Origin: Pyrinomonadaceae bacterium
Lineage (GTDB): Bacteria; Acidobacteriota; Blastocatellia; Pyrinomonadales; Pyrinomonadaceae
Reading direction: 5' to 3'
Length of the DNA stretch: 64,000 nt
NCBI GenBank assembly: GCA_014380365.1
Contig: JACMJZ010000004.1
Location: forward strand, 124,001-188,000
In this document: piece by piece, positions 1 to 64,000 of the stretch
How the letters are laid out: each line of letters opens with the position of its first letter
Numbering within the stretch: position 1 is the first letter of the stretch
The notes under the pieces: generated by a model
Seen by the model: only the letters and a program-made list of their open reading frames with translations
The model's database searches: none
Told to the model about the DNA's origin: nothing
Position numbers and translations under genes: made by a program

Positions 1-737
1 ATTATCTCGGCCACGTTTGCTAGTTCAGGGATCGAGTGGAATAGTTTCGCTTCGGACTCCGACTGTTCCTGCGCCCTCTGTTTAAGCGGAGACTCCTGGA
101 TACCCGACGCGCCCTTGCGATACACATCAACCAGGCCGATGTTGAGCAGCAGAGCGGCTATGGCCAACTCTTGCGTTTGTTCATCGCTTACACCGATCTT
201 TCCTGCGATGGTCATTGCGTAGTGACGGACTCTGAGGGCGTGGCTGTGTGCATGCTTGTCCCTGATTCGCAGCATCTCCCTCAAGGCCGCCACGACGCTC
301 AGTTTTATGTCGCCCAGCCTTTGGGTGAGTCGCTGGTTCGCATCCGCGAGAGCCTGTCGCTTCTTGTTGTTTAGATAGTGCTCGCAAGCGCGGTTCACTC
401 TCAATTTGAGATCCTCGTTGTTCCAGGGTTTGCTGATATACATGTAGACCAAACCTGAATTGAGGGCCTCGACCAGCGCTTCAACATCGGAGTACCCGGT
501 CAGAAGAATACGCACCATGTGTGGGCGCACCGCCGCGGTTCGCTTTAACAACTCAAGCCCAGTCATCATGGGCATGCGTTGATCGGTAATGAGAATTGCA
601 ATGTCGTGTTGTTCGAGCAGACGGATCGCCTCAACGCCGGATGAGGCAGTCAGGCAATGAAACTCAGGAGAAAACAATCTTTCGAGCAGTCGCAGGTTCG
701 CCATTTCATCGTCGACGATTAGGAGTTTGTAGGTCAT
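1..737 (-). CDS. Response regulator with HD-GYP-like output domain (C-terminus beyond window)
   Basis: The reading frame starts at the ATG at 737 and runs off the left edge, so about 245 residues are visible. Residues 1-115 are a receiver domain: acidic pair D9-D10, phospho-acceptor D52 in TDQRMP, and K103 in SKPW. From about residue 150 an HD-GYP-like region begins with RDKHAHSHALRV, the first helix of that family. The following segment, where the metal-binding HD of the family normally sits (LHDIGK), reads LLNIGL, so H and D are replaced by L and N (198-199). This suggests a domain without cyclic-di-GMP phosphodiesterase activity. It lies 29 bp downstream of the receiver-kinase gene on the same strand, probably as one operon. 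The GYP motif itself is outside the window. Confidence 0.85.
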   Translation of the reverse strand, partial: MTYKLLIVDDEMANLRLLERLFSPEFHCLTASSGVEAIRLLEQHDIAILITDQRMPMMTGLELLKRTAAVRPHMVRILLTGYSDVEALVEALNSGLVYMYISKPWNNEDLKLRVNRACEHYLNNKKRQALADANQRLTQRLGDIKLSVVAALREMLRIRDKHAHSHALRVRHYAMTIAGKIGVSDEQTQELAIAALLLNIGLVDVYRKGASGIQESPLKQRAQEQSESEAKLFHSIPELANVAEI

Positions 738-766
738 GAATTTGCCTCCGGAATTTTCCTTGGTTC

Positions 767-2119
767 TTATTGTTTACTTGATTCGAGCTTACGAACGGGA
801 ATTCGCACCGTGAACGTCGTGCCTACCCCTACCGTACTCGTGACGGCTATCGTCCCCTCGTGGCGCTCGATAATGCCGTAAGAGATCGAAAGGCCGAGGC
901 CGGTGCCTTCGCCGACAGGTTTCGTAGTAAAGAAAGGGTTAAATATGCGCGAGAGTTGCGCTTCGGGGATGCCGCTTCCAGTGTCGCTGATCGCTACCAC
1001 AATTGAGTCGCCATCGGCTCTGGTGGTAATTCTGACTTCGCCGCTTCCGACTACTGACTGGGCAGCGTTTACCAACAGATTCATCCACACTTGATTCAAC
1101 TGACCGGCGTAACAAGTAACCGGCGGCAAGTCACCGTACTCCTTGCGCAGCATCAACGGCCCGGAACTGTAGTAACGGGAAAGGAGTCGGAGGGTTGAAT
1201 CTATACCCTCGTGAATGTCGATGCGTTTGAACTCAGCCTCGTCAAGCCGGGAGAAAAGCCGAAGATTCTTGACTACGTCGCAGATTCGCTGGGCGCCCTC
1301 GCGACAATCCGAAACAATTGAGTTGAGATCACCGATCAATCGTTCGTAGTTAATTTCAGTTTTTACCGCAGCGACTGCCAACAAAGCCTCGCTTGACAAG
1401 GGCAGCTGGTCGTAGACACTGAAGAGCGTCTCGAGTTGGGCGAGTTCATCTCGCAGCATGTCCATATTGCCGTAGACGAAACCAGCAGGGTTGTTAAGTT
1501 CGTGAGCAATTCCGGCGGCGAGCTGGCCCAAACTGGCCATTTTCTCGGTGTGCACCAGCTGGGCCTGGAGACGTTCCAGTTCTGACTTCTGGTTCGCCAG
1601 CTCGTTGTTCTGGTTTTCCAGGTGGCTCTTGTAGGTGGTGGCCGTACGCTGTAACGCCCGGCGCTCAAGCGCGTGTTCGACCGACAGCGTTAACACATCC
1701 AATTCACATGGCTTGATCAGGTAATCGAATGCCCCAAGGCGAAGGGCATCGCGCATTCGTTGCGGGCGATCGACTCCGGAAACCATGATCACTGCTGTAT
1801 CGGGATACCTGGAGGTGACCTCCCGCAACAACTCGACGCCGTTCCTCCCCGGCATCATCATGTCCGAAATCACCAAAGCGTAAACTTCAACTGCCAGAAG
1901 GGCCAGCGCCTCGTCTGCCGAAGCCGCCGTCTTGCACTCAAACTTTTCCCGTAACGTCTGGGCAAACAACTCCCGCAACGGGCGCTCGTCGTCGACGATC
2001 AAGATGCGACGATCAGAAGGGTCCTCTTCGTATTCGGAGTAGAGTTGTGTTAAGTCCCGTCCCGGGGGGAGCAGTGCGTCCGGTGGCGCAAACATCGGCG
2101 GCAAAGTTGAGTTAATCAT
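767..2119 (-). CDS. Receiver-histidine kinase hybrid (two-component sensor)
   Basis: Soluble 450-residue protein with no membrane segment. A receiver domain comes first: RILIVDDE at 38-45, phospho-acceptor D86 in SDMMMPG, K136. A coiled coil (about 155-190) follows, then the dimerisation/phospho-acceptor helix with H206 in GIAHELNNPAG, and an HATPase domain with DTGSGIP and GTGLGLS motifs. I chose the ATG at 2119 rather than an upstream in-frame ATG at 2497, because the intervening ~125 residues are Cys/His-rich and unlike protein; no good ribosome site supports either. This N-terminal receiver architecture takes phosphoryl input from another kinase or feeds back on itself. The partner is probably the receiver-HD protein immediately downstream. 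Confidence 0.88.
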   Translation of the reverse strand: MINSTLPPMFAPPDALLPPGRDLTQLYSEYEEDPSDRRILIVDDERPLRELFAQTLREKFECKTAASADEALALLAVEVYALVISDMMMPGRNGVELLREVTSRYPDTAVIMVSGVDRPQRMRDALRLGAFDYLIKPCELDVLTLSVEHALERRALQRTATTYKSHLENQNNELANQKSELERLQAQLVHTEKMASLGQLAAGIAHELNNPAGFVYGNMDMLRDELAQLETLFSVYDQLPLSSEALLAVAAVKTEINYERLIGDLNSIVSDCREGAQRICDVVKNLRLFSRLDEAEFKRIDIHEGIDSTLRLLSRYYSSGPLMLRKEYGDLPPVTCYAGQLNQVWMNLLVNAAQSVVGSGEVRITTRADGDSIVVAISDTGSGIPEAQLSRIFNPFFTTKPVGEGTGLGLSISYGIIERHEGTIAVTSTVGVGTTFTVRIPVRKLESSKQ

Positions 2120-2622
2120 TTGATGCGGGGTGTCAGGAGTTTTTTGGGAGTGCTCCGCATGGCGGTCTACTCTCCTGGACTGACCCAAAGGGCTGTTAAG
2201 GACGTGAGCAGAAACTGCGGATACTAGATGAATTGGCCCCTGCAAGGAATCGACCGCTTTAGTTATTGGAGATCGAGTCGATAAACAGAACTTGCAGAGA
2301 GCTGCGGGGCAATGCGGAACAATGAAGGCGGAAAGCCTGTCCTTAATGCCCACATTCCTCGCGCAACAGCCAGTATTGCCGCTGTCCAGGCATTCATGGC
2401 ATCTCTTATGCCGAAGTGAGAATCGGGAAAACAGGAATCCAGAACCGTGAGCAATTGGCAAGGCGGACGAGTTTTCGGTCGCTGCGAGGTGAAACAATTC
2501 ATTTTTTTGAGAAAAACGGCCAGAAATTCACATTTCACCGAGACTTTGGTGCTTGAGTGTGATATATGAATGCCTGACCAGTTTTTCAATTTAAGTTTCA
2601 TTCGGAGGTATCACACCAGACT
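2120..2622. other. Intergenic region, divergent promoters
   Basis: About 500 bp between the minus-strand kinase and the plus-strand HU gene. It must hold both promoters, but I see no convincing -35/-10 pair, repeat or RNA. The minus-strand reading frame stays open through most of it, but its composition is not protein-like. Confidence 0.5.
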
Positions 2623-2937
2623 ATGGCGACTAAATCGGCGACAGGCAAGAAGCGCATGACTCAGTCGGAGGTTTTCAACCACTTTGCTGAGGCGACAGGT
2701 ATGAAGCGCCTGCAGGTGAAGGAATTTTTCGACGAACTCTACAATCTCGCTTCGCGCGAGGTAACCACAAACGGAGAATTCGTGCTGCCGGGCTTCGGTA
2801 AGCTCGTCAAGTCCGAAAGAAAAGCCCGCGAGGGTCGAAACCCTGCGACTGGCGAAACAATCCAGATACCAGCGAAGACGACGTTGAAGTTTCGTGTCGG
2901 TAAAGGCATGAAAGATACAGTTTTACCCAAGAAATAA
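2623..2937 (+). CDS. HU/IHF-family DNA-binding protein
   Basis: 104-residue histone-like protein that bends and compacts DNA as a dimer. The family signature GRNPATGETIQIPAKT occupies residues 71-86, with the DNA-wrapping arm around it, preceded by LPGFGKL (55-61). The N-terminus carries about 10 extra Lys/Thr/Ser-rich residues compared with the usual 90-residue HU. A GGAGG lies about 15 bp upstream of the ATG, rather far. The gene is monocistronic: it is followed by a strong hairpin and then by the left end of the putative transposon. Confidence 0.95.
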   Translation: MATKSATGKKRMTQSEVFNHFAEATGMKRLQVKEFFDELYNLASREVTTNGEFVLPGFGKLVKSERKAREGRNPATGETIQIPAKTTLKFRVGKGMKDTVLPKK

Positions 2938-2970
2938 TGTAATCGTCCCCCGTTCTTGGTCAAACTTTAG

Positions 2971-3012
2971 AGCGCCGCCCCCAGTTCATGTTCGGTGAAC
3001 ACGGGCGGCGCT
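2971..3012 (+). terminator. Hairpin terminator after HU gene
   Basis: A perfect 10-bp inverted repeat (AGCGCCGCCC / GGGCGGCGCT) lies 34 bp past the HU stop codon. The following tract is only weakly T-rich, so termination may be partial or factor-assisted. Confidence 0.6.
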
Positions 3013-3092
3013 TACGTTGTCACCAGCCTGAACCACTGGTTAAGCCACGCAAACCCCTTGTGTTCACCCCCATGCCACCGTTGCCCCCCTGC

Positions 3093-3103
3093 CGGTAAAA
3101 AGG
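3093..3103 (+). repeat. Left direct repeat (candidate target-site duplication)
   Basis: CGGTAAAAAGG, identical to 7938-7948. It sits immediately outside the left terminal inverted repeat. Confidence 0.65.
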
Positions 3104-3105
3104 AG

Positions 3106-3125
3106 AATGATGCACTTGACACACC
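3106..3125 (+). repeat. Left terminal inverted repeat
   Basis: Twenty bases matching the reverse complement of 7917-7936 at 19 positions; the inner 16 are identical. It contains a consensus -35 hexamer (TTGACA). Confidence 0.7.
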
Positions 3126-3255
3126 CTGACACAAAAACACTGGTATTTTAGTGTATCGGGGCCAACTGCGATCTAGCTGTGTCTGAGCTGAGATTTCGAT
3201 TATAAGCGGAGACAAGTGGGCGGGTGCTGAATGTATTCGCCCAACCTTGCGAACA

Positions 3256-3294
3256 GGCGTTGACGGGGTGAGTACGTTGACGCCCTTTTTCTTT
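3256..3294 (+). terminator. Inward-reading terminator at left end of the element
   Basis: GGCGTTGACG and CGTTGACGCC pair fully with two G-U pairs around a 9-nt loop, followed by CTTTTTCTTT. It functions only for transcripts entering from the left. It could shield the transposon from outside transcription; this role is inference. Confidence 0.5.
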
Positions 3295-4739
3295 CAGGCG
3301 AGCTTGGCAGCTAGTTCTTCGTCAAGAATGTCGCGCACTGTCAGAGGGATAATCACACGGCCTTCACGCCGAAAGAAGGCATCAATTTCGGTTAAGGCGT
3401 CACGACTAAAAGCGAAGGACACGAAGAAGCCCTTGCTTCGGTTTTCGCGCATCATTACTGCTTCAAAAGAGTCTATGTCTGGCCTTCCGGCTTTGTCCTT
3501 TTGCTTTACCTGGATCGGATACCACACATCCATAAACCCTAAGTGGTCTGCTTTTGTCGTTGGCGTGGAGTGGGCAGGATAGATGCGCCCATCAATGCCC
3601 ATGTCGCCCACTTGAACTTTGTTCTTGATGCCACCTAGCGCGATAACGGCCCAGTTCTCAAACTCAAACGGCGGAATCTTTCGCAGTTGATCTTCTGAGC
3701 GCGGGAGATCGCGCACTACGAAATCCTTGCCTTCGACTAGCTTGCAATCTTTGACAAGGCGCTTGGCTACCACACGACAAGCTGTTGGCGAGATGTCTAT
3801 TCCGATCCATTTTCGTTTTAGATTTTGGGCTGAAACGATAGCAGTTCCACATCCGCAAAAAGCATCTAGGACAATATCGCCGGGATTGCTACTTGCTTGA
3901 ATGATGCGGTCGAGTAGCGCAAGAGGTTTCTGAGTCGGATAGCCTAAAGCCTCTTTCGGTGTTTTAGAGAAGCTTGTGAGGGCGGGAATATCATCCCATA
4001 TTGAATCTATCGGCTGACCTTTCAATTCGTTTTCGTATCTCTTCCAGCCGGGCGTTCCTCCCTTCGGTGGAAAATGTATCCTGCCATCGGCGGCCATTTC
4101 CTCCAGTTCGTCGGGAGTGCGCATCCAATGACGGCCCTTGCCTATTTTCGCAGGATCGATTCCACGCCAAATCTTCCCAGTTTCACCGTTCCGCAATCCA
4201 GACCCGGTTATATCGTTAACGCGATATTTTCCACGCGTGGCAACGTGTTCATCGGAGAAAACGAAATAGTTCCTAATGTAGTCTTCTGAGTAGGGTTTTA
4301 GTTGAACATTGAACGTGGGAGCTTTGCCGTTTGAATATCGGAATACAATGTCATGAACATGGCCGAACCCATGAGTATCAGCGTGCGCTGTAGTGCGCTT
4401 CCAAACGATCTCGTTTTGAAAACTATTTTCTCCAAAAATCTGATCAAGCATCACCTTTACATAGTGTGAGGCGTGCCAGTCACAGTGATAGTAGAAGCTA
4501 CCTGTCGGCTTGAGTACCCGCGCTAGTTCGACGCAACGCGGGCGCATGAAGTCTATGTATGCGGCTGTGGAGGCGTGACGATCCTCAAAGGCGCGTTTCT
4601 CCTTGCCTTCTCCCCAAAAAACTTCGTAATTACGATTGGAGTTAAACGGTGGGTCTATGTAAACCAGATCAACGCACGCATCCGGCAACTTTGGAAGTTG
4701 CTGTAGGCAGTCACCGCAGTAGATGATCTGGGTGTCCAT
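3294..4739 (-). CDS. DNA amino-methyltransferase fused to a PD-(D/E)XK (Mrr-like) nuclease domain
   Basis: 481 residues. The N-terminal part is a beta-class DNA methyltransferase for N6-adenine or N4-cytosine: catalytic DPPF (29-32) comes first, a target-recognition stretch lies in the middle (about 110-260), and the SAM-binding FCGCGT (294-299) comes near the end of the domain. Residues about 355-481 form a second domain with the core of the PD-(D/E)XK fold: E361, D383 in GIDGRI, and Q410-V-K412 in IQVKQ, resembling the Mrr catalytic domain. One polypeptide could thus both modify and cut DNA, or the nuclease could be methyl-directed. It starts 6 bp after the stop of the small upstream gene, so the two are co-transcribed. 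It is probably passenger cargo of the surrounding transposon. The recognition sequence cannot be read from this. Confidence 0.85.
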   Translation of the reverse strand: MDTQIIYCGDCLQQLPKLPDACVDLVYIDPPFNSNRNYEVFWGEGKEKRAFEDRHASTAAYIDFMRPRCVELARVLKPTGSFYYHCDWHASHYVKVMLDQIFGENSFQNEIVWKRTTAHADTHGFGHVHDIVFRYSNGKAPTFNVQLKPYSEDYIRNYFVFSDEHVATRGKYRVNDITGSGLRNGETGKIWRGIDPAKIGKGRHWMRTPDELEEMAADGRIHFPPKGGTPGWKRYENELKGQPIDSIWDDIPALTSFSKTPKEALGYPTQKPLALLDRIIQASSNPGDIVLDAFCGCGTAIVSAQNLKRKWIGIDISPTACRVVAKRLVKDCKLVEGKDFVVRDLPRSEDQLRKIPPFEFENWAVIALGGIKNKVQVGDMGIDGRIYPAHSTPTTKADHLGFMDVWYPIQVKQKDKAGRPDIDSFEAVMMRENRSKGFFVSFAFSRDALTEIDAFFRREGRVIIPLTVRDILDEELAAKLA

Positions 4740-4745
4740 GTTGGG

Positions 4746-4916
4746 CTACGCAGCCTTGTGTTTCTTAGTGGCTTTCTTTTTCCCGGACTTCCCCTTGTCG
4801 GGCTTAGGCTCCGGTGGGGCGGAGAGAATCTTTCGTAGCGCATCCTCGAATGAATGCGGGGCAAGCGTAAAAGGCTTGCCTTTGTTTCCTGTAGGGTTAG
4901 GTGTCTCTCTTTTCAT
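4746..4916 (-). CDS. Small Lys-rich protein upstream of the methyltransferase fusion
   Basis: 56 residues from the ATG at 4916 (MKRETPNPTGNKGKPF); an upstream in-frame ATG at 4952 would add 12 less convincing residues. It has a central amphipathic stretch (FEDALRKILSAPP) and a Lys-rich tail. Small proteins of this general form are often found with mobile DNA, but I cannot assign a function. It ends 6 bp before the methyltransferase ATG, so they form a two-gene operon. It could be a regulatory or stabilising partner of the fusion enzyme. Confidence 0.6.
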   Translation of the reverse strand: MKRETPNPTGNKGKPFTLAPHSFEDALRKILSAPPEPKPDKGKSGKKKATKKHKAA

Positions 4917-4960
4917 TCCCTGCATTCTAGCATTGATGTAAAATCCTCTCATCTTAATTT

Positions 4961-5043
4961 CGGCTCGCCTCGACTCTTAGTTTGTCCGGCCAGATAGACC
5001 TAGAGGAAAAGACGCGACTTTCCTGAACGCATCCGGCGAGCCG
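4961..5043. promoter_or_regulatory. Symmetric inverted repeat between divergent cargo genes
   Basis: CGGCTCGCC (4961-4969) and its exact complement GGCGAGCCG (5035-5043) sit on either side of the middle of the 165-bp gap between the divergent starts at 4916 and 5082. The repeat centre (5002) nearly coincides with the gap centre (4999). The arrangement fits paired operator half-sites or a looped regulator controlling both directions. Confidence 0.4.
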
Positions 5044-5081
5044 ATTACTCATTCAGGTAAACGGCTAACAGGAAAGCCATT

Positions 5082-5954
5082 ATGCTCACCGATGCAGAGG
5101 TTGACGTTCTCGCCAAGGAACTCCTTAACGAAACCATTGATCAAGTTCTCAGTTGGAACGCGGACTACTTCTATGAGGTTTACGAAACCCATGAGGGCGA
5201 ATCAGTGCCAGTCTATGGCGCGACAAGCGCGGAGGGCTATGGAAGTTTCCTCTGTGAATTCATGCCCCTAGCCACCGTTAAGAAGATTATTCGAGAGTCC
5301 GAACGAATTTTCGATGAATGTCCGGTCATCGGAATAAACGAGTCGGGTGAAGTGGGAAGAAAGCCAGTCAGCGAACTCTTAGGCAAGAACCGCGAGAGTA
5401 CTGTGAGATGGATGTCGCTGCTAGCAACCTTGAATTTAATTGCATTTTTCCGGCAAGGACTCAGTGACATGATTGTAGAATCTGTTGAGGATTGTAAGAT
5501 CATTGCAAACGCTGCGCTTGCCGCCGCGATGTCTGAAGCTTTCGCAAAGGCGAATCCTGAGATTCCTGTTAAGGCAGACGCGAGACAAGACATTGAGGAC
5601 GCGGCAAAACGAGTGGCGGACAAGAAGCGGGACTTCTTGCGTGACCACATAAAGAAGTTACCGCATGTATTGACGCCACGCGGGCGCGGACGGCCAGTTG
5701 GAAGCACTAAACCCGCAGAGAAACGAACTCAAGAATCAGCAGAGTTTGAGGCAAGAGTCGAACAGACGATAAGAAAACTTCTCTTGGATACCGGGAAAAT
5801 GCCCATCAAAACAGCCGTAGCAAAAGAGATGGGCGTCGGTGGCTGGAATCGAGATAGCGGAACTGACAATAGGCTTATCTCATTCAGCGCCAAATTGAAT
5901 AGGCTCGGATTAAACTTTGACGCCATATCGGAGCGAGTGCGACTAAACAAATAA
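5082..5954 (+). CDS. Uncharacterised protein with AT-hook-like motif, transposon cargo
   Basis: 290 residues, not recognised. Visible features: an acidic helical N-terminal half, a hydrophobic helix around 118-130, an AT-hook-like basic patch RGRGRPVGSTK near 207-217, and a C-terminal region (about 225-290) that looks helical and could be a DNA-binding fold. An AGGAAA lies 8 bp before the ATG. It is transcribed away from the methyltransferase operon across a shared regulatory region and is followed by a very strong terminator. The position suggests a regulator or specificity/accessory factor of the modification-nuclease enzyme, or a transposition accessory protein; this is inference. There is no transmembrane or signal sequence. 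Confidence 0.75.
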   Translation: MLTDAEVDVLAKELLNETIDQVLSWNADYFYEVYETHEGESVPVYGATSAEGYGSFLCEFMPLATVKKIIRESERIFDECPVIGINESGEVGRKPVSELLGKNRESTVRWMSLLATLNLIAFFRQGLSDMIVESVEDCKIIANAALAAAMSEAFAKANPEIPVKADARQDIEDAAKRVADKKRDFLRDHIKKLPHVLTPRGRGRPVGSTKPAEKRTQESAEFEARVEQTIRKLLLDTGKMPIKTAVAKEMGVGGWNRDSGTDNRLISFSAKLNRLGLNFDAISERVRLNK

Positions 5955-6077
5955 ATGCGCGGGTAATTTTTCTGTTTATATATGGGAAAATTAATCGACA
6001 ATTTTTCCGTTCACAAACGAAGATATTCAACCGGAATTTCTAAGTTTAACTGACACATTTCTCGCAGGGTTAATATG

Positions 6078-6108
6078 CCGTTATCAGCGAAAGCTGGTAA
6101 CGGTTTTT
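6078..6108 (+). terminator. Rho-independent terminator
   Basis: CCGTTA-T-CAGC-GAAA-GCTG-G-TAACGG followed by TTTTT: a 10-bp stem with a stable GAAA tetraloop. It ends transcription of the AT-hook gene that stops at 5954. Confidence 0.9.
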
Positions 6109-6128
6109 GATTAGGAGGGACAAGTGGA

Positions 6129-6179
6129 ATGGTAAGACGGAAAAGCACTGCTAAGAATGCCGAACTTAGTGGGGCGTAA
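6129..6179 (+). CDS. Possible 16-residue leader peptide
   Basis: An almost perfect ribosome site (AGGAGG, 6113-6118) lies 10 bp before an ATG opening a 16-codon frame (MVRRKSTAKNAELSGA) that closes at 6179. It lies between a strong terminator and a 9-bp hairpin, and a tRNA-like sequence follows. The ribosome site is the only argument; it could be a chance match or a leader peptide. Confidence 0.3.
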   Translation: MVRRKSTAKNAELSGA

Positions 6180-6189
6180 AAACAGAAAA

Positions 6190-6226
6190 CCTCAGAGGGC
6201 AAATCGTTGACGCGAATCCTCTGAGG
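6190..6226 (+). other. 9-bp inverted repeat
   Basis: CCTCAGAGG and CCTCTGAGG are separated by 19 nt, between the short leader frame and the tRNA-like gene. There is no T-tract, so it is not an obvious terminator. It might be a processing hairpin or attenuator element. Confidence 0.4.
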
Positions 6227-6249
6227 CAAGGCGAATTGATTTCAAGACC

Positions 6250-6333
6250 GGGGACGTGGCGAAACTGGTAGCCGCATTTGCTCGGGAAGCTTACGGTCGA
6301 AAGATCATGCGGGTTCGAATCCCGTCGTCCCCA
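6250..6333 (+). tRNA. tRNA-Leu-like gene with aberrant anticodon arm (inside transposon)
   Basis: The cloverleaf parts are clear: acceptor GGGGACG/CGTCCCC (7 bp), A73, a 3-bp D stem (GCG/CGC) with ACTGGTAG in the loop, T arm GCGGG-TTCGAAT-CCCGT, and a long variable arm GGTC-GAAA-GATC. This is the class II (Leu-type) layout. The anticodon stem does not form: TTTGC faces GCTTA with two internal mismatches, and the loop TCGGGAA lacks the universal U33. No CCA is encoded. It may be a degenerate tRNA, a specialised tRNA-like RNA carried by the element, or a remnant attachment site. Ordinary decoding function looks unlikely. Confidence 0.55.
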
Positions 6334-6342
6334 TACCACATT

Positions 6343-6588
6343 CTAGGGAAGGTCTAGCTTATCGTCAATCAAAACGTCGGTTGAAATCCCTGCCAGCCGC
6401 GCGTACCTCAAAAGCACAGGCAATGGTGGCTCGCGTTCGCTTCTCTCATAGGCTGAGATATGCGCCGGATGAATTGTGGGAAACTTGAGGCGTTCGCACA
6501 TAACGGCCTGAGAGATTTCCAAGCCTTCGCGGATCAATCGAAGCTTCAAGCCGAGACGCTTAGGACGCGGGCGGGGTGACCTTCCCAT
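6343..6588 (-). CDS. XRE-family helix-turn-helix regulator
   Basis: 81 residues from the ATG at 6588 (MGRSPRPRPKRLG), with GGAAGG upstream; an ATG at 6618 would add ten residues. A Cro/C1-type helix-turn-helix covers most of the protein (KLRLIREGLEISQAVMCERL, then HPAHISAYERSEREPPL). Such single-domain proteins repress promoters of mobile elements and restriction-modification systems, and a controller role here is plausible. A perfect 14-bp palindrome sits 50 bp upstream of the start. It is oriented like the transposase and the methyltransferase operon. Confidence 0.88.
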   Translation of the reverse strand: MGRSPRPRPKRLGLKLRLIREGLEISQAVMCERLKFPTIHPAHISAYERSEREPPLPVLLRYARLAGISTDVLIDDKLDLP

Positions 6589-6636
6589 CAAGTGCGCCCT
6601 TCCTGCCGGAGAACGCATCTTTGATCTTTACTTCCC

Positions 6637-6650
6637 CGCCTATATAGGCG
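6637..6650. promoter_or_regulatory. 14-bp palindrome, likely XRE operator
   Basis: CGCCTATATAGGCG is a perfect palindrome in the presumed promoter of the XRE gene, with an AT-rich TATATA core. Its size and position fit an autoregulatory operator for the dimeric XRE protein. Confidence 0.5.
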
Positions 6651-6877
6651 TATTGTGTGCTCGTCATTTGGGAGTGCCCGGAAGCCTTGCATCCGGGCCG
6701 GGAGCACTACCTGGTATTACCTCGCGTCATAGTGAACATCACGATCTTTTTGCAAGCTTAACACAGGTGAGCGCGGGCTCCCGATGGCAACGAGGGTGGG
6801 TTCGTTGCCAAACGCCTGCGCTCCCTTAGGGGGTGGCGGTTGCTGGGGTGAGGACAATGACCGCCACTCTCCGCGAT

Positions 6878-7891
6878 TTACTCTTTCCCGGTAGGCATCT
6901 TGTAGGTGAGGCGTTTGCCTTCGATTCCCTTGAGTGCGGTTTCAGCCCGTTCGCCGTCCGTAACTTTGCGCTCATTGTATCTGAAATCAAACTCGCTTAG
7001 ATAGCGATGCAGGTGCTTTCTGCCTACGTGATGATAGACACCATTGATACCGCGCTTGAGAAGTGAAAAGTAGCCCTCGACCGTGTTAGTTGTGACCATC
7101 ACGCCTTCATCGTAGCGCACATATTCATCAGCCTTATGGTTCACGAGCGAATGCTTGCGTCCGGTCTTTTTACCCCAGAGAACGCCCGTATCGCTCATCA
7201 GGTGGGCATCCTGAGAGACTACATCATTCAGGACGATCTTGAGATTGTCGGCTGTCACGCGCTCAAGGTGCCGCGAATGAACCCGCCCGCCGCGCTGCAT
7301 CACTGAGAACACAGCTTGCTTATCTACAAACGGCCCTAGCATGTCTTGCGCTCGCTGTCCCGGCTTGGGCGCATGGGTTTGTTTCCGGCGTCGCCGTCCA
7401 CCAATGTAGGTCTCATCGACTTCGACTATTCCATTCATCTTTTCCGGCAACTCGCCAGTCATTGCATAGCGGATTCTGTGCGCCATAAACCACGCTGACT
7501 TGTACTGTCCAATATCAAGCATCCGCATCAACTGATGGGCACTCATTCCCTTCTTGGATGAGCAGAGCAGATGGATCGCCAATAGCCATTTGTGGAGTGG
7601 GATGTGCGAATCCTCGAATATGGTCTTGACCGTAACCGTGAACTGCTTCTTGCATCCAGCGCACTTCCAGAGTCCCTTGCGCGGCTTGCGGATACGCTTC
7701 CGAGTGGCTTTGATTTCCTCGAATGTTTTGGGCTTAGGCGTAATCTTGTACGCTTCGCCTACCAGCCCACAATGCGGACAGACTGCACCGTCCGGCCAGC
7801 GCATCGCTTCAAGGTATTCGCGGGCCGCATCTTCATCTCGGAAGTGTGTCGCTAACAGTGATTCAGGCTTGGTTCGGGATACTTTTTCCAT
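6878..7891 (-). CDS. IS1595-family (ISXO2-like) transposase
   Basis: 337 residues, full length. The N-terminal zinc ribbon is present (CPHC 38-41, CAGC 77-80). The ISXO2-like catalytic domain follows: VDETYIGG with D159, SDTG with D234, and NTVEGYFSLLKRGI with N269 and K279, the D-D-N-K set of this family, then HRYLSEFDFRYNER near the C-terminus. No frameshift or stop, so it is probably active. Its start lies about 26 bp inside the right terminal inverted repeat, whose TTGACA may serve as the -35 of its promoter. It would mobilise the whole 3.1-7.9 kb unit if the proposed ends are right. Confidence 0.95.
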   Translation of the reverse strand: MEKVSRTKPESLLATHFRDEDAAREYLEAMRWPDGAVCPHCGLVGEAYKITPKPKTFEEIKATRKRIRKPRKGLWKCAGCKKQFTVTVKTIFEDSHIPLHKWLLAIHLLCSSKKGMSAHQLMRMLDIGQYKSAWFMAHRIRYAMTGELPEKMNGIVEVDETYIGGRRRRKQTHAPKPGQRAQDMLGPFVDKQAVFSVMQRGGRVHSRHLERVTADNLKIVLNDVVSQDAHLMSDTGVLWGKKTGRKHSLVNHKADEYVRYDEGVMVTTNTVEGYFSLLKRGINGVYHHVGRKHLHRYLSEFDFRYNERKVTDGERAETALKGIEGKRLTYKMPTGKE

Positions 7892-7916
7892 ACCCCAAGT
7901 GTCTCATATCTGATTA

Positions 7917-7936
7917 GGTGTGTCAAGTGCATAATT
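7917..7936 (-). repeat. Right terminal inverted repeat
   Basis: Reverse complement matches 3106-3125 at 19 of 20 positions. It sits between the transposase start and the right direct repeat. Confidence 0.7.
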
Positions 7937-7937
7937 G

Positions 7938-7948
7938 CGGTAAAAAGG
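7938..7948 (+). repeat. Right direct repeat (candidate target-site duplication)
   Basis: CGGTAAAAAGG, identical to 3093-3103. It lies one base outside the right terminal inverted repeat. Confidence 0.65.
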
Positions 7949-8144
7949 CTGGTAATTTTCGGCACACTCAGGTAGAATCTCATGTTTTGCTGACCCCCTA
8001 AATTTAGGACTTTCGGAACAGTGCAGCCCTCGACGGGAATTGTTCCTAAATGCAATGGATCTGCATCCTCGGCATCGGCTGAGGCATCTAAGATTCGCAA
8101 CTAAAATGGCCGCATCGGGCTTTTTGGAGGAGAAAAGAGTAATC

Positions 8145-8396
8145 GTGACTTTCAATAGACATTTACCGCTGGACGAGCGGATTCTGAGAATTGACCATAT
8201 TCAGGCGAGGCGTTATTCGAAGTTGGGCGGAGTGGCGCTTGAGATTGCCACAGAGGGCATTGTCCGCCACTTGCGCGCTTGTGATCGAATGGATGTGAAC
8301 CCAGACACTTCAGCCGTGAGAGAGATCATCGATGACGCTGTAAACGGTCGCCGAGTCTTCGCTGAGGGTACTGAGCAGCAGACTCAGGCAGCTTAG
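8145..8396 (+). CDS. Small hypothetical protein
   Basis: 83 residues from a GTG at 8145, with GGAGGAGA about 13 bp upstream. The frame stays open 35 codons further upstream to an ATG at 8040, but that stretch is His/Arg-rich, lacks a ribosome site and begins just outside the transposon. Not recognised. The sequence has a short basic beta-like N-terminus and an amphipathic helical middle (ALEIATEGIVRHLRA). A textbook terminator follows 23 bp after the stop, which supports a real transcription unit. Confidence 0.55.
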   Translation: MTFNRHLPLDERILRIDHIQARRYSKLGGVALEIATEGIVRHLRACDRMDVNPDTSAVREIIDDAVNGRRVFAEGTEQQTQAA

Positions 8397-8418
8397 TCCA
8401 GTCTTCAAAATTCAGTTA

Positions 8419-8456
8419 AAAGAGATCGCCCCTGCTGGGGCGATCTCTTTATTTTT
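8419..8456 (+). terminator. Rho-independent terminator
   Basis: A perfect 14-bp stem (AAAGAGATCGCCCC / GGGGCGATCTCTTT) with a 4-nt loop, followed by ATTTTT. It terminates the small gene ending at 8396 and insulates the tRNA genes. Confidence 0.92.
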
Positions 8457-8521
8457 CCCGGTAAGGTTCGCCGGTTGACCACGCTGGTTGACTACGTGCT
8501 AACATGCGGCGCCATGCATGT

Positions 8522-8864
8522 GTCCCTGTAGCTCAGTGGATAGAGCATCTGCCTTGTTGGAGCCTTAATGGGGAAAAGTTAAGAAGAACTCATTAAGTGG
8601 ACGGCCCCATATGCGGGAACGCCCTTAGAGCCTCTGGTACTCGAAGGTCATTTGAGTAAAAATCCAGTAGGATTGGGTAATCCGCAGGAAACCTTTCTCA
8701 TGTGAATTATGCGCGAGGAGGGGCTCCTCAGAGACTATACGGGTCGGGACTGTGATGTCCAAGATATAGTCCAGCCAGCAACCCTGTCATCGGACGGGCG
8801 GTCAGGGAAAGCCTGATGCTGGATGCTAAGCAGAGGGCCGCAGGTTCGAGCCCTGCCAGGGACA
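8522..8864 (+). tRNA. tRNA-Arg(UCU), interrupted by a group I intron
   Basis: The exons are 8522-8555 and 8826-8864. Joined, they give a complete cloverleaf: acceptor GTCCCTG/CAGGGAC, D stem GCTC/GAGC, anticodon stem TCTGC/GCAGA, T arm GCAGG-TTCGAGC-CCTGC and A73; no CCA is encoded. The anticodon loop becomes CTTCTAA, so the anticodon is UCU, reading AGA/AGG. The insertion falls after position 34, leaving a U at the 5' splice site and a G as last intron base, as group I introns require. The same anticodon-loop location is used by known bacterial tRNA group I introns. Confidence 0.88.
8556..8825 (+). ncRNA. Group I intron (270 nt, no ORF)
   Basis: Conserved core elements are visible in order: P-like TGCGGGAA (8612-8619), Q-like AATCCGCAGG (P4 pairing TGCGG/CCGCA), R-like CAGAGACTATACGGG and S-like AAGATATAGTCC. 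P7 forms from GACTATA (8733-8739) and TATAGTC (8765-8771), with a P8 hairpin GGGAC/TGTCC between them. It ends in G (omega-G). It encodes no homing endonuclease, so it is probably an immobile self-splicing intron needed for tRNA-Arg maturation. Confidence 0.9.
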
Positions 8865-8893
8865 TTTCTTCTTTTGCCTTCACGCCGGTATGT

Positions 8894-8971
8894 GGCGGCT
8901 ATAGTTCAGTTGGTTAGAACGCCTGATTGTGGTTCAGGAGGTCGAGGGTTCGAGTCCCTCTAGCCGCCCCA
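8894..8971 (+). tRNA. tRNA-His(GUG)
   Basis: Cloverleaf with the extra G at -1 (8894) facing C73, diagnostic of tRNA-His. The anticodon loop TTGTGGT has anticodon GTG, and the T arm GAGGG-TTCGAGT-CCCTC pairs fully. CCA is encoded (8969-8971). It lies 29 bp after tRNA-Arg in the same direction, probably on one transcript. Confidence 0.95.
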
Positions 8972-9080
8972 GTTTTAGACTCGTCCATCCGACGACACCT
9001 TCATAATCAAAACGGGAATATCCGAGTCGCTTCTTGTGAGAGCGGAACTCATAGCTTGGCTAGAGTTTTCGACTCAGCCT

Positions 9081-10109
9081 TCATAAGCGCGTCAATTGGT
9101 TGATGCGCTGGCGCAGCGCCCGAACATAACCCTCCATCGTAGACGGATTGTAACGCGCCGCGCGGAACGCGTCGCGGAGTTGATCATCAGTCAGTTGTGA
9201 GAGCAGCGATCCAATCCAGCGCGCATTTTCTATGGGAATGCCGCGCATCGACTTCTCCTTCTTCACTTGACCGCGGTAATACGGTGGATAAAAAACGGAG
9301 AACATTCCCAACTTCGAAGGCCTCGTGTCGTAGTCAAACTCAACCGAACCGTCCTTCTCAACGCCGGTGACAAACCGGGTCGAGAGAAAGTCTTTCAAGT
9401 CATTCTTGGAGCGTTTGCCGCCAAGCCCCCCAGCGCGCCCGAGTGTGGCGCCGAGGTCAGTTACGACGTGCTGTGCTTCAGGTCCATCGACGCCATCGTC
9501 CACGTACAGTACGCGATTGTTTAGCGCCCGGGCGTCATAGTTGTTGAGCAGGATCATGAGCACCTTGAGACCGTCCAGCTCGCGAGTACCCTGAAAAGGA
9601 TTCTTATCCCAATCCCAGGTATCACCACGCTTGACGCCACGCCGGCGCGGCTCGAACCGCGCCCCGCGAATCACACCGCGTCGTCCGACGTACTCCATAC
9701 CCCGCGAGAGTTTTGGAAGACGGTTAATCCGCACGCGGTCAAAAAAGTATGCTTCCTCAGCGAAGTACCCAACGCCCCAAACCAATCTTGTCGCAACTGT
9801 CTCCGACTGTGCTTCCGTGCCTAACTTCACTACCCATTCGACGCCTTGCGCATCCTTCACCTTGAATTTTGGCGACTCGCCATCTTTGTCCTCTTCAATA
9901 AATGTGAAGGGCGCGGCAGGACCCAATTGCGGCGCGCCTGGCCCATAACGGAGATCGCGCGACGCGATGTCACCCGGCTCTCGCCAGATGAGGTCAGTGC
10001 CCGCCCTCTCCTCCGCCGGGTCAGTTTGCTGCGCGGAGCCGGTCGAGGCCATGGACATGACTAAAATGCAGAGTAGGAGCATCAGGATCGGATTGCGTGA
10101 AAATCTCAT
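9081..10109 (-). CDS. Secreted protein with kinase-like (HipA/PI-kinase-like) layout
   Basis: 342 residues from the ATG at 10109 (GAGG 6 bp upstream); the longer frame to 10274 is not protein-like. The N-terminal signal peptide ends near STGSAQQ. Not assigned to a family with certainty. The order of motifs resembles the HipA / phosphoinositide-kinase-like fold: a lysine on a beta strand followed by a glutamate (VVKLGTEAQSE), a catalytic-loop-like N-Y-D-A-R-A-L-N-N, and VTDLGATLG in the position of the metal-binding D-F-G. If right, this is an exported atypical kinase or an enzymatically dead relative. It is transcribed divergently from the secreted-protein/phosphoesterase operon at 10.5-12.1 kb. 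Confidence 0.75.
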   Translation of the reverse strand: MRFSRNPILMLLLCILVMSMASTGSAQQTDPAEERAGTDLIWREPGDIASRDLRYGPGAPQLGPAAPFTFIEEDKDGESPKFKVKDAQGVEWVVKLGTEAQSETVATRLVWGVGYFAEEAYFFDRVRINRLPKLSRGMEYVGRRGVIRGARFEPRRRGVKRGDTWDWDKNPFQGTRELDGLKVLMILLNNYDARALNNRVLYVDDGVDGPEAQHVVTDLGATLGRAGGLGGKRSKNDLKDFLSTRFVTGVEKDGSVEFDYDTRPSKLGMFSVFYPPYYRGQVKKEKSMRGIPIENARWIGSLLSQLTDDQLRDAFRAARYNPSTMEGYVRALRQRINQLTRL

Positions 10110-10512
10110 TTGAACCTCGCGAGCCTCGTGGAATTTCCCTTCTGAGACTGGGTTTCCGCCTCGGTTGTCCCGCAAGTTCCACTGGTTGCGAAGGTCTGTC
10201 CGCGGCGTTAATAAGCCTTGATGCGTTCGGTGTGCCACAACCGACGAACCATTTCTGAACGGGAGCCTCGACACAAGTCGCCAATAAGCCCAGCCTTTTG
10301 AACTTCCTCAGTTTTAGCCATTTAGCCGACGCTCTACCTTCCCCGTGGACCGCGTCCCGAATTACTACAGTCAATACGCTTCGCATACACGCTCAAAGAC
10401 TCGTGGCGATTGACCTTCAACTCTACGCAACTCACTTTCAAAGCAAAATGCGGATTAACGCGAAGTCGTCCGAGTGTAGATGCTGGCATCGTCCTTGCAG
10501 TTCCAACCTGCG
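10110..10512. other. Intergenic region between divergent secreted-protein genes
   Basis: About 400 bp holding the promoters for both flanking genes. I see no clear -35/-10 pair, hairpin or repeat. The open minus-strand extension to 10274 is judged non-coding. Confidence 0.45.
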
Positions 10513-11127
10513 ATGAAACAAGAATTATGTAGACCCGGCGGCTACGCGTTGCGGGCCGCTTTTCTGATTGGGATAGGCATCTTCTCGATCGCGCCAGTTC
10601 CTGGGGCCGTCGCCCAAAAACCTGCGGCTCCGCGGGTTAACGTTGCCAAGGATCGGAGAGCAGTGGCAACTTTTGAAGGTCGTGCCAAGGCATATGTGAA
10701 GCTGCGCAATCGGATCAAGAGCAAACTACCTAAACTTTCGAAAGACAGTACGCCTGAACAGATAGCTGCTCATAAGAAAGCGTTTGAAGACGCTGTCCGG
10801 GGGGCGCGAGTGGGGGCGAAACCGGGCGACATATTTACTGCGGATGCGGCGGAGTATCTTCGGAGACTGATCCGCACCGAGTTCAAAGGGCAGGACCGAG
10901 GCGAAGTTAAGGAGACGATTCTCGAAGCGGACACTACCGGCGTTCCACTGAAGGTAAACTATCCGTATCCGGAGACCAAAGAAGTCTCAACCGTTCCGCC
11001 TACGGTGCTGCTCAAGCTTCCACAACTTCCCAGGGAGGTGAATTATCGCTTCGTTGGTCGTCATATGCTGCTCATCGACAAAGACAACGGTTTGATATTG
11101 GACTATATGCTTAATGCGCTCCCCTAA
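10513..11127 (+). CDS. Secreted hypothetical protein
   Basis: 204 residues from the ATG at 10513 (MKQELCRPGG); an in-frame ATG at 10480 would lengthen the N-terminus before the signal peptide. The signal sequence (hydrophobic AAFLIGIGIFSIAP) ends near GAVAQ. The mature part has a basic helical region (KLRNRIKSKLPKL, then residues rich in Lys/Glu) and a C-terminal beta-rich stretch ending RHMLLIDKDNGLILDYM. Not recognised. It lies 20 bp upstream of the metallophosphoesterase gene and is surely co-transcribed with it. Confidence 0.78.
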   Translation: MKQELCRPGGYALRAAFLIGIGIFSIAPVPGAVAQKPAAPRVNVAKDRRAVATFEGRAKAYVKLRNRIKSKLPKLSKDSTPEQIAAHKKAFEDAVRGARVGAKPGDIFTADAAEYLRRLIRTEFKGQDRGEVKETILEADTTGVPLKVNYPYPETKEVSTVPPTVLLKLPQLPREVNYRFVGRHMLLIDKDNGLILDYMLNALP

Positions 11128-11147
11128 GACCGGCTCCGGGAGGACGT

Positions 11148-12092
11148 ATGAGGAAGATCATGAAAAGGAACCCTGCTTTATACCTGACAATCGCATTTCT
11201 GATTGCCAGCGCGTTCACACAAATTAGCCATCTACCACAAACGAGTTTTGGGCAGGAGTCAGCAAAGAATCCGAAGGCCATCTCGGCAGCCAATTCACCG
11301 TTAAAGCTTACCTTGCCGCTCAAGGACGGTTCTGTCCGGTTCGCGATCATCGGTGACACTGGGACTGGGACCCCCAAACAGTACCAGGTCGGGGAAATGA
11401 TGACGCGGTATCATGAGATATTCCCCTTCCCGTTTGTCATAATGTTGGGCGACAACATGTACGGCGGCGAGAAGCCCAGTGATTACGTAAAGAAATTTGA
11501 AGGCGCATACCAGAAACTACTGGACGGCAAAATTAAGTTCTACGCCGCGCTCGGCAACCACGATCAAGCGACCCAGGTCAATTACGAACCTTTCAACATG
11601 AACGGGAAGGAGTTTTACCGTTTCACGAAAGGTAACGTTGCGTTTTATGCGCTGAACAGCACCTACATGGACAAGCGTCAGGTTGATTGGCTTGAGAGCG
11701 AGTTAGCCAAGGATACATCGGAATGGAAAATTTGCTTTTTCCATCATCCACCGTATTCCTCCGGTGGTAAGCACGGCTCGGATAAGCAACTCCGGGAAAT
11801 CGTTGAGCCAATCTTTGTAAAGCATGGAGTCAACGTTGTGCTTACCGGACACGACCATTTCTATGAACGGATCAAGCCTCAAAAGGGAATCTATTATTTT
11901 GTCTCAGGTGGTGGTGGCAAGCTGCGCGAAGGGGACGTGAAGGGGAACACCGGTCTCACTGCCAAGAAATTCGACTCCGATTTGCATTTCATGATTTCCG
12001 AAGTCGTGAATGACTCTCTTTACTTCCAGGTCATTTCTCGAACTGGTGAGACGGTTGACTCGGGAGTTTTATCCAGGCAACGAAAACAGTAA
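11148..12092 (+). CDS. Secreted calcineurin-like metallophosphoesterase
   Basis: 314 residues with an N-terminal signal or anchor helix (LYLTIAFLIASAF). All five metal-binding blocks of the family are present in order: GDTG (69-72), GDNMYG (101-106), GNHD (136-139), HHPPYSSGG and GHDHFYER. The layout is like purple-acid-phosphatase-related periplasmic enzymes hydrolysing phosphomono- or diesters; the substrate is not predictable. A GGGAGG lies 7 bp before the ATG. It is the second gene of an operon with the preceding secreted protein. Confidence 0.93.
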   Translation: MRKIMKRNPALYLTIAFLIASAFTQISHLPQTSFGQESAKNPKAISAANSPLKLTLPLKDGSVRFAIIGDTGTGTPKQYQVGEMMTRYHEIFPFPFVIMLGDNMYGGEKPSDYVKKFEGAYQKLLDGKIKFYAALGNHDQATQVNYEPFNMNGKEFYRFTKGNVAFYALNSTYMDKRQVDWLESELAKDTSEWKICFFHHPPYSSGGKHGSDKQLREIVEPIFVKHGVNVVLTGHDHFYERIKPQKGIYYFVSGGGGKLREGDVKGNTGLTAKKFDSDLHFMISEVVNDSLYFQVISRTGETVDSGVLSRQRKQ

Positions 12093-12109
12093 GGCATCCA
12101 CGTTAATCT

Positions 12110-12697
12110 TCATAGCGCTTGGTTGGGATGATGTCGCGATGGTAAGTTTTCGCGACCCCATTTTAGCGCGCGCGTCATCCAGATTAGTTCGTCCAAAAAG
12201 CCCTGCGCCCTCTTTTCAAAGGCCGAATCCAATAGCTTGCCTTCATCACTAAAAGCTTTCTGAATGAATGGAAAGTTAAGGTCGGTAAAGGTCACTGCTA
12301 AACCCAGCTCCCGAACCATCGGCACCATGGCCTCTATTACTCGGGTCCCTCCCCACGGACCAGCGGATACGCCCACCAACGCCACGCTCTTGTGGATGTA
12401 TTCCTTAAGTAACAAGTCCAGAATGGCTTTCAGAGTTCCCGGGTAACCGTGGTTATACTCCGGTGCCACTATTACCAGGCCATCTGCGTTTGTGATTGCA
12501 TCTCGCCATTCGGGAAACAGGTCTTTTATTCGGGTTCCGTAGTCATCCTGCGGCAGAACAAAGTCGCCCGCATCGAATAGTCGGGTCTCGATATCGGTTC
12601 TCTTCTGCATTTCTCCAATCAACCATTTCGCCGCGTGCACGCTCTGGCGCATTTTGCGATTGGTGCCCAGCAGAACCGGCAGTCGTAGTTTTTCCAT
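12110..12697 (-). CDS. NADPH-dependent FMN reductase family protein
   Basis: 195 residues from the ATG at 12697 (MEKLRLPVLLG); a GTG at 12739 could add 14. Flavodoxin-like fold: the phosphate-binding start VLLGTNRKMRQS, the family signature PEYNHGYPG around residue 80, and SAGPWGG near 110. It probably reduces flavins, quinones or azo compounds with NAD(P)H in the cytoplasm. It is convergent with the phosphoesterase (18 bp apart). There is no sign of an operon partner. Confidence 0.9.
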   Translation of the reverse strand: MEKLRLPVLLGTNRKMRQSVHAAKWLIGEMQKRTDIETRLFDAGDFVLPQDDYGTRIKDLFPEWRDAITNADGLVIVAPEYNHGYPGTLKAILDLLLKEYIHKSVALVGVSAGPWGGTRVIEAMVPMVRELGLAVTFTDLNFPFIQKAFSDEGKLLDSAFEKRAQGFLDELIWMTRALKWGRENLPSRHHPNQAL

Positions 12698-12896
12698 TGC
12701 AGCGGTACCTTGTCTCTTAACGAGTATCGTTCCTCGCACCAGCCAATTTTTCAGTCTGATCAGTTCATGAGAAACGGGCCTTTGTTGCTCAATGCTCCCG
12801 TTTAGGAAATAATGATGAGCGAAATCTTTATGGATGTTAACCCACGGTCGCGCCGCTCTGTGACGCTGACGAGCGGGTGTTGGTTAAGGAGATAAT

Positions 12897-13163
12897 GTGC
12901 CAGACGAGCAACGAACAGCAAATAATTCCCAGACCTACGTGGTCGATGCCAACGATTTTTCTTATGAAACTATTGAGCAGCAGAATGGCCAAGCTGTCAT
13001 TGTGCGATTTCCGATGGATGATCCTAAATTCCAGGCAGGGGACGTGGTTGTAGTGCTTTCAGGCAGCGATATTCATTTCCATGGAATGATTGGCAGCCTC
13101 GCCGACGGGTTTGCAACTGCCACAGACCGCCGCGGTTCCCTGCTCCCAGCTACAGTGCAATAA
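12897..13163 (+). CDS. Small hypothetical protein
   Basis: 88 residues beginning at a GTG with an excellent ribosome site (AAGGAGAT, 4 bp away); an overlapping ATG at 12895 is out of frame. Soluble, acidic, predicted beta-rich (AVIVRFPMDD, GDVVVVLSGSDIHFHGMIGS). Not recognised. It stands alone between a flavin reductase and a convergent VWFA gene. Confidence 0.7.
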   Translation: MPDEQRTANNSQTYVVDANDFSYETIEQQNGQAVIVRFPMDDPKFQAGDVVVVLSGSDIHFHGMIGSLADGFATATDRRGSLLPATVQ

Positions 13164-13183
13164 GCCCGGATGCGGGCGCGCGA

Positions 13184-14167
13184 CTAGTTGCGCCGGTAAC
13201 CCGCCGGATAAGTCACATCCACGCCAGGCGTTGAGGAGATAATTTTCACCCGGTGAAATCCCTTCTTGGGATGGGTTGATAGGTAGGTAAGCGCTATCTG
13301 CATATCCAGCGAGGCCTTCAGATCTTTTATGAAGGGCACGAAGCTGGTGGGAGCGCCGAAGCCCTGGAAGTAGGCTCGGCCGCCGGTTTCGTCAGCCAAA
13401 CGCTTCAGCGCGCTCTGCGCATTCGCAATTAGGCTTGTACTTCCCGCCGACGTCACTGTGGGCGCGAAAAACGCGTAGATGGCCACGCTGCTTCGTTGCG
13501 CTTGATTTATCGCCCGCTGTAGGTCAATGGTGTCTGCCCCCGAGGCGAAATCGACTCCGCGCGAAATATCCATCCCATCCGAAACCAGCAAAACCGCCCG
13601 TCGACCGGCTGGTTGAGAATCGAATCGCTTCAACGCCTCGATGACTTCAACGTAAGGATTGTATGGCGCAGAGCTGGCGAACCCGGAAGGGGGTCGTAAT
13701 GCCTTGGCCGCTCTTTCGAGGTCGGTAGTAAACTTTTGACGCACTTGCAAAGTGCCGGTACGCAAATAACCCACAGAGACTCGAGACCCACGCGGTAGCC
13801 TTCGAATAAACTCAGCCAGTGGTTTCATCTCCGGTCCAATTGAGGACACCACATCATCCTGCACCAACACAAAGAGGTTCAGCGGCCAGTTTGAGCCCAT
13901 CGCTCTTATCGATAGAGGCGTCTGTGGTTCACCGTCTTCAGTTACTATGAAGTCCACCGTCTTCAGCTCGAGTTCACTCGTTGGCACCGAGCCCTTGACC
14001 CGAATAGTAAGAGGAATAGTGACAGGTCTGGCTGAAACTCCGGACCCCTTTACTACCGAGCCACCCGGTAATTGGGCCAGGGAATGCTGCGCGTCACCCG
14101 TTACCAGGATTGAAAAGACAACCGCGAAGGCAACGGCAATCGCCCGTCGTATTTGAACTCGCTTCAT
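13184..14167 (-). CDS. Secreted VWFA-domain protein (acidobacterial type)
   Basis: 327 residues from the ATG at 14167, with AGGAG in good position. The signal peptide ends near the SLAQ region. The pattern of the acidobacterial VWFA-related family is visible: a beta-sandwich-like start (TIPLTIRVKGSVPTSELELK, then VTEDGEPQ), a VWA core with the degenerate metal site typical of this group (FVLVQDDVVSSIG), and AVLLVSDGMD followed by alternating strands and helices. Usually exported and presumed to bind protein or matrix. A paralogue lies at 48968-50029. Confidence 0.88.
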   Translation of the reverse strand: MKRVQIRRAIAVAFAVVFSILVTGDAQHSLAQLPGGSVVKGSGVSARPVTIPLTIRVKGSVPTSELELKTVDFIVTEDGEPQTPLSIRAMGSNWPLNLFVLVQDDVVSSIGPEMKPLAEFIRRLPRGSRVSVGYLRTGTLQVRQKFTTDLERAAKALRPPSGFASSAPYNPYVEVIEALKRFDSQPAGRRAVLLVSDGMDISRGVDFASGADTIDLQRAINQAQRSSVAIYAFFAPTVTSAGSTSLIANAQSALKRLADETGGRAYFQGFGAPTSFVPFIKDLKASLDMQIALTYLSTHPKKGFHRVKIISSTPGVDVTYPAGYRRN

Positions 14168-14298
14168 AGCTGCTCCTATTCGCCTCACAACTTGGTCGGA
14201 TTATACAACATCAACGTCAGAGCGCTGTCGCAGCCTACAGCCAAAACTGGCTAAGCACCCCTTTACCCGTTAAGATCATCACCGACGCGGAAACTGAG

Positions 14299-15147
14299 AT
14301 GGCTGGGCTGAAAAGCATGATTCAAAAAACCGAAGGAAAACTTAAACCTGGAGACGAGAGAGTGGCGAGCCTCTTAAGATGGAGCCCGTGGCTCTCTTTC
14401 GTCCTGATCACGATTCCTCTGCCAATTGTTTTTCTTGGGTTTTTCCTGGCGTCCGCCACAACCGACTCCGCCGCGGTCTATCTCCTTCTCTCTTTTGTTT
14501 CAATGGGGCTCGGTTTGGTTGTCGGTCTGTTGGTTCTAACCCTGCTTCTGTTTTACCGCCGGCGCTGGCACAACCGGCTCAGGGATCGCCTCGCTGCGGA
14601 TGGCATAACTGGAGCTGAGGTCGCCTGGTTTACTCGAGAACTGTCGTCGGAGGAGCGAAGAATCTGGCGCGAACTCAAGTCGAAAAATCCACTACTAGCC
14701 GATGCCTATTGCCAAACCCTGGCAAACCGTCTCACCGCAACCAGAATTATCGCCAAGTCGCGCGGTGAAGTGTTGAGAGTGGAAAGGCAGATTAACCGGA
14801 CCCGCCACATTTCTGGAGTGGACACCTCTTCCCTTCTGAACGACTTGCTTTCCGATCGCCAGCGCGTTGACGGCCTTAGGCAGGAAGCGACTCTTCGCTT
14901 GTCAGAAGCGAAAGCACAACTCCAGGCGATTGAGGCGGCCGCGAATCGAAAGCTGAGCCAGAGTGAAACCGATACGATGCTGAGGCGGCTCGCCACTTCT
15001 CAGTCACTTCCACCGCTGGCATTGGAAATGGCGAATCTCGAACGTGAGGCTCTGCGCGAAGTGGAACGCTCTGAACCGAAACAGGAGTTTATTGAATCGT
15101 CAGATCCAACTCAAGTGGGGCTACGCGATAGTTCTGTCAAACAGTAG
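14299..15147 (+). CDS. Membrane protein with two TM helices and coiled-coil tail
   Basis: 282 residues. Two hydrophobic helices at about 35-60 and 66-92 are followed by Arg-rich residues, then a long helical, coiled-coil cytoplasmic domain (roughly 120-265: repeated Arg/Leu/Glu heptads, NRTRHISGVDTSSLLNDLLS). Not recognised. The 3' end overlaps the convergent gene by 37 bp. It may be a scaffold or stress-response membrane protein; there is no direct evidence. Confidence 0.7.
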   Translation: MAGLKSMIQKTEGKLKPGDERVASLLRWSPWLSFVLITIPLPIVFLGFFLASATTDSAAVYLLLSFVSMGLGLVVGLLVLTLLLFYRRRWHNRLRDRLAADGITGAEVAWFTRELSSEERRIWRELKSKNPLLADAYCQTLANRLTATRIIAKSRGEVLRVERQINRTRHISGVDTSSLLNDLLSDRQRVDGLRQEATLRLSEAKAQLQAIEAAANRKLSQSETDTMLRRLATSQSLPPLALEMANLEREALREVERSEPKQEFIESSDPTQVGLRDSSVKQ

Positions 15148-15932
15148 ACGCCTGGCGCCATCCTCGTGGCAAAACCTTCATCCACCAGGGCCCAATTCCC
15201 CATTCCCGCTTCGGGGTTCGATATCCCTGTTGCGCGCGCCAATTCACCCCGCGGCGTCATACCCGCTCCTTTAAGATAGGTCCGCGCTATCTCCGTCAGC
15301 GCTTCTTCCCTGGATACTACGGCGCCCAGTTCATCCGTGAACCTGCCTTCCGCCAGTGACCAAATGTAAGTAAATACCGGATCATAGACCACGTCGCTCG
15401 GAATGACTTTGAACACTCGCTGGAGCTCTTCAATCGCCTTGTTAAAGGTTGGACGATCCTTCACGCCACTCGCACCCCGGAGATCCCGAGTTGCCATCTC
15501 CCATTCCTTGCGCAACACCCTGAGTATGTTTTGCGCCGGCTCACTGAGAACTGACTCTTCCAACTCGTGGGGGACGCCAAACACAGAGTTGAAATGCGGT
15601 AGGAGCTTGCGACTGATGAATGTCGAGCGGTTTCCTCGCAGCTTTCCGTAATGCACCCGCCCGCGTCTGAGAATCTCATCTTTAATAGTCCACGCCAGCA
15701 TGGCCTCCGGATCTTTTTGCACGTTACGGGGCATGTAAGCATCTCGGCGTCCGCACACTGCGATATATAATGAAGGGCCTGGACGTCGCGAATCCGTTAG
15801 CGCGGCACAGAACCCCACACCTTCAATAAAGCTCTCCGCCTCAAGCGCTGCTTCAACCCGTAATTCAGGATCGCGCCGCCACGAACGGTCGCGATAGCTT
15901 TCGATGACTTCAGGTAGTTCGCTCACCGGCAT
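15111..15932 (-). CDS. Hypothetical protein, winged-helix-like
   Basis: 273 residues, soluble, no signal peptide. The sequence has the texture of a DNA-binding or regulatory protein: an Arg-rich N-terminal half (GRRDAYMPRNVQKDPEAMLAW, shortened here), conserved-looking RGRVHYGKLRGNRSTFIS, and a helical C-terminal half ending in LVDEGFATRMAPGVYCL, reminiscent of winged-helix proteins. Not assigned. The last 37 bp overlap the preceding gene tail to tail. Confidence 0.65.
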   Translation of the reverse strand: MPVSELPEVIESYRDRSWRRDPELRVEAALEAESFIEGVGFCAALTDSRRPGPSLYIAVCGRRDAYMPRNVQKDPEAMLAWTIKDEILRRGRVHYGKLRGNRSTFISRKLLPHFNSVFGVPHELEESVLSEPAQNILRVLRKEWEMATRDLRGASGVKDRPTFNKAIEELQRVFKVIPSDVVYDPVFTYIWSLAEGRFTDELGAVVSREEALTEIARTYLKGAGMTPRGELARATGISNPEAGMGNWALVDEGFATRMAPGVYCLTELSRSPT

Positions 15933-16131
15933 GTCAGGAATCCTATCAAATTGATTTGCCGTCCCATCAGCCTGACCGCCTCGTCAGGAATTACCCTTGA
16001 TCAGAAATCAGCTGAATACGGTTAACTCGTTGAGTCGCAGGCCTTTCACGCACTCGGCTGGCTTTGGCACTAGCGTTGCCAAACGAATTGCGCCCGGGTC
16101 TCGTGTGATCGGGCAACAGCTTAGGAAAGCG

Positions 16132-18072
16132 ATGGAAGTTTGGAGACCCCCTCAAATGCAGAAAACAAACCGTTCCACCTCAAGAACTTTACTAACCTAC
16201 CTGGCAATTATTGCTGTCGTCGCGTCGCTCACCGGGCGAGTCAGCATCAGCGGTCCAGCCTATGCCGCGCCAGATCAACGCGAGGAACGAGCCGACAAAG
16301 TCGGGCACAACCTCCGCAGTCGCGTCAGCAACAGCTCATCCTCAAACGACAAGGTTTCCGTCATCGTCCAGCTTAACGGTCAAAAGGGTTCTCGCCTGCA
16401 AGCGCTGCTGAAGCGCAACGGGATTCGCGTGAAGAAAGACTTTTCAAACTTTAACTCGTCGGCCCTGGAGTTGCCCACCAGCGTTGTCGACGAACTCGCC
16501 TCCCATGACGAAGTTGATTCAATTACCGAAGACGATGAAGTTATAGCTCTCGGCCACATCAGCTCAACTACTGGAGCTGATGACGTACGCGCGCATACCA
16601 GCTCAACCGGCGACAACAGTACCCTGGATGGTACGGGTGTTGGGATCGCTATTCTGGACTCAGGTATTTATGCAGCTCACAAGTCGATCGCGTCGCGCGT
16701 GGTCTACAGTCAGGACTTCACCGGCGAGAATCGCGTGGACGATCCTTACGGTCACGGTACTCACGTAGCCGCGTCGGCTGCTGGAAACGGTGATTTGTTT
16801 AAGGGCGGTTACACCGGCATCGCACCTAACGCGAATCTCATCAACCTTCGCGTGCTTAACGCTCAGGGTCGCAGTTCCACGTCTATGGTGCTTTCAGCCC
16901 TCAACTGGGTCTATTCGAACCGTGCTGCGTACAACATCCGCGTCGTTAACATGAGCCTCGGGGGCGCCGCGATTTCGTCATACAAGAACGATCCCCTGTG
17001 TCTCGCCGTCCGACGTTTGGTCGATGCCGGCGTGGTTGTAGTAGCCGCAGCGGGTAATGATGGCAAGGATGCTTTCGGCCGCAAACAGTATGGAGGAATC
17101 CATGCTCCCGGCAACGAGCCTTCAGCAATTACGGTTGGCGCGACTAACACCTTAGGAACAGATTCACGTGGCGACGATAGTGTTACGACCTACAGTTCAC
17201 GCGGTCCCACGCGAAGCTTTTGGACAGACCGCTCGAATGTTCGTCACTACGACAACCTAATCAAGCCGGATCTGGTAGCCCCCGGGAATAAAGTGATCTC
17301 GGCACAAGCCGCAGGTAACCAGCTTGTCGAGGACAACCCGACTCTGGATGCGGGTCTGAGTAAGAGAAGCGACCAGAAAATGATGTATCTGAGCGGCACT
17401 TCAGTGTCCGCCCCAGTCGTGGCCGGAGCGGCCGCGCTGCTGTTACAGGCGAATCCAAAACTCACGCCGAACATGGTCAAGATGCTGCTCATGTATACGG
17501 CCCAGCAGCTCCCAAACATGAACATGCTCGAACAGGGAGCCGGCCAGTTGAATATCGAGGGCGCCATTAAACTCGCCAGACTGGTACGCACCGATCTAAC
17601 GAACACGACGGCAAACGGGTCCCCATTGCTGACCTCGGCGGCGCCAGTCCCCCAGTCAACGATTGACGGCACAACGTTCTCCTGGGCCCAGGGAATAGTG
17701 ACAGATCAGGCCTATGCCAAAGGTACGTCGTTGATTACTAAGTACCAGAGGATTTACGGCACTGGCGTTCTCATCAGCGATGCTACACTCGCCACCAACG
17801 GTGTCCTTGTCGCCGATCTAAAAATGATCTCAAGCGGCGTTCTTATCGCCGACTCCATACTTGTCAGTAACGGCACAACCATTGGTAATGGAACGAATCT
17901 CCTGCCCGCCGGCGTGCTGCTCGCTGATGGCGTGCTGTTGGCCGATGGCGTTTTGATAGCTGATGGAGTTTTGATCAGCGACGGAGTTTTAGTCGCCGAT
18001 GGCGTCCTGGTAGCTGACAGCATTCTTGCCCGATCCACTCTCTTTGGCGACCTGACTGCGTTCATGCAGTAG
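16132..18072 (+). CDS. S8 (subtilisin-like) serine protease with hexad-repeat C-terminus
   Basis: 646 residues from the ATG at 16132 (AGGAAA upstream); the ATG at 16156 is also possible. An N-terminal signal/anchor is followed by an inhibitor-I9-like propeptide (VSVIVQLNGQKG to DEVDSITEDDEV). The catalytic triad blocks follow: AILDSGI (Asp), DPYGHGTHVA (His), LSGTSVSAPVVAGAAALL (Ser), with the oxyanion-hole region AAAGND between. The C-terminal ~90 residues consist of GVLxAD-type hexads, six of them contiguous, a likely beta-solenoid surface or anchoring tail. It is exported; the substrate is unknown. It heads a plus-strand gene run ending in a hybrid kinase. Confidence 0.93.
   Translation: MEVWRPPQMQKTNRSTSRTLLTYLAIIAVVASLTGRVSISGPAYAAPDQREERADKVGHNLRSRVSNSSSSNDKVSVIVQLNGQKGSRLQALLKRNGIRVKKDFSNFNSSALELPTSVVDELASHDEVDSITEDDEVIALGHISSTTGADDVRAHTSSTGDNSTLDGTGVGIAILDSGIYAAHKSIASRVVYSQDFTGENRVDDPYGHGTHVAASAAGNGDLFKGGYTGIAPNANLINLRVLNAQGRSSTSMVLSALNWVYSNRAAYNIRVVNMSLGGAAISSYKNDPLCLAVRRLVDAGVVVVAAAGNDGKDAFGRKQYGGIHAPGNEPSAITVGATNTLGTDSRGDDSVTTYSSRGPTRSFWTDRSNVRHYDNLIKPDLVAPGNKVISAQAAGNQLVEDNPTLDAGLSKRSDQKMMYLSGTSVSAPVVAGAAALLLQANPKLTPNMVKMLLMYTAQQLPNMNMLEQGAGQLNIEGAIKLARLVRTDLTNTTANGSPLLTSAAPVPQSTIDGTTFSWAQGIVTDQAYAKGTSLITKYQRIYGTGVLISDATLATNGVLVADLKMISSGVLIADSILVSNGTTIGNGTNLLPAGVLLADGVLLADGVLIADGVLISDGVLVADGVLVADSILARSTLFGDLTAFMQ
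17911..18018 (+). repeat. 18-bp tandem repeat encoding GVLxAD hexads
   Basis: Six consecutive 18-bp units encode GVLLAD, GVLLAD, GVLIAD, GVLISD, GVLVAD and GVLVAD. Nucleotide divergence at third positions with conserved residues points to selection on the peptide rather than recent slippage. Looser copies lie upstream from 17761. Confidence 0.85.
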
Positions 18073-18132
18073 CGGCCACATCACCCGCGCCAAGAATTGT
18101 CCACTGCGCTCACGCTATTCCGAGCAACCAAT

Positions 18133-19026
18133 ATGGTCAGTTCATCCCTAATGCGAATAACTGCAGCGGAGAGTTGGTATCCATCCGCTGCCTTACCGCG
18201 AACAGGCATTGAAATCCTGACAAACGAGGAGCGCGCTGAGACACTTGATTTCCTCGGGCGGCGCGGAATCAATGCCGCATTCTTTGCTGGCATTATCTAT
18301 GACAACGGGCTGGAGAGCTCTCTTAATCGGGGAACCTTCTACGGTTATCGAAACTCATTTGGACAACTGGAAGGCGTCGCGTTAGTCGGTCACGCGACAT
18401 TGATGGAAGCAGTAACCGAGCCAGCAGTACGTGCTCTCGCCCTGGTCGCTCGTGGTTGCCAATCCGCCCACATGATCATGTGCGAGGAAAACCGCCTTGA
18501 GAAGTTTTGGGGCTATTACGCCCAACCTGGCCAGGAGATGCGGCGTGCAAGCCGACAGCTGTTACTGGAGCTCCGTTGGCCGGTCGAGATTTCAAGAAAC
18601 GTTTCGAAGTTGAGGCTGGCAACCACGGATGATCTTGAATTGTTGGTGCCGGTCCACGCTGAACTGGCCTTCGAGGAGAGCGGTATCGATCCCAGAAGCC
18701 ATGACGCCGCAGGTTTTACTGAACGTTATGCGCGACGGATTCATCAGGGCCGCACCTGGGTCTTGACTGAAGAGCAGAAACTAATCTTCAAAGCCGAAGT
18801 TGCATCGACAACCCCCCTGACAACCTACCTGGAAGGCATTTGGGTGAATCCCGAAGAACGACATCAGGGTTTTGGTCAGAGTTGCATGTCGCAATTAGCG
18901 CGGATGCTTATGTGGCGCGCCAAATCCGTGTGCCTGTTTGTAAATGACGAAAGTGAGGGGGCACAAAGATTCTACCGGCAGGCCGGATATCACCTGCGTA
19001 CTGTCTACGACACGATCTTCCTCTAG
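18133..19026 (+). CDS. GNAT-family N-acetyltransferase with N-terminal extra domain
   Basis: 297 residues from the ATG at 18133; a TTG at 18097 would add 12. The C-terminal half is a GNAT domain: EGIWVNPEERHQGFGQSC carries the acetyl-CoA-binding turn (motif A, with G-F-G-Q), and EGAQRFYRQAGYH is motif B. The N-terminal ~150 residues form a separate domain similar in outline to the DUF4081-type domain seen before GNAT modules; this is a tentative call. It acts in the cytoplasm on an unknown amine. It sits 60 bp after the protease and 33 bp before the next gene. Confidence 0.82.
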   Translation: MVSSSLMRITAAESWYPSAALPRTGIEILTNEERAETLDFLGRRGINAAFFAGIIYDNGLESSLNRGTFYGYRNSFGQLEGVALVGHATLMEAVTEPAVRALALVARGCQSAHMIMCEENRLEKFWGYYAQPGQEMRRASRQLLLELRWPVEISRNVSKLRLATTDDLELLVPVHAELAFEESGIDPRSHDAAGFTERYARRIHQGRTWVLTEEQKLIFKAEVASTTPLTTYLEGIWVNPEERHQGFGQSCMSQLARMLMWRAKSVCLFVNDESEGAQRFYRQAGYHLRTVYDTIFL

Positions 19027-19059
19027 CAGAGATTCTCAGCCCGGAGTCAAAGTGCGGAA

Positions 19060-20070
19060 ATGACCCTAGCCAAACAAACTTCAAATCAAACATCGGCGGC
19101 GGACTCGTTCCCTGTCCATCGATCTCCGGAGCCGGTGCAGCGTCAAGCTGGGGCCGAGCAGAAGACGTGCGGTTACCAGATTGATCGAGTAATTCAGGGA
19201 ATTGAACTTCCCGGCGTTCGCGAAATCGTTGGCACAGTTTTCCAAAATCTACTCGGGCTGATCGAGTGTCTCGATCTAATCGAAAGCCACTTGCGCCAGG
19301 TTGACGCTGCAGACGAAAGTTTCGCTCTCTTCCAGGTAATTCACGACGAAGCTCGCGCACTTGTCGACTTCATCCGCACCGACGCTTTGAGTAGCCCGCT
19401 AATGACCGAGGAGTTGCTCGACACGCTGGATGGAATCACATTCGCTTTGAGTCATGACTTGCAGAGAGTGTTTGAGCCCAACTCGCGCGCAACGCTCACC
19501 GGCAACACGACGCATGTGGTGGTAGGAAAGTTGTATCGAGCTCATGACGTGCTGACCAATTGCCTGCAACAGTCAACGATTACCCTGGCGATGGTCTTTG
19601 ATCCAGAACTGGTGGGAGCCAGGTTGTTCAATAATTCCGATATGCGATATCGGCAATCGCTTCAACTTTGCGAGGACATCACGGCCCTCATACAGCTGGT
19701 GGATGATTTTGAGAAGATCACTACAGGATTGGCGCATTCCAACCTTAACGCCGGGATCTACAGGTTTCGTCTCGAGGGCATGGAGAGTCTGATGTATTCG
19801 GATTGGCCGCAGTTTGAAAGCTTCTGCGAGCGAATGGCCATGGAGCCAGCGGAGTCGCCGGAGTTGAAATCAACGGTTCACCAGTTTCGTTGTTATTTGG
19901 AAACGCTGTTAGGTCAGGTAAGGATGCGGAACGTCCTGGCGAATGTGTTTCCGGTTCAGTTTGGGGAAGTTGACAGCAGTCTAATTGCGACATCGTTCGC
20001 CGACGAAGCTCCATTCCAAAATGACGATCAGGAGAAAGAAACAGCGAGTCCTTTCGCGTTAGCGGGTTAA
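19060..20070 (+). CDS. Helical protein of unknown function in a kinase operon
   Basis: 336 residues, almost entirely predicted alpha-helical, no signal or membrane segment, with an acidic, disordered C-terminal tail (DDQEKETASPF). Not recognised. A helix containing LFQVIHDEARALVDFIRTD resembles, in pattern only, the His-bearing helix of HPt phosphotransfer domains. The next gene, 32 bp downstream, is a hybrid histidine kinase, so a role in the same signalling route is plausible. Confidence 0.72.
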   Translation: MTLAKQTSNQTSAADSFPVHRSPEPVQRQAGAEQKTCGYQIDRVIQGIELPGVREIVGTVFQNLLGLIECLDLIESHLRQVDAADESFALFQVIHDEARALVDFIRTDALSSPLMTEELLDTLDGITFALSHDLQRVFEPNSRATLTGNTTHVVVGKLYRAHDVLTNCLQQSTITLAMVFDPELVGARLFNNSDMRYRQSLQLCEDITALIQLVDDFEKITTGLAHSNLNAGIYRFRLEGMESLMYSDWPQFESFCERMAMEPAESPELKSTVHQFRCYLETLLGQVRMRNVLANVFPVQFGEVDSSLIATSFADEAPFQNDDQEKETASPFALAG

Positions 20071-20102
20071 GACCCGATTCCCTTTCGGATAGATACTGAG
20101 TG

Positions 20103-22079
20103 ATGCGATTCCAGCCGGATAATAAAACGCTAGCTAAAACCTACATGTGGATTACGGTCTGCGTGGGCGGCGCCGTCTATTTGGTGGCAGCGTACAGCGT
20201 AAACCTCCGCTCGATGGATCTACGATTCATCGTGCTGGGGATCCTGACAGTGGTATTCAGCTCGCGCATCACCATCGAGATTCCACAGTTTCGCTCGAAG
20301 ATTTCGGTTTCCGACACCTTCATCTTCCTTACTCTGCTGCTGTACGGCTGGAAAGTTGCGGTTCTCCTGGCGGCTACCGAAGCCCTCTTTGCCTCTTTCC
20401 AGTTTGCGCGGAAACCGGTAACCATCCTCTTCAACTGGGCCTGCGCTTCATGGTCTGCGGCTGTCACTTACGGCGCTATCTACTTCCTGGTAGGTGATCC
20501 GGTTGCGCTAAATAGGGGGCCACTCTCAGCCAAGTTCATTGCGTGCATCGCCATCATGGCGCTCGCTCAATACATTTCCAACTCGGGTCTGGTGGCGATC
20601 TGCGGAGCGTTGAAGGCGGGCAAGCCAATCTGGGAAACCTGGAAGACGCATTATCTCTGGACCTCGATCACTTACTTCGCCGGCGCTTCCGCCGCTGCTC
20701 TCATAGCAAAACTTGTCGGCCTCATGGGCCTGTACGCCCTGGTGATTACAATCCCCATCGTGGCGATCGTGTTTTTCACTTACCGGACGTATTTGAAGAA
20801 CATAGAAGCGTCTGTCGCGCAGGCTGAGCAGGCAGAGCGGCATGTCGAAGAACTCTCCCACTACATCGCAGAACAGGATCGGATTCGCGAACAGTTTTCG
20901 CAGATGGAAAAACTTTCCGCTTTGGGCGAGCTGGCTTCCGGCGTGGCTCACGATTTCAACAACACGCTGGCCGGCATTCTCGGCCGGGCCCAGTTAATGT
21001 TGCGCAGCAATGACCCTGAGAAAATTGAGCGTGGACTAAACATTATTATCAAGACTGCCGAAGACGGGGCAAAGACTGTGAAGCGAATCCAGGACTTTGC
21101 CCGACAACGACGCGATCACGATTTCGAGCCCGTGTGCATCGATCAGATCTTGTTGGACGTCAGCGAAATCACAAGGCCGCGGTGGAAGGATCGAGCTGAG
21201 GCATCAAACGTTCAAATTGGACTGGACCTCCAAATTCGCTCAAAGTCCAAAGTGATGGGTGATGAATCTGAGTTGCGCGAAGTGCTCGTCAATATGGTCT
21301 TCAACGCGGTTGACGCCATGCCCGAGGGTGGCCAGCTCACACTGGCAGCGGAAGATGCTGAGGGCGTCGTGGTAATTTCAGTTGGGGATACGGGCTCGGG
21401 AATGCCTCCGGAAGTGAAGTCGCGCATCTTTGATCCGTTCTTTACCACGAAGGGCAAAGCCGGCATGGGCCTGGGCCTCGCTGTTAGTTTCGGAATCATC
21501 AGGCGGCACGAGGGGTCGGTCGAAGTTGAGTCTGAGGTAGGAGTCGGCACTCGCTTCCGCATAAGTCTTCCCAAGGCGCTAGTGTCTGACGACGCAGTCG
21601 TGCAGGAAGCGAAGGTCGCTTTGCCGCCGATTGAGATGCCCAGCTCCGACATCTCCCGGCCGCGCAATGAAAATCAACCAAAGATTCTGGTGGTGGACGA
21701 CGAAGACGCGGTCCGTGAATTATTGCGAGACATGCTGGAGGCCGAAGATTGCAGGGTCTATCTGGCGCCGGGAGGCCGTGAGGCCCTCGGTCTCTTCGAG
21801 GTACACAAGTTCGACGGTATTTTCACAGACGTCGGCATGCCGGGAATGAGCGGATGGGAGCTTGCGCACGCTATTCGCGAACGCGATAAGAAAGTTCCGA
21901 TCGCAGTGATCACTGGCTGGGGATCCGCGGTAGGCTCGGATGAACAGAAAGAGGCTCGGGTAGATTGGGTAATCACGAAACCCTTCAGAGCCGAACGCAT
22001 TAGTGAACTGGCTCAGGAAATTACCCAGCAGAAAAATGCTGCCTCTAAGCGGGCTGATTTATCTACCGTCGCGGCATAA
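20103..22079 (+). CDS. Membrane hybrid histidine kinase with C-terminal receiver
   Basis: 658 residues from the ATG at 20103 (a GTG precedes it directly). Six or seven membrane helices fill residues 12-230, then a coiled coil, the phospho-acceptor helix with H283 in SGVAHDFNNTLAG, and an HATPase domain (DTGSGMP, GMGLGLA). The C-terminal receiver spans about 528-645 with phospho-acceptor D576 in FTDVGMPG and K in TKPF. The kinase lacks a periplasmic sensor loop, so it probably senses within the membrane. It faces, tail to tail, a stand-alone response regulator 13 bp away, which is a natural partner. The helical protein upstream is in the same operon. Confidence 0.93.
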   Translation: MRFQPDNKTLAKTYMWITVCVGGAVYLVAAYSVNLRSMDLRFIVLGILTVVFSSRITIEIPQFRSKISVSDTFIFLTLLLYGWKVAVLLAATEALFASFQFARKPVTILFNWACASWSAAVTYGAIYFLVGDPVALNRGPLSAKFIACIAIMALAQYISNSGLVAICGALKAGKPIWETWKTHYLWTSITYFAGASAAALIAKLVGLMGLYALVITIPIVAIVFFTYRTYLKNIEASVAQAEQAERHVEELSHYIAEQDRIREQFSQMEKLSALGELASGVAHDFNNTLAGILGRAQLMLRSNDPEKIERGLNIIIKTAEDGAKTVKRIQDFARQRRDHDFEPVCIDQILLDVSEITRPRWKDRAEASNVQIGLDLQIRSKSKVMGDESELREVLVNMVFNAVDAMPEGGQLTLAAEDAEGVVVISVGDTGSGMPPEVKSRIFDPFFTTKGKAGMGLGLAVSFGIIRRHEGSVEVESEVGVGTRFRISLPKALVSDDAVVQEAKVALPPIEMPSSDISRPRNENQPKILVVDDEDAVRELLRDMLEAEDCRVYLAPGGREALGLFEVHKFDGIFTDVGMPGMSGWELAHAIRERDKKVPIAVITGWGSAVGSDEQKEARVDWVITKPFRAERISELAQEITQQKNAASKRADLSTVAA

Positions 22080-22092
22080 GCAGTTCGCGCAT

Positions 22093-22545
22093 CTACAAAC
22101 GGTCGTTCTTTACAATCTTCCAGTCACTTTCGACACCCTCGCTGACCTCTCCCTCGACGGCGCCCTCTCGGTTTTCAAGATTACGCCTGCGGTATTCGAC
22201 GGCCCTCTTTACACTCTTTTCGACAATGTCCAGGCTGAATGGCTTAAGCAGAAACTCGAAGGCGCCAAGCTTGATCAACCCCTGAGCGTGCTCTTGATCG
22301 CCGATCCCCGAGATAATAATCACTGGTGTGTCAGGAAATCTTTGACGTACGTTTCCAAGCAGCTCCAATCCGCTCAAGCCAGGCATGGAGATGTCGGTAA
22401 GCACCACGTCATAGGTGTCGGCCTCAAGCCGGGCAAATGCCTTTTCGGCGGTTTCCGCTGTTTGACAGAGATAATTCTCGGAGAGAACTTCGTATAGGGT
22501 GTCGCGAATGGTCTCGTCGTCGTCTACGATCAGGACACTTGGCAT
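22093..22545 (-). CDS. Stand-alone response regulator (single receiver plus short tail)
   Basis: 150 residues from the ATG at 22545, with GGGAGG 6 bp upstream. The receiver domain has DDD near residues 8-10, phospho-acceptor D in VVLTDISMPG (about 53) and K in LLKPF (about 103). The last ~30 residues are acidic and carry no output domain, so it works by protein contact or as a phosphate relay. It is convergent with the hybrid kinase. Confidence 0.92.
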   Translation of the reverse strand: MPSVLIVDDDETIRDTLYEVLSENYLCQTAETAEKAFARLEADTYDVVLTDISMPGLSGLELLGNVRQRFPDTPVIIISGIGDQEHAQGLIKLGAFEFLLKPFSLDIVEKSVKRAVEYRRRNLENREGAVEGEVSEGVESDWKIVKNDRL

Positions 22546-22697
22546 ATCTTGCCTCCCAGGGTGGCCGGTGAGCGCCAGCTTCCAAAGTTTCAAACCACAA
22601 ACCCGTGGGAGGAGTTCGTCACGTCGTAAGGTTCGGACGCGAAGATAATAACATACAACCTCTTTGTGAAAACGAAACTCTTTCTGGAAAACAAAAT

Positions 22698-22737
22698 GAG
22701 GGCCGGCAACTTTCGTCGCCGGCCCTCAATTTTATTT
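22698..22737. terminator. Bidirectional-looking terminator
   Basis: A 10-bp perfect stem GAGGGCCGGC / GCCGGCCCTC with a 10-nt loop and T-rich tracts on both sides (AATTTTATTT on the plus strand, ATTTTGTTTT on the minus strand). It lies just past the stop of the minus-strand gene ending at 22760. Confidence 0.85.
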
Positions 22738-22759
22738 CAGCGATTGCTGAGTCAGCCCC

Positions 22760-24307
22760 TTAGCGCGGCCCAGTAGCACGAATCGATAATTCCGTACCAC
22801 GAGTTAGTTGAAGGTCGTCGCGACCTTGAACGTAGACCGATCCGGCCCCGCCGCCTGCACCGACGATAGCGCCGATTGCCGCGCCCTTGCCGCCCCCGGC
22901 AATGGCTCCAATGATTGCGCCCACCGCCGTACCAATGGCCGCTCTTTGAACGGTCTTGGTAGTTTGACTTTCATCTCTGACGCCGCCTTCATTGTCAATT
23001 CTGACCGTATCTCCCTGCGCCGTCCTCACTGATTCGAGGATTCCTGCGAAGCGATACGTTCTGCCGTCTCGAAGACGTATGCTATCGAAGTTTAGGGTCA
23101 TCTGTGACCGACCGCTTACGCGACCGCTTCGTTCCACCTGAGTTACTCGACCGTCAATGGTCGCGCCCTCCAGGTTCGATGGCTGTCGCACAGTCAATGT
23201 GAAACGATCGCCTTCTCTGGCATTCGCCGTAGAAACATCATCGTTAAGCACGGCCACAAGCGTCTGGCCATTCGGAACGATAAACTCTGTCCCTGAAGTC
23301 GCAGTGGTTGGATAACCTTGCGGTCCGGTATTCATGTCGAACTGCGCGACATCGGCCGTTCTTTCGTAAACACTCTGGACCACGACGGGACGTGAAAGAC
23401 CCTGGACGTAGACCCGACGGGTAACACTTAGTCGGGCGCCGTTATCAATCGGATTGAAGGTCACGTTGAATTCGTTCGCCCGGTCGCCCGTGGAACTAAT
23501 AACCAACTGGCCCGCATTAAGGGTCGCGCTAGCCCGAGTTGTGCGACCGCTGCCGCTATTTTCAACTCGTTCAATGCCGTCCGCTGTGAAACTGATTTGC
23601 GGTGCACGCGAAGAGCCTATGGTCACGTCGCGGCCGCGCACATCGATCGCCAATTGATCCGGTGATTCCAGGCGCGCGATCAACTGCTCACGCAAGCGGT
23701 CACGCGTGCCGTACGCCAGAGATTGAGTGGCTCGTTCAGCGGCTTCCTGCGTGTCGTCGCTACGCGATGCGTCAAGGCGATAAGTTCCCGTCAGGCGATC
23801 AGAACCCCACTGTCCACCTGCGGGATACGCCGGGGTAGTGGTGCCGGTATTGTTTCGGGCAAGCGTAGGCCAGGCCACGTTATAGGCACGCGCCAATTGA
23901 GTTAAGTCAACACGAAGATTGGCCCATTCTCGCTGAGTAGCCGCATTTAGCGGATTCCTTCGCATGAAGCGATCGATTCGCGACCCGAGGTTCAACACTT
24001 GCTGACTCTCGACAGTTGTGTTCCGTCGTGCGTCAAACTGTACGCGCAAATGACTCACAGAAACGTCAAACTCTCGCGCCAAATTGGCAATGTTTTCTTC
24101 CCGGTTGGTTCTGTTGGTGTCCGACGCCACCGCGTTTTGAATATTGTTGCTGAATAGGCCAGCCCGGTTATCTAGTCTCACAACAAGCTGCCGCACCGAG
24201 CGAAACGTTCCGCGGTAGCCCTGAGCCTGAGCTTGAGTAAGCGAAGCTCCAGCGGATAGCAGGACGATCGCGAACATCGCGACAAGTGTCTTTCTAAGCA
24301 TAATCAT
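22760..24307 (-). CDS. Secreted protein with glycine-zipper region
   Basis: 515 residues from the ATG at 24307, with GGAGGGAAG 5 bp upstream; a TTG 15 bp earlier is less likely. A signal peptide ending near TQAQAQ is followed by a helical N-terminal domain (residues 25-150, rich in Arg/Asn), a beta-rich middle, and a domain with EGDRFTLTVRQPSNLEGATI. Near the C-terminus comes a glycine zipper (AVGAIIGAIAGGGKGAAIGA) typical of outer-membrane-associated proteins. Not assigned. A strong terminator follows; it is monocistronic. Confidence 0.82.
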   Translation of the reverse strand: MIMLRKTLVAMFAIVLLSAGASLTQAQAQGYRGTFRSVRQLVVRLDNRAGLFSNNIQNAVASDTNRTNREENIANLAREFDVSVSHLRVQFDARRNTTVESQQVLNLGSRIDRFMRRNPLNAATQREWANLRVDLTQLARAYNVAWPTLARNNTGTTTPAYPAGGQWGSDRLTGTYRLDASRSDDTQEAAERATQSLAYGTRDRLREQLIARLESPDQLAIDVRGRDVTIGSSRAPQISFTADGIERVENSGSGRTTRASATLNAGQLVISSTGDRANEFNVTFNPIDNGARLSVTRRVYVQGLSRPVVVQSVYERTADVAQFDMNTGPQGYPTTATSGTEFIVPNGQTLVAVLNDDVSTANAREGDRFTLTVRQPSNLEGATIDGRVTQVERSGRVSGRSQMTLNFDSIRLRDGRTYRFAGILESVRTAQGDTVRIDNEGGVRDESQTTKTVQRAAIGTAVGAIIGAIAGGGKGAAIGAIVGAGGGAGSVYVQGRDDLQLTRGTELSIRATGPR

Positions 24308-24585
24308 TTTTCTTCCCTCCAAATTTCCAAGTAGGACATTGGTTCCTGGTTAATCGCCCAATGTTAAGATTCCTGCAATTACGTCAAAACATCCCTTGTC
24401 ACCCATCCCTTTGCCACACTTTCGGGACAAAGGAATCACTGGACGCAACACTGGTCATTACAAGCGCTATGCCATTGAGGTCCGTCGTGCTAAGTGGTGT
24501 AGTTAGAGGCAGGTCGAGCGGCGTTAGAGCTGAGCGTTGTCGGGTCTAACCTGTATGGTATGCTCGTTCGCAGGAGTTAAGCCCA

Positions 24586-25008
24586 ATGAGCAATGCGGAT
24601 TCAAAGGCGACTGTGCAGCTAATAGCCGATAATCTCTTTTCTGTCACAACGCCTTCAGGACACTCGATAACGCTGGATACTGATCACGAGCGCAACTCCG
24701 CGCCCACCCCGATGGAACTACTGTTGGTAGCCCTCGGTTCCTGCACAGCCGTAGACGTCATTTCGATCCTGCGAAAGAAGCGGCAGGAAGTGACGGACTA
24801 TCGAGTGGAGGTCCGTGGCGAGAGGCGTGAGGAACATCCGCGTAGTTTCAAGCGAATGGAAGTGCATCACATTGTTACCGGGCGTAGTGTTTCAGAGCGA
24901 TCGGTCGCCCAGGCTATCGAGCTCTCCGAGCAAAAATACTGCAGCGTAGCGGCAACCTTGCGACCTACGGCGGCAATCGTTTCAAGCTATGAAATCATCG
25001 AAGGCTAG
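24586..25008 (+). CDS. OsmC-family protein
   Basis: 140 residues with the two OsmC cysteines: C in VALGSCTAVDV (near 55) and C in EQKYCSVAATL (near 121), the pair that reduces organic hydroperoxides. The family motif PTPMELLLVALGSC is clear. Cytoplasmic dimer; the subgroup is YhfA-like rather than Ohr from its short form, a tentative call. CAGGAG lies 9 bp before the ATG. The lytic transglycosylase follows 53 bp later. Confidence 0.92.
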   Translation: MSNADSKATVQLIADNLFSVTTPSGHSITLDTDHERNSAPTPMELLLVALGSCTAVDVISILRKKRQEVTDYRVEVRGERREEHPRSFKRMEVHHIVTGRSVSERSVAQAIELSEQKYCSVAATLRPTAAIVSSYEIIEG

Positions 25009-25061
25009 CGTATTGCCTTTCGTTGAAGGGCCTTAGATAACCGATAAGGGGATTTATTCCA

Positions 25062-26507
25062 GTGAAATCGCGTTCATTATTTCTAATCATACTGCTAGGC
25101 GTGATCACGCTTCCACTGCTGGCCGCCGCAAACAAATTCCTCCCGGCGACGAGTTTCAGCACCCAGTCAAGCAGCGATGCCAGCCTTGCCGCAGTGCGCC
25201 GCGATGATCGATTCGCCCGCAACGCCAAAGGAATCATGACGCGGCTACCACCGGAGGAACACCTTCGTCGCGCCAGTGTCTACCACGTGAATCGCGCGTT
25301 CGAGGAAGCACGCGACCATTGGCAAGCGTTAATAAACTACTACCCTGAAGATCCGCGAGTCGGAGAGGCGATGTTCGGAATTGGCCGGACGAACTATCAG
25401 CAGCGGCGCTATGAAGAGGCTTACAAACATTACGATCGCCTGGCCCGCACTTATCCGGCGACAAAAGAAGGTCGTGAAGGCCTCAACTTCAGCGCGGCTG
25501 CGTTGCTTAGGATGGGAGATGCTTCGGCCGCTGCGGATCGTTACATCCTATACATCCAGCATTACTCCGATGGCGAGCGAATTGAAACGGCCCACCTGAA
25601 TGCAATCGACACATTGAGAGAAGCCGGTCGTCTAAAAGAAGCCGGCAGCTGGGTCGCGCAAACGAGGCAGCGCTTCGCCGGCACGGCGACCGAAACCAAC
25701 GCCTTATTTGGACTGTTGCGCCTCGAGGTTGCCGAGGGCGACTGGAGGCGCGCAGTGTCGACTGCGGACGAACTTCGCGGCAAAACTTTTCAGAAGGGCG
25801 TGGCGACAAGCAAGAGTGAAGTTGCCTACTTGAAAGCGCTCAGTTTGGACCGCGCCGGAAATCGCGACGAAGCGGTGGCGGCGTATCTGGCTGTTCCCGG
25901 CGGAATCGACTCGTACTACGGCTGGCTGGCAACCGACCGTCTGGAAAAGATCGGCGGCGCCAGGCGTTCGCAGGTTGACGAGCGGATAGGCCGCAATAAA
26001 ACCCTGGCGACCGACGCTGCGGACCGTTATCCGGCGCCCTACCGTCAATCGATCATTAGCGCTGCGAAAACGCGCAAGCTCGATCCCCGTCTGGTCCTGG
26101 CTATTATCCGTCAGGAAAGCGATTTTCGTCCCACCGCAAAGTCGCCGGCGGGTGCGCGTGGGTTGTTACAGCTCACAATCGATGCCGCGCACAAATACGC
26201 GCCGAGTGCCGGATTGAAATCGTTGCAGGAAAACCAGCTCTACCAACCCGATATTTCAATCATGGTGGGCAGCGAATATCTGGCAGATCTCTTCAGGCTA
26301 TTCCCGAACCTGCCTGAGGCGGTCGCAGCGTCATACAATGGCGGCGAAGACAACGTTGTGCGCTGGGTGAAACGCGGAAAACACAAGGACCCTGGCGTGT
26401 TCACCGCGGAAGTGGGCTTCGACGAAACCAAAGGCTACGTGCAAAAGGTGATGAACAACTATCGCGTCTACAAACAACTCTACAATGACGATCTGACACG
26501 CAGGTAA
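25062..26507 (+). CDS. Soluble-type lytic transglycosylase (SLT domain with TPR-like repeats)
   Basis: 481 residues starting at a GTG with AAGGGG upstream. An N-terminal signal or anchor helix (residues 6-22) leads to a helical superhelix of TPR-like repeats (about 65-300). The SLT catalytic domain follows with E352 in AIIRQESDFRP, then GARGLLQLT and AASYNGGEDNV, the three family motifs. It cleaves murein glycan strands in the periplasm, forming 1,6-anhydro ends. The architecture is that of Slt70-type enzymes, somewhat shortened. Confidence 0.93.
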   Translation: MKSRSLFLIILLGVITLPLLAAANKFLPATSFSTQSSSDASLAAVRRDDRFARNAKGIMTRLPPEEHLRRASVYHVNRAFEEARDHWQALINYYPEDPRVGEAMFGIGRTNYQQRRYEEAYKHYDRLARTYPATKEGREGLNFSAAALLRMGDASAAADRYILYIQHYSDGERIETAHLNAIDTLREAGRLKEAGSWVAQTRQRFAGTATETNALFGLLRLEVAEGDWRRAVSTADELRGKTFQKGVATSKSEVAYLKALSLDRAGNRDEAVAAYLAVPGGIDSYYGWLATDRLEKIGGARRSQVDERIGRNKTLATDAADRYPAPYRQSIISAAKTRKLDPRLVLAIIRQESDFRPTAKSPAGARGLLQLTIDAAHKYAPSAGLKSLQENQLYQPDISIMVGSEYLADLFRLFPNLPEAVAASYNGGEDNVVRWVKRGKHKDPGVFTAEVGFDETKGYVQKVMNNYRVYKQLYNDDLTRR

Positions 26508-26703
26508 CGGTCTCCGCGCTCCGCCAGCGCTTCAAACGCTCTTCACCCTCAACTCTGTTACGCATCTGAGGTCTTCTATGCACGATATGAGCCCGACTTC
26601 GACTGTCGTCTGAGTTGCGAGCCTGCAAATCAAGCGATCTCGGAACCTGGCCAGCAAGGCATGGGGGTTGCCATCGTCTTTCTAAAGGAGAGATCTACAC
26701 AAT

Positions 26704-27312
26704 ATGAAAATTTACGGAAAAGGGATTGGCGGGGCTCTTTTGTCGCTCGCACTTGTCCTCGGCATATCTACTGCGACAACCGGCACTGCACAGGCGCAGT
26801 ATCGCAATGATGATGGCAATTATCGTCGTGGTGACCGCAGAGATGACCGCAAAGAACGCAAGCAAGAGATGAAACGACGACGACAAGAGGCTCGTCGCGA
26901 AGCTCGCCAAGACAATAACCAGGGTGATTGGAGACGCAACCGCGACAACAATGGACGTTACGGCAACGGACGTAATGGCAATAATGGTCGCGGCATCGGT
27001 GGCTACGGCAATAATGGCCGCTACGGCAATAACGGCGGTTATGGCAACAACGGGGGTTACAATCAGGTTGAGATGGATCGCGGATATCAGCAGGGTTTGA
27101 ACACCGGCGCGAGTGATGGTCAACGTGGGCAGAGTTACAATCCACAGAGATCGCGCCACTTCAAAAACGCCTCATCGCAGGCTTTTCGTCAGGGCTTTGT
27201 TCAGGGATATGACCAGGGCTTTCGGCAGTACAACGGGAATGGAAATCAGCGCAATCGGACGAACAACAGCGGTTGGGGCAATGTTCTCGGCGGCATAATG
27301 GGCCGACCGTGA
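26704..27312 (+). CDS. Secreted Gly/Asn/Arg-rich low-complexity protein
   Basis: 202 residues. AAAGGAGAG lies 10 bp before the ATG. The signal peptide ends at TAQAQ; a strongly basic region follows (residues 40-80), then tandem YGNNG-type repeats (about 95-120), and a C-terminal helical part with a twofold QGxxQGxxxG pattern (RGYQQGLNTGASDGQ; FRQGFVQGYDQGFRQ). Not a named family; it resembles exported adhesive or matrix-like proteins. A perfect terminator follows 25 bp after the stop. Confidence 0.82.
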   Translation: MKIYGKGIGGALLSLALVLGISTATTGTAQAQYRNDDGNYRRGDRRDDRKERKQEMKRRRQEARREARQDNNQGDWRRNRDNNGRYGNGRNGNNGRGIGGYGNNGRYGNNGGYGNNGGYNQVEMDRGYQQGLNTGASDGQRGQSYNPQRSRHFKNASSQAFRQGFVQGYDQGFRQYNGNGNQRNRTNNSGWGNVLGGIMGRP

Positions 27313-27337
27313 GCACTTAGCAAAACTGAATCCCTCA

Positions 27338-27368
27338 ATGCCGCGATTTAACGTCGCGGCATTTTTTT
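27338..27368 (+). terminator. Rho-independent terminator
   Basis: Stem ATGCCGCGA / TCGCGGCAT with a 7-nt loop and a run of six T. It closes the Gly/Asn-rich protein gene. Confidence 0.93.
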
Positions 27369-27394
27369 ATGACCCTGACATCTCCGACAGACGC

Positions 27395-27970
27395 TCACGG
27401 CTTCAGAAGTTCCCTCGGCGCCCACTCATCTCGTTCGGAAACTACAGCCTCAACATCATAGTCGGGAAGAAGTTTATCGACTACCAACCAGCCTTCAAAG
27501 GTACCGGCAGCGCGGCAACCACCGTAGATACGGGTAATCCACAGCGTGTATTTCTTGACAATCTCGTTGCGTGTGACTTTGGCGGTGGCACGGATGAAAC
27601 AATCGCCGTTCACTCGATAGTTCAGCAGTGAGTGCTTGCTGAAATCAACTTTCAGACGCTTTAAGAAGGCGCACCGATCCTTGGCAGAGCGGGACGAATT
27701 TCTGGAGTCTGGTGCGATGAGTTTTCGGAATACGTCTTCGTTGACGACGGGGCTGGCGTCATCAGAGTGGCTGCCACAGTATCCAGAACCGATGTGCCCC
27801 GAGTCGACCTTGTCGATGATAGGGACTGCGACCTCGATAGCTTCTACCGGCGTCCCTTGGCTGTCGGCTGGAGCGCTTTGCGCAATCGCACCATGACTAC
27901 AACACGCCAGGATGATCAGCACGAGCAGGGATGATAGGGCACATGGACAGCTAACGGCAGCATTTTCCAT
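27395..27970 (-). CDS. Exported hypothetical protein (possible lipoprotein)
   Basis: 191 residues. A hydrophobic N-terminus (LSSLLVLIILACCSHG) looks like a signal peptide with a Cys pair that could be lipidated. The mature part has several further cysteines (GYCGS, DRCAF, GDCFI, GGCRA), suggesting disulfides, and ends in a beta-rich domain (TLWITRIYGGCRAAGTFEGW). Not recognised. It is convergent with the Gly/Asn-rich gene across a terminator. Confidence 0.72.
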   Translation of the reverse strand: MENAAVSCPCALSSLLVLIILACCSHGAIAQSAPADSQGTPVEAIEVAVPIIDKVDSGHIGSGYCGSHSDDASPVVNEDVFRKLIAPDSRNSSRSAKDRCAFLKRLKVDFSKHSLLNYRVNGDCFIRATAKVTRNEIVKKYTLWITRIYGGCRAAGTFEGWLVVDKLLPDYDVEAVVSERDEWAPRELLKP

Positions 27971-28158
27971 TTTCAGTTCTTAGTGGTCATGAGTAGTCGT
28001 CGGTCATCAGACAAATACAGACACTCGACTGTTAGGGGAGGCGCCCGCAGGTCACCTTGAACTCGCTAAATCCGCTGACTCCTCGTGCCCAAATGGTGGA
28101 TAATGACCGACAAATGAGAAATCGAAAATGCACGTCTCCGCCCTCGACCCGCTGGACT

Positions 28159-29064
28159 CTACGGCTCGGGGCTGAAGCGTCTGTCTTCAAAGCCTCGCGA
28201 GTCTTCCCGCCTTCGTAACGGATCGGGATGCTCGTAACGACGCGGCAGAATTCCGAGACGCACCAGCGCTGAGTAATATTCATATCGAATCATCACTTCC
28301 GCGGCTGGGCGCGAGTCGAGTTCCATGTTAACCCAGCGCACATCGTTGTGAACGGAGCGGCCGATGCCTGTGGCCGCGTACTCGTCATCAGGTGCGGGAG
28401 CGATCGACCCTTGTCGTTTTGCAGAATTCTGAGTGCTTGCCCCCCCGGAAGGTGACTCGGACCTTTCAAGGGAGCGGTCGGAGCTTCGACTGTCATCCTT
28501 GTAAATCGGATGGGGCGGCGTAATCGGAATTGGAGTGGGGCGGCGTTCACGGAAGAATACGGCGGAGACCACGCCGAGATTTGCAGTCTGTCCCAGTTTT
28601 GCACCATACGAATCGCGCTCAGAAGTGAAGTAGAAGCGACGTGCCCGCTCCGAACTCATTTGCCAACCACCGACTGTGATGGTTCCGTGTGGTTCGATCA
28701 CCCACTTGCTCGCATTCCAGGCGGTCGTACGACGCGCGTCGATCGTGTTGAGGCCATCCACCGACAAGGAGACGGCCACGCGATACGGCAACGGGTTTCG
28801 AATCCTGACCTCGTACTCCGCGCCCTCGCGAGCTTCGACATACTTCCGGCCGCGGGCGAAATACTCCTCAAGCGGGCGTCCGTCGACTAGCAGTTGGACG
28901 TCAAAGCTTCGCTCTACAACTCTCCGTTGCGTCGCCCTGTCGACGTCGACTACGTCCGCCACCATAGATTTGGCCGCGGAGGTCGTGACGTTCAGAACCA
29001 TATGAGCGCAGACCGCTGTTAGCGCCAACCCTGCAAAACTAAGTATTACCAGCGACTTCTTCAT
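28159..29064 (-). CDS. Secreted hypothetical protein
   Basis: 301 residues from the ATG at 29064 (AGGA upstream); the longer frame to 29139 is rejected. After the signal helix comes a beta-sandwich-like domain (FDVQLLVDGRPLEEYFARG to GTITVGGWQMSSERARRFYF), a Pro/Ser-rich linker and a C-terminal helical segment. The tract LLVDGRPLxEY with RNPLPYRVAVSLSVDGLN is reminiscent of secreted envelope-stress proteins in the phylum. No family assigned. Confidence 0.72.
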   Translation of the reverse strand: MKKSLVILSFAGLALTAVCAHMVLNVTTSAAKSMVADVVDVDRATQRRVVERSFDVQLLVDGRPLEEYFARGRKYVEAREGAEYEVRIRNPLPYRVAVSLSVDGLNTIDARRTTAWNASKWVIEPHGTITVGGWQMSSERARRFYFTSERDSYGAKLGQTANLGVVSAVFFRERRPTPIPITPPHPIYKDDSRSSDRSLERSESPSGGASTQNSAKRQGSIAPAPDDEYAATGIGRSVHNDVRWVNMELDSRPAAEVMIRYEYYSALVRLGILPRRYEHPDPLRRREDSRGFEDRRFSPEP

Positions 29065-29259
29065 GATGCTGTCCTCCACCAAAAATACCCTTTGAGCCGG
29101 TAGAGGAACGGTCGAGCCTGCTGGTTCTTGCAGAAACAATGACGAGTTCAGGCGGCTGAATCGTATTAGTTGAGTAAAATGGGGATGGAGGCTACAATCA
29201 ACGCCACTTTTTAAACTGCGGTTTGCAATTAATTTTAAGTAGGTTGTTTAGGGGTGCCT

Positions 29260-29913
29260 ATGGAATATGTTTTGACCGGGACGAAGACTGAGGCTCGCGC
29301 CGGCTCATACTATAACAAGATTGCGGCCTACTATGACTTGACGTTCAAGCTAAACGGCTACGGGCGATCACTCAATCAGTACTTCGACAATCATCCTCTG
29401 CCCATTTCGCGCGGCGCAAAAATCCTTGACGCCGGATGCGGCACGGGCTTGCTCACCCTAGCGCTGATGCGGGCAATACATTTTCCGGTGAACATCACTG
29501 CGCTCGACCTGTCCGCCACCTCCATCAGCGCCGCCAGAAAGGCAGTTGCAGAAAGTCCAGGCCGCACGCGCGACGTAACGTTCGCGGAAGGAAATCTGTT
29601 GTCGCTTCCCTTCTCCGACAATTCCCTGGATCTTGTCGTCACCAGCGGCGCCCTCGAATATGTCCCGCTTGGCGAGGGCATGACTGAGATCGCAAGAGTA
29701 ATTGCACCCGGCGGCCACCTGCTGCACATCCCCTGCCGGCGAGCGTCACTGACAACGACCTTCCTCGAAATCCTATTTCGCTTCAAAGCGCATCCGCGTG
29801 ACGAAATTCTTAGTCACACTGCCCAACACTTCCGCATGGTTCACGAATATCGCTTCCCAATTCCGCAAGTGATTGGCTGGAGCAAGACAGCCATCCTCGC
29901 CCAAAAGCCTTAG
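29260..29913 (+). CDS. Class I SAM-dependent methyltransferase
   Basis: 217 residues from the ATG at 29260 (AGGGG upstream); a GTG at 29254 is equally possible. Rossmann-type SAM-binding motif I is ILDAGCGTGLLTLAL, motif II is the acidic ITALDLS, and post-motif residues VTSGALEYVPLGEG follow, as in UbiE/MenG-like small-molecule methyltransferases. The substrate is unknown. Monocistronic. Confidence 0.9.
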   Translation: MEYVLTGTKTEARAGSYYNKIAAYYDLTFKLNGYGRSLNQYFDNHPLPISRGAKILDAGCGTGLLTLALMRAIHFPVNITALDLSATSISAARKAVAESPGRTRDVTFAEGNLLSLPFSDNSLDLVVTSGALEYVPLGEGMTEIARVIAPGGHLLHIPCRRASLTTTFLEILFRFKAHPRDEILSHTAQHFRMVHEYRFPIPQVIGWSKTAILAQKP

Positions 29914-29988
29914 ATCCAGAGGTCAGCTGAACTTCAAGCATAGGACCGAACCTCCCATTCCTGACTTCTGACTTCTGATTTCTGACCT

Positions 29989-30759
29989 CTATTCCCGGTA
30001 TGAAGGATCGATACGATCAAGCTTACGGACTAAGCCTGGCCAGGCCAGTTGCGCGCCTTGTCCAACCGTTACCGCGTCGAGTTGTGAAGCGACGCCTTCC
30101 ACTATGGGCTGAGGCACAGGGAGTAGCGTGGCGCCTCCCGACTGCGCCAGTATCTGAATCCTGCACGCACTTTCGAGGATGTACATGGAAAGAAACGCCT
30201 CAGCCGGAGTTTTACCAACCGTCAGCAATCCGTGATTTCTAAGAATCATGAAGCCCTTGTTTCCCAAGTCCTCAACCAGTCGCGCCTTCTCGTCCTCGTT
30301 CAGGGCCAGACCTTCGTAGTTGTGGTAGGCCACTGAAGCCAGGGCAAAGAGTGACTGCTGTGAAATGGGAAGTAAGCCGTCTGCTTGAGCGGATACAGCG
30401 ATTCCGTAGTCAGTGTGCAAATGAATAACGCAGAGCGCGTCTTCGCGAGCCGCATGTACGGCGCTATGAATCGTGAAGCCCGCCGGATTTATGAAATACG
30501 ATGACGGCATCACTATCTGGCCTTCCAGATCTACTTTGACCAGACTCGACGCGGTGATCTCTTCAAACATCATCCCGTAAGGATTGATCAGAAAATGATG
30601 TCCTGGGCCCGGCACGCGCGCGGACAAATGAGTGAAGATGAGATCGTCCCAACCGTAATGCGCCACGAGACGATAGGCTGCCGCGAGATCGACCCGCGCC
30701 TGCCATTCCTCTTTAGATACCTGGTTACGGACCGTTGCTGTTTCTTGTCTGGTGCTCAT
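29989..30759 (-). CDS. Class II aldolase/adducin-family protein
   Basis: 256 residues from the ATG at 30759, with GGAGGA 5 bp upstream. Motifs of the family: FTHLSARVPG, FLINPYGMMFEEIT, the zinc-ligand histidines in VIHLHTDYG, and LRNHGLLTVG. It could be an aldolase acting on fuculose- or ribulose-phosphate-like sugars, or an adducin-like non-catalytic member; the metal ligands argue for an enzyme. Confidence 0.9.
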   Translation of the reverse strand: MSTRQETATVRNQVSKEEWQARVDLAAAYRLVAHYGWDDLIFTHLSARVPGPGHHFLINPYGMMFEEITASSLVKVDLEGQIVMPSSYFINPAGFTIHSAVHAAREDALCVIHLHTDYGIAVSAQADGLLPISQQSLFALASVAYHNYEGLALNEDEKARLVEDLGNKGFMILRNHGLLTVGKTPAEAFLSMYILESACRIQILAQSGGATLLPVPQPIVEGVASQLDAVTVGQGAQLAWPGLVRKLDRIDPSYRE

Positions 30760-30905
30760 AAGTTTCCTCCGAAATGCCGACTGTAGGCGAGGTTGTGCGG
30801 AAGGTCTCAATTTCCACTTGCATACCTAACCGAGTATTGACAGGAACTCCGTAAACTGCGAGAGTCTCGAAGCATCCCAAATCTCCGACTCACAAAGGAG
30901 GACCT

Positions 30906-31340
30906 ATGAACTACAGAGAAACTAGTTGGAAGGCGTTTTTTGTAACGGGCATAATACTGCTCTCGCTGGCGGCATTATCATTTGGAACCAGTGCGGTGGC
31001 GGCCGGACATTCCGTAACCAATATCACTCTCGATCCTCCCACACCCAACATCCTGGTTCACAACCAGAAAGTGACGATCTCCTTCTCTTACGCGACTACC
31101 CAACCCGGCGGAGTGCGTATCTTTGCACGTCCGTTCACTGGTGGCGCGGCGACGCCGCATTATGCGGCCAGCGCGGCCCAGGTGTCTCCGAGTGGGAGCG
31201 GGACGGGCAGTCAGTTCTTTACGATTACTTCAGGTGATGTCACCGTGGACCGCATCCGAATCCAGATGTGGAACGCTAACCAGACTGTCCTTCTGTTTCA
31301 GGCTTTTCTCCCGGTGAACTACCAATTCAGAGCCCCGTAA
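30906..31340 (+). CDS. Secreted single-domain beta protein
   Basis: 144 residues with AAAGGAGG 5 bp before the ATG. The signal peptide ends near AVAAG; the mature ~110 residues are a predicted beta-sandwich (VTNITLDPPTPNILVHNQKV, then RIQMWNANQTVLLFQAF). Not recognised; the fold looks Ig-like. Monocistronic. Confidence 0.72.
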   Translation: MNYRETSWKAFFVTGIILLSLAALSFGTSAVAAGHSVTNITLDPPTPNILVHNQKVTISFSYATTQPGGVRIFARPFTGGAATPHYAASAAQVSPSGSGTGSQFFTITSGDVTVDRIRIQMWNANQTVLLFQAFLPVNYQFRAP

Positions 31341-31367
31341 AGGGCAATCCGTAATCGGATTGATCAC

Positions 31368-32546
31368 TCACTCTATCGGTTTCAATCTCATGATCCGATC
31401 GTCATCGGCCGCGGGCGAACCGCGGCCGTCTTTATTTGATGTCGAAAAATAGAGAAACCCGTCAGGGCCCTCGACGACTTCGCGAATGCGACCGTACTTT
31501 CCGTCCAGTAGATTCTCCTGAACGACCACACGCCTTCCGTCTAAAACTATGCGAATCAGGCGCGTACCCTTCAAGCAACCAAAGAAGAAGTTGCCGCGAA
31601 ACTGTGGAAAAACAGATCCGCGATAGAAGGCGCCACTGGCCGGCGCGCATGCCGGAGTGTATTCCAGCAGCGGCGGCTCCATTCCAGATCGAGTCTCTTT
31701 GTGATGAATCGCCGGCCAACCGTAGTTTTTGCCCTTCTCCACGATGTTCACTTCGTCACCGCCGCCGGGGCCATCGAATCCGGATGGGCCATGTTCGGTT
31801 TGAAATATCAAGTTCGTTCCCGGCTGAAAATCAAGCCCTTGCGCGTTGCGATGCCCGTAAGACCAAATCTCTGACCGTGCATTCGCCCGACCGACAAACG
31901 GATTGTCCTGAGGCACGGTGCCATCGTCATTCACTCGCAGGGTCTTCCCTGCCAGGGAATCAAGCTGCTGCGCCAATGCTCTCTCGGTCGCATCGCCCGT
32001 CGTGACATAAAGCTTACCGTCCGGACCAAAGCGCAGTCGACACCCGGCGTGATATTGCGCCGCCGGAATCGCATCCACGATCACCTTCCGCTCGGCGACC
32101 CCACTCGGTGTTTCCGTATAACGAACCACACGCACGCGCTGTCCATCACTCTTGTAGGCGTAGGAGAGATATAGGAAGTGGTTTGTCGCAAACTGCGGAT
32201 GCAAAGCAATGCTCATCAACCCGCTTTCGCCGCTGGGTTCGACGTCATCGACGGTGAGGAGTGGCGCTGGCCGAAGCTTGCCGTTTTCGTAAACTCGCAC
32301 GCGGCCGGGGCGTTCAGTAAGAAACATCCGCCCGTCCGGCGCCCAAACAATTGACCAGGGGACTTCCAGGCCACCGATCACCGTTTGGACGCTGAAACTA
32401 ACACTGGGTTGCTGTTGCGTTTGTCCCTGGACTGACTTGGCCGCCGTTGATTCCACTTCGCCCGCCCCACGGCCCGGCGGCGGCTGTCCACACGCCAATA
32501 CCAGCGACGTGAACGAACAGATTATGGCTATTAAGAATCGGTTCAT
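31368..32546 (-). CDS. PQQ-dependent sugar dehydrogenase-like lipoprotein
   Basis: 392 residues from the ATG at 32546 (the ATG at 32561 is an alternative). A lipobox (SLVLACG) shows a membrane-anchored lipoprotein. The six-bladed propeller of soluble glucose/sorbosone dehydrogenases follows: EVPWSIVWAPDGRMFLTERPGRVRVYE at the start (shortened), SGLMSIALHPQFATN, GCRLRFGPDGKLYVTTGD, and GHRNAQGLDFQPG with the His of the active site. It oxidises aldose-type substrates in the periplasm with PQQ. Confidence 0.92.
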   Translation of the reverse strand: MNRFLIAIICSFTSLVLACGQPPPGRGAGEVESTAAKSVQGQTQQQPSVSFSVQTVIGGLEVPWSIVWAPDGRMFLTERPGRVRVYENGKLRPAPLLTVDDVEPSGESGLMSIALHPQFATNHFLYLSYAYKSDGQRVRVVRYTETPSGVAERKVIVDAIPAAQYHAGCRLRFGPDGKLYVTTGDATERALAQQLDSLAGKTLRVNDDGTVPQDNPFVGRANARSEIWSYGHRNAQGLDFQPGTNLIFQTEHGPSGFDGPGGGDEVNIVEKGKNYGWPAIHHKETRSGMEPPLLEYTPACAPASGAFYRGSVFPQFRGNFFFGCLKGTRLIRIVLDGRRVVVQENLLDGKYGRIREVVEGPDGFLYFSTSNKDGRGSPAADDDRIMRLKPIE

Positions 32547-32593
32547 CCTGGTAGTTTCCATCTGACAGAAAAACGATCCAGAAATCACACAAA

Positions 32594-32642
32594 CTAACAC
32601 CGAAGAGCGCTTGGTGTCATTTCGTGGAATTTCGTGGATCGC
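32594..32642. repeat. Dispersed repeat, CCACGAA family (copy 1)
   Basis: Contains TTCGTGGAATTTCGTGGATCG. Related to 35545-35582 and 43611-43680. It is imperfectly palindromic and lies upstream of the sugar dehydrogenase gene. Confidence 0.45.
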
Positions 32643-32692
32643 TTCCCTTTTGTTTCGACGATGGGCCACGCTGCTTAATCCAGTGGGCCGCA

Positions 32693-33118
32693 TCAATGCT
32701 GGATGTATTCGTGAAGCAGCTTGATCTCATCGCCCTGCTCGCCCAGCTCGACGCGCATCAGATCGCGCATGGACAGCATCCCTACCCAACGTTCGCCATC
32801 GACCACTGGCAAGTGGCGCGTGCCGATCTGTTCCATTCGTTCCAGAGCCTGATGCGGAGTCTCGTCGCAGTTAATCACCGCTCGCAATTCGCTCGTAACG
32901 TCGCCGACTCTTACCGCTGCCGGATCGCGCTTCAGCACCACCACGCGCCTTAGCACATCGCGCTCGGAGATCACGCCCAATAGTTTTCCGTTGTCGTCAA
33001 CCACGCAAACGGCGCCGACGTTGCGCGCTGCCATAAACTCCGCCGCATCCTGGACCGTGGCCGACGCGTTCATTGAGTAAGGCTCACGATCGCGAATAAC
33101 GTGTCGGATTAGCATCAT
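32693..33118 (-). CDS. CBS-domain pair protein
   Basis: 141 residues from the ATG at 33118, with GGAGG 6 bp upstream; the frame upstream is open but runs through repeat DNA. Two CBS motifs: VQDAAEFMAARNVGAVCVVDDNG and PHQALERMEQIGTRHLPVVDG (both shortened), each followed by the LGVISERDVL / VGMLSMRDLM strand-helix. It binds adenosyl ligands in the cytoplasm and regulates an unknown partner. Confidence 0.9.
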   Translation of the reverse strand: MMLIRHVIRDREPYSMNASATVQDAAEFMAARNVGAVCVVDDNGKLLGVISERDVLRRVVVLKRDPAAVRVGDVTSELRAVINCDETPHQALERMEQIGTRHLPVVDGERWVGMLSMRDLMRVELGEQGDEIKLLHEYIQH

Positions 33119-33198
33119 GGGGAGCCTCCTAAAGACGTGCTGTGATGTTTGATTGCGCTGCCTATTATAGATAAAGCAGGAGGGTCTGTCTCTATAAT

Positions 33199-33223
33199 CG
33201 TAACGCAAACTGTTAGTTTGCGT
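33199..33223. repeat. Dispersed palindromic repeat, ACGCAAACTGTTAGTTTGCG family (copy 1)
   Basis: Contains the palindrome-like core CGCAAACTGTTAGTTTGCG, shared with both arms of 53356-53430. A decayed second arm (CACGCAAACTATCAATTACG) follows about 75 bp later. Confidence 0.6.
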
Positions 33224-33319
33224 GCCGCAACCGGGAACCCTGGCCATTGCTATTACAAGAGGGAAATTCTGCTCACCGTCCCCAAGCTGGCGGCCACGCA
33301 AACTATCAATTACGTTTCA

Positions 33320-34339
33320 TCAACTGAAAAGGCTGGCTTGCGCCGTTGGCCGGCGAAATGTGCTTTCACGTCTAGCGACGCGTTTGTTAGTGCGATTAAA
33401 GCCCAGGCGCTCAGAATGAATCTTGAATAGCCGCTCGATCGCGGCCCAGTATTCGCCCTTTCCACGCATTCGTTCACCAAAGACACTCGAATTTAACTTC
33501 CCGTCCCGGGCCTCGAGAATTCGATTCATCACCCGGTCGGCTTTAGTCGGAAGTTTTTCCCGCAGCCGCTCTTCAAAATACGGCGCGACGCTGCCGGGCA
33601 ACCGAAGCATGTTTATAAACGCGAGCGTTGCGCCTGCTTCTTTGGCGCGTTTCAGCAGCACGGGCAGGTCGGTGCTAAGCCCGGGGATAACCGGCGCGAT
33701 TCCGATGCCGACGGTGATCCCCGCAGCGGCCAGGTCGGACATGGCATGAAACCGCGCCTCCGGCAACGGCGCAAATGGCTCCACGGCACGTGCGGTCGCG
33801 TTGTCTGTGAATGGAATCGTGAAAAACACGCCGAGCCTGGCTTCCTTCGCGAGTTCCTTTAAGACGTCGATGTCCCTGCGAATGAGCGCAGACTTGGTAA
33901 TTATCCCGATGGGTTGACGAAACTCAACGCAAACCTCCAAACACTGCCGCGTGAGTTTGTAATGAGCTTCGAGGGGGATATACGGATCGGAGGTGAACGA
34001 AAAGACAATTTCATCACCCTTCCAACCAGGCCTCATCAACTCTTTTCGCAGCAATTCCGGTGCTTTAACTTTTGCCACGATCTTGCGATCGAAATCTGTA
34101 CCCGCGCCGTAGCCCAGGTATTCATGAGTCGGCCGGCTAAAGCAGTAAGTGCAGCCATGAATGCAACCGCGATAGCAGTTTACGGTGTAGTCGAAGCCCA
34201 CGTCGGGGCTGTCGTTGTGGGTGATGATGCGGCGCGTCTCAGTTTCTTCGAAGACTTCGAGTTTGGCTTGGGGCGGTTCGCCCAGCCATTCAACTGAGTG
34301 CGTGAGCCAGGGGTTGGGAGGATTCACTATGTAGCGCAT
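33320..34339 (-). CDS. Radical SAM protein (SPL/PA0069-like)
   Basis: 339 residues. The radical SAM cluster motif is C59-x3-C63-x2-C66, with an extra C55 ([16 protein letters not shown]). The surrounding pattern [14 protein letters not shown] and [15 protein letters not shown] are those of the PA0069 / spore-photoproduct-lyase-like family. A DNA- or nucleic-acid-directed role is typical of relatives; the reaction here is unknown. Confidence 0.9.
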
Positions 34340-34416
34340 GGGTGGAAGCGTGTCCTATCGATGAAACAAAGCGTACCACGCGCAAAACTATTTGGCGAGC
34401 GATGGCGGATAGGATT

Positions 34417-34465
34417 GTGGCGCGTGCGTCTTGCTCGTTATTCACGGGCGGGACGCCCGTGCTAC
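34417..34465. repeat. Dispersed palindromic repeat, GTGGCACGCGCATCTTGCGC family (copy 1, diverged)
   Basis: Diverged first hairpin, then intact second hairpin CACGGGCGGGACGCCCGTG. It overlaps the last codons of the VOC gene, encoding part of its tail. Confidence 0.7.
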
Positions 34466-34840
34466 TTCCGGCGCTTCACCCGACCAGGTGACGAAAAAAT
34501 AGCGATACTTGTCCGGGTCCTCCAGGGTAATGAATCGCCCACCCCACCCTTCATCTGCGGGCGGGTAAACTTCGACTCCCCGGGTTTTCAACGTCTGGAA
34601 GTATTCGTCTACGTCATCGACCCCCAGAAAGAGATTCACGCCCCTGCCTCGCCGCAACATCGTTTCCAGGTGCTGGCCTAGCTTCAATTTCAAACTTCCG
34701 GCTTGCAGAGTCGCCATTGGAGGCTCGGAATTCATATCCTGGTTATTAACTTCAAAGCCAAGCACGTTGGTGTAAAAATGCAGCGACTCCTCCAGGTTGT
34801 TCACCTCAAGAAATAACAAATCAAGTCCGTTCAGTTTCAT
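34442..34840 (-). CDS. VOC-superfamily (glyoxalase/bleomycin-resistance-like) protein
   Basis: 132 residues. The vicinal-oxygen-chelate pattern is clear: LLFLEVNNLEESLHFYTNVLGF, then LGVDDVDEYFQTLKTRGVEV and FITLEDPDKYRYFFV. Metal-dependent enzyme or small-molecule binder. The last 8 codons (tail EVARASRP) are read from a dispersed palindromic repeat that abuts the gene, so the tail is probably not functional. Confidence 0.85.
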   Translation of the reverse strand: MKLNGLDLLFLEVNNLEESLHFYTNVLGFEVNNQDMNSEPPMATLQAGSLKLKLGQHLETMLRRGRGVNLFLGVDDVDEYFQTLKTRGVEVYPPADEGWGGRFITLEDPDKYRYFFVTWSGEAPEVARASRP

Positions 34841-34902
34841 TTAGCTTTGTCCTATCGGCTCGTCGTTTCACCCAACTCTCAGTTGGTACTATTAGATGTT
34901 TC

Positions 34903-35466
34903 TTAGATAGCTGTCAGCAGCAGGTACAAACCGTAGCCGCTTACCAGCACTGCGATCCAAAATAGAGCTTCCTGCAAACGGGTGTATCCACGGAAGCGAT
35001 TTGAAGCCGGAAGCGAAGCGTTCATCGTACGTAACGCGCTGCGCGCCATGAAAATTCCGAAGAGGATCACTAGTCCCGCCAGAATCAGCAACGGCCACAA
35101 GAAAAACATCCACTGAAAACGAACCAGCAACAGCAGGAATACTCCTACAAGGAGACAAAGCAACGCGCTCAAACCATGCCCAAAGAGTCCAACATCCTGA
35201 GCCGTCTGCGTAGCTCGGGGATTGAAGCCAGCTCGAGCAACAGCAGGTCGCACAAAGCGCGCGGCATCGTAGTCTCGCTTAGTCTCTTCGTTTCGTAGAA
35301 CGCGGTAAGCCTCATTGAGGGTCTTCATCTCTTCTTCGCTGCCGCCCTTATCAGGATGGTGTCGCGCCGCCATCCGCTTATAAAGTCGCTCGAGTTCCCG
35401 GCCAGATGTGCGCTCATCGGCGCCCAGAATCCCGTAATAGTCTTTCCTGGAATCAAACTCGCTCAT
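34903..35466 (-). CDS. DnaJ-domain membrane protein
   Basis: 187 residues from the ATG at 35466. An N-terminal J-domain (about 9-72) has the J motif close variant H-P-D in RHHPDKGGSEE, which recruits DnaK. Two or three hydrophobic helices follow (about 105-145 and 165-183). A membrane-anchored J-protein. The longer frame to 35835 covers non-coding sequence and an antisense gene and is rejected. Confidence 0.9.
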   Translation of the reverse strand: MSEFDSRKDYYGILGADERTSGRELERLYKRMAARHHPDKGGSEEEMKTLNEAYRVLRNEETKRDYDAARFVRPAVARAGFNPRATQTAQDVGLFGHGLSALLCLLVGVFLLLLVRFQWMFFLWPLLILAGLVILFGIFMARSALRTMNASLPASNRFRGYTRLQEALFWIAVLVSGYGLYLLLTAI

Positions 35467-35544
35467 AAGTGCTCGCGATTCTAGGTAGCAGGTTGAGTAT
35501 TTGCAACGGATTACTAAAACGCACGTCAACGAAGCAGGCGAATC

Positions 35545-35582
35545 GCCACGAAAACGTAGTTCGTGCAGTTTCGTGGATCGTT
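35545..35582. repeat. Dispersed repeat, CCACGAA family (copy 2)
   Basis: CCACGAAAACGTAGTTCGTG and GTTTCGTGGATCG form a partial inverted repeat in the divergent promoter region between the J-protein and the small gene at 35655. Confidence 0.45.
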
Positions 35583-35654
35583 CTCCATTCTTTAATTGGT
35601 AGGTCACCTTCCTCCTTTGCGCTTCAACTTCGCGTTTCGTAACATCGACAGCCG

Positions 35655-36014
35655 ATGGCGCAAACATTCGCACCGGGTGACGATCTGATTTTCCAACTTG
35701 AGAGTGGTTTGGGCTTGCTCCGTGTGCTCGCCATCGAAGCAGACGGCGCACAGACCGTCTGGCATCTAATGGCGTACGATGAATTTTTCCCAGATACCGA
35801 ATCGGCTGAACGTGCGCTTGAGCAACCCGAAGCACTCCACATCCGAACCCCGCATATGGCGCTTACCGACCGAGCATTCGAGCGAACTCCTGCCGCGCGT
35901 CTGGGGAACAGGCCGGTGACAGACGAAGAGCTTGCAGCTTATCGCGAGTGGCAACAGTCCGAGACGCAAAGAGTTTCAGACCGATCAGCGTTATTGCTGC
36001 TGGGGATCCGCTGA
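35655..36014 (+). CDS. Small hypothetical protein, coupled to M1 peptidase
   Basis: 119 residues, soluble, no signal. Regular beta start (APGDDLIFQLESGLGLLRVL), then DEFFPDTESAERALEQPEAL and an acidic helical end. Not recognised. Its stop overlaps the ATG of the peptidase (TGATG at 36012-36016), a hallmark of translational coupling, so both belong to one operon. Confidence 0.75.
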   Translation: MAQTFAPGDDLIFQLESGLGLLRVLAIEADGAQTVWHLMAYDEFFPDTESAERALEQPEALHIRTPHMALTDRAFERTPAARLGNRPVTDEELAAYREWQQSETQRVSDRSALLLLGIR

Positions 36015-37762
36015 TGGATTCAAGGACGAACCAAATGAACACCGATCAGTCGATTTCGCTCAAAGCCTTCCGAGTGCAGTCCGTTCGATGCGTCGTCGCG
36101 CTGGCAATTCTGCTTTGTTCAGTCCCTTTGGTAGCGGCAGCCCGCCGTGAACGCGTCATCGACTCCTGGAAGCCCGTCAACTACAACGTGTCCCTCACCT
36201 TCAACGATAAGCTGACAGAAATTACGCACGCGCGCGCGGAGATTTCAGTTCTCTTGCTAAAAGAGAAAGTGTCCGAGATAGATCTGGATTTTGGGGAATT
36301 GGAGATCGACTCCGTAACCATCGCCGACCGGACAGCTCGATATCACCGCGCCCCCGGGGCTCTGCGTGTAATTCTCTCGAAACCAATGCCGCGAGGCACC
36401 CGCTTCGTAATCGTTGTTTCGTATCACGGAAAACCAAAAGATGGATTGATTCTGGCTAACGACAAGGCTGGAATGGCGTCGGCGATCGGAGATAACTGGC
36501 CCAACCGGCTGCATCACTGGATTCCCTGCCTGGATCATCCTTCCGCGAAAGCGACCGTGAGTTTCACGGTGACCGCGCCAACCGAAAATACCGTTGTGGC
36601 CAACGGGCAACTTACCAAAGTCGAAACAGCGGCCAATGCGAGTCGCACCTGGACTTACAACGAAGCGGTGCCAATCCCGCCCTATTGCATGATCGTGGCC
36701 GTCGGCGACTTCGCTGAGTTGCAGCCGTCTCAAACAAAAATTACTCCGCTCGTCTATTACGTTCCCCAGCCCGACAAAAAGTTTGCGATGCAAGGGTTTG
36801 CTCCGGCGAACCCCTCACTAGAGTTTTTCAGCGAGACAATCGCTCCCTATCCTTACGAAAAGCTCGCTTTGATCATCGGCGCAACGCGCTTTGGCGGCAT
36901 GGAAAACTCGAGCGCGATAGTCTTTTCCAGCACGTTATTCGATCCCAGACCCGTAGCAGAGCCGATGAGCAAGACCTTCAACGTTCGTTCAGGCATTGTG
37001 AGCCTCGTGGCCCATGAAATTGCCCACCAGTGGTTTGGCGATTCGGTTACTGAGTCAACCTGGTCCGACCTTTGGCTCAGCGAAGGATTCGCCACCTATT
37101 TTGCAGGCCTGTTCATCCAGCGCGAAGAAGGTGAGGAGGCTTTTCAGGAGTACATGAAGAACGCGGCAGATAAGTACTTTAGCTACGAGAGGAAGATCCA
37201 CACGCCCATCCATGATTCTGACACAGAAGATCTTTTCAAACTTCTCAACCCCAACAACTATGAAAAAGGCGCATGGGTGCTGCACATGCTGCGTTCTGAA
37301 CTAGGGGACAAAGACTTCTTCAGCGGAGTTCGCCGGTACTACACCGAACACCGCAACGCTACTGCAACTACCGACGACTTACGGTTAGCCTTTGAGAAAG
37401 TCTCCGGCCAGGACTTGCGCGAGTTTTTCCGGCGTTGGATCTACGGCGCCGGCCATCCTCAATACGATCTGTCGTGGGAATGGGTCGGCAAAGAAAAAAA
37501 GGTGAAGCTGGTTCTAAAGCAGACGCAGACCGGAGCCGGTTTTCCAAACTCGCTGCCGCTGGAGATCGTAATGCCGTCGGGCAAGCGTCGGATTACGCTT
37601 AAGCCGACTGGAAAGCAAACGATTCAAGAGCTCAAACTCGATGAGGCGCCTTCTGCCGTGAGTCTGGACCCGGAGAACACGATCCTAAAAGAAGCCCGCG
37701 TGATGCCGACACCGAATCGCCTTAAAGCGACTTCAAGAACTCGCGCGGCGCACGCAATCTGA
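36014..37762 (+). CDS. M1-family aminopeptidase (secreted)
   Basis: 582 residues from the ATG at 36014 (GGGGA 7 bp upstream), overlapping the previous stop. A hydrophobic signal helix spans residues 28-42. The gluzincin signature is complete: exopeptidase GGMEN (294-298), zinc-binding HEIAH (334-338) and the third ligand E357 in WLSEGFATY. An N-terminal beta-sandwich domain precedes, as in leukotriene-A4-hydrolase-like and aminopeptidase-N-like enzymes. It removes N-terminal residues from peptides in the periplasm. Confidence 0.93.
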   Translation: MDSRTNQMNTDQSISLKAFRVQSVRCVVALAILLCSVPLVAAARRERVIDSWKPVNYNVSLTFNDKLTEITHARAEISVLLLKEKVSEIDLDFGELEIDSVTIADRTARYHRAPGALRVILSKPMPRGTRFVIVVSYHGKPKDGLILANDKAGMASAIGDNWPNRLHHWIPCLDHPSAKATVSFTVTAPTENTVVANGQLTKVETAANASRTWTYNEAVPIPPYCMIVAVGDFAELQPSQTKITPLVYYVPQPDKKFAMQGFAPANPSLEFFSETIAPYPYEKLALIIGATRFGGMENSSAIVFSSTLFDPRPVAEPMSKTFNVRSGIVSLVAHEIAHQWFGDSVTESTWSDLWLSEGFATYFAGLFIQREEGEEAFQEYMKNAADKYFSYERKIHTPIHDSDTEDLFKLLNPNNYEKGAWVLHMLRSELGDKDFFSGVRRYYTEHRNATATTDDLRLAFEKVSGQDLREFFRRWIYGAGHPQYDLSWEWVGKEKKVKLVLKQTQTGAGFPNSLPLEIVMPSGKRRITLKPTGKQTIQELKLDEAPSAVSLDPENTILKEARVMPTPNRLKATSRTRAAHAI

Positions 37763-37985
37763 TCGAGCAGCGCGAAATTCTCTCCCCGTCCGCGAGAAGC
37801 ACACTATAGGTGCGGAGTGGGACTTTTGGGCAGAGGAAACCGAACCGTAAGAACCGCGCTAGTTGGTGAGACTCGCGCTCAAGCCTTTATTGCCGAACGA
37901 AGCTTTGCAAAGGCTGAATCCGCTACCCGGAAATGCAGCCGGAAGCTTTGAGAAAAGCTACTTACTACCCCCTTAGAATGAGGGT

Positions 37986-38261
37986 TCAGTAATTATGAAC
38001 ATACTCCCGTTCTATGTAAAAGTTCTGGACATCGCCGCTAGGCCAACAATCACAGCAACCACAGTCATAGTGACACTCCCCGTGCTCTACACCGTTCTCC
38101 ATCCAATGTAGGCCATACGTGAAGGTACAATTGCAACCGACACTCCCGGCATCTGGACAACCGCTGGCTTTAACGACAGGAATCCTGAGTTGAAACAGGC
38201 TGAAAGCAATAGCCGCAGCCAAGACCGCAATCCCAATCGAATTCCAGATTCTGCTTTTCAT
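37986..38261 (-). CDS. Exported cysteine-rich small protein
   Basis: 91 residues; GGAGG lies 8 bp before the ATG. The signal peptide is followed by a 58-residue mature part holding eight cysteines in the order C-x7-C-x-C, then a spacer, then C-x3-C-x-C-C-x-C. Even number and tight spacing suggest four disulfides or metal binding. It resembles no family I know. It lies immediately after a thioredoxin-like gene on the same strand (70 bp), a plausible disulfide-handling partner. Confidence 0.75.
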   Translation of the reverse strand: MKSRIWNSIGIAVLAAAIAFSLFQLRIPVVKASGCPDAGSVGCNCTFTYGLHWMENGVEHGECHYDCGCCDCWPSGDVQNFYIEREYVHNY

Positions 38262-38331
38262 GTTTTTGTCCTCCTCAGTTGAATGTTACAGGCTAAATAA
38301 TGCCGCAGGCCCTGGGTTATGAATGGCCCGT

Positions 38332-38946
38332 CTATTTCACATCATCAACGACAGAAAAACCAAAATATTTCTCCACTTCCTGTTTCGACTGTTGGTTGAA
38401 GGCACCGGGCCAAATCTTTTCTACTTTCCCATGGTTGTCTATCACAATGGTTAGTGGCGTCAGGGAGAGCTTGTAAGCCCCTCTCGTCTCAACGTCGATG
38501 TCAACCAACGTGTCCAAGCTCAACCCATTTGACGTAAGAAACGAATTACTCTTAAGACCGTCACCCAGACTGATCCCAAAAATCTGATATTGATCGCGAA
38601 TAGAAGCGGCTCTTATTTCTCTCCAGTAAGGGACGGTGCGTTCGCACGCCGCACACCCTGGCGTGAACACCAAAAGCACTGTTTTGGCGCGGGCTGTATA
38701 ATTGACCGCCTGTCTTTGGCCCGAGAGAGTATTAGCGGCTAGGAGCGGAACTTGCTGTCCTGGCTTGAGGAATTCCGGTTGGTTACTGGCAATGAATGCT
38801 TTTAGATCTCGATTCTGCTTAATCAGTAGCCCGTTGGCAATGCAGAGTCCGACGAGTAGCAATAAGAATAGGCCTTGGGTCAGTGTCCGGACTGACAAGA
38901 CCGGGGAACGGTTTGGCACCTTCTGATTTACTGAGGGATCCACCAC
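38332..38946 (-). CDS. Membrane-anchored thioredoxin-like (TlpA/redoxin) protein
   Basis: 204 residues. An N-terminal transmembrane anchor (residues 22-45) is followed by a periplasmic redoxin domain with the active-site motif C-A-A-C in LVFTPGCAACERT and a cis-proline loop (LSLTPLTIVID). Such proteins reduce or shuttle disulfides in the periplasm. Directly upstream of the eight-cysteine exported protein; the two are probably co-transcribed. Confidence 0.9.
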   Translation of the reverse strand: MVDPSVNQKVPNRSPVLSVRTLTQGLFLLLLVGLCIANGLLIKQNRDLKAFIASNQPEFLKPGQQVPLLAANTLSGQRQAVNYTARAKTVLLVFTPGCAACERTVPYWREIRAASIRDQYQIFGISLGDGLKSNSFLTSNGLSLDTLVDIDVETRGAYKLSLTPLTIVIDNHGKVEKIWPGAFNQQSKQEVEKYFGFSVVDDVK

Positions 38947-39099
38947 TACTCTATTCCTTCGATGGCATGTAAGGACAGAAACGAAGCTGCTTTCTTATAC
39001 GTAGTGTTTCAGCGCGTGTCAAGAATTTTAAGAGGCGTCGTGGGGAGACAATTCCATCGTAAGACAAGTTGTCGAGGGGAGACCTCACGTCGAGTGTAC

Positions 39100-39585
39100 C
39101 TAGCGTCCTTCCGCCTCGATCGCTGTATTCTGAAATACAGCTATGCTCCATTTACCCCTGTCTTTCGTGATGACCATCGTATTTATCGCGTGACCTTTTT
39201 TCGTTTCAGCTCCGATGCGAAACTCCAAGTTCCACTCAACATGAACTACCGCCACGTCGGGACGCAGGAAGCGGATGCTCTGGACCGTGCCGACGTTACG
39301 ACTGTCTTTGTAGATCGTGGAGAAAATCCCTGTGTGTCCCTTTTCAATCTCGTCTCTCCCCTTTGTCCTCCTGCCGTTAACTACAACGTAGTCGGCATCC
39401 GTGGCGAACCTTGCGGCGAACGCCTTACCGTCATGGGCATTCCAGCCATCCTGGACTTGCTGGACTACTTGCCTAATTGCGGTTTCGTCCATACTCGAGT
39501 TCAGACGTGTCTGCGCTCTCACTTCCAGGGCGCCGTACGACACGAAAGCCACGACCATCACGAGCAATCTAATTCCTGGCGACAT
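39100..39585 (-). CDS. SnoaL/DUF4440-like (NTF2-fold) secreted protein
   Basis: 161 residues from the ATG at 39585 (GGGGG upstream). The signal peptide ends near EVRAQ. The mature part has the SgcJ/EcaC-type pattern: TAIRQVVQQVQDGWNAHDG, FAARFATDADYVVVNGR and VVHVEWNLEF. A small alpha+beta barrel with unknown ligand. Confidence 0.85.
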   Translation of the reverse strand: MSPGIRLLVMVVAFVSYGALEVRAQTRLNSSMDETAIRQVVQQVQDGWNAHDGKAFAARFATDADYVVVNGRRTKGRDEIEKGHTGIFSTIYKDSRNVGTVQSIRFLRPDVAVVHVEWNLEFRIGAETKKGHAINTMVITKDRGKWSIAVFQNTAIEAEGR

Positions 39586-39728
39586 CAGGTGATTCCCCCT
39601 TCCAATTGATTCAAGGTGCAACTACGGTCAATTAGTCTAACCTTTGATCCGATGTTTTGTGTACCTGCGATCGCTGCGGCGCCAGACAACGTTCAGATGA
39701 GAAAAATCACCGTTGGAAAAATGAGTCA

Positions 39729-39757
39729 TTGACATCGATGTAAGACCTAATTAAGAT
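39729..39757 (+). promoter_or_regulatory. Sigma-70 type promoter for the TonB receptor gene
   Basis: TTGACA (39729-39734) and TAAGAT (39752-39757) separated by exactly 17 bp, about 165 bp before the receptor ATG. The -35 box is a perfect consensus, the -10 matches 4 of 6. The ~300-bp gap holds nothing else obvious. Confidence 0.6.
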
Positions 39758-39923
39758 CAGCCGCCTTCGCACCAGATCACTTGCAGCCCATTTCTTCTTT
39801 CGCCCTGTCTCTTTTGATCCGTTGATCGAGATTTCGCGCGTGCAATACATTTCAAGCATCCGGCAAGCACTTGGCATCAAGTTGAAACTCGCAATTAACC
39901 CCCAACCGCTACAGGAGAAAACC

Positions 39924-42917
39924 ATGCGCAATGTCTTTCGTCGCTTTTTTGCCTTACGGCTAAAAGAAATCGGTCCTTGTTTGTTTGCTTCCCTCATTTT
40001 GGCCACCGGGGTCGTGGCTCAAACGCAAAGCACCACCGGGACCATTCAGGGCACCGTGGTTGACGCCAACGGCGCGGCGATCCCGGGCGCGAGCGTGGAG
40101 ATTAAGAATCTCGAGACTAACTTCACCAGGTCTCTTGTGACCGATGAAGAGGGACGTTTCGTTGCGTTGAGTTTACCTTCCGGCAAGTACAGCGTTACGG
40201 TTACCAAGCAAGGCTTCGGGACGTTGGTCCTGGAGCAGGCCGACCTCACCGTGGGCCAGGCGCTCAATCTCCCGCTCGCCATGAAAATCTCCGGCGTAGA
40301 AGAACGCGTCACGGTCACGGCGCCGACTGTCGACACGATCAAGACTGAGTCGAGCACAACGCTGAATGAGAACACGGTTGGCAATACTCCGATTCTGGGA
40401 CGTAAGTTTGAAGATTTGTTGACTCTCACCCCTGGCGTCAGCATAGTCCAGGGACCTGACGGCGACGAGATCACTTTTGCCGGACAGCGCGGCGTTTTCA
40501 ATAACGTCAGCCTTGATGGCGGCGACTACAACAATGGCTTTTTCGGCGAACAGGCGGGTGGCCAGCGTGCGGCCATCGACATTCCGCTGGACGCGGTTAA
40601 GGAATTCCAGGTCGTGGCCACCGGAGCCAGCGCAGAATTCGGCCGGACAGCCGGTGGCGTCATCAACGTCATCACTAAATCCGGCACAAACGAATTCCAC
40701 GGCAGTTTGTTTCACTTCCAGCGTCTCGAAGCGTTAACCTCAAAAGGTTCCGACGGGAAACCCCTGAAGGATTTCAATCGCAAACAGTTTGGCGGCACGG
40801 TCGGAGGGCCATTCAGCAGGGACAAGGCCTTCTTCTTCTTTGCCTTTGAGGGTATTCGCGAGACTTTGACTCGAGCCAATTTGAGCGAACAGCTCGGGAC
40901 AACGCCCTGCCCTTTCGGAACACCCGTGATCACCAATGCGCTTCACGAGGCTGCAATTGACGCAAATGTTGACTGTCAAAGGCTCGCCTTGCTCAACTTC
41001 ATGAGAACCAGCCGCAATCAGGAGGAAGGTGCGCCGGTCAAGCGGCCCATTGAAAACTATGCCCTCCTCGGCAAGGTTGATTTGAACGTCAACAACTCAA
41101 ACAAGCTTGCACTCTCATACAACTTTGACCATTCGAAGAATGAGAACCAGACTTTTGACGTGCCGACCTACGGCAACTCGGCGAACGGCACCGAAGGGCC
41201 TTCGAAGATCAATGTATTCAACGCAAACTTATTCTCAATGCTCTCGCCGACCAAGGTGAACGAGTTTCACTTCACCTACTCGCGCGAAGAGAGGCCCCGC
41301 TCGGCTGTCCCTTCAAACATCCCTGCGGACACGGCGATGGGATTTGTTACTACGTTCCGCTTTGGGAGCCCCTTTTTCCTTGGACCCAATGTTGACGAAA
41401 CTTTCTGGCGCACGCAGCTCAAGAATAACTTTTCAATTGTAGCTGGGGCTCACACAATTAAAATGGGTGGCGAATGGATGCACAGCGTCAATTCGCAAGT
41501 CTTCCGCGGGTTCTTCCAGGGTCGTTATATCTTCGACAGCGTAACCGGTTTTCTCCGCTACGCCTCGCCCGCCTCCTTAGGAGCGGGCTTCGGATCGACC
41601 GATAACGCCGCTCGCCTGTTGCTATACCTTCAGGCGGCCGGACCCTCGGGACCAGCGACTGATGCCGCCGGAGCCTCCAACATAAAAAATGAAGACTTCG
41701 GGCTGTTTGTGCAGGACAAGTGGCAAGCGAAACCAAACCTGACTCTAAGTTTCGGTCTGCGCTGGGAAGCGCAAATTTTTCCTGATCCTGTGGTTCCGCC
41801 GTCCCAAACTGCTTATGGAATCTTTCTCAATGACCCACGGTTTCCTTCCGACGGCACAATACCTAACCAGACCAGGCAGTTTCAGCCCCGGGTCGGCTTT
41901 GCCTGGGATATCGGAGGTAAGGGCAAATCTGTCTTGCGCGGCAGCTATGGCATCTACTACGCGCGGCAGAACATGCTGACTCAGGTCGGCTCCATTACCA
42001 CAAACGGCGTTCAGCAGCAGACAATCGCGGGCGGCCTCTTTGCCAACCCGTCCATCCATCCAACCTGGCCGAACCTGGTTACACCGACTGCGGGTTCATG
42101 CTCAACAATCAATGGATTCAGCGCGGCCGGCCCAGTCACTAACCCTTTCCCGTGCTTTTCGGGTGTGCGCGTCTTCAGTCGCGACTACGAGAACCCGCGC
42201 GTGTATACGACGAACGTCGCCTTCGAGCAGGAGTTGGTCCAGGACCTTTCACTTTATCTCGACTTCACGCACGCAAAGGGCGTTCACATGACGCGATTTC
42301 TCGACTACGCGCGGACCGGATTCTTCGATGACTACCTGGGCGAGATCATGGTTGCGAGCTCTGTTGGGAAGTCGCTCTATCGCGGCTTCACGGTGGGAAT
42401 GCGCAAACGTTTCACCCGCGGTTATCAGTTTGAGTGGAACTACACATTCGCGAAGGATCTGGATGACGACTCCAATGAGCGCGATCCATTTACCGACCGA
42501 GCGTTTGACTTCTTTAATCTGCAAAAGGATTACTCGGTTGCGGACCGGGATATTCGTCACCGCTTCAACTTCATTCTAAGTGCTGAAATTCCGGCGGGCT
42601 TCGAGCTTAGCTCGCGCGTCCAGGCGCGCACGGCGCAGCCGAAATCGGACCCATGCGCTGCCCCACCACGCTGTTTCCCCCGCAACAACGCGAGAAAGGA
42701 CAACGAGTATTTCAGCCTGGACTGGCGTTTACAGCGACCATTCCGCTTCGGCGAAAGGTACGCGCTGATTCCGGTTATCGAAATGTTCAATACCTTCAAC
42801 ACAGCTAACAACATCGATCCGACTATCGCATCGGCGCTGTTCAACTTTGACGGCTTCCTGCGACAGGGTGTAGGAGACCCGAGACAGTTGCAGCTGGCGA
42901 TTAAGTTTACTTTCTGA
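39924..42917 (+). CDS. TonB-dependent receptor, Oar-like, with N-terminal carboxypeptidase-regulatory domain
   Basis: 997 residues from the ATG at 39924, with AGGAGA 8 bp upstream; an earlier ATG at 39822 is rejected. After a signal peptide (ending near VVAQT) comes an Ig-like carboxypeptidase-regulatory domain (GTIQGTVVDANGAAIPGASV), then a plug domain (TPILGRKFEDLLTLTPGV, VSLDGGDYNNG) and a long beta-barrel ending in the outer-membrane signature LQLAIKFTF, with aromatic F at the C-terminus. This is the Oar/SusC-like group abundant in Acidobacteriota, taking up large substrates or secreting. Its promoter is visible upstream; a perfect long hairpin terminates it. Confidence 0.95.
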   Translation: MRNVFRRFFALRLKEIGPCLFASLILATGVVAQTQSTTGTIQGTVVDANGAAIPGASVEIKNLETNFTRSLVTDEEGRFVALSLPSGKYSVTVTKQGFGTLVLEQADLTVGQALNLPLAMKISGVEERVTVTAPTVDTIKTESSTTLNENTVGNTPILGRKFEDLLTLTPGVSIVQGPDGDEITFAGQRGVFNNVSLDGGDYNNGFFGEQAGGQRAAIDIPLDAVKEFQVVATGASAEFGRTAGGVINVITKSGTNEFHGSLFHFQRLEALTSKGSDGKPLKDFNRKQFGGTVGGPFSRDKAFFFFAFEGIRETLTRANLSEQLGTTPCPFGTPVITNALHEAAIDANVDCQRLALLNFMRTSRNQEEGAPVKRPIENYALLGKVDLNVNNSNKLALSYNFDHSKNENQTFDVPTYGNSANGTEGPSKINVFNANLFSMLSPTKVNEFHFTYSREERPRSAVPSNIPADTAMGFVTTFRFGSPFFLGPNVDETFWRTQLKNNFSIVAGAHTIKMGGEWMHSVNSQVFRGFFQGRYIFDSVTGFLRYASPASLGAGFGSTDNAARLLLYLQAAGPSGPATDAAGASNIKNEDFGLFVQDKWQAKPNLTLSFGLRWEAQIFPDPVVPPSQTAYGIFLNDPRFPSDGTIPNQTRQFQPRVGFAWDIGGKGKSVLRGSYGIYYARQNMLTQVGSITTNGVQQQTIAGGLFANPSIHPTWPNLVTPTAGSCSTINGFSAAGPVTNPFPCFSGVRVFSRDYENPRVYTTNVAFEQELVQDLSLYLDFTHAKGVHMTRFLDYARTGFFDDYLGEIMVASSVGKSLYRGFTVGMRKRFTRGYQFEWNYTFAKDLDDDSNERDPFTDRAFDFFNLQKDYSVADRDIRHRFNFILSAEIPAGFELSSRVQARTAQPKSDPCAAPPRCFPRNNARKDNEYFSLDWRLQRPFRFGERYALIPVIEMFNTFNTANNIDPTIASALFNFDGFLRQGVGDPRQLQLAIKFTF

Positions 42918-42924
42918 GATTTCA

Positions 42925-43013
42925 AGCAGAAGCCCGACCGTTAGGGAGGGCTCGGTAACGTGACGGCGCACGTTTTCAAACCGAGCTCTCCCTAACGGTC
43001 GGGCTTCTGCTTG
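42925..43013. terminator. 33-bp stem-loop between convergent genes
   Basis: Arms 42925-42957 and 42981-43013 are complementary over 33 bp with a single G-T position (AAGCAGAAGCCCGACCGTTA at the outside). It separates the receptor gene (ending 42917) and the convergent P-loop gene (ending 43017). Such a long perfect stem is unusual for a terminator; it may be an inserted palindromic element. Confidence 0.75.
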
Positions 43014-43016
43014 GCG

Positions 43017-43544
43017 CTACCTCGAAGCTATGTACTCACTGATTCGTTGTGCGGTGTCGCCGGGTAATTGATCGGTTGTATCCAAAGATATTCCGGCTGG
43101 AAGTTTGGGGAAGTGGAAGGCGCCGGCGTGCTTCAGAGATCGATATTGCTCAACTGCAACCAACTTACCGAATGCCTTCCTTGAAGGACCTTCGATTCGC
43201 CGCTCCAGTTCCTCTTCTGCACAAGTCAACTCGACGAATTCTACTCGCCCGCCCGCAGCCTCTACGAGATCGAGTGTCTCCTGAATAAAATCCTGGCGAA
43301 CCGTGCGTTCCGGACTAAACGTAAAGATGAGCGAAACTTTGTTTCGGGCTGCCTCGCTGAACGCCGCCAGCCAAATCTGCTCACGGAGCGTAACAAACGG
43401 TTCACTGCCGAAAGCAAAAAGCGAACTAACCAAGTCGACCGTCAGATGATTGTGGAAGACTCTGAAGCCCGTTAACCTTGAGAGTTCCCGTGCGACGGTT
43501 AGTTTCCCAACCCCGGGCATGCTGTGAAGGAAGATGAGATTCAT
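43017..43544 (-). CDS. P-loop kinase-like AAA family protein
   Basis: 175 residues with a Walker A at the very N-terminus (HSMPGVGKLT, residues 7-16) and a lid-like Arg segment (TCAEEELERRIEGPSRKAF). It resembles small nucleoside/shikimate-kinase-like proteins of unknown substrate. Monocistronic. Confidence 0.85.
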   Translation of the reverse strand: MNLIFLHSMPGVGKLTVARELSRLTGFRVFHNHLTVDLVSSLFAFGSEPFVTLREQIWLAAFSEAARNKVSLIFTFSPERTVRQDFIQETLDLVEAAGGRVEFVELTCAEEELERRIEGPSRKAFGKLVAVEQYRSLKHAGAFHFPKLPAGISLDTTDQLPGDTAQRISEYIASR

Positions 43545-43610
43545 ATCGTTGTCGCCTTTGCGATTACAGTTCCCATTTCAGTAGACCAATCGTCGGCATC
43601 GCAAAGCCAA

Positions 43611-43680
43611 CGGATCCACGAACACACACGAACTACCACGAAGTACCGTTGGTGTCACTTCGTGTGTCTTAGTGGATCGT
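43611..43680. repeat. Dispersed repeat, CCACGAA family (copy 3)
   Basis: GGATCCACGAACACACACGA at the left and CGTGTGTCTTAGTGGATCGT at the right form an imperfect ~25-bp stem. It lies in the gap between the P-loop kinase and the DedA gene. Confidence 0.5.
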
Positions 43681-43720
43681 ATGCCCATCTGAATTGGGGT
43701 GCGGAGGCCTTCTTCGCGAA

Positions 43721-44419
43721 CTAAACCGAAGGGGTCACCGCGCGTGCAGCGCGAGCCTTCTCGCGTCGGGACTTCAGATACTCGATCACTGGCGGCATCA
43801 ATGAAAGCGCCACGACAATAATCACCACCCACTCAATATGTTCGTCCAGGTTAATTCCGAATTTCTCCTTAAGGAGGGTGCCAAGGAAGTAGCCACTCAG
43901 GATCATGCTAAAGACCCAGAGGAAACCGCCCGCGATATTGAAGAAGATGAAACTGCGATACGGCATCTGCGCAGCTCCGGCCACAATCGGCGCGAAGGTG
44001 CGTACAAACGGAACGAAGCGCGCGATGATAATCGTCTTGCCACCATACTTCAGATAAAAAGCGTGGGCTTTTTGCAGGTGGCTCGGCTTGAAGAAGAATG
44101 ACTCCTGGCGAGTGAAGATGCGCGGACCAATTTTGGCGCCGGTATAGTATCCGACGGTATCTCCTACGACAGCCGCCAGAAACAACGTGGAGAGCAGAAT
44201 CGCAAGACTAAGTTTGCCCGTCGCTGCAAAAAGCCCAGCCACAACGAGCAATGAATCCCCCGGCAGAAAGAAACCCGCCGCCAGTCCAGTCTCGGCGAAG
44301 ACGATAAATATCAAACCGCCATATACGAACAAACCACCCTTGGCGAGCAGAGTTTCGATAATGATCTTCGGGTTGAGATATTCTCTGAGTTGATGAAAGA
44401 GTTCGTAAAGCGAGTCCAT
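43721..44419 (-). CDS. DedA-family (VTT/SNARE-associated) membrane protein
   Basis: 232 residues from the ATG at 44419. The DedA hallmarks are visible: F-A-E-T-G (FIVFAETGLAAGFFLPGDSL), the re-entrant Gly-rich loop, R in IIARFVPFVRTFAPIVAGA, and several membrane helices. It recycles lipid carriers such as undecaprenyl phosphate, or is a small-lipid flippase. Third gene after surE and pcm in the same direction. Confidence 0.92.
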   Translation of the reverse strand: MDSLYELFHQLREYLNPKIIIETLLAKGGLFVYGGLIFIVFAETGLAAGFFLPGDSLLVVAGLFAATGKLSLAILLSTLFLAAVVGDTVGYYTGAKIGPRIFTRQESFFFKPSHLQKAHAFYLKYGGKTIIIARFVPFVRTFAPIVAGAAQMPYRSFIFFNIAGGFLWVFSMILSGYFLGTLLKEKFGINLDEHIEWVVIIVVALSLMPPVIEYLKSRREKARAARAVTPSV

Positions 44420-44516
44420 AATTATTGCGTGCGATCTCTCAAGCAGTTCAGAGTTCAACCTTTAGGTTGCTGTTGGAATGGAAGACAAGCTGAGCTTGGA
44501 CCTAGCCTGCTTGAAG

Positions 44517-45206
44517 CTATTTCTGATCATCCCAGCCGTGCTGTCCAATCAATGGGACGAATGCGCAGGCGCCGTGATCCTCTTCCTTTGAGCCGGTTTC
44601 GGTCTTAATAACCCGCACCAGCCGCTGCGATTCGCGAGTCGGGCCCACCGGCACGACCAGTCGCCCGCCTGGCTTTAGTTGCCCCACGAGCGGTTTCGGA
44701 ATATGTGGACCTCCTGCCGCGACCAGAATTCCATCGTAAGGCGCATTCGCCGCCCAACCCAACGTGCCATCGAAGCATTTCACGGTAGCATTATAAATTC
44801 CAAGTTCGCGAATTCGCGTCTGGGCTCCGCGTGCAAGATCGCCAATCCGCTCGATCGAATAAACCTGCCCTGCCACTTTTGAAAGGATCGCTGTTTGATA
44901 GCCCGAACCCGCACCAATTTCCAGCACGCGGCTGTCCTTGTTAACTTCAAGCAACTCCGTCATCCGAGCGACAATATACGGCTGCGAGATTGTTTGGCTC
45001 GCGCTAATAGGCAGCGCGTGATCTCCGTATGCGCGACCCTGAAGCGCTTCGGGGACGAAGAGGTGCCGGGGAATAGCTCGCATAGCTTCGAGCACGCGTG
45101 GATCGTTGATCTGGTAGTGTTGGTGAAGCCTCTCGACCATTCTCTGCCGAGGAATTGTGTAATCCTGCTGGCTTCTGTTTGCGGGCTGTTGACCGGTTGT
45201 TTGCAC
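44517..45206 (-). CDS. pcm: Protein-L-isoaspartate O-methyltransferase
   Basis: 229 residues from a GTG at 45206; the internal ATG at 45140 would remove 22 residues, but the conserved R-x-R-M-V-E segment lies across it. SAM-binding motif VLEIGAGSGYQTAIL and the family segments PRHLFVPEALQGRAYGDHAL and TISQPYIVARMTELL are clear. It methylates isoaspartyl residues in damaged proteins and starts their repair. It follows surE, the usual neighbour of pcm; dedA comes next. Confidence 0.95.
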   Translation of the reverse strand: MQTTGQQPANRSQQDYTIPRQRMVERLHQHYQINDPRVLEAMRAIPRHLFVPEALQGRAYGDHALPISASQTISQPYIVARMTELLEVNKDSRVLEIGAGSGYQTAILSKVAGQVYSIERIGDLARGAQTRIRELGIYNATVKCFDGTLGWAANAPYDGILVAAGGPHIPKPLVGQLKPGGRLVVPVGPTRESQRLVRVIKTETGSKEEDHGACAFVPLIGQHGWDDQK

Positions 45207-45243
45207 GAAGCTTCAATCTACTTCCGTGATTACGAAACCGCGC

Positions 45244-46014
45244 TCAGGATTTCTGTAGCAGTTCCGGATCTCGCAGATAATTCCAGGTTTCGATCGCTGC
45301 GAGCGCTCGATGGTCCGTCATGTCACTCTTTAAAGGCGTCACCGAAATGTAACCCTGCTCAATTGCGTTGTAGTCGGTTCCGTCTGCTGAGTTGTTACTA
45401 AAATACTCTTCGCCGATCCAAAAATATGGTTTGCCGCGCGGGTCGATGTGCTCGCTGATCACCGGGCGCGCATTCTTAATCCCCTGCCGGGTAACCCGAA
45501 CGCCCTTGATTTCTTTCGCGGGAATGTTGATGTTGAGTAGCGTGCCCTCAGGCAGTCCTTCAGACAAAACTTTCCTGACTGCCACCACGGCGAATTGCGC
45601 CGCTTCGCGAAAATCAAACTTTTCCCGCGCCACTAAACTAAGCGCCACACCAGGGACCCCGAGGATAGTCGCCTCCAGCGCGCCGGCGACTGTGCCGGAG
45701 TAACTCGCATCGTCACCCAGATTTCCACCGTGATTAATTCCCGAGACGCAAATATCCGGTACTTCCTCGCCCGGAAATATTCTGTTTAGCGCAAGGGTGA
45801 CGCAATCGGTAGGAGTGCCGTCGACTGACCAGTGCCGATCATCAATTTGCCGGATGCGCAGGGGCCGCGCCAGGGTAAGGCTATGAGAAGCGCCGCTCAT
45901 TTCTGCCGCAGGCGCAACCACGAAAACGTCGCCTACTTCCTTGAGCGCCTCTTCAAGCTTGATCAGGCCATTCGAGTGGATGCCGTCATCGTTTGTGAGC
46001 AGAATTCTCGTCAT
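45244..46014 (-). CDS. surE: 5'/3'-nucleotidase SurE
   Basis: 256 residues from the ATG at 46014; an upstream in-frame ATG at 46056 falls in a dispersed repeat and is rejected. The N-terminal signature MTRILLTNDDGIHSNG includes the catalytic Asp pair; further motifs are SGASHSLTL, VDGTPTDCVTLAL and VSGINHGGNLGDDASYSGTVAGA. Metal-dependent survival nucleotidase. Operon partner pcm lies 37 bp downstream. Confidence 0.96.
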   Translation of the reverse strand: MTRILLTNDDGIHSNGLIKLEEALKEVGDVFVVAPAAEMSGASHSLTLARPLRIRQIDDRHWSVDGTPTDCVTLALNRIFPGEEVPDICVSGINHGGNLGDDASYSGTVAGALEATILGVPGVALSLVAREKFDFREAAQFAVVAVRKVLSEGLPEGTLLNINIPAKEIKGVRVTRQGIKNARPVISEHIDPRGKPYFWIGEEYFSNNSADGTDYNAIEQGYISVTPLKSDMTDHRALAAIETWNYLRDPELLQKS

Positions 46015-46026
46015 AACACCGTTTAT

Positions 46027-46076
46027 GTGGCACGCGCATCTTGCGCGTGTCTTCACGGGCTGGACGCCCGTGCCAC
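46027..46076. repeat. Dispersed palindromic repeat, GTGGCACGCGCATCTTGCGC family (copy 2)
   Basis: First hairpin CACGCGCATCTTGCGCGTG, second hairpin CACGGGCTGGACGCCCGTG, closed by GTGGCAC/GTGCCAC. It lies 12 bp upstream of surE. Confidence 0.85.
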
Positions 46077-46131
46077 TTCCAGAGTCAGCACTACTGGAGA
46101 TGCGTGCGCGTGCGGGGATAGAAAGACTGCT

Positions 46132-46341
46132 CTAGTCTCGCGGGGCGGTGGGACGCATGCGGCCCTTCTTCTTATTTCGTTTGCGTGCCAGTGCTGATTT
46201 GAGTTTGGCTTTCTGGCCAGGAGGGATGAAGAACGCGTGCTTTTTAGCGTCCTTAATAATCTCTTCCGTCATCACTTTGCGCTTGAAACGGCGCAATGCG
46301 CTTTCAATCGACTCACCTTGATTAATCGTAACTATCGCCAT
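46132..46341 (-). CDS. rpsU: 30S ribosomal protein S21
   Basis: 69 residues with the bS21 pattern: ESIESALRRFKRKV, then a Lys/Arg-rich helix (KAKLKSALARKRNKKKGRM). A component of the small subunit near the anti-Shine-Dalgarno site. The sequence is unambiguous for the family. Confidence 0.95.
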   Translation of the reverse strand: MAIVTINQGESIESALRRFKRKVMTEEIIKDAKKHAFFIPPGQKAKLKSALARKRNKKKGRMRPTAPRD

Positions 46342-46445
46342 TCGCTTCTCGTCTTTCTTATGTTGTTTATCGGTTTTTTGTTACCCGGCTATTTAACACG
46401 CCGCAAACGTTTATGGTCAAGTTGGGAGGCTTGGTTTGCCTATTA

Positions 46446-46514
46446 GTAGGGGCGTCCCTCTGTGGGCGCTCCGTCGCCGCATGGTAAGGGGCGCCCGCGG
46501 AGGGACGCCCCTAC
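46446..46514. repeat. Long inverted repeat, GTAGGGGCGTCCCTC family
   Basis: GTAGGGGCGTCCCTC (46446-46460) and its exact complement (46500-46514), with inner GGGCGC/GCGCCC pairing. It lies between the lipid-synthase-like gene and rpsU. Palindromic element of unknown origin. Confidence 0.7.
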
Positions 46515-46519
46515 AAAGC

Positions 46520-46553
46520 AAACCCCGCGAACATTAAGTCGCTCGCGGGGTTT
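46520..46553 (-). terminator. Terminator of the radical-SAM gene
   Basis: AAACCCCGCGA / TCGCGGGGTTT, an 11-bp perfect stem with a 12-nt loop, about 20 bp past the stop codon at 46573 on the minus strand. Confidence 0.8.
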
Positions 46554-46572
46554 ACTCAACTACTCGTAATAC

Positions 46573-48612
<2,040 letters not shown>

Positions 48613-48967
48613 GATGTCTCCTCTGAACTTAACCGTTATCTAAACTGGATTGCCGCACGCAAGGTGGGAAAGCACACGTAGCCTTGCAAACTTGTACGCC
48701 TCCCATTGGCAATGACCATGCCGCCAATTGCCGGCGACTCTAACTAAGCCAATAACACGACTTACCCTAAGCCCCGGGAGCGACGTGCAGAGTAATTGAT
48801 TTAAGCGTGCGTGTCAACATGGCGCAAACTGGCGTGGCTTGGGCAGCGCGGGACATTTTGGCCTGTCAGAACCGCCTGCGGTAGCGGGCGGGCCGATATG
48901 GCATCACGTTGCTGTCGTTAGTTCAGATTGTGAAAGGCTGGCCCGCCCGCTACCGCAGGCGGTCTGA
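48613..48967. other. Intergenic region upstream of the lipid-synthase-like gene
   Basis: About 355 bp. The left part should hold the promoter of the minus-strand radical SAM gene, but no clear boxes are visible. The right part contains the 24-bp-stem palindrome 48871-48963, which ends 5 bp before the VWFA gene stop. Confidence 0.5.
48871..48963. repeat. Long inverted repeat, ACCGCCTGCGGTAGCGGGCG family (copy 1)
   Basis: Perfect 24-bp arms (48871-48894 and 48940-48963) separated by 45 bp, with GTCAG/CTGAC at the outer flanks. Related sequence at 57828-57862. It may terminate the Tad-region transcript; the length suggests an inserted palindromic element. Confidence 0.75.
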
Positions 48968-50029
48968 CTATTTCTTTGTGGAGTAGTAGCCTATGCGGGC
49001 GGAGACTTGATGAGAGCGGTTAGTCGTCTCGACGCGGACACGGCGGAAGCGGCTGTCTCGCCGTACGTCTAAAGGTGAGTAATACAGGTTGTACTGTTGT
49101 CCCAGCTCCTCAGCCACTTCGCGATAGGTTTTTTCCAGATCATCGAAGGTAGCCGGTCGGTAAAGTTTGCCACCTGTCATTGCGGTCAACTCGTCGAGAT
49201 TACGTTCACTCGCATCCAGCGCAGCAACACCCAATCGTAAATCGTCGATTCGAAGCCTGTTAAATCTCACGGACGAATCGGAGCCGGAAAGGACCGTCGC
49301 GAGTTCTCTCTGTTTTCTTGCTCGTTCGATCTGCGTATTGCTAACCACGTAAACCGTGGTTTGCGACTCAAGTGCCGCGCGCATGGCGGCGGCGAAAGTT
49401 GTACCGCGCCCACTGTCGATTCCATCGGTCAAGACGATGATCGCATGCCGGGCATTCCCGCGCGGCGGCTGCTCGCGCGATGCCAGTAGCATCGCATCGT
49501 GAAAGCGGGTAAACATGCCGGGCGCGATGCGCCTTAAGGCGCGCCGCAGTTGCGCCAGGCTCGTTGTCCAGTCCTGAAGCAGCACCACGCGGTCGTCAAA
49601 CTGGATTAGACTAATGCGATCGTCGGATTCAAGGTGAGTTGCAAACCCCTCGGCGGCGCGCCGGAAGTCATCAAGATTTTCAGCTACGGAAGAGGAAGCA
49701 TCAACCATAAGGACAACGTCAACCGGAACCTTCCGTAAACTCAGATCGCTTAGCGGTTGCTCGACGCCCTCCTCAAAGACGCGAAAGTCTTTCCGCGTTA
49801 GATTTCCCACCAGGAGCCCCGCGGCATTGCGTACTGTAACTGGCAGCAACACCTCCGTGGTGTTAACTGAGATCACATCATCAGGATCAATCTCCTGATC
49901 CACTTGTTTCGGAAGCGTTGCCGATGGCGTTGGCGATTGTGACTGGGCCAACACGGAGGTTAAAGACGCCCCGGCAATTACTAGCAATAGCGAGACCCCG
50001 AACGACATGGCAAGGCGTGGCACGCGCAT
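48968..50029 (-). CDS. Secreted VWFA-domain protein (acidobacterial type), last gene of the Tad-region run
   Basis: 353 residues from the ATG at 50029 (MRVPRLAMSFG); other candidates are the ATG at 50086, which overlaps the preceding gene by 20 bp, and at 50008. The first six codons fall in a dispersed palindrome. Signal peptide, then the acidobacterial VWFA module: TTEVLLPVTVRNAAG, FRVFEEGVEQPLSDLSL, the metal-site-like VDVVLMVDASSSVAE with a complete D-x-S-x-S, and AIIVLTDGIDSG. Unlike the paralogue at 13184-14167, the metal motif is intact. It may bind matrix or pilus components. Confidence 0.85.
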   Translation of the reverse strand: MRVPRLAMSFGVSLLLVIAGASLTSVLAQSQSPTPSATLPKQVDQEIDPDDVISVNTTEVLLPVTVRNAAGLLVGNLTRKDFRVFEEGVEQPLSDLSLRKVPVDVVLMVDASSSVAENLDDFRRAAEGFATHLESDDRISLIQFDDRVVLLQDWTTSLAQLRRALRRIAPGMFTRFHDAMLLASREQPPRGNARHAIIVLTDGIDSGRGTTFAAAMRAALESQTTVYVVSNTQIERARKQRELATVLSGSDSSVRFNRLRIDDLRLGVAALDASERNLDELTAMTGGKLYRPATFDDLEKTYREVAEELGQQYNLYYSPLDVRRDSRFRRVRVETTNRSHQVSARIGYYSTKK

Positions 50030-50067
50030 CTTGCGCGTGAAAATCACGGGCGAGACGCCCGTGCCAC
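50017..50067. repeat. Dispersed palindromic repeat, GTGGCACGCGCATCTTGCGC family (copy 3)
   Basis: Both hairpins intact (CACGCGC/GCGCGTG and CACGGGCG/CGCCCGTG). It overlaps the start region of the VWFA gene and reaches the stop codon of the preceding gene. Confidence 0.88.
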
Positions 50068-50774
50068 TAGTTTCGTGGCAATTCATCGCTCATTGCCGCC
50101 CTCATCGCTGTAATCACGACGTCACTAACCCTGCGCCGGCGCAGCTCATTAAGTTTGGGATTCGAAAGATCGAAATCAGACGGTGAGTCTTCGATTCTTT
50201 TGACAATAGTCCCCTCTGAAAACCCTGCCTCAACAAGCCTGATGACCGCTTCGTTGTTGAGCGTTGGTGTCCGTTCGAGTTTCGCCGGCGATCCGCCGGG
50301 TTCGGTTGGACGAAGAATTCGCACGGTGGCAGTTCCCGTGGTTGTCGATTCACCTTGACTGGATCCACCAGCTCCGCGGCTGCGAATTTGCCCCTTCGAA
50401 CCTTCTTTGCCTCCAAAGATATCAGCCCCGCCCTGGGCACGCGGATCACCCCTGGACGTCCTACTTTTGCCGAAGCTAAGATCGTCGGCCCATTCGTCGT
50501 CGGCAAGCAGAAATGATTCATCCTGAGCCAACATGGCGAGGATTATGTTCTCGCTGACTCCGCTGCGCTTCAGCTCAATCAACTTGTCGGGATCGAGCGC
50601 GAATCGATTCGGCCGGCTGCGGATAATGCTTATGACAGTCTTCTCTTTGAAACCTGCGCGGACAAGCTTTACCACGGCTGAGTTGGTAAGAGGCGCGTCC
50701 TGATGTTGCGCTCGCGCAACAGACGGTGCCGCGAAGCAAACAACGATTAGGATCATGACCGAAAGGAATTTCAT
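50067..50774 (-). CDS. Secreted protein with internally duplicated helical domain
   Basis: 235 residues from the ATG at 50774. After a signal peptide come two copies of the same ~50-residue unit: NSAVVKLVRAGFKEKTVISI at about 30-80 and NEAVIRLVEAGFSEGTIVKR at about 175-225, each followed by a Pro/Asp turn and a LIELKRSGVSENIILAM-like helix pair. They are separated by a Gly/Ser-rich linker. No named family recognised. It ends at the edge of a dispersed repeat and overlaps the longest possible VWFA start. Confidence 0.78.
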   Translation of the reverse strand: MKFLSVMILIVVCFAAPSVARAQHQDAPLTNSAVVKLVRAGFKEKTVISIIRSRPNRFALDPDKLIELKRSGVSENIILAMLAQDESFLLADDEWADDLSFGKSRTSRGDPRAQGGADIFGGKEGSKGQIRSRGAGGSSQGESTTTGTATVRILRPTEPGGSPAKLERTPTLNNEAVIRLVEAGFSEGTIVKRIEDSPSDFDLSNPKLNELRRRRVSDVVITAMRAAMSDELPRN

Positions 50775-50788
50775 ACTGGTTCGGTTCC

Positions 50789-51877
50789 TCAATTTTGCGA
50801 ATAAATCGCGGGCGTGACGTTCGAGCCGTGTGGCACGCGCATCTTGCGCGTGGTGTTCAGCATTGTCACGGGCGGGACGCCCGTGCCACGCCCGGCGCTG
50901 GCTAACTCCCCATTGGCAAAAACCGTGGATCTACTTCGACGATATCGGTAACTGATTTTCTTTACGTAGTCGCGCGTCTCACGATACGGCGGGACTTTGC
51001 GGCCAAACTTTAGCACCGCGCCTTCACCCGCGTTGTAACTCGCCAGGACGAGGTCAACCCGACCGTCAAACTGTGCGATGAGTTGTTTCAGGTAGCGCGT
51101 CCCACCGGCAATGTTTTGCGCCGGATCGGATGGTCGTCGAACACCAAACCTGGCTGCGGTACCGGGCATTAATTGCATGAGTCCTCTCGCTCCCTTCGGC
51201 GACAAGGCGCGGGAGTTAAAGTGTGATTCCTGCTCCATCACGCAAAAGATCAAATAGGGATCAACGCCATACTTCGCACCGTTCTGACGAATCAACCCGT
51301 CGAGCCGAAGGTTTCCGGTTGTCCAGCCGCGCTCTCTAGTGGAGACGGAATCAGCCAAAGTCTCCGGCGGTTCACGCTCAACATGATCTATGCGAACACG
51401 CTCGATAAAAACTGAAAGCGGGCCGCGCCGATACCAAACACCCTCGGCGGATTCCGTAGCGCTGTCGGCTTCGACGCGCGCACCCCCAACCAGGTAAATC
51501 CAGACTGGCTGGCTCACCGCTGATTCTGTGAGACTCGGAGAGTCAACAGGCGTAACCGTCTTGGGCGATTGAAGATTTGCCTTGATAGTCGAACTGGGCT
51601 TGCGCTCTACAGCTTTTATCCGGTCCCTGGCAACCAGGTGGCTCATCCCGCTTTGCCGGTACCAAATGCCCTGTTCACTTTCCCATGCTTCGTCAACTAC
51701 GATGCTGCTGCCATCAATGAACCTCAACTGAATCCGTTGAGAAACACTATTCGAGGTCGCCGGGGTTACGGACGACCGCGCGGGCTCGAAGTCTTTCTGG
51801 CCATACGCTACGCATGGAACGAGCAGCAGCGTTGCGCCAAGACTAAGGGTTTGAAGTGATGTTTGGGGGATCTTCAT
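50789..51877 (-). CDS. Lytic transglycosylase with two N-terminal repeats, Tad-region accessory
   Basis: 362 residues from the ATG at 51877 (GGAG 5 bp upstream). The signal peptide ends near VAYGQ. Two related ~45-residue beta units follow (IQLRFIDGSSIVVDEAWESE and IYLVGGARVEADSATESAEG, each closing with IWYR/VWYR and a KAVER/DHVER end). The SLT domain then has the catalytic E in FCVMEQESHFN, GARGLMQLMPGTA and LASYNAGEGAV. It probably opens murein for pilus assembly. The last 33 residues (from RGTGVPPV) are encoded by and beyond a dispersed palindrome. Confidence 0.88.
   Translation of the reverse strand: MKIPQTSLQTLSLGATLLLVPCVAYGQKDFEPARSSVTPATSNSVSQRIQLRFIDGSSIVVDEAWESEQGIWYRQSGMSHLVARDRIKAVERKPSSTIKANLQSPKTVTPVDSPSLTESAVSQPVWIYLVGGARVEADSATESAEGVWYRRGPLSVFIERVRIDHVEREPPETLADSVSTRERGWTTGNLRLDGLIRQNGAKYGVDPYLIFCVMEQESHFNSRALSPKGARGLMQLMPGTAARFGVRRPSDPAQNIAGGTRYLKQLIAQFDGRVDLVLASYNAGEGAVLKFGRKVPPYRETRDYVKKISYRYRRSRSTVFANGELASAGRGTGVPPVTMLNTTRKMRVPHGSNVTPAIYSQN
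50830..50889. repeat. Dispersed palindromic repeat, GTGGCACGCGCATCTTGCGC family (copy 4)
   Basis: Both hairpins intact with a longer (10-nt) middle. It lies inside the 3' end of the transglycosylase frame and encodes its tail. Confidence 0.88.
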
Positions 51878-51969
51878 TTTTACTCCACAACGATCCATAC
51901 GAGTTCGCGCCTGCGGCGCTCATTGCAGACAAGATGTCTGCGCTCCCAGCTTCGACGCTCTAAGGTCAG

Positions 51970-53313
51970 CTACAACTCGAGTGGATCAGCCAGGTTTCCT
52001 ACAATCGTGTCCTGCATATCTGAGGCTGCGAAACTATGCGACGTCCCAAAGTAGTTGCTCCACGCCACGTCAATGACCTTGGGCGTAAGCTCGAGTGCAT
52101 CGCCAGCGAAGAGACAAATGTCCGTCACCCGGTCGAGCAGGTCGCGCGGTTCGCAACCCTTCATCTGTCGTCCCGACTCCTTATATTTTCCGAGGAGATA
52201 GTCCATCACAGATTCTTTAAAACCAATGCCTCGCGTGTATGCCTGACGCTTGAAGATCTCCGTGTACGCATGTGGCGTCGGGGGCTCAACTCGAGCGCGA
52301 TAACCCATTCGTCGCAGAAACGCCTGGTCAGCCAAATCGTTTTCATCGAGATTGGTTGAGAAGACCACGAGCTGTTCAAAAGGAACTTCAATCTTCTTGC
52401 CGGTGTGCAACGCAAGAAAATCCACGCGCCGCTCAAGCGGAACAATCCAACGGTTCAGCAGATCCTGCGGCGCTACTCGCTGTCGGCCGAAGTCGTCGAT
52501 CACGAGTGTGCCGCCATTTGATTTCATCTGAAACGGAGCTTCGTAAAACTTCGCTGCGTCGCTCCACGTCAGGTCTGCGTTCTCAAGTGTCAGTTCACCG
52601 CCGACGACGACCAACGGACGATGAATAAGCACCCAGCGCCGGTCGTAATCGACTGGAGTTACTTCTGAAGACGCCCGGCGATGGCAGTGGGAATCAAATA
52701 CGCGGATGATCTGGCCGTCGATCTCGATCGCGTAGGGAATCCAAATTGCGCCAGGCAGAGCGTTGTTGATGCGTTCGGCTACCGCGGTCTTTCCCGTCCC
52801 CGCCAGGCCTGTTAGGAATAGTGATCTTCTTGAATTGATCACACACCCTAGCGTTTGCAAAAGCGACTCCGGCAGGATGAGATCGTGAAACGCTCTGCGT
52901 ACGGTCTCCATTGATGCCGGATGCGAAGGTATCGACTGCAGGCGCATCATGTGACTGTAATCCTGTAGCGAAACCGGCGCTGCTCCGCTGTAACCACACA
53001 CGGAAAGCAGTCTGACTAAACGGTCCCAGCCGTGGTCCAACATGCCGTATCGCGTCGAACCGACCGCCGACTGAAGCCTGACTTCGATCAACTTTTCTCG
53101 ATAGAGCTTCTGGAGAATCTCTTCGGTGAGCGCACGCGGCAGATGCAGGCGCTCCGCTATCGCCGAGGTAGTCGGCTCGGGAATCATGGCTACGTGTTTT
53201 AGTGCCAGCTCACAAAGAAAGCCCTCCCCTACGCCCAGGTCAGCGATTTCTTCAGGGACTGGCGGCCCCATAGCTTCCACTTCGCTTCGCGACAATATGG
53301 TTGTTTGCGTCAT
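51970..53313 (-). CDS. AAA ATPase with N-terminal winged helix, Tad-region
   Basis: 447 residues. A winged-helix-like N-terminal region (about 35-95: TTSAIAERLHLPRALTEEIL) precedes an AAA core with Walker A GLAGTGKTA (169-177), Walker B-like GTLVIDDFGR and sensor-like LVVFSTNLDENDL. It is a soluble ATPase of MoxR-like or DNA-handling type. Position between TPR/Tad genes and the transglycosylase suggests a role in regulation or assembly of the pilus. It starts 131 bp after the TPR gene ends, across a palindromic repeat. Confidence 0.85.
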   Translation of the reverse strand: MTQTTILSRSEVEAMGPPVPEEIADLGVGEGFLCELALKHVAMIPEPTTSAIAERLHLPRALTEEILQKLYREKLIEVRLQSAVGSTRYGMLDHGWDRLVRLLSVCGYSGAAPVSLQDYSHMMRLQSIPSHPASMETVRRAFHDLILPESLLQTLGCVINSRRSLFLTGLAGTGKTAVAERINNALPGAIWIPYAIEIDGQIIRVFDSHCHRRASSEVTPVDYDRRWVLIHRPLVVVGGELTLENADLTWSDAAKFYEAPFQMKSNGGTLVIDDFGRQRVAPQDLLNRWIVPLERRVDFLALHTGKKIEVPFEQLVVFSTNLDENDLADQAFLRRMGYRARVEPPTPHAYTEIFKRQAYTRGIGFKESVMDYLLGKYKESGRQMKGCEPRDLLDRVTDICLFAGDALELTPKVIDVAWSNYFGTSHSFAASDMQDTIVGNLADPLEL

Positions 53314-53355
53314 GTCTCGTCTTCCTTAATTCTTGCGACGTGGGCCTGCTGTCTG

Positions 53356-53430
53356 ATGTAACGCAAACTGTTAGTTTGCGTCGGCGCAGCTGCGTTACCA
53401 CAGATCGCAAACTAACAGTTTGCGTTACAT
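53356..53430. repeat. Dispersed palindromic repeat, ACGCAAACTGTTAGTTTGCG family (copy 2)
   Basis: Perfect 25-bp inverted arms 53356-53380 and 53406-53430. Each arm itself is a short palindrome (CGCAAACTGTTAGTTTGCG). It lies 15 bp past the TPR gene stop. The core recurs at 33199-33223. Confidence 0.85.
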
Positions 53431-53444
53431 AGACTGACTGCTGT

Positions 53445-54437
53445 CTACCTGCCCGAAGTCGCTACGGTTGAAGTGGCAATCTTGTCGAGAGCGTTACTTG
53501 CCGCCTGAGATTGTTCGGGGCGGCCAGTGCGCTTGTAGAGATCGGTGAGACGTCGCAGCGCGAGCGTGCTCGCAGGATCAATCCGTCGCGCACCTTCGTA
53601 GTATTTGATCGCATCGTCGTCGCGGCCGAATCTCTCAAGCATCCGAGCGGTGTTGAGATTTCCGGTTAGCGGACCTGCGGCCCGAGCGAAATTCTTGTAC
53701 GCGTCTTCAAACTTCCCGAGGCGGCAGAGGGCGAGACCCAGGTTATTAAGGATGCGCTCATCGGTGGGCGCCAGTTTGACGGCGCGCTTCAAACGATCGA
53801 CTGCCGCGCGGTAGTTTCCATTTTGGTAGAGCGAGAACCCGAGGTTGTTCAGCGTCTGTGCGTCCTCAGGCTCAACTTTGACGGCGCGTTCGTAAGAATC
53901 CCTGGCATGATCGCCCAGACCCTTCCTGTCGTAAGCGACGCCGAGCAGGTTGTGAGCTTCGGTTAACTTCGAATCAAGGGACGCAGCCGTGGAAAGTTCT
54001 GAAATCGCTTCATTGATTCGACCGCCGAGTAGGTGTGCTCGACCAGACGCCAGATGCTCTTTCGCGGAGGCGGCAGCCGCGAGTTTGGGCGAAGGCGCGT
54101 TGCGGCTGTCATTAACTTTTGCCACTGCCACACTCTTGAAGCCTTCGGCATCTTTCTCGGTCATCCGCTGAAGCTTGTTGTCGTCTTTGCGGTTGAAGAG
54201 TTTTCCAAACGCCTTGAATGGGGCCGCGAAGATGCGCGCCACCTTATTGCCGCCCTTCTTCTTCTGCGGCTGCACTTCCCCGCTCTCCGCCGAATCCCCC
54301 GCAAGTGAACCTGAATCCTCGATTGCATTCACGTCAGCATCACCCTCGCGTTCGCTGGTTGCTGCGCTCCACATCGCGGTGGCGCCGATCGTCAGAATGA
54401 AGGCAATCAGGATGGCGATTAGTCTTCGTGTGCTCAT
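53445..54437 (-). CDS. TPR protein (TadD-like)
   Basis: 330 residues, AGGAG 7 bp before the ATG. An N-terminal membrane helix (residues 5-24) is followed by a Lys-rich linker and at least four tetratricopeptide repeats (about 130-310: AHNLLGVAYDRKGLGDHARD, ALCRLGKFEDAYKNFARA and similar). It follows tadC with 12 bp and fits TadD, an assembly scaffold for pilus biogenesis. Confidence 0.88.
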   Translation of the reverse strand: MSTRRLIAILIAFILTIGATAMWSAATSEREGDADVNAIEDSGSLAGDSAESGEVQPQKKKGGNKVARIFAAPFKAFGKLFNRKDDNKLQRMTEKDAEGFKSVAVAKVNDSRNAPSPKLAAAASAKEHLASGRAHLLGGRINEAISELSTAASLDSKLTEAHNLLGVAYDRKGLGDHARDSYERAVKVEPEDAQTLNNLGFSLYQNGNYRAAVDRLKRAVKLAPTDERILNNLGLALCRLGKFEDAYKNFARAAGPLTGNLNTARMLERFGRDDDAIKYYEGARRIDPASTLALRRLTDLYKRTGRPEQSQAASNALDKIATSTVATSGR

Positions 54438-54449
54438 GGTTCAACTCCT

Positions 54450-55376
54450 TTACTTTCCGAGCGTGTCGATCAGTTGGAGGACTGCGGGGCCGAGGAGCGC
54501 AATGAAAAGTGTGGGAAACAAAAAACAGGCCAAGGGAAACAGCAGTTTGACTGCTGCCTTCTGTGCGGCCTGTTCAGCCCGTTGACGTCGCTTGGTGCGA
54601 AGTGAATCCGAAAACGCCCTGATGGCGCGGGCGATTGAAGTGCCAAATTTGTCGGTCTGGATCAGCATCGCCACCAAGCTGCGCAGGTCGTCAACGCCAG
54701 TTCTCTCGGCAAGGTTACGCAACGCTTCTTCACGTTCGCGGCCGACGCGCATCTCCAGGTTGGCCATCTCGAATTCATCACTGATGTCCGGATGCACATC
54801 CTTCAGTTCCTGACTGACTTTCACCATCGCGGCGTTTAGGCCCAGTCCCGCCTCAATCGAAATCACCATCAGATCAAGCGCGTCGGCGAGGCCCCAACGC
54901 ACGAGTTGTTGCCGGGAGCGGATCATTCGGCGGAGCGCATAGCGCGGCAGGAAGAAGCCGATTACGAATGCAAAGAGGATGTAAAGGACGGCGCCGCTAA
55001 GAGGTCGCGCCAACAGTGCGCAGGCAAGCGCTACTATTGCGGGAAATCCCGCCAGCGTACAGATCTGAATTGCTCGAAACGTGATTGGCGCACTGCTGGA
55101 ACGAAATCCAGCTTGCATCAACTGCTTCTGCAGTTTCTTTGCTTCCGCTGCCGAGGGCGGCAGCAAGCGATTGAGTGGTGATGCGATGCGGCCGGCCAGA
55201 TCCGTCGCCCGCGCATCTTCCTGAAGCGACACAGCGCCATTCGCAGCGTTAGGCCTTTCGCCCAGACGCTTGAGACGTTCGGTGGCCGCGCTCTGTGGTC
55301 GATAGAGTAGCCAGTAAACACCCATCATCCCGAGCGAGATGCAAACGAACGTTGAAATTGTTATGAGTAATAGCAT
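54450..55376 (-). CDS. tadC: Tad secretion inner-membrane protein TadC
   Basis: 308 residues of the type II secretion F-domain family. N-terminal TM helix (about 1-22), central TM pair (about 110-150), GLADALDLMVISIEAGLGLNAA and LRTKRRQRAEQAAQKAAVKL, then a C-terminal TM helix (about 280-300). Forms the inner-membrane platform with TadB for the CpaF ATPase. 99 bp after tadB, with short tandem repeats between. Confidence 0.93.
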   Translation of the reverse strand: MLLLITISTFVCISLGMMGVYWLLYRPQSAATERLKRLGERPNAANGAVSLQEDARATDLAGRIASPLNRLLPPSAAEAKKLQKQLMQAGFRSSSAPITFRAIQICTLAGFPAIVALACALLARPLSGAVLYILFAFVIGFFLPRYALRRMIRSRQQLVRWGLADALDLMVISIEAGLGLNAAMVKVSQELKDVHPDISDEFEMANLEMRVGREREEALRNLAERTGVDDLRSLVAMLIQTDKFGTSIARAIRAFSDSLRTKRRQRAEQAAQKAAVKLLFPLACFLFPTLFIALLGPAVLQLIDTLGK

Positions 55377-55475
55377 TTGTCAGTCGTCAGTCGTCAGTTG
55401 TCCGTCGTCAGTCGTCAGTGGTTAGTAGCCGGGTCGTGGTTCGCCACGGACCACGGACTACTGACTACTGACCAA
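55377..55475. repeat. Degenerate short tandem repeats between tadB and tadC
   Basis: Runs of GTCAGTCGTCAGT and of ACTACTGACTACTGACC flank an inverted CCGTGG/CCACGG centre. Similar TGACTTCTGACTTCTGATTT runs occur at 29961-29990. They look like short-repeat spacer elements without coding capacity. Confidence 0.5.
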
Positions 55476-56441
55476 TCAAATTTTTATCCTCAGAATCTTC
55501 CGGACGATCAGCATGCCGGTGACCTGCAAGAGGAGCGCGGTAGCGATCAGGTAATGTCCTCGCTGATCTTTCCAGAGAATTGCCATGTACTCCGGATTCA
55601 AAACTGTTATGGCAAAGGTAACGAATATGGGAAGGCCACACAGCAGCCAGGCGGACATCCGTGAACTGGTTGTCAAAGTCTTCAAATCGCCCATGATGCG
55701 GAAACGCTCGCGAATTGTGTGAGCCACCTTTTCCAGGATCTCCGCCAGGTTTCCACCAGTTTCACGTTGGATCAAAACCGCGGTCACGCACATACGCAGG
55801 TCCAGCAAAGGAATGCGGTGAGTGAGATTCTCCAAAGCCAACTTCAGCGATAGACCGAGATTTTGCTCCTCGTAGGTTTTGCGAAATTCAGTGGCAATTG
55901 GTTCCGGCATCTCGGCCGAGACCATGTGCATTGCTTCTGAAAAGGCGTGGCCCGCAGCCAGCGCGCGGCTCATCAGGTCCAGCGCGTCCGGCAAGTGTTC
56001 CAGAAAACGATCAAAACGTTTCTTTCGTTTCCAATAGACGTGCACAAATGGGAGTGCGGCGGCGATTATTCCGGCAACGACCATCACGACGATCGAGATG
56101 CTGATCATGGAGACGGCCAGCGCCGCGAGCATTCCAGCCATACCTGAAAACATGACGAGACGCGACGGCGTAATCTGGAGGTCCGCCTGATCCAACATCT
56201 GTTTCAAGCGCAACGCTGCCTGCACGCGAATTAGGATCCGATTCAACGCTGGAATTTCGCTCAGCAGTTCGTTACGCGCAAGCACCACTTCGATGTCTTC
56301 GGTGTGCGCCGAATGCAGCAGGGCTTCGGCCAGGCGTTGGCGCAAGCGTGCGCGCTTCGCATCGCTGCCGAGCGTAGCCAGAAGATAGGCGCCCAACACC
56401 AGAAACAGCGCAAACAGGAATACGAAAAAGGAGATCAGCAT
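55476..56441 (-). CDS. tadB: Tad secretion inner-membrane protein TadB
   Basis: 321 residues from the ATG at 56441; an ATG at 56492 lies in the cpaF end and is rejected. T2SS-F family: TM helix at the N-terminus, a TM pair about 90-125, DALDLMSRALAAGHAFSEAM, the ETGGNLAEILEKVA segment, and C-terminal TM helices. Inner-membrane platform partner of TadC. It starts 12 bp after cpaF. Confidence 0.93.
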   Translation of the reverse strand: MLISFFVFLFALFLVLGAYLLATLGSDAKRARLRQRLAEALLHSAHTEDIEVVLARNELLSEIPALNRILIRVQAALRLKQMLDQADLQITPSRLVMFSGMAGMLAALAVSMISISIVVMVVAGIIAAALPFVHVYWKRKKRFDRFLEHLPDALDLMSRALAAGHAFSEAMHMVSAEMPEPIATEFRKTYEEQNLGLSLKLALENLTHRIPLLDLRMCVTAVLIQRETGGNLAEILEKVAHTIRERFRIMGDLKTLTTSSRMSAWLLCGLPIFVTFAITVLNPEYMAILWKDQRGHYLIATALLLQVTGMLIVRKILRIKI

Positions 56442-56452
56442 TTGCTTTCTCT

Positions 56453-57790
56453 TTACTCCTCGAAGAAGACACGCGGCAGTTGTAGCCCGCACGCTTTTAG
56501 TCGTTCGGCAAAACGCGGACGAATGCCGGTGGGGCGGAAACGGCCAATCACCTGGCCCTGAGAGTCGATGCCGGTGCGTTCGAATTGGAAGATTTCCTGC
56601 ATGGTGATCGTCTCACCTTCCATGCCGGTGATTTCCGAGATCGCGGTCAACCGTCGCGTACCGTCAGAGAGCCGCGCCACCTGGACTACGAGGTTGATCG
56701 CGGCGGCGACCTGCTGGCGCATGGCGCGATCAGACAGTCGCATCCCGGTCATCTGGATCATGGTTTCAAGTCTCGCGAGCGCATCACGCGGCGTGTTGGC
56801 GTGGACCGTGGTCAAACTTCCGTCGTGGCCGGTATTCATCGCCTGCAACATGTCGATGGCTTCGCCCCCGCGCACCTCGCCGATGACAATGCGGTCGGGA
56901 CGCATGCGCAGCGCGTTACGAACCAGATCGCGCTGGGTGACTTCGCCGCGTCCTTCGATATTCGGAGGGCGAGTTTCGAGGCGCACAACGTGCGGTTGTT
57001 GCAACTGTAGTTCGGCGGAGTCTTCAATAGTGACGATGCGCTGATCTTCCGGAATGTAGGCTGAAAGCGCATTCAAGAGGGTCGTCTTGCCCGCGCCAGT
57101 GCCTCCGGAAATCAACACGTTAAGACGAGCGGTGACGCACATCTGGAGCATGTCGGCGATGTCTTTGGTGAGCGCTTTATTTTCGATTAACGAATCCATG
57201 CGCAAAGGTTCAGCGCCGAAGCGACGAATCGAAAGCACGGGCCCGTCAATCGAGAGCGGCGGAATGATGGCATTGACTCGTGAGCCATCACGTAGGCGGG
57301 CATCGACCATCGGCGACGATTCATCGATGCGACGTCCAACTGAACTAACTATGCGCTCAATAACTCGCATCAGGTGTTCGTCATCTTTGAAGGCAACATT
57401 GGTGGCTTCAAGCTTGCCGCGCCGCTCGACATAGATTGTCCGGTAGGAGTTAACGAGAATATCGGAAATAGTTGGATCGCCCAGCAAAGGTTCGAGCGGG
57501 CCGAGGCCAAAAAGCTCGTGCTGCACGTCGTTGATCAAGCGTTCCCTGTCTGATGACGACAGCGGCATGCCTTCCTGGGATAGTACCGTCTCGGCTAAAC
57601 GCGAAACTTCCGCATGAACCTGGTCTGCGCCAAGATCGGCGAGCTTGGTAAGGTCCATGCGGTTGATCAGCGCGCGATGGAGGCGCGACTTCATTTCCTG
57701 AAATGAATGTTGGCCGTTGTCGTCTGGGCCGTGTCCGTTTCCGGAGAGTGGGCCGATAGTTTCTCTGATTAGTCGTTCGCGTAAGGCCAT
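56453..57790 (-). CDS. cpaF: Tad pilus assembly ATPase CpaF/TadA
   Basis: 445 residues of the type II/IV secretion ATPase family. Walker [10 protein letters not shown] (229-237), an Asp box [11 protein letters not shown] (253-263), Walker B-like [20 protein letters not shown], and a His box [12 protein letters not shown]. An N-terminal domain of ~100 residues precedes. It powers pilin polymerisation at the inner membrane. Confidence 0.96.
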
Positions 57791-57827
57791 GTTAGTTTCC
57801 GTGCTTAGTCTTTCGAGTCCTTGGTTA

Positions 57828-57862
57828 CCCGCCCGCTACCCCGACGCGTCGGGGTTCTGACA
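57828..57862. repeat. Partial copy of the CCGCCCGCTACC palindrome family
   Basis: ACCCGCCCGCTACC followed by the palindrome CCGACGCGTCGG and GGTTCTGACA; related to one arm of 48871-48963. It is in the gap between cpaF and cpaE and continues to the cpaE stop region. Confidence 0.5.
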
Positions 57863-57874
57863 AATCCCGGTCGC

Positions 57875-59089
57875 TTACGCTCCCGGTTCTGACAAGATCA
57901 GCGACGCGTCGCGTTTGAATAGCGCATTCCAAAAGCTTCGTTTGGGTGTTTCTTCTTCTGCAACATGAACCGCGCCGATGGCGATGGTTCTAGCGATCCG
58001 TCTAATCTCCTGTGAAATCTTGCAACCTGCGTCTGACCTCACTAACGGCTGGCCGAGGTTTATCGAGGTGACGGCCGTTTGATAATCACTGGGGATGAAT
58101 CCTACGACCGGCTCTCCCAAAAACTTTTCCACCTGGCGCAGGTCGAGATCAATCTGCTTACTCCAACGATTAACGACGATGCGAATCTTCTTCCTCGGAT
58201 AGCCGAGACGATCGAAGATTTCCAGCGCGCGCTGCGTGCTGCGAATCGCCGGTATGTCCAACGTAAGAACGAGCACGATCTCGTCAGACTGGTCGAGCGC
58301 TGCCAGCGTTATCGAGTCAAACGTGTGTTGCGGGTCAAGCACCACATACTCATAGGACTCGCGCAGCCTTTGCAGCACATCGAAAACGTGTTCCGGCTCA
58401 ATCTCGTCCGCCGCATCGGCTTCCTTCGGCGCGGCCAACAAGGAAAGGTTCGAGGAATAAGGTGTTACGAAACTCTTAACCAGTGCTTCATCGAGCCGCG
58501 TGCGATTCTCTGCCATGTCCGCGAAGGAGTATTTGGGATCGACGCCGAGAAACAGCGGCAGGTCGCCGGCCTGGAGATTGAGGTCCACGAGCACGGTGCG
58601 CGCCTCTGAACAGGCAGCGAGGTTAGTCGCGACGAAGGAGGTGCCGCATCCACCTTTGCTCGAGAAGACGGCAATCATGCGTCCCTTTTTCTTCGGCGCC
58701 TCAACTTGTACCGAGCAAAAGTCTGAAACTCGATCCAGCACTGTCTTAAGCTCATCGGCGCTGGCAGGCAGTCGCAGAAATTCGCGAGCGCCAGCGCGCA
58801 AGCTTCCCAGCACCAAGTCTGACGACGCATCGTAGGCAGCCGAGATCAGCGCGGTTCGCGGCGATTCAGCGGTCAATCGCTGAATAAACCTGATCCCCTG
58901 GTCTGAGTTCGCACCCAGCGAAATGATGGCGCAGGCGGGTTTCAACCGAACGATTTCTTCGTGGAGTTGCTCCGCATCGTTCCCACCGGCCAGCAGCTGC
59001 GCTCGACTGTCAGCAGACAACGCCGTACGAATCTCTTTGAAGTTTTCAAGGCCGCTGCTCAAGACTACGATTGTAAGTGGCTGAGTCAT
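57875..59089 (-). CDS. cpaE: Tad locus ParA/MinD-like protein CpaE/TadZ
   Basis: 404 residues. The N-terminal ~125 residues form a receiver-like domain without a full phospho-acceptor triad; the C-terminal part is a MinD/ParA-type ATPase with a deviant Walker A SSKGGCGTSF (143-152) and VLVDLNLQAGDLPLFLGV. It localises the Tad machine to a cell pole. The last residues lie in repeat DNA. Confidence 0.93.
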   Translation of the reverse strand: MTQPLTIVVLSSGLENFKEIRTALSADSRAQLLAGGNDAEQLHEEIVRLKPACAIISLGANSDQGIRFIQRLTAESPRTALISAAYDASSDLVLGSLRAGAREFLRLPASADELKTVLDRVSDFCSVQVEAPKKKGRMIAVFSSKGGCGTSFVATNLAACSEARTVLVDLNLQAGDLPLFLGVDPKYSFADMAENRTRLDEALVKSFVTPYSSNLSLLAAPKEADAADEIEPEHVFDVLQRLRESYEYVVLDPQHTFDSITLAALDQSDEIVLVLTLDIPAIRSTQRALEIFDRLGYPRKKIRIVVNRWSKQIDLDLRQVEKFLGEPVVGFIPSDYQTAVTSINLGQPLVRSDAGCKISQEIRRIARTIAIGAVHVAEEETPKRSFWNALFKRDASLILSEPGA

Positions 59090-59131
59090 TCTATTTCCCG
59101 AGTAGTAGTGATCTGTTTTGAATCTCCGCAG

Positions 59132-59578
59132 CTAAAGGTTTGCCGGGATCAAGCCCGCGCTTTCTGCCGTCAGCGTGGTGGCATAGCTCGGCATCTGAAT
59201 GCTTGTACTCACGAGCGGAAGCACAAATTGAAACTGATAGTTGGTGATGCTTACCGTCGCGGTGCCTCCACTCAATCCGAAACTCGTATAGGTGACGTTG
59301 ACGTTTGCCGTGCTGAGGTTATTGACCAACGGCGTGGCGCCGCCGGCGGCATCTCCGTAGACAACGATGTTCTTGACCGCCTCGCTGCTCGCTGCGGTGT
59401 TGACGACTGCGAAGCGCGCGCCGCGACGTGCCGCATCAGCCAGCGCGTTATGGACCCAGAGTGCACGCCCAAACTCGATGGCAGCAAACATGACCGTCAG
59501 GAACACGGTTGCGCCAATCGCGAATTCAACTAGCGTCGAGCCGCGTTCTCGCTGTCTGGATTTGTTTGGTCGTTTCAT
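59132..59578 (-). CDS. TadE-like pseudopilin
   Basis: 148 residues. The N-terminus has the TadE pattern: short basic leader, RGSTLVEFAIGATVFLTVMF with the conserved Glu, a single membrane helix, then EFGRALWVHNALADAARRGAR. The rest is an extracytoplasmic beta domain. Minor pilin of the Tad system. Confidence 0.92.
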   Translation of the reverse strand: MKRPNKSRQRERGSTLVEFAIGATVFLTVMFAAIEFGRALWVHNALADAARRGARFAVVNTAASSEAVKNIVVYGDAAGGATPLVNNLSTANVNVTYTSFGLSGGTATVSITNYQFQFVLPLVSTSIQMPSYATTLTAESAGLIPANL

Positions 59579-59593
59579 GTTGATTCATGATTG

Positions 59594-60109
59594 CTATATC
59601 GGTGGTTGCGTCAGCAGGTAGCGCATCGTAACGCTCGGTTTCACATCCACATTCAGAGACAACGACGTTACCTTCGTTAGCTTTCCCAAATCGAAAATCG
59701 GCTGATGCTTGAAGCTGTATATCTGCACCTTGACTGTTTGCGGCAACGCAGGAACGCCGCCCTGACGCGTGATCACAACGTTCCCAGTCGTCAGGCCCGG
59801 AATCAATGGAGAACCCGTGCCGGCTTCATTGCCGTAGACCACGATGTTCTTCGCTTTTCCATCTTCGTTTGCGTTAACTGCTGAAGTTGCCAAATACCTG
59901 GTGCCTGCTCGTGCCGCTTTTGCCAGCGTCGTGTATTCGTAGAAGTACCTGCCAAACTCAGCAGTGGCTGCAAACAGCAATACAAAAATCGGCAGGACTA
60001 TCGCGAGCTCAACCAACTGCGTTCCGCGGTCGTCCCTCAGGTGACGATGCAAACCAAGCCAACGTCGCCAGCGGCGTCGAGCGCGAATCTTACGTAGTCT
60101 TGATGCCAT
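59594..60109 (-). CDS. Second TadE-like pseudopilin
   Basis: 171 residues with a longer, Arg-rich leader, then RGTQLVELAIVLPIFVLLFA and EFGRYFYEYTTLAKAARAGT. Same architecture as the next gene; a tandem duplication. It lies 15 bp upstream of it. Confidence 0.92.
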   Translation of the reverse strand: MASRLRKIRARRRWRRWLGLHRHLRDDRGTQLVELAIVLPIFVLLFAATAEFGRYFYEYTTLAKAARAGTRYLATSAVNANEDGKAKNIVVYGNEAGTGSPLIPGLTTGNVVITRQGGVPALPQTVKVQIYSFKHQPIFDLGKLTKVTSLSLNVDVKPSVTMRYLLTQPPI

Positions 60110-60119
60110 GGTCGTCTGC

Positions 60120-61244
60120 CTACTTGTAAAGCACGGGCGTGGCCATCAGGTTATTTGCCGGGCCGCCGTTAGGGTTGTAACCACCTTTGCCCGCCACCAC
60201 GATGTCGTTTATGTACTCCGCCTCGATGTCGCCACCGTTGCCGTTGCCGACTTTGGATTGCAGGAAGAACTGGCCGAACCGATTGAACCTGACCTGGTTC
60301 CTTCCCTGGTCATACTCCGCATACTTAACGATAGGAATGATCACGATGCGGCGCCCTGGAACCGCTGTGTGCGTCGGCGCCTGGGTCGGCGAACCGTTGC
60401 GGTACTGCGCGTAGGTAATATTTTCTTTGACATTACTGTCTGGTGGATGGTCCGTCGGATTGACCGTGCCGCCCTGGTAGGAATCAAAACGAGTGTTGAT
60501 TCCCGCCCGCACCGGCCCTGAAGTAACCCCAGGCTTCGTATCTACGTCGTAAGTTGCTCCCGCTTCAGCGCAGAGATCGACTCCGCTGGCGAGACCTTCG
60601 CGAACATCTTTGCCGCCGCGTCCTGACACCGCCAGGATTTGATAGTTGCCGGGCGACACCTTGTTTCCCGGGCCTGAGCGGATGGTGTAGGTTTCCCCCG
60701 GCACCATCGGGATGTCGTAATCAATCACCGAGAGCGGAATCCAGTTGCAGAAGACGTTGATGGGAACTGAAAAACCAGCGGTAGCTGAGGCTTTTAGATT
60801 TTTACTACTGCCCAGGACACTCACAGCGAAGGAAACACCGACCGGGGAGTCAGGCGTTGTTACCTTCACAAAGCGAATGTCTTTGGGATCGGTTTGCGCG
60901 GAAGCTTCGCTGACATACGGCCCGTCCAGATTTTTTGCAAACTGAACATTCCCGCGCGGAAACGAGACGGCCTGCTGGTTGAAATCGTAGTTGTTCATTG
61001 CCTGCACGGCCCGGTTAGTTGCTTCGGTGATTCCCACCGCGGAGGAATTCAGCGCGGATACGCCGGCAAGCGCGGCGGCGTCTGCGGCATTTTGCAGCTC
61101 AGTCTTAGCCAGGTAGAAACGACTAACGTCGATGCCCAGCCCGACCGCGAGTAGAACCGAAAGCATGCCCAGGGCAGACATAGCCAGGACCGATCCGCGT
61201 TCGCCTCGCCTACTCTCATTGGCTTCTGTTCGGTGTTGGCTCAT
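60120..61244 (-). CDS. TadG-like pilus protein
   Basis: 374 residues. RGSVLAMSALGMLSVLLAVG is the N-terminal TadG/TadE-type membrane segment, followed by DVSRFYLAKTELQNAADAAALAG, which is typical of TadG. A long secreted beta region without a recognisable VWA metal site follows. A component of the external Tad assembly. 10 bp before the next pseudopilin. Confidence 0.9.
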   Translation of the reverse strand: MSQHRTEANESRRGERGSVLAMSALGMLSVLLAVGLGIDVSRFYLAKTELQNAADAAALAGVSALNSSAVGITEATNRAVQAMNNYDFNQQAVSFPRGNVQFAKNLDGPYVSEASAQTDPKDIRFVKVTTPDSPVGVSFAVSVLGSSKNLKASATAGFSVPINVFCNWIPLSVIDYDIPMVPGETYTIRSGPGNKVSPGNYQILAVSGRGGKDVREGLASGVDLCAEAGATYDVDTKPGVTSGPVRAGINTRFDSYQGGTVNPTDHPPDSNVKENITYAQYRNGSPTQAPTHTAVPGRRIVIIPIVKYAEYDQGRNQVRFNRFGQFFLQSKVGNGNGGDIEAEYINDIVVAGKGGYNPNGGPANNLMATPVLYK

Positions 61245-61269
61245 GGGACTCCTTTAATTGTTCACTAAC

Positions 61270-61318
61270 GTGGCACGCGCATCTTGCGCGTGATCCACGG
61301 GCGCGACGCCCGTGCCAC
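61270..61318. repeat. Dispersed palindromic repeat, GTGGCACGCGCATCTTGCGC family (copy 5)
   Basis: Both hairpins intact, closed by GTGGCAC/GTGCCAC. It lies in the gap between cpaC (stop 61328) and the TadG-like gene. Confidence 0.88.
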
Positions 61319-61327
61319 ATCCTAGCG

Positions 61328-62929
61328 TCAGGGCTTTACCGGCTCGTGAGGGGCGGCCGGCGCCATGACTTTGGCGACAGGAACGGCTGGATTGACGGCG
61401 CGTGGACCATCGGCCGAGGAAACTTTGCTGGCGGAATCGCCCTGCGTCACGGTCGTGGTTTTCACTTTAGGCTCGTCAGCTTTGACTGGTTCAGAAGTGT
61501 TCGGTGTTGCCGCCGGGGTTGTGTCTACACTTACGCCTGAAACGGAGTGGCCGGTCTTTCCCTGAATCTCGCTACCCTTTGGCTCAAGTCCTAAAGGCGA
61601 GCCGCTCTTCAGGCCATCGATGCCGCGCATCTGCGGTAGGTCATCGCGGTTCATCGGTTTCACAATCTGAGCCGTGACGATGAACATCAGCTCGGTCTCA
61701 CTTTTCTGGAACGACTTTGATCTGAATAAGCTACCGAGGATGGGTATGTCGCCGATGACTGGAACCTTGGAAAGCGTGCGCACCTCGTTGTTGTCGATTA
61801 GACCTGCCAAGGAAAACGATTGACCGTCGCGGAGCTCGATTCCGGTCTTCGCACGACGCGTGCGTAAGGCTGGGATCACGAAGTTGTCAAACTTCACGCC
61901 GTTGGCGAAATCGATGGTTGAAACCTCCGGCTCGAGCTCGAGCCTGATGTGATCTTCGTCGATGATGGTCGGCTTCACCTTCAGCCGCACGCCATACTCT
62001 TTGAACAAGACCGCGATACTTAAACCTGTCTTGTTGTCTGCGGATTGAATGACAGGCACGGGAAATTCACCACCGGCCAGGAAGCTTGCTTCCTGTCCGT
62101 CCATGACGATCATGTTGGGCTCGGCCAGCGCGCGGAGGTTTCCCTGATGCGCCATCGCGCGAATCATCCCCAGCGTGTTACCGGTGCCCAGCAACAGATT
62201 CAGTGCAGTGCTCGATAGTGATCCCAGCAAGGGCATACCGGGTGCCACCTTGGGATGCTCCAAAGCGCTTGGGCCGCCGCCGCTGTTTAGATAACCACTG
62301 CTCGATCCACCTTGATAAGCATAAGAAGTACCAAGATCCTTCATCTTGTTCCGACTCACCTCGGCAACCTGAATATGCAACTGGACCTGAAGCGCAGCCT
62401 TTACTGGCGACGCCAGCATGTTCACTGTCTTGAAGCCGGCAGCTTCAACCACGCTTTGGACCTGAACAGATGTCTTTGCGTCCACCACGCTCCCGGAAAG
62501 CACCACGGAACCGTTTGCCTGGCTCATGCGGATATCATCCTTCGGGAACAACGCGCGAATCTGCGAGTCAATCAGCGATAGATTCGTTCGGACGAACACG
62601 TCGAAGACCAGGTACTCACCGCCTGACTGTTCCCAGGCGATGAAGTTCACTTGCCCAAACCCCTTGCCGTTAACCAGGACCTGCGATGGGGTTACCAGCA
62701 CGGCCTCGGCGATGTCTGGATTCGAAACTGAAAAGCGTCCGACCGGCTTGTCAAAATTGATCACACGCGACTGGCCCACCAGCACATTAACCGCTACGGG
62801 CTCCTTGTTCTGTTTGAAGGAAGCGCTGTAGGAAGATTCCTGTGCATCGGCTGCCGAGCCAACCAGAACGACAGTTAAGATTGCCAGTGCGAGGCGTAGA
62901 CGGCCTGTGATTGAAATGCGGCTGTACAT
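61328..62929 (-). CDS. cpaC: Tad outer-membrane secretin CpaC/RcpA
   Basis: 533 residues from the ATG at 62929 (AAGGAG upstream); the ORF to 63013 overlaps the cpaB stop and is rejected. Signal peptide, then an N-terminal pilus/BON-like domain (QSRVINFDKPVGRFSVSNPD, VLVNGKGFGQVNFIAWE), then the secretin domain with LRTRRAKTGIELRDGQSFSL and the signature VPVIGDIPILGSLF. The C-terminus is Pro/Thr/Val-rich and variable. It forms the outer-membrane channel of the Tad pilus. Confidence 0.95.
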   Translation of the reverse strand: MYSRISITGRLRLALAILTVVLVGSAADAQESSYSASFKQNKEPVAVNVLVGQSRVINFDKPVGRFSVSNPDIAEAVLVTPSQVLVNGKGFGQVNFIAWEQSGGEYLVFDVFVRTNLSLIDSQIRALFPKDDIRMSQANGSVVLSGSVVDAKTSVQVQSVVEAAGFKTVNMLASPVKAALQVQLHIQVAEVSRNKMKDLGTSYAYQGGSSSGYLNSGGGPSALEHPKVAPGMPLLGSLSSTALNLLLGTGNTLGMIRAMAHQGNLRALAEPNMIVMDGQEASFLAGGEFPVPVIQSADNKTGLSIAVLFKEYGVRLKVKPTIIDEDHIRLELEPEVSTIDFANGVKFDNFVIPALRTRRAKTGIELRDGQSFSLAGLIDNNEVRTLSKVPVIGDIPILGSLFRSKSFQKSETELMFIVTAQIVKPMNRDDLPQMRGIDGLKSGSPLGLEPKGSEIQGKTGHSVSGVSVDTTPAATPNTSEPVKADEPKVKTTTVTQGDSASKVSSADGPRAVNPAVPVAKVMAPAAPHEPVKP

Positions 62930-63009
62930 GGGTTGCTCCTTAATAGTGGTCAATCGATTGACCAACATCATCAGGTTAAGTTGGGTTACCGGTTTCGCGC
63001 GGTGCCGTG

Positions 63010-63912
63010 TCATTGCGGAAACTCAACGTTGCGTTTTTTGGCTCCTTCGATCATTTCGACGGATGGGCGCGGCGCTTGCGGAACCAAGGCAACCACCGGC
63101 ATCGGCTTAGCTTCCGATTGGACACGCACACGCCGCGGCGCAGGCTTTTCCGGTTGCTCGCTCTTCAGTGATCCAGGTTCAGGCGCGGGTACGGCCCTGT
63201 CACCGCCGAGTAAACCTCGCTTGTTGATACCCTTGGTCTGTTCGTCACCCTGGTCAATCGAATTGCGCATTACCAGTTGAAGCTTGCCTTCGCTGGACGC
63301 AAGCGCGAGCTTCTCCGCTTGTTCGGGAGTGACCAGAAGCGTGACCGCCTTGACGCTATTCGCTTCGCGTTGATCCTCGGGCTGGTCGATGTTTACGCCA
63401 TTGGCGAGCACCTTAATGTTCTGCAAGACGATCTTCGAAATGGGATCCTGCATCCCCACCTTTTCCGCTGGGTCGATAACGACGACGACGTCAACGAGCG
63501 TCCCCGGCATGATGAAACCGGAAATGCCCACTACGTCATCGACCTTTACAGTCATCGCTCGATAGCCTTCAGGAATCACCGCGGAGAGACCTCCCGCAGT
63601 GCCGATGGGAGCCAGCCTTGCCTCCGTGACCGGCTCCCTGGGGGCGATATTCACAACCGCAACGCGCCCTGTCAGGTTCTCGAGAGTATCGAATGCGCCG
63701 TCAGGGATTGATTCCTTTGGAAACTGGACCACCATGAGCTGTTCAGGAATGATCTTTGTGCCCAGGGGAATCGCGACTTTGGCTACTGCGACGCTGTTGA
63801 GATTCTTTGTGTAAGCCTGAGCGCTGGATAAGTACCGGCTAACAGAAACTGCGGCGAGCAGTCCGAACAGGAGTGCTCCGGCCAGGACGATGAAGAAACG
63901 TTTGTTGCGCAT
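63010..63912 (-). CDS. cpaB: Tad pilus assembly protein CpaB/RcpC
   Basis: 300 residues, GGAG 9 bp before the ATG. An N-terminal membrane helix (RFFIVLAGALLFGLLAAV) is followed by an SAF domain (VAKVAIPLGTKIIPEQL to EPVTEARLA) and the second CpaB signature GTLVDVVVVID, then a Lys/Arg/Pro-rich tail. First visible gene of the Tad run; 80 bp separates its stop from cpaC. Flp pilin and prepilin peptidase genes, if present, must be to the right of the window. Confidence 0.94.
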   Translation of the reverse strand: MRNKRFFIVLAGALLFGLLAAVSVSRYLSSAQAYTKNLNSVAVAKVAIPLGTKIIPEQLMVVQFPKESIPDGAFDTLENLTGRVAVVNIAPREPVTEARLAPIGTAGGLSAVIPEGYRAMTVKVDDVVGISGFIMPGTLVDVVVVIDPAEKVGMQDPISKIVLQNIKVLANGVNIDQPEDQREANSVKAVTLLVTPEQAEKLALASSEGKLQLVMRNSIDQGDEQTKGINKRGLLGGDRAVPAPEPGSLKSEQPEKPAPRRVRVQSEAKPMPVVALVPQAPRPSVEMIEGAKKRNVEFPQ

Positions 63913-64000
63913 AGTTAACTCTCCGTATCTCTAGGCGTCGTCAGTTTGTTACCTGCGTGAAAAGCCTACGCCTGTTCAAGTGCGAAAGATGGCAGTTGAA
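63913..64000. other. Sequence upstream of cpaB, to window end
   Basis: 88 bp without a frame or promoter I can support. The Tad operon promoter or an upstream gene may begin beyond the edge. Confidence 0.4.

Follow-up and report, generated by a model that had tools for sequence, protein, structure and literature searches.

A passenger-carrying IS1595 transposon with restriction-modification-like and tRNA-like cargo at a likely recurrent insertion site in Acidobacteria

Introduction

How does a block of almost five kilobases, holding a transposase, a putative methyltransferase-nuclease and an unusual tRNA gene, come to lie between two neighbouring host genes of an acidobacterial chromosome, and does it move as one unit? 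IS1595 elements, to which the transposase points, tend to be regarded as simple insertion sequences, and the family's definition of 2009 reportedly put passenger genes on record. The block is part of the window, by which we mean the whole stretch of 64,000 nucleotides that was analyzed (G000:C9:124001-188000), in an acidobacterial genome of 4.98 Mb (G000). The features of the locus are given below with their coordinates in the window, strand and description.

2623-2937, +, left flanking host gene, HU-type DNA-binding protein (Bac_DNA_binding, 4e-24)
3095-3102, no strand, left target-site duplication GTAAAAAG, an exact repeat of 7939-7946 inside the 11-bp match at 3093-3103
3103-3125, +, left terminal inverted repeat GAGAATGATGCACTTGACACACC, pairing with 7917-7938
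3294-4739, -, predicted beta-class N6-adenine-type DNA methyltransferase of 481 aa with a C-terminal Mrr nuclease domain (Pfam, PADLOC, motifs)
4746-4952, -, basic protein of 68 aa directly upstream of the methyltransferase, with relatives in the elements of G006, G153 and G159
5082-5954, +, protein of 290 aa with an AT-hook-like GRGRPVGST (ORF, sequence comparison)
6250-6333, +, tRNA-Leu-like class II tRNA gene with the proline anticodon GGG (ARAGORN, Rfam)
6343-6618, -, HTH (RstR/XRE-type) regulator of 91 aa, with relatives in other IS1595 elements
6878-7891, -, IS1595-family (ISXO2-like) transposase of 337 aa, ORF intact (Pfam, NF033547)
7917-7938, -, right terminal inverted repeat, containing TTGACA
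7939-7946, no strand, right target-site duplication GTAAAAAG, A-tract located 25 nt before the -10 box of gene X
about 8145-8396, +, right flanking host gene X, a conserved small protein with no assigned function and a presumed start codon, present in 108 of 119 family genomes

Results

Element boundaries and transposase

In a repeat search, the top-scoring pair in the region was the inverted repeat at 3106-3125 and 7917-7936, which the original prediction, made from the sequence alone, had described as 20 bp with 19 matches. The 11-bp direct repeat CGGTAAAAAGG that it had placed at both ends is indeed exact (3093-3103 and 7938-7948), but comparison with related elements sets the true ends at GAGAATGATGC... 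from 3103 and ...GCATAATTGCG to 7938, and fixes the target duplication as the 8-mer GTAAAAAG at 3095-3102 and 7939-7946. A target duplication of 11 bp was therefore rejected, and by the same comparison the extra three bases are taken as chance matches between the flank and the element end. The transposon spans ~3103-7938 (4.8 kb) and was found as a single copy in a whole-genome search of G000.

The transposase at the right end is full length, as had been predicted. Its ORF is intact, both the DDE_Tnp_IS1595 catalytic domain (7.4e-32) and the Zn_ribbon_IS1595 domain (2.2e-14) are covered over their entire length in Pfam, and the match to NF033547 reaches 183 bits against a cut-off of 75. These two domains, the inverted ends matching at 19 of 20 positions and the duplication of 8 bp, a length also found in relatives, are the features of the IS1595 family. 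The TTGACA within the right terminal inverted repeat is likely to be the -35 element of the transposase promoter. Between the ends lie five other features, the number originally given, namely the methyltransferase-Mrr gene, the ORFs of 68 and 290 aa, the tRNA-like gene and the HTH gene.

Of the 119 family genomes, most have HU and X as neighbours, typically with a few hundred bp between them. An empty site, which the original prediction had proposed to look for, was found in G004, a genome of the same genus, where the HU gene continues directly into the window's right flank without an insert. In relatives, cargo and transposase are missing together; loss of the transposase alone, with the cargo present, had been named as contrary evidence. 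Because the ends, the 8-bp duplication, the intact transposase and the empty sites agree, the locus is regarded as a passenger-carrying IS1595 transposon with restriction-modification-like cargo, which bears out the geometry proposed at the outset. Past mobility of the element is well supported, the empty site having been shown, and it may still be active today.

tRNA-like gene

The original prediction missed both the oddity of the gene at 6250-6333 and the fixed insertion site described below. The gene is 84 nt long, with a long variable arm, acceptor and T arms of 7/5, A73, C33 and a weak anticodon stem with two T-T mismatches, and CCA is not encoded. Comparable genes were identified inside the elements of G151 (AGG), G159 (GGG) and G664 (TGG). 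When a model was built from six such genes, its best other matches in G000 were the five ordinary Leu tRNAs, and the body is for this reason considered Leu-like. The model added tRNA-like genes in the elements of G719 and G556, which have a hairpin of 31-36 nt instead of the anticodon loop. Similar genes thus lie in at least five other IS1595 elements, two of which have the hairpin (L205 and L212), and other members have U33. Two further tRNA-like genes lie beside other transposases (L135, GGA; L014, CCC).

The 18 IS1595 elements (about 63 kb) contain six tRNA-like genes against 0.08 expected, with P about 3e-10 in a tally where several members had served to build the model, and P about 1e-6 for the four that general tools detected without the model; both values are a guide, the choice of elements not having been blind. 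The intact anticodon loop with U33 expected of a decoding tRNA is missing from the window copy, with its C33 and weak stem, and from L205 and L212 with their hairpins. Since the body is conserved while the anticodon is not, a function in decoding is unlikely. The genes are probably non-decoding, and the RNA may have a role in the element or its cargo. It is possible, though we do not favour it, that the gene was acquired fortuitously, as a normal or degenerating missense tRNA, an account that would suit the C33, the two mismatches in the anticodon stem of the window copy and its nearest relatives in G000, the host Leu tRNAs. The excess of such genes in IS1595 elements argues against chance, as does a conserved body in which the anticodon varies or is swapped for a hairpin. 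Membership in the allo-tRNAs was rejected, as the gene has 7/5 arms and A73 in place of 8/4 or 9/3 arms with serine identity, and its nearest host relatives are Leu tRNAs.

Methyltransferase-Mrr gene

The methyltransferase-Mrr protein matches N6_N4_Mtase at 1.3e-47 and Mrr_cat at 22.9 bits (cut-off 21), and was labelled as a type II MTase by PADLOC. Its motifs include DPPF and FCGCGT of the methylase and D...QxK of the Mrr domain, with D379 and K412 as the predicted nuclease-site residues. Over 79 homologues, DPPF, FCGCGT, GDxGIDG and QVKQ are invariant or nearly so, and because the stretch between the methylase motifs is variable while both catalytic cores are invariant, we read this stretch as the recognition domain. 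The AlphaFold model is of moderate quality (pLDDT 70) and leaves the arrangement of the nuclease unsettled; its matches in the PDB are methylases, for example EcoP15I Mod, M.BceJIV and CcrM. As in type IIG/IIC enzymes, a methylase and a nuclease with intact catalytic motifs are joined in one chain, and the protein is best read as a candidate one-gene restriction-modification enzyme with a predicted restriction activity.

Mrr domains typically occur in type IV enzymes, and the protein might instead depend on modified DNA, in the manner of type IV enzymes, or have a regulatory role, outside restriction-modification. The Mrr_cat score barely over the cut-off would agree with this, as would the finding that the majority of homologues are solitary and share no recurrent partner gene. 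We nevertheless consider it doubtful, for invariant catalytic cores around a variable region are what is expected of a recognition domain serving both activities.

About 75 of the 80 homologous loci lie outside any recognizable transposon, and the gene as transposon cargo in all of its genomes was rejected, most homologues being without inverted repeats and target-site duplications (controls 6/398). At L038 and L060, however, the gene is enclosed by the ends of other IS1595 elements, and at L007, L015 and L028 by those of IS1-like elements, two of which have 8-bp duplications. Judged from these loci, the gene is a recurrent passenger that appears to be moved by transposases of at least two families. 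The pairing of a restriction-modification-like enzyme with an IS1595 transposase, described in the original prediction as unusual, is thus present here and is not unique.

Remaining cargo

No known family was found for the 68-aa protein in Pfam, PADLOC and NF-model searches, or for the 290-aa protein in Pfam. A C-terminal relative of the 290-aa protein in G034 is encoded next to genes for an HTH protein and a tRNA-like RNA, and the HTH gene described here has relatives in G151 and, within G000 itself, in a further IS1595 element. Among the genes carried by related IS1595 elements are HicA/HicB, PIN, DUF433-PIN, DUF1828 and DUF3800-like genes (the DUF3800 assignment was made by eye), and PADLOC found no known defence system in the cargo of the relatives. 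The cargo may act as an addiction system.

Insertion site in related genomes

IS1595 elements were also identified between HU and X in G006, which belongs to the same genus, and in G153 and G151, both of another genus. Their transposases are 87%, 80% and 63% identical, respectively, to that of the window. In all four genomes the elements have the same orientation, with the transposase end towards X, and the duplication ends 25, 25, 24 and 25 nt (G000, G006, G153 and G151) upstream of the X -10 box, which in the window is TAGAAT at 7972-7977. The 8-bp duplications, GTAAAAAG, CGGAAAAA, GAGAAATA and AAAAAAAT in the same order, are perfect within each genome and different between genomes, and the cargo is mostly different. 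The G006 element is split over two contigs and was recognized from both ends, and the G153 transposase carries an internal stop. Unoccupied relatives often have the same layout at the site, an A-tract followed by TCTGG or similar.

Because the duplications are perfect within and different between genomes, and because G151 has a terminal repeat of a different subtype and a divergent transposase (63% identical to that of G153, although the HU genes of these two genomes of one genus are 86% identical), at least two and probably four insertions appear to have occurred independently at one spot. Repeated insertion at a fixed HU-X site is thus the likely history. As both neighbouring genes stay intact, HU-X can be regarded as a safe harbour.

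Insertion upstream of a promoter at fixed distance and in fixed orientation was seen at HU-X in four genomes and was not seen for elements elsewhere. Among the related elements compared, those in other families were not found at X and revealed no general promoter targeting, and such targeting by the whole subfamily was rejected as having no support beyond HU-X. A shared target in the G239/G662 clade was rejected as a second fixed locus, as both insertions lie in copies of a dispersed repeat with four and six near matches per genome. The HU-X gap of 2.8 kb in G109 was rejected as another insertion; it holds other genes and no recognized transposase. A broken relative of the element is located elsewhere in G077.

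ISApl4, a member of the IS1595 family, produces A/T-rich 8-bp duplications at many sites and prefers intergenic places (PMC12561309), and A/T-rich 8-mers are also duplicated by related elements elsewhere. HU-X could accordingly be a tolerated AT-rich intergenic spot for a transposase that prefers A/T-rich 8-mers, with only harmless insertions surviving. We find this unlikely, since the position is constant to 1 nt from the -10 box and the orientation is constant in 4/4 cases, and since selection for harmlessness would leave very many other sites open. Less probable still is one ancient insertion at HU-X, passed on by descent while its cargo changed and many copies were lost, so that the shared position reflects ancestry: among G000, G006 and G153 the divergence of the transposase does parallel that of the host HU gene (nucleotide identity to the window of 80% and 74% for the transposase and 81% and 72% for HU, in G006 and G153), G006 and G153 have in common a DUF6941-like gene, the 68-aa gene and the gene order, and vertical descent with losses could explain part of this pattern, but against it stand the duplications (under a single old insertion, three genomes would all keep 8/8 identity with a probability of ~4e-4 by our own estimate, at 28% divergence), the other subtype of the G151 terminal repeat and a G151 transposase as far from that of G153 as from those of other classes, despite the common genus.

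Discussion

Repeated insertion is part of the reading that we prefer, with a probability of about 80%: the locus is a complete, single-copy IS1595 carrier that prefers the HU-X site and bears swappable cargo of a self-maintenance or defence type. The transposase would act on the 20-bp ends, may itself recognize the HU-X site, and would insert the element in one orientation into the A-tract that immediately precedes the -35 region of X, duplicating 8 bp. With HU and X intact after insertion, the site would have served related elements more than once as a safe harbour. The cargo would be an exchangeable set of self-maintenance and defence-type genes, in which the methyltransferase-Mrr enzyme would methylate and so shield the host copy and would cleave DNA lacking the modification, accompanied here by a repressor-like HTH protein and a probably non-decoding tRNA-Leu-like RNA.

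A further-reaching proposal would be that the IS1595 lineage homes to a fixed promoter-proximal safe harbour and carries swappable restriction-modification or toxin-antitoxin genes together with a dedicated non-decoding tRNA-Leu-derived RNA that works in the element or its cargo; we put it forward tentatively and consider it less likely than not. Such an RNA could be a regulator, could bind leucyl-tRNA synthetase as a ligand, or could serve as an RNA antitoxin.

Compared with other passenger-carrying, ISXO2-like members of the IS1595 family, the element is alike in its transposase domains, ends of 20-30 bp, A/T-rich 8-bp duplication and passengers, but it is single copy, occupies a fixed site in four genomes and carries a restriction-modification fusion and a tRNA-like gene. 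A search of the open-access literature did not turn up any site-specific IS1595 element. This IS1595 lineage seems to act as a compact homing vehicle whose defence-type cargo can be exchanged, a complete one-gene restriction-modification candidate being part of it. With type IIG/IIC enzymes, that candidate has in common a methylase, a recognition region and a nuclease in a single chain; it differs in its predicted length of only 481 aa, its C-terminal Mrr-type nuclease and its beta-class methylase.

The tRNA-like gene resembles the acidobacterial allo-tRNAs (Mukai 2017, reviewed in PMC7609411) as an odd tRNA with a long variable arm in Acidobacteria, but has the 7/5 arms and A73 of a Leu-like type instead of the 8/4 or 9/3 serine type, and the anticodon is absent in two members. 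One acidobacterial allo-tRNA type overlaps a transposon-related ORF, is inactive in E. coli translation and has been suspected to be part of transposons or toxin-antitoxin systems (PMC7609411). The cargo described here provides a concrete and bounded genetic context for odd tRNAs of Acidobacteria, in which the suspected link to transposons or toxin-antitoxin systems can be tested within a defined element.

Among targeted transposons, Tn7 at attTn7 likewise carries variable cargo and occupies a fixed, neutral position in the chromosome next to a conserved gene. The present element differs in having one transposase gene with no separate target-selection protein recognized, a Pfam search having found neither Tn7-like target-selection domains nor multi-protein transposase domains among its genes, and in using a site upstream of X and not at a gene end. 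TnGBS, ISLre2 and ISKra4 are Mutator-type DDE elements that insert upstream of sigma-A promoters in a fixed orientation (PMC3942029). The likeness to these is in the fixed distance upstream of the promoter, the constant orientation, in which the right end adjoins the promoter, and the intact genes, whereas the IS1595 transposase is unrelated to the Mutator-like enzymes and the insertions concern one locus, not promoters generally.

Cargo genes and second IS1595 element

The same cargo set was found on another mover in genome G034, where L135 3620-8450 (contig G034:C26) groups genes for a DUF1828-like protein, an HTH protein and a protein related to the 290-aa one with a class II tRNA gene (anticodon GGA) and a transposase-like ORF that differs from the window's transposase. 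The methyltransferase-Mrr nuclease fusion (MTase-Mrr) is carried, alongside genes for tRNA-Gly(TCC) and for a 237-aa protein, by an IS1-like transposon with 37-bp ends that makes up an entire 5.2-kb contig of G006, a genome of the same genus (L015; L109 16-5211). At loci L029, L050, L076, L083, and L085, a full-length MTase-Mrr gene is adjoined by an additional fragment of the same gene, mostly C-terminal and in L083 N-terminal, as if a second copy had arrived in or beside the resident one.

The genome of the window, G000, harbours another, distant IS1595 element (35% in the transposase) at L137 5650-8889, corresponding to G000:C34 ~311649-314888, which is flanked by an 8-bp target duplication, CTAATTTG. 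Its cargo includes a DUF3800-like gene and an HTH gene 59% identical to that of the window, and the element also contains a 76% identical counterpart of window positions 6677-6864.

Two further IS1595 insertions, L141 and L206 (in G239 and G662), struck copies of the dispersed repeat AGATTTTGANNTCTAAGTTCTTTGA in opposite orientations. In G153, from another genus, the element at the same site as that of the window is probably dead, because its transposase (L129 2932-3945) is interrupted by a stop codon.

tRNA genes

To the right of the window's element, ARAGORN in intron mode identified a tRNA-Arg(TCT) gene with a group I intron within the anticodon loop (8522-8864), which scored 39.3 bits with Rfam Intron_gpI, below the gathering score of 50. 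The tRNA-Arg(TCT) of G006 likewise contains a group I intron (L110 3087-3323, 43.1 bits), and in G153 and G151 the same tRNA gene is without one. Elsewhere in G000, a dense array of 12 or more tRNA genes whose bodies are unusual, among them 78-nt Leu tRNAs, lies at G000:C5 ~275550-283000 (L236, L239, and L240) and resembles the tRNA arrays of phages or islands.
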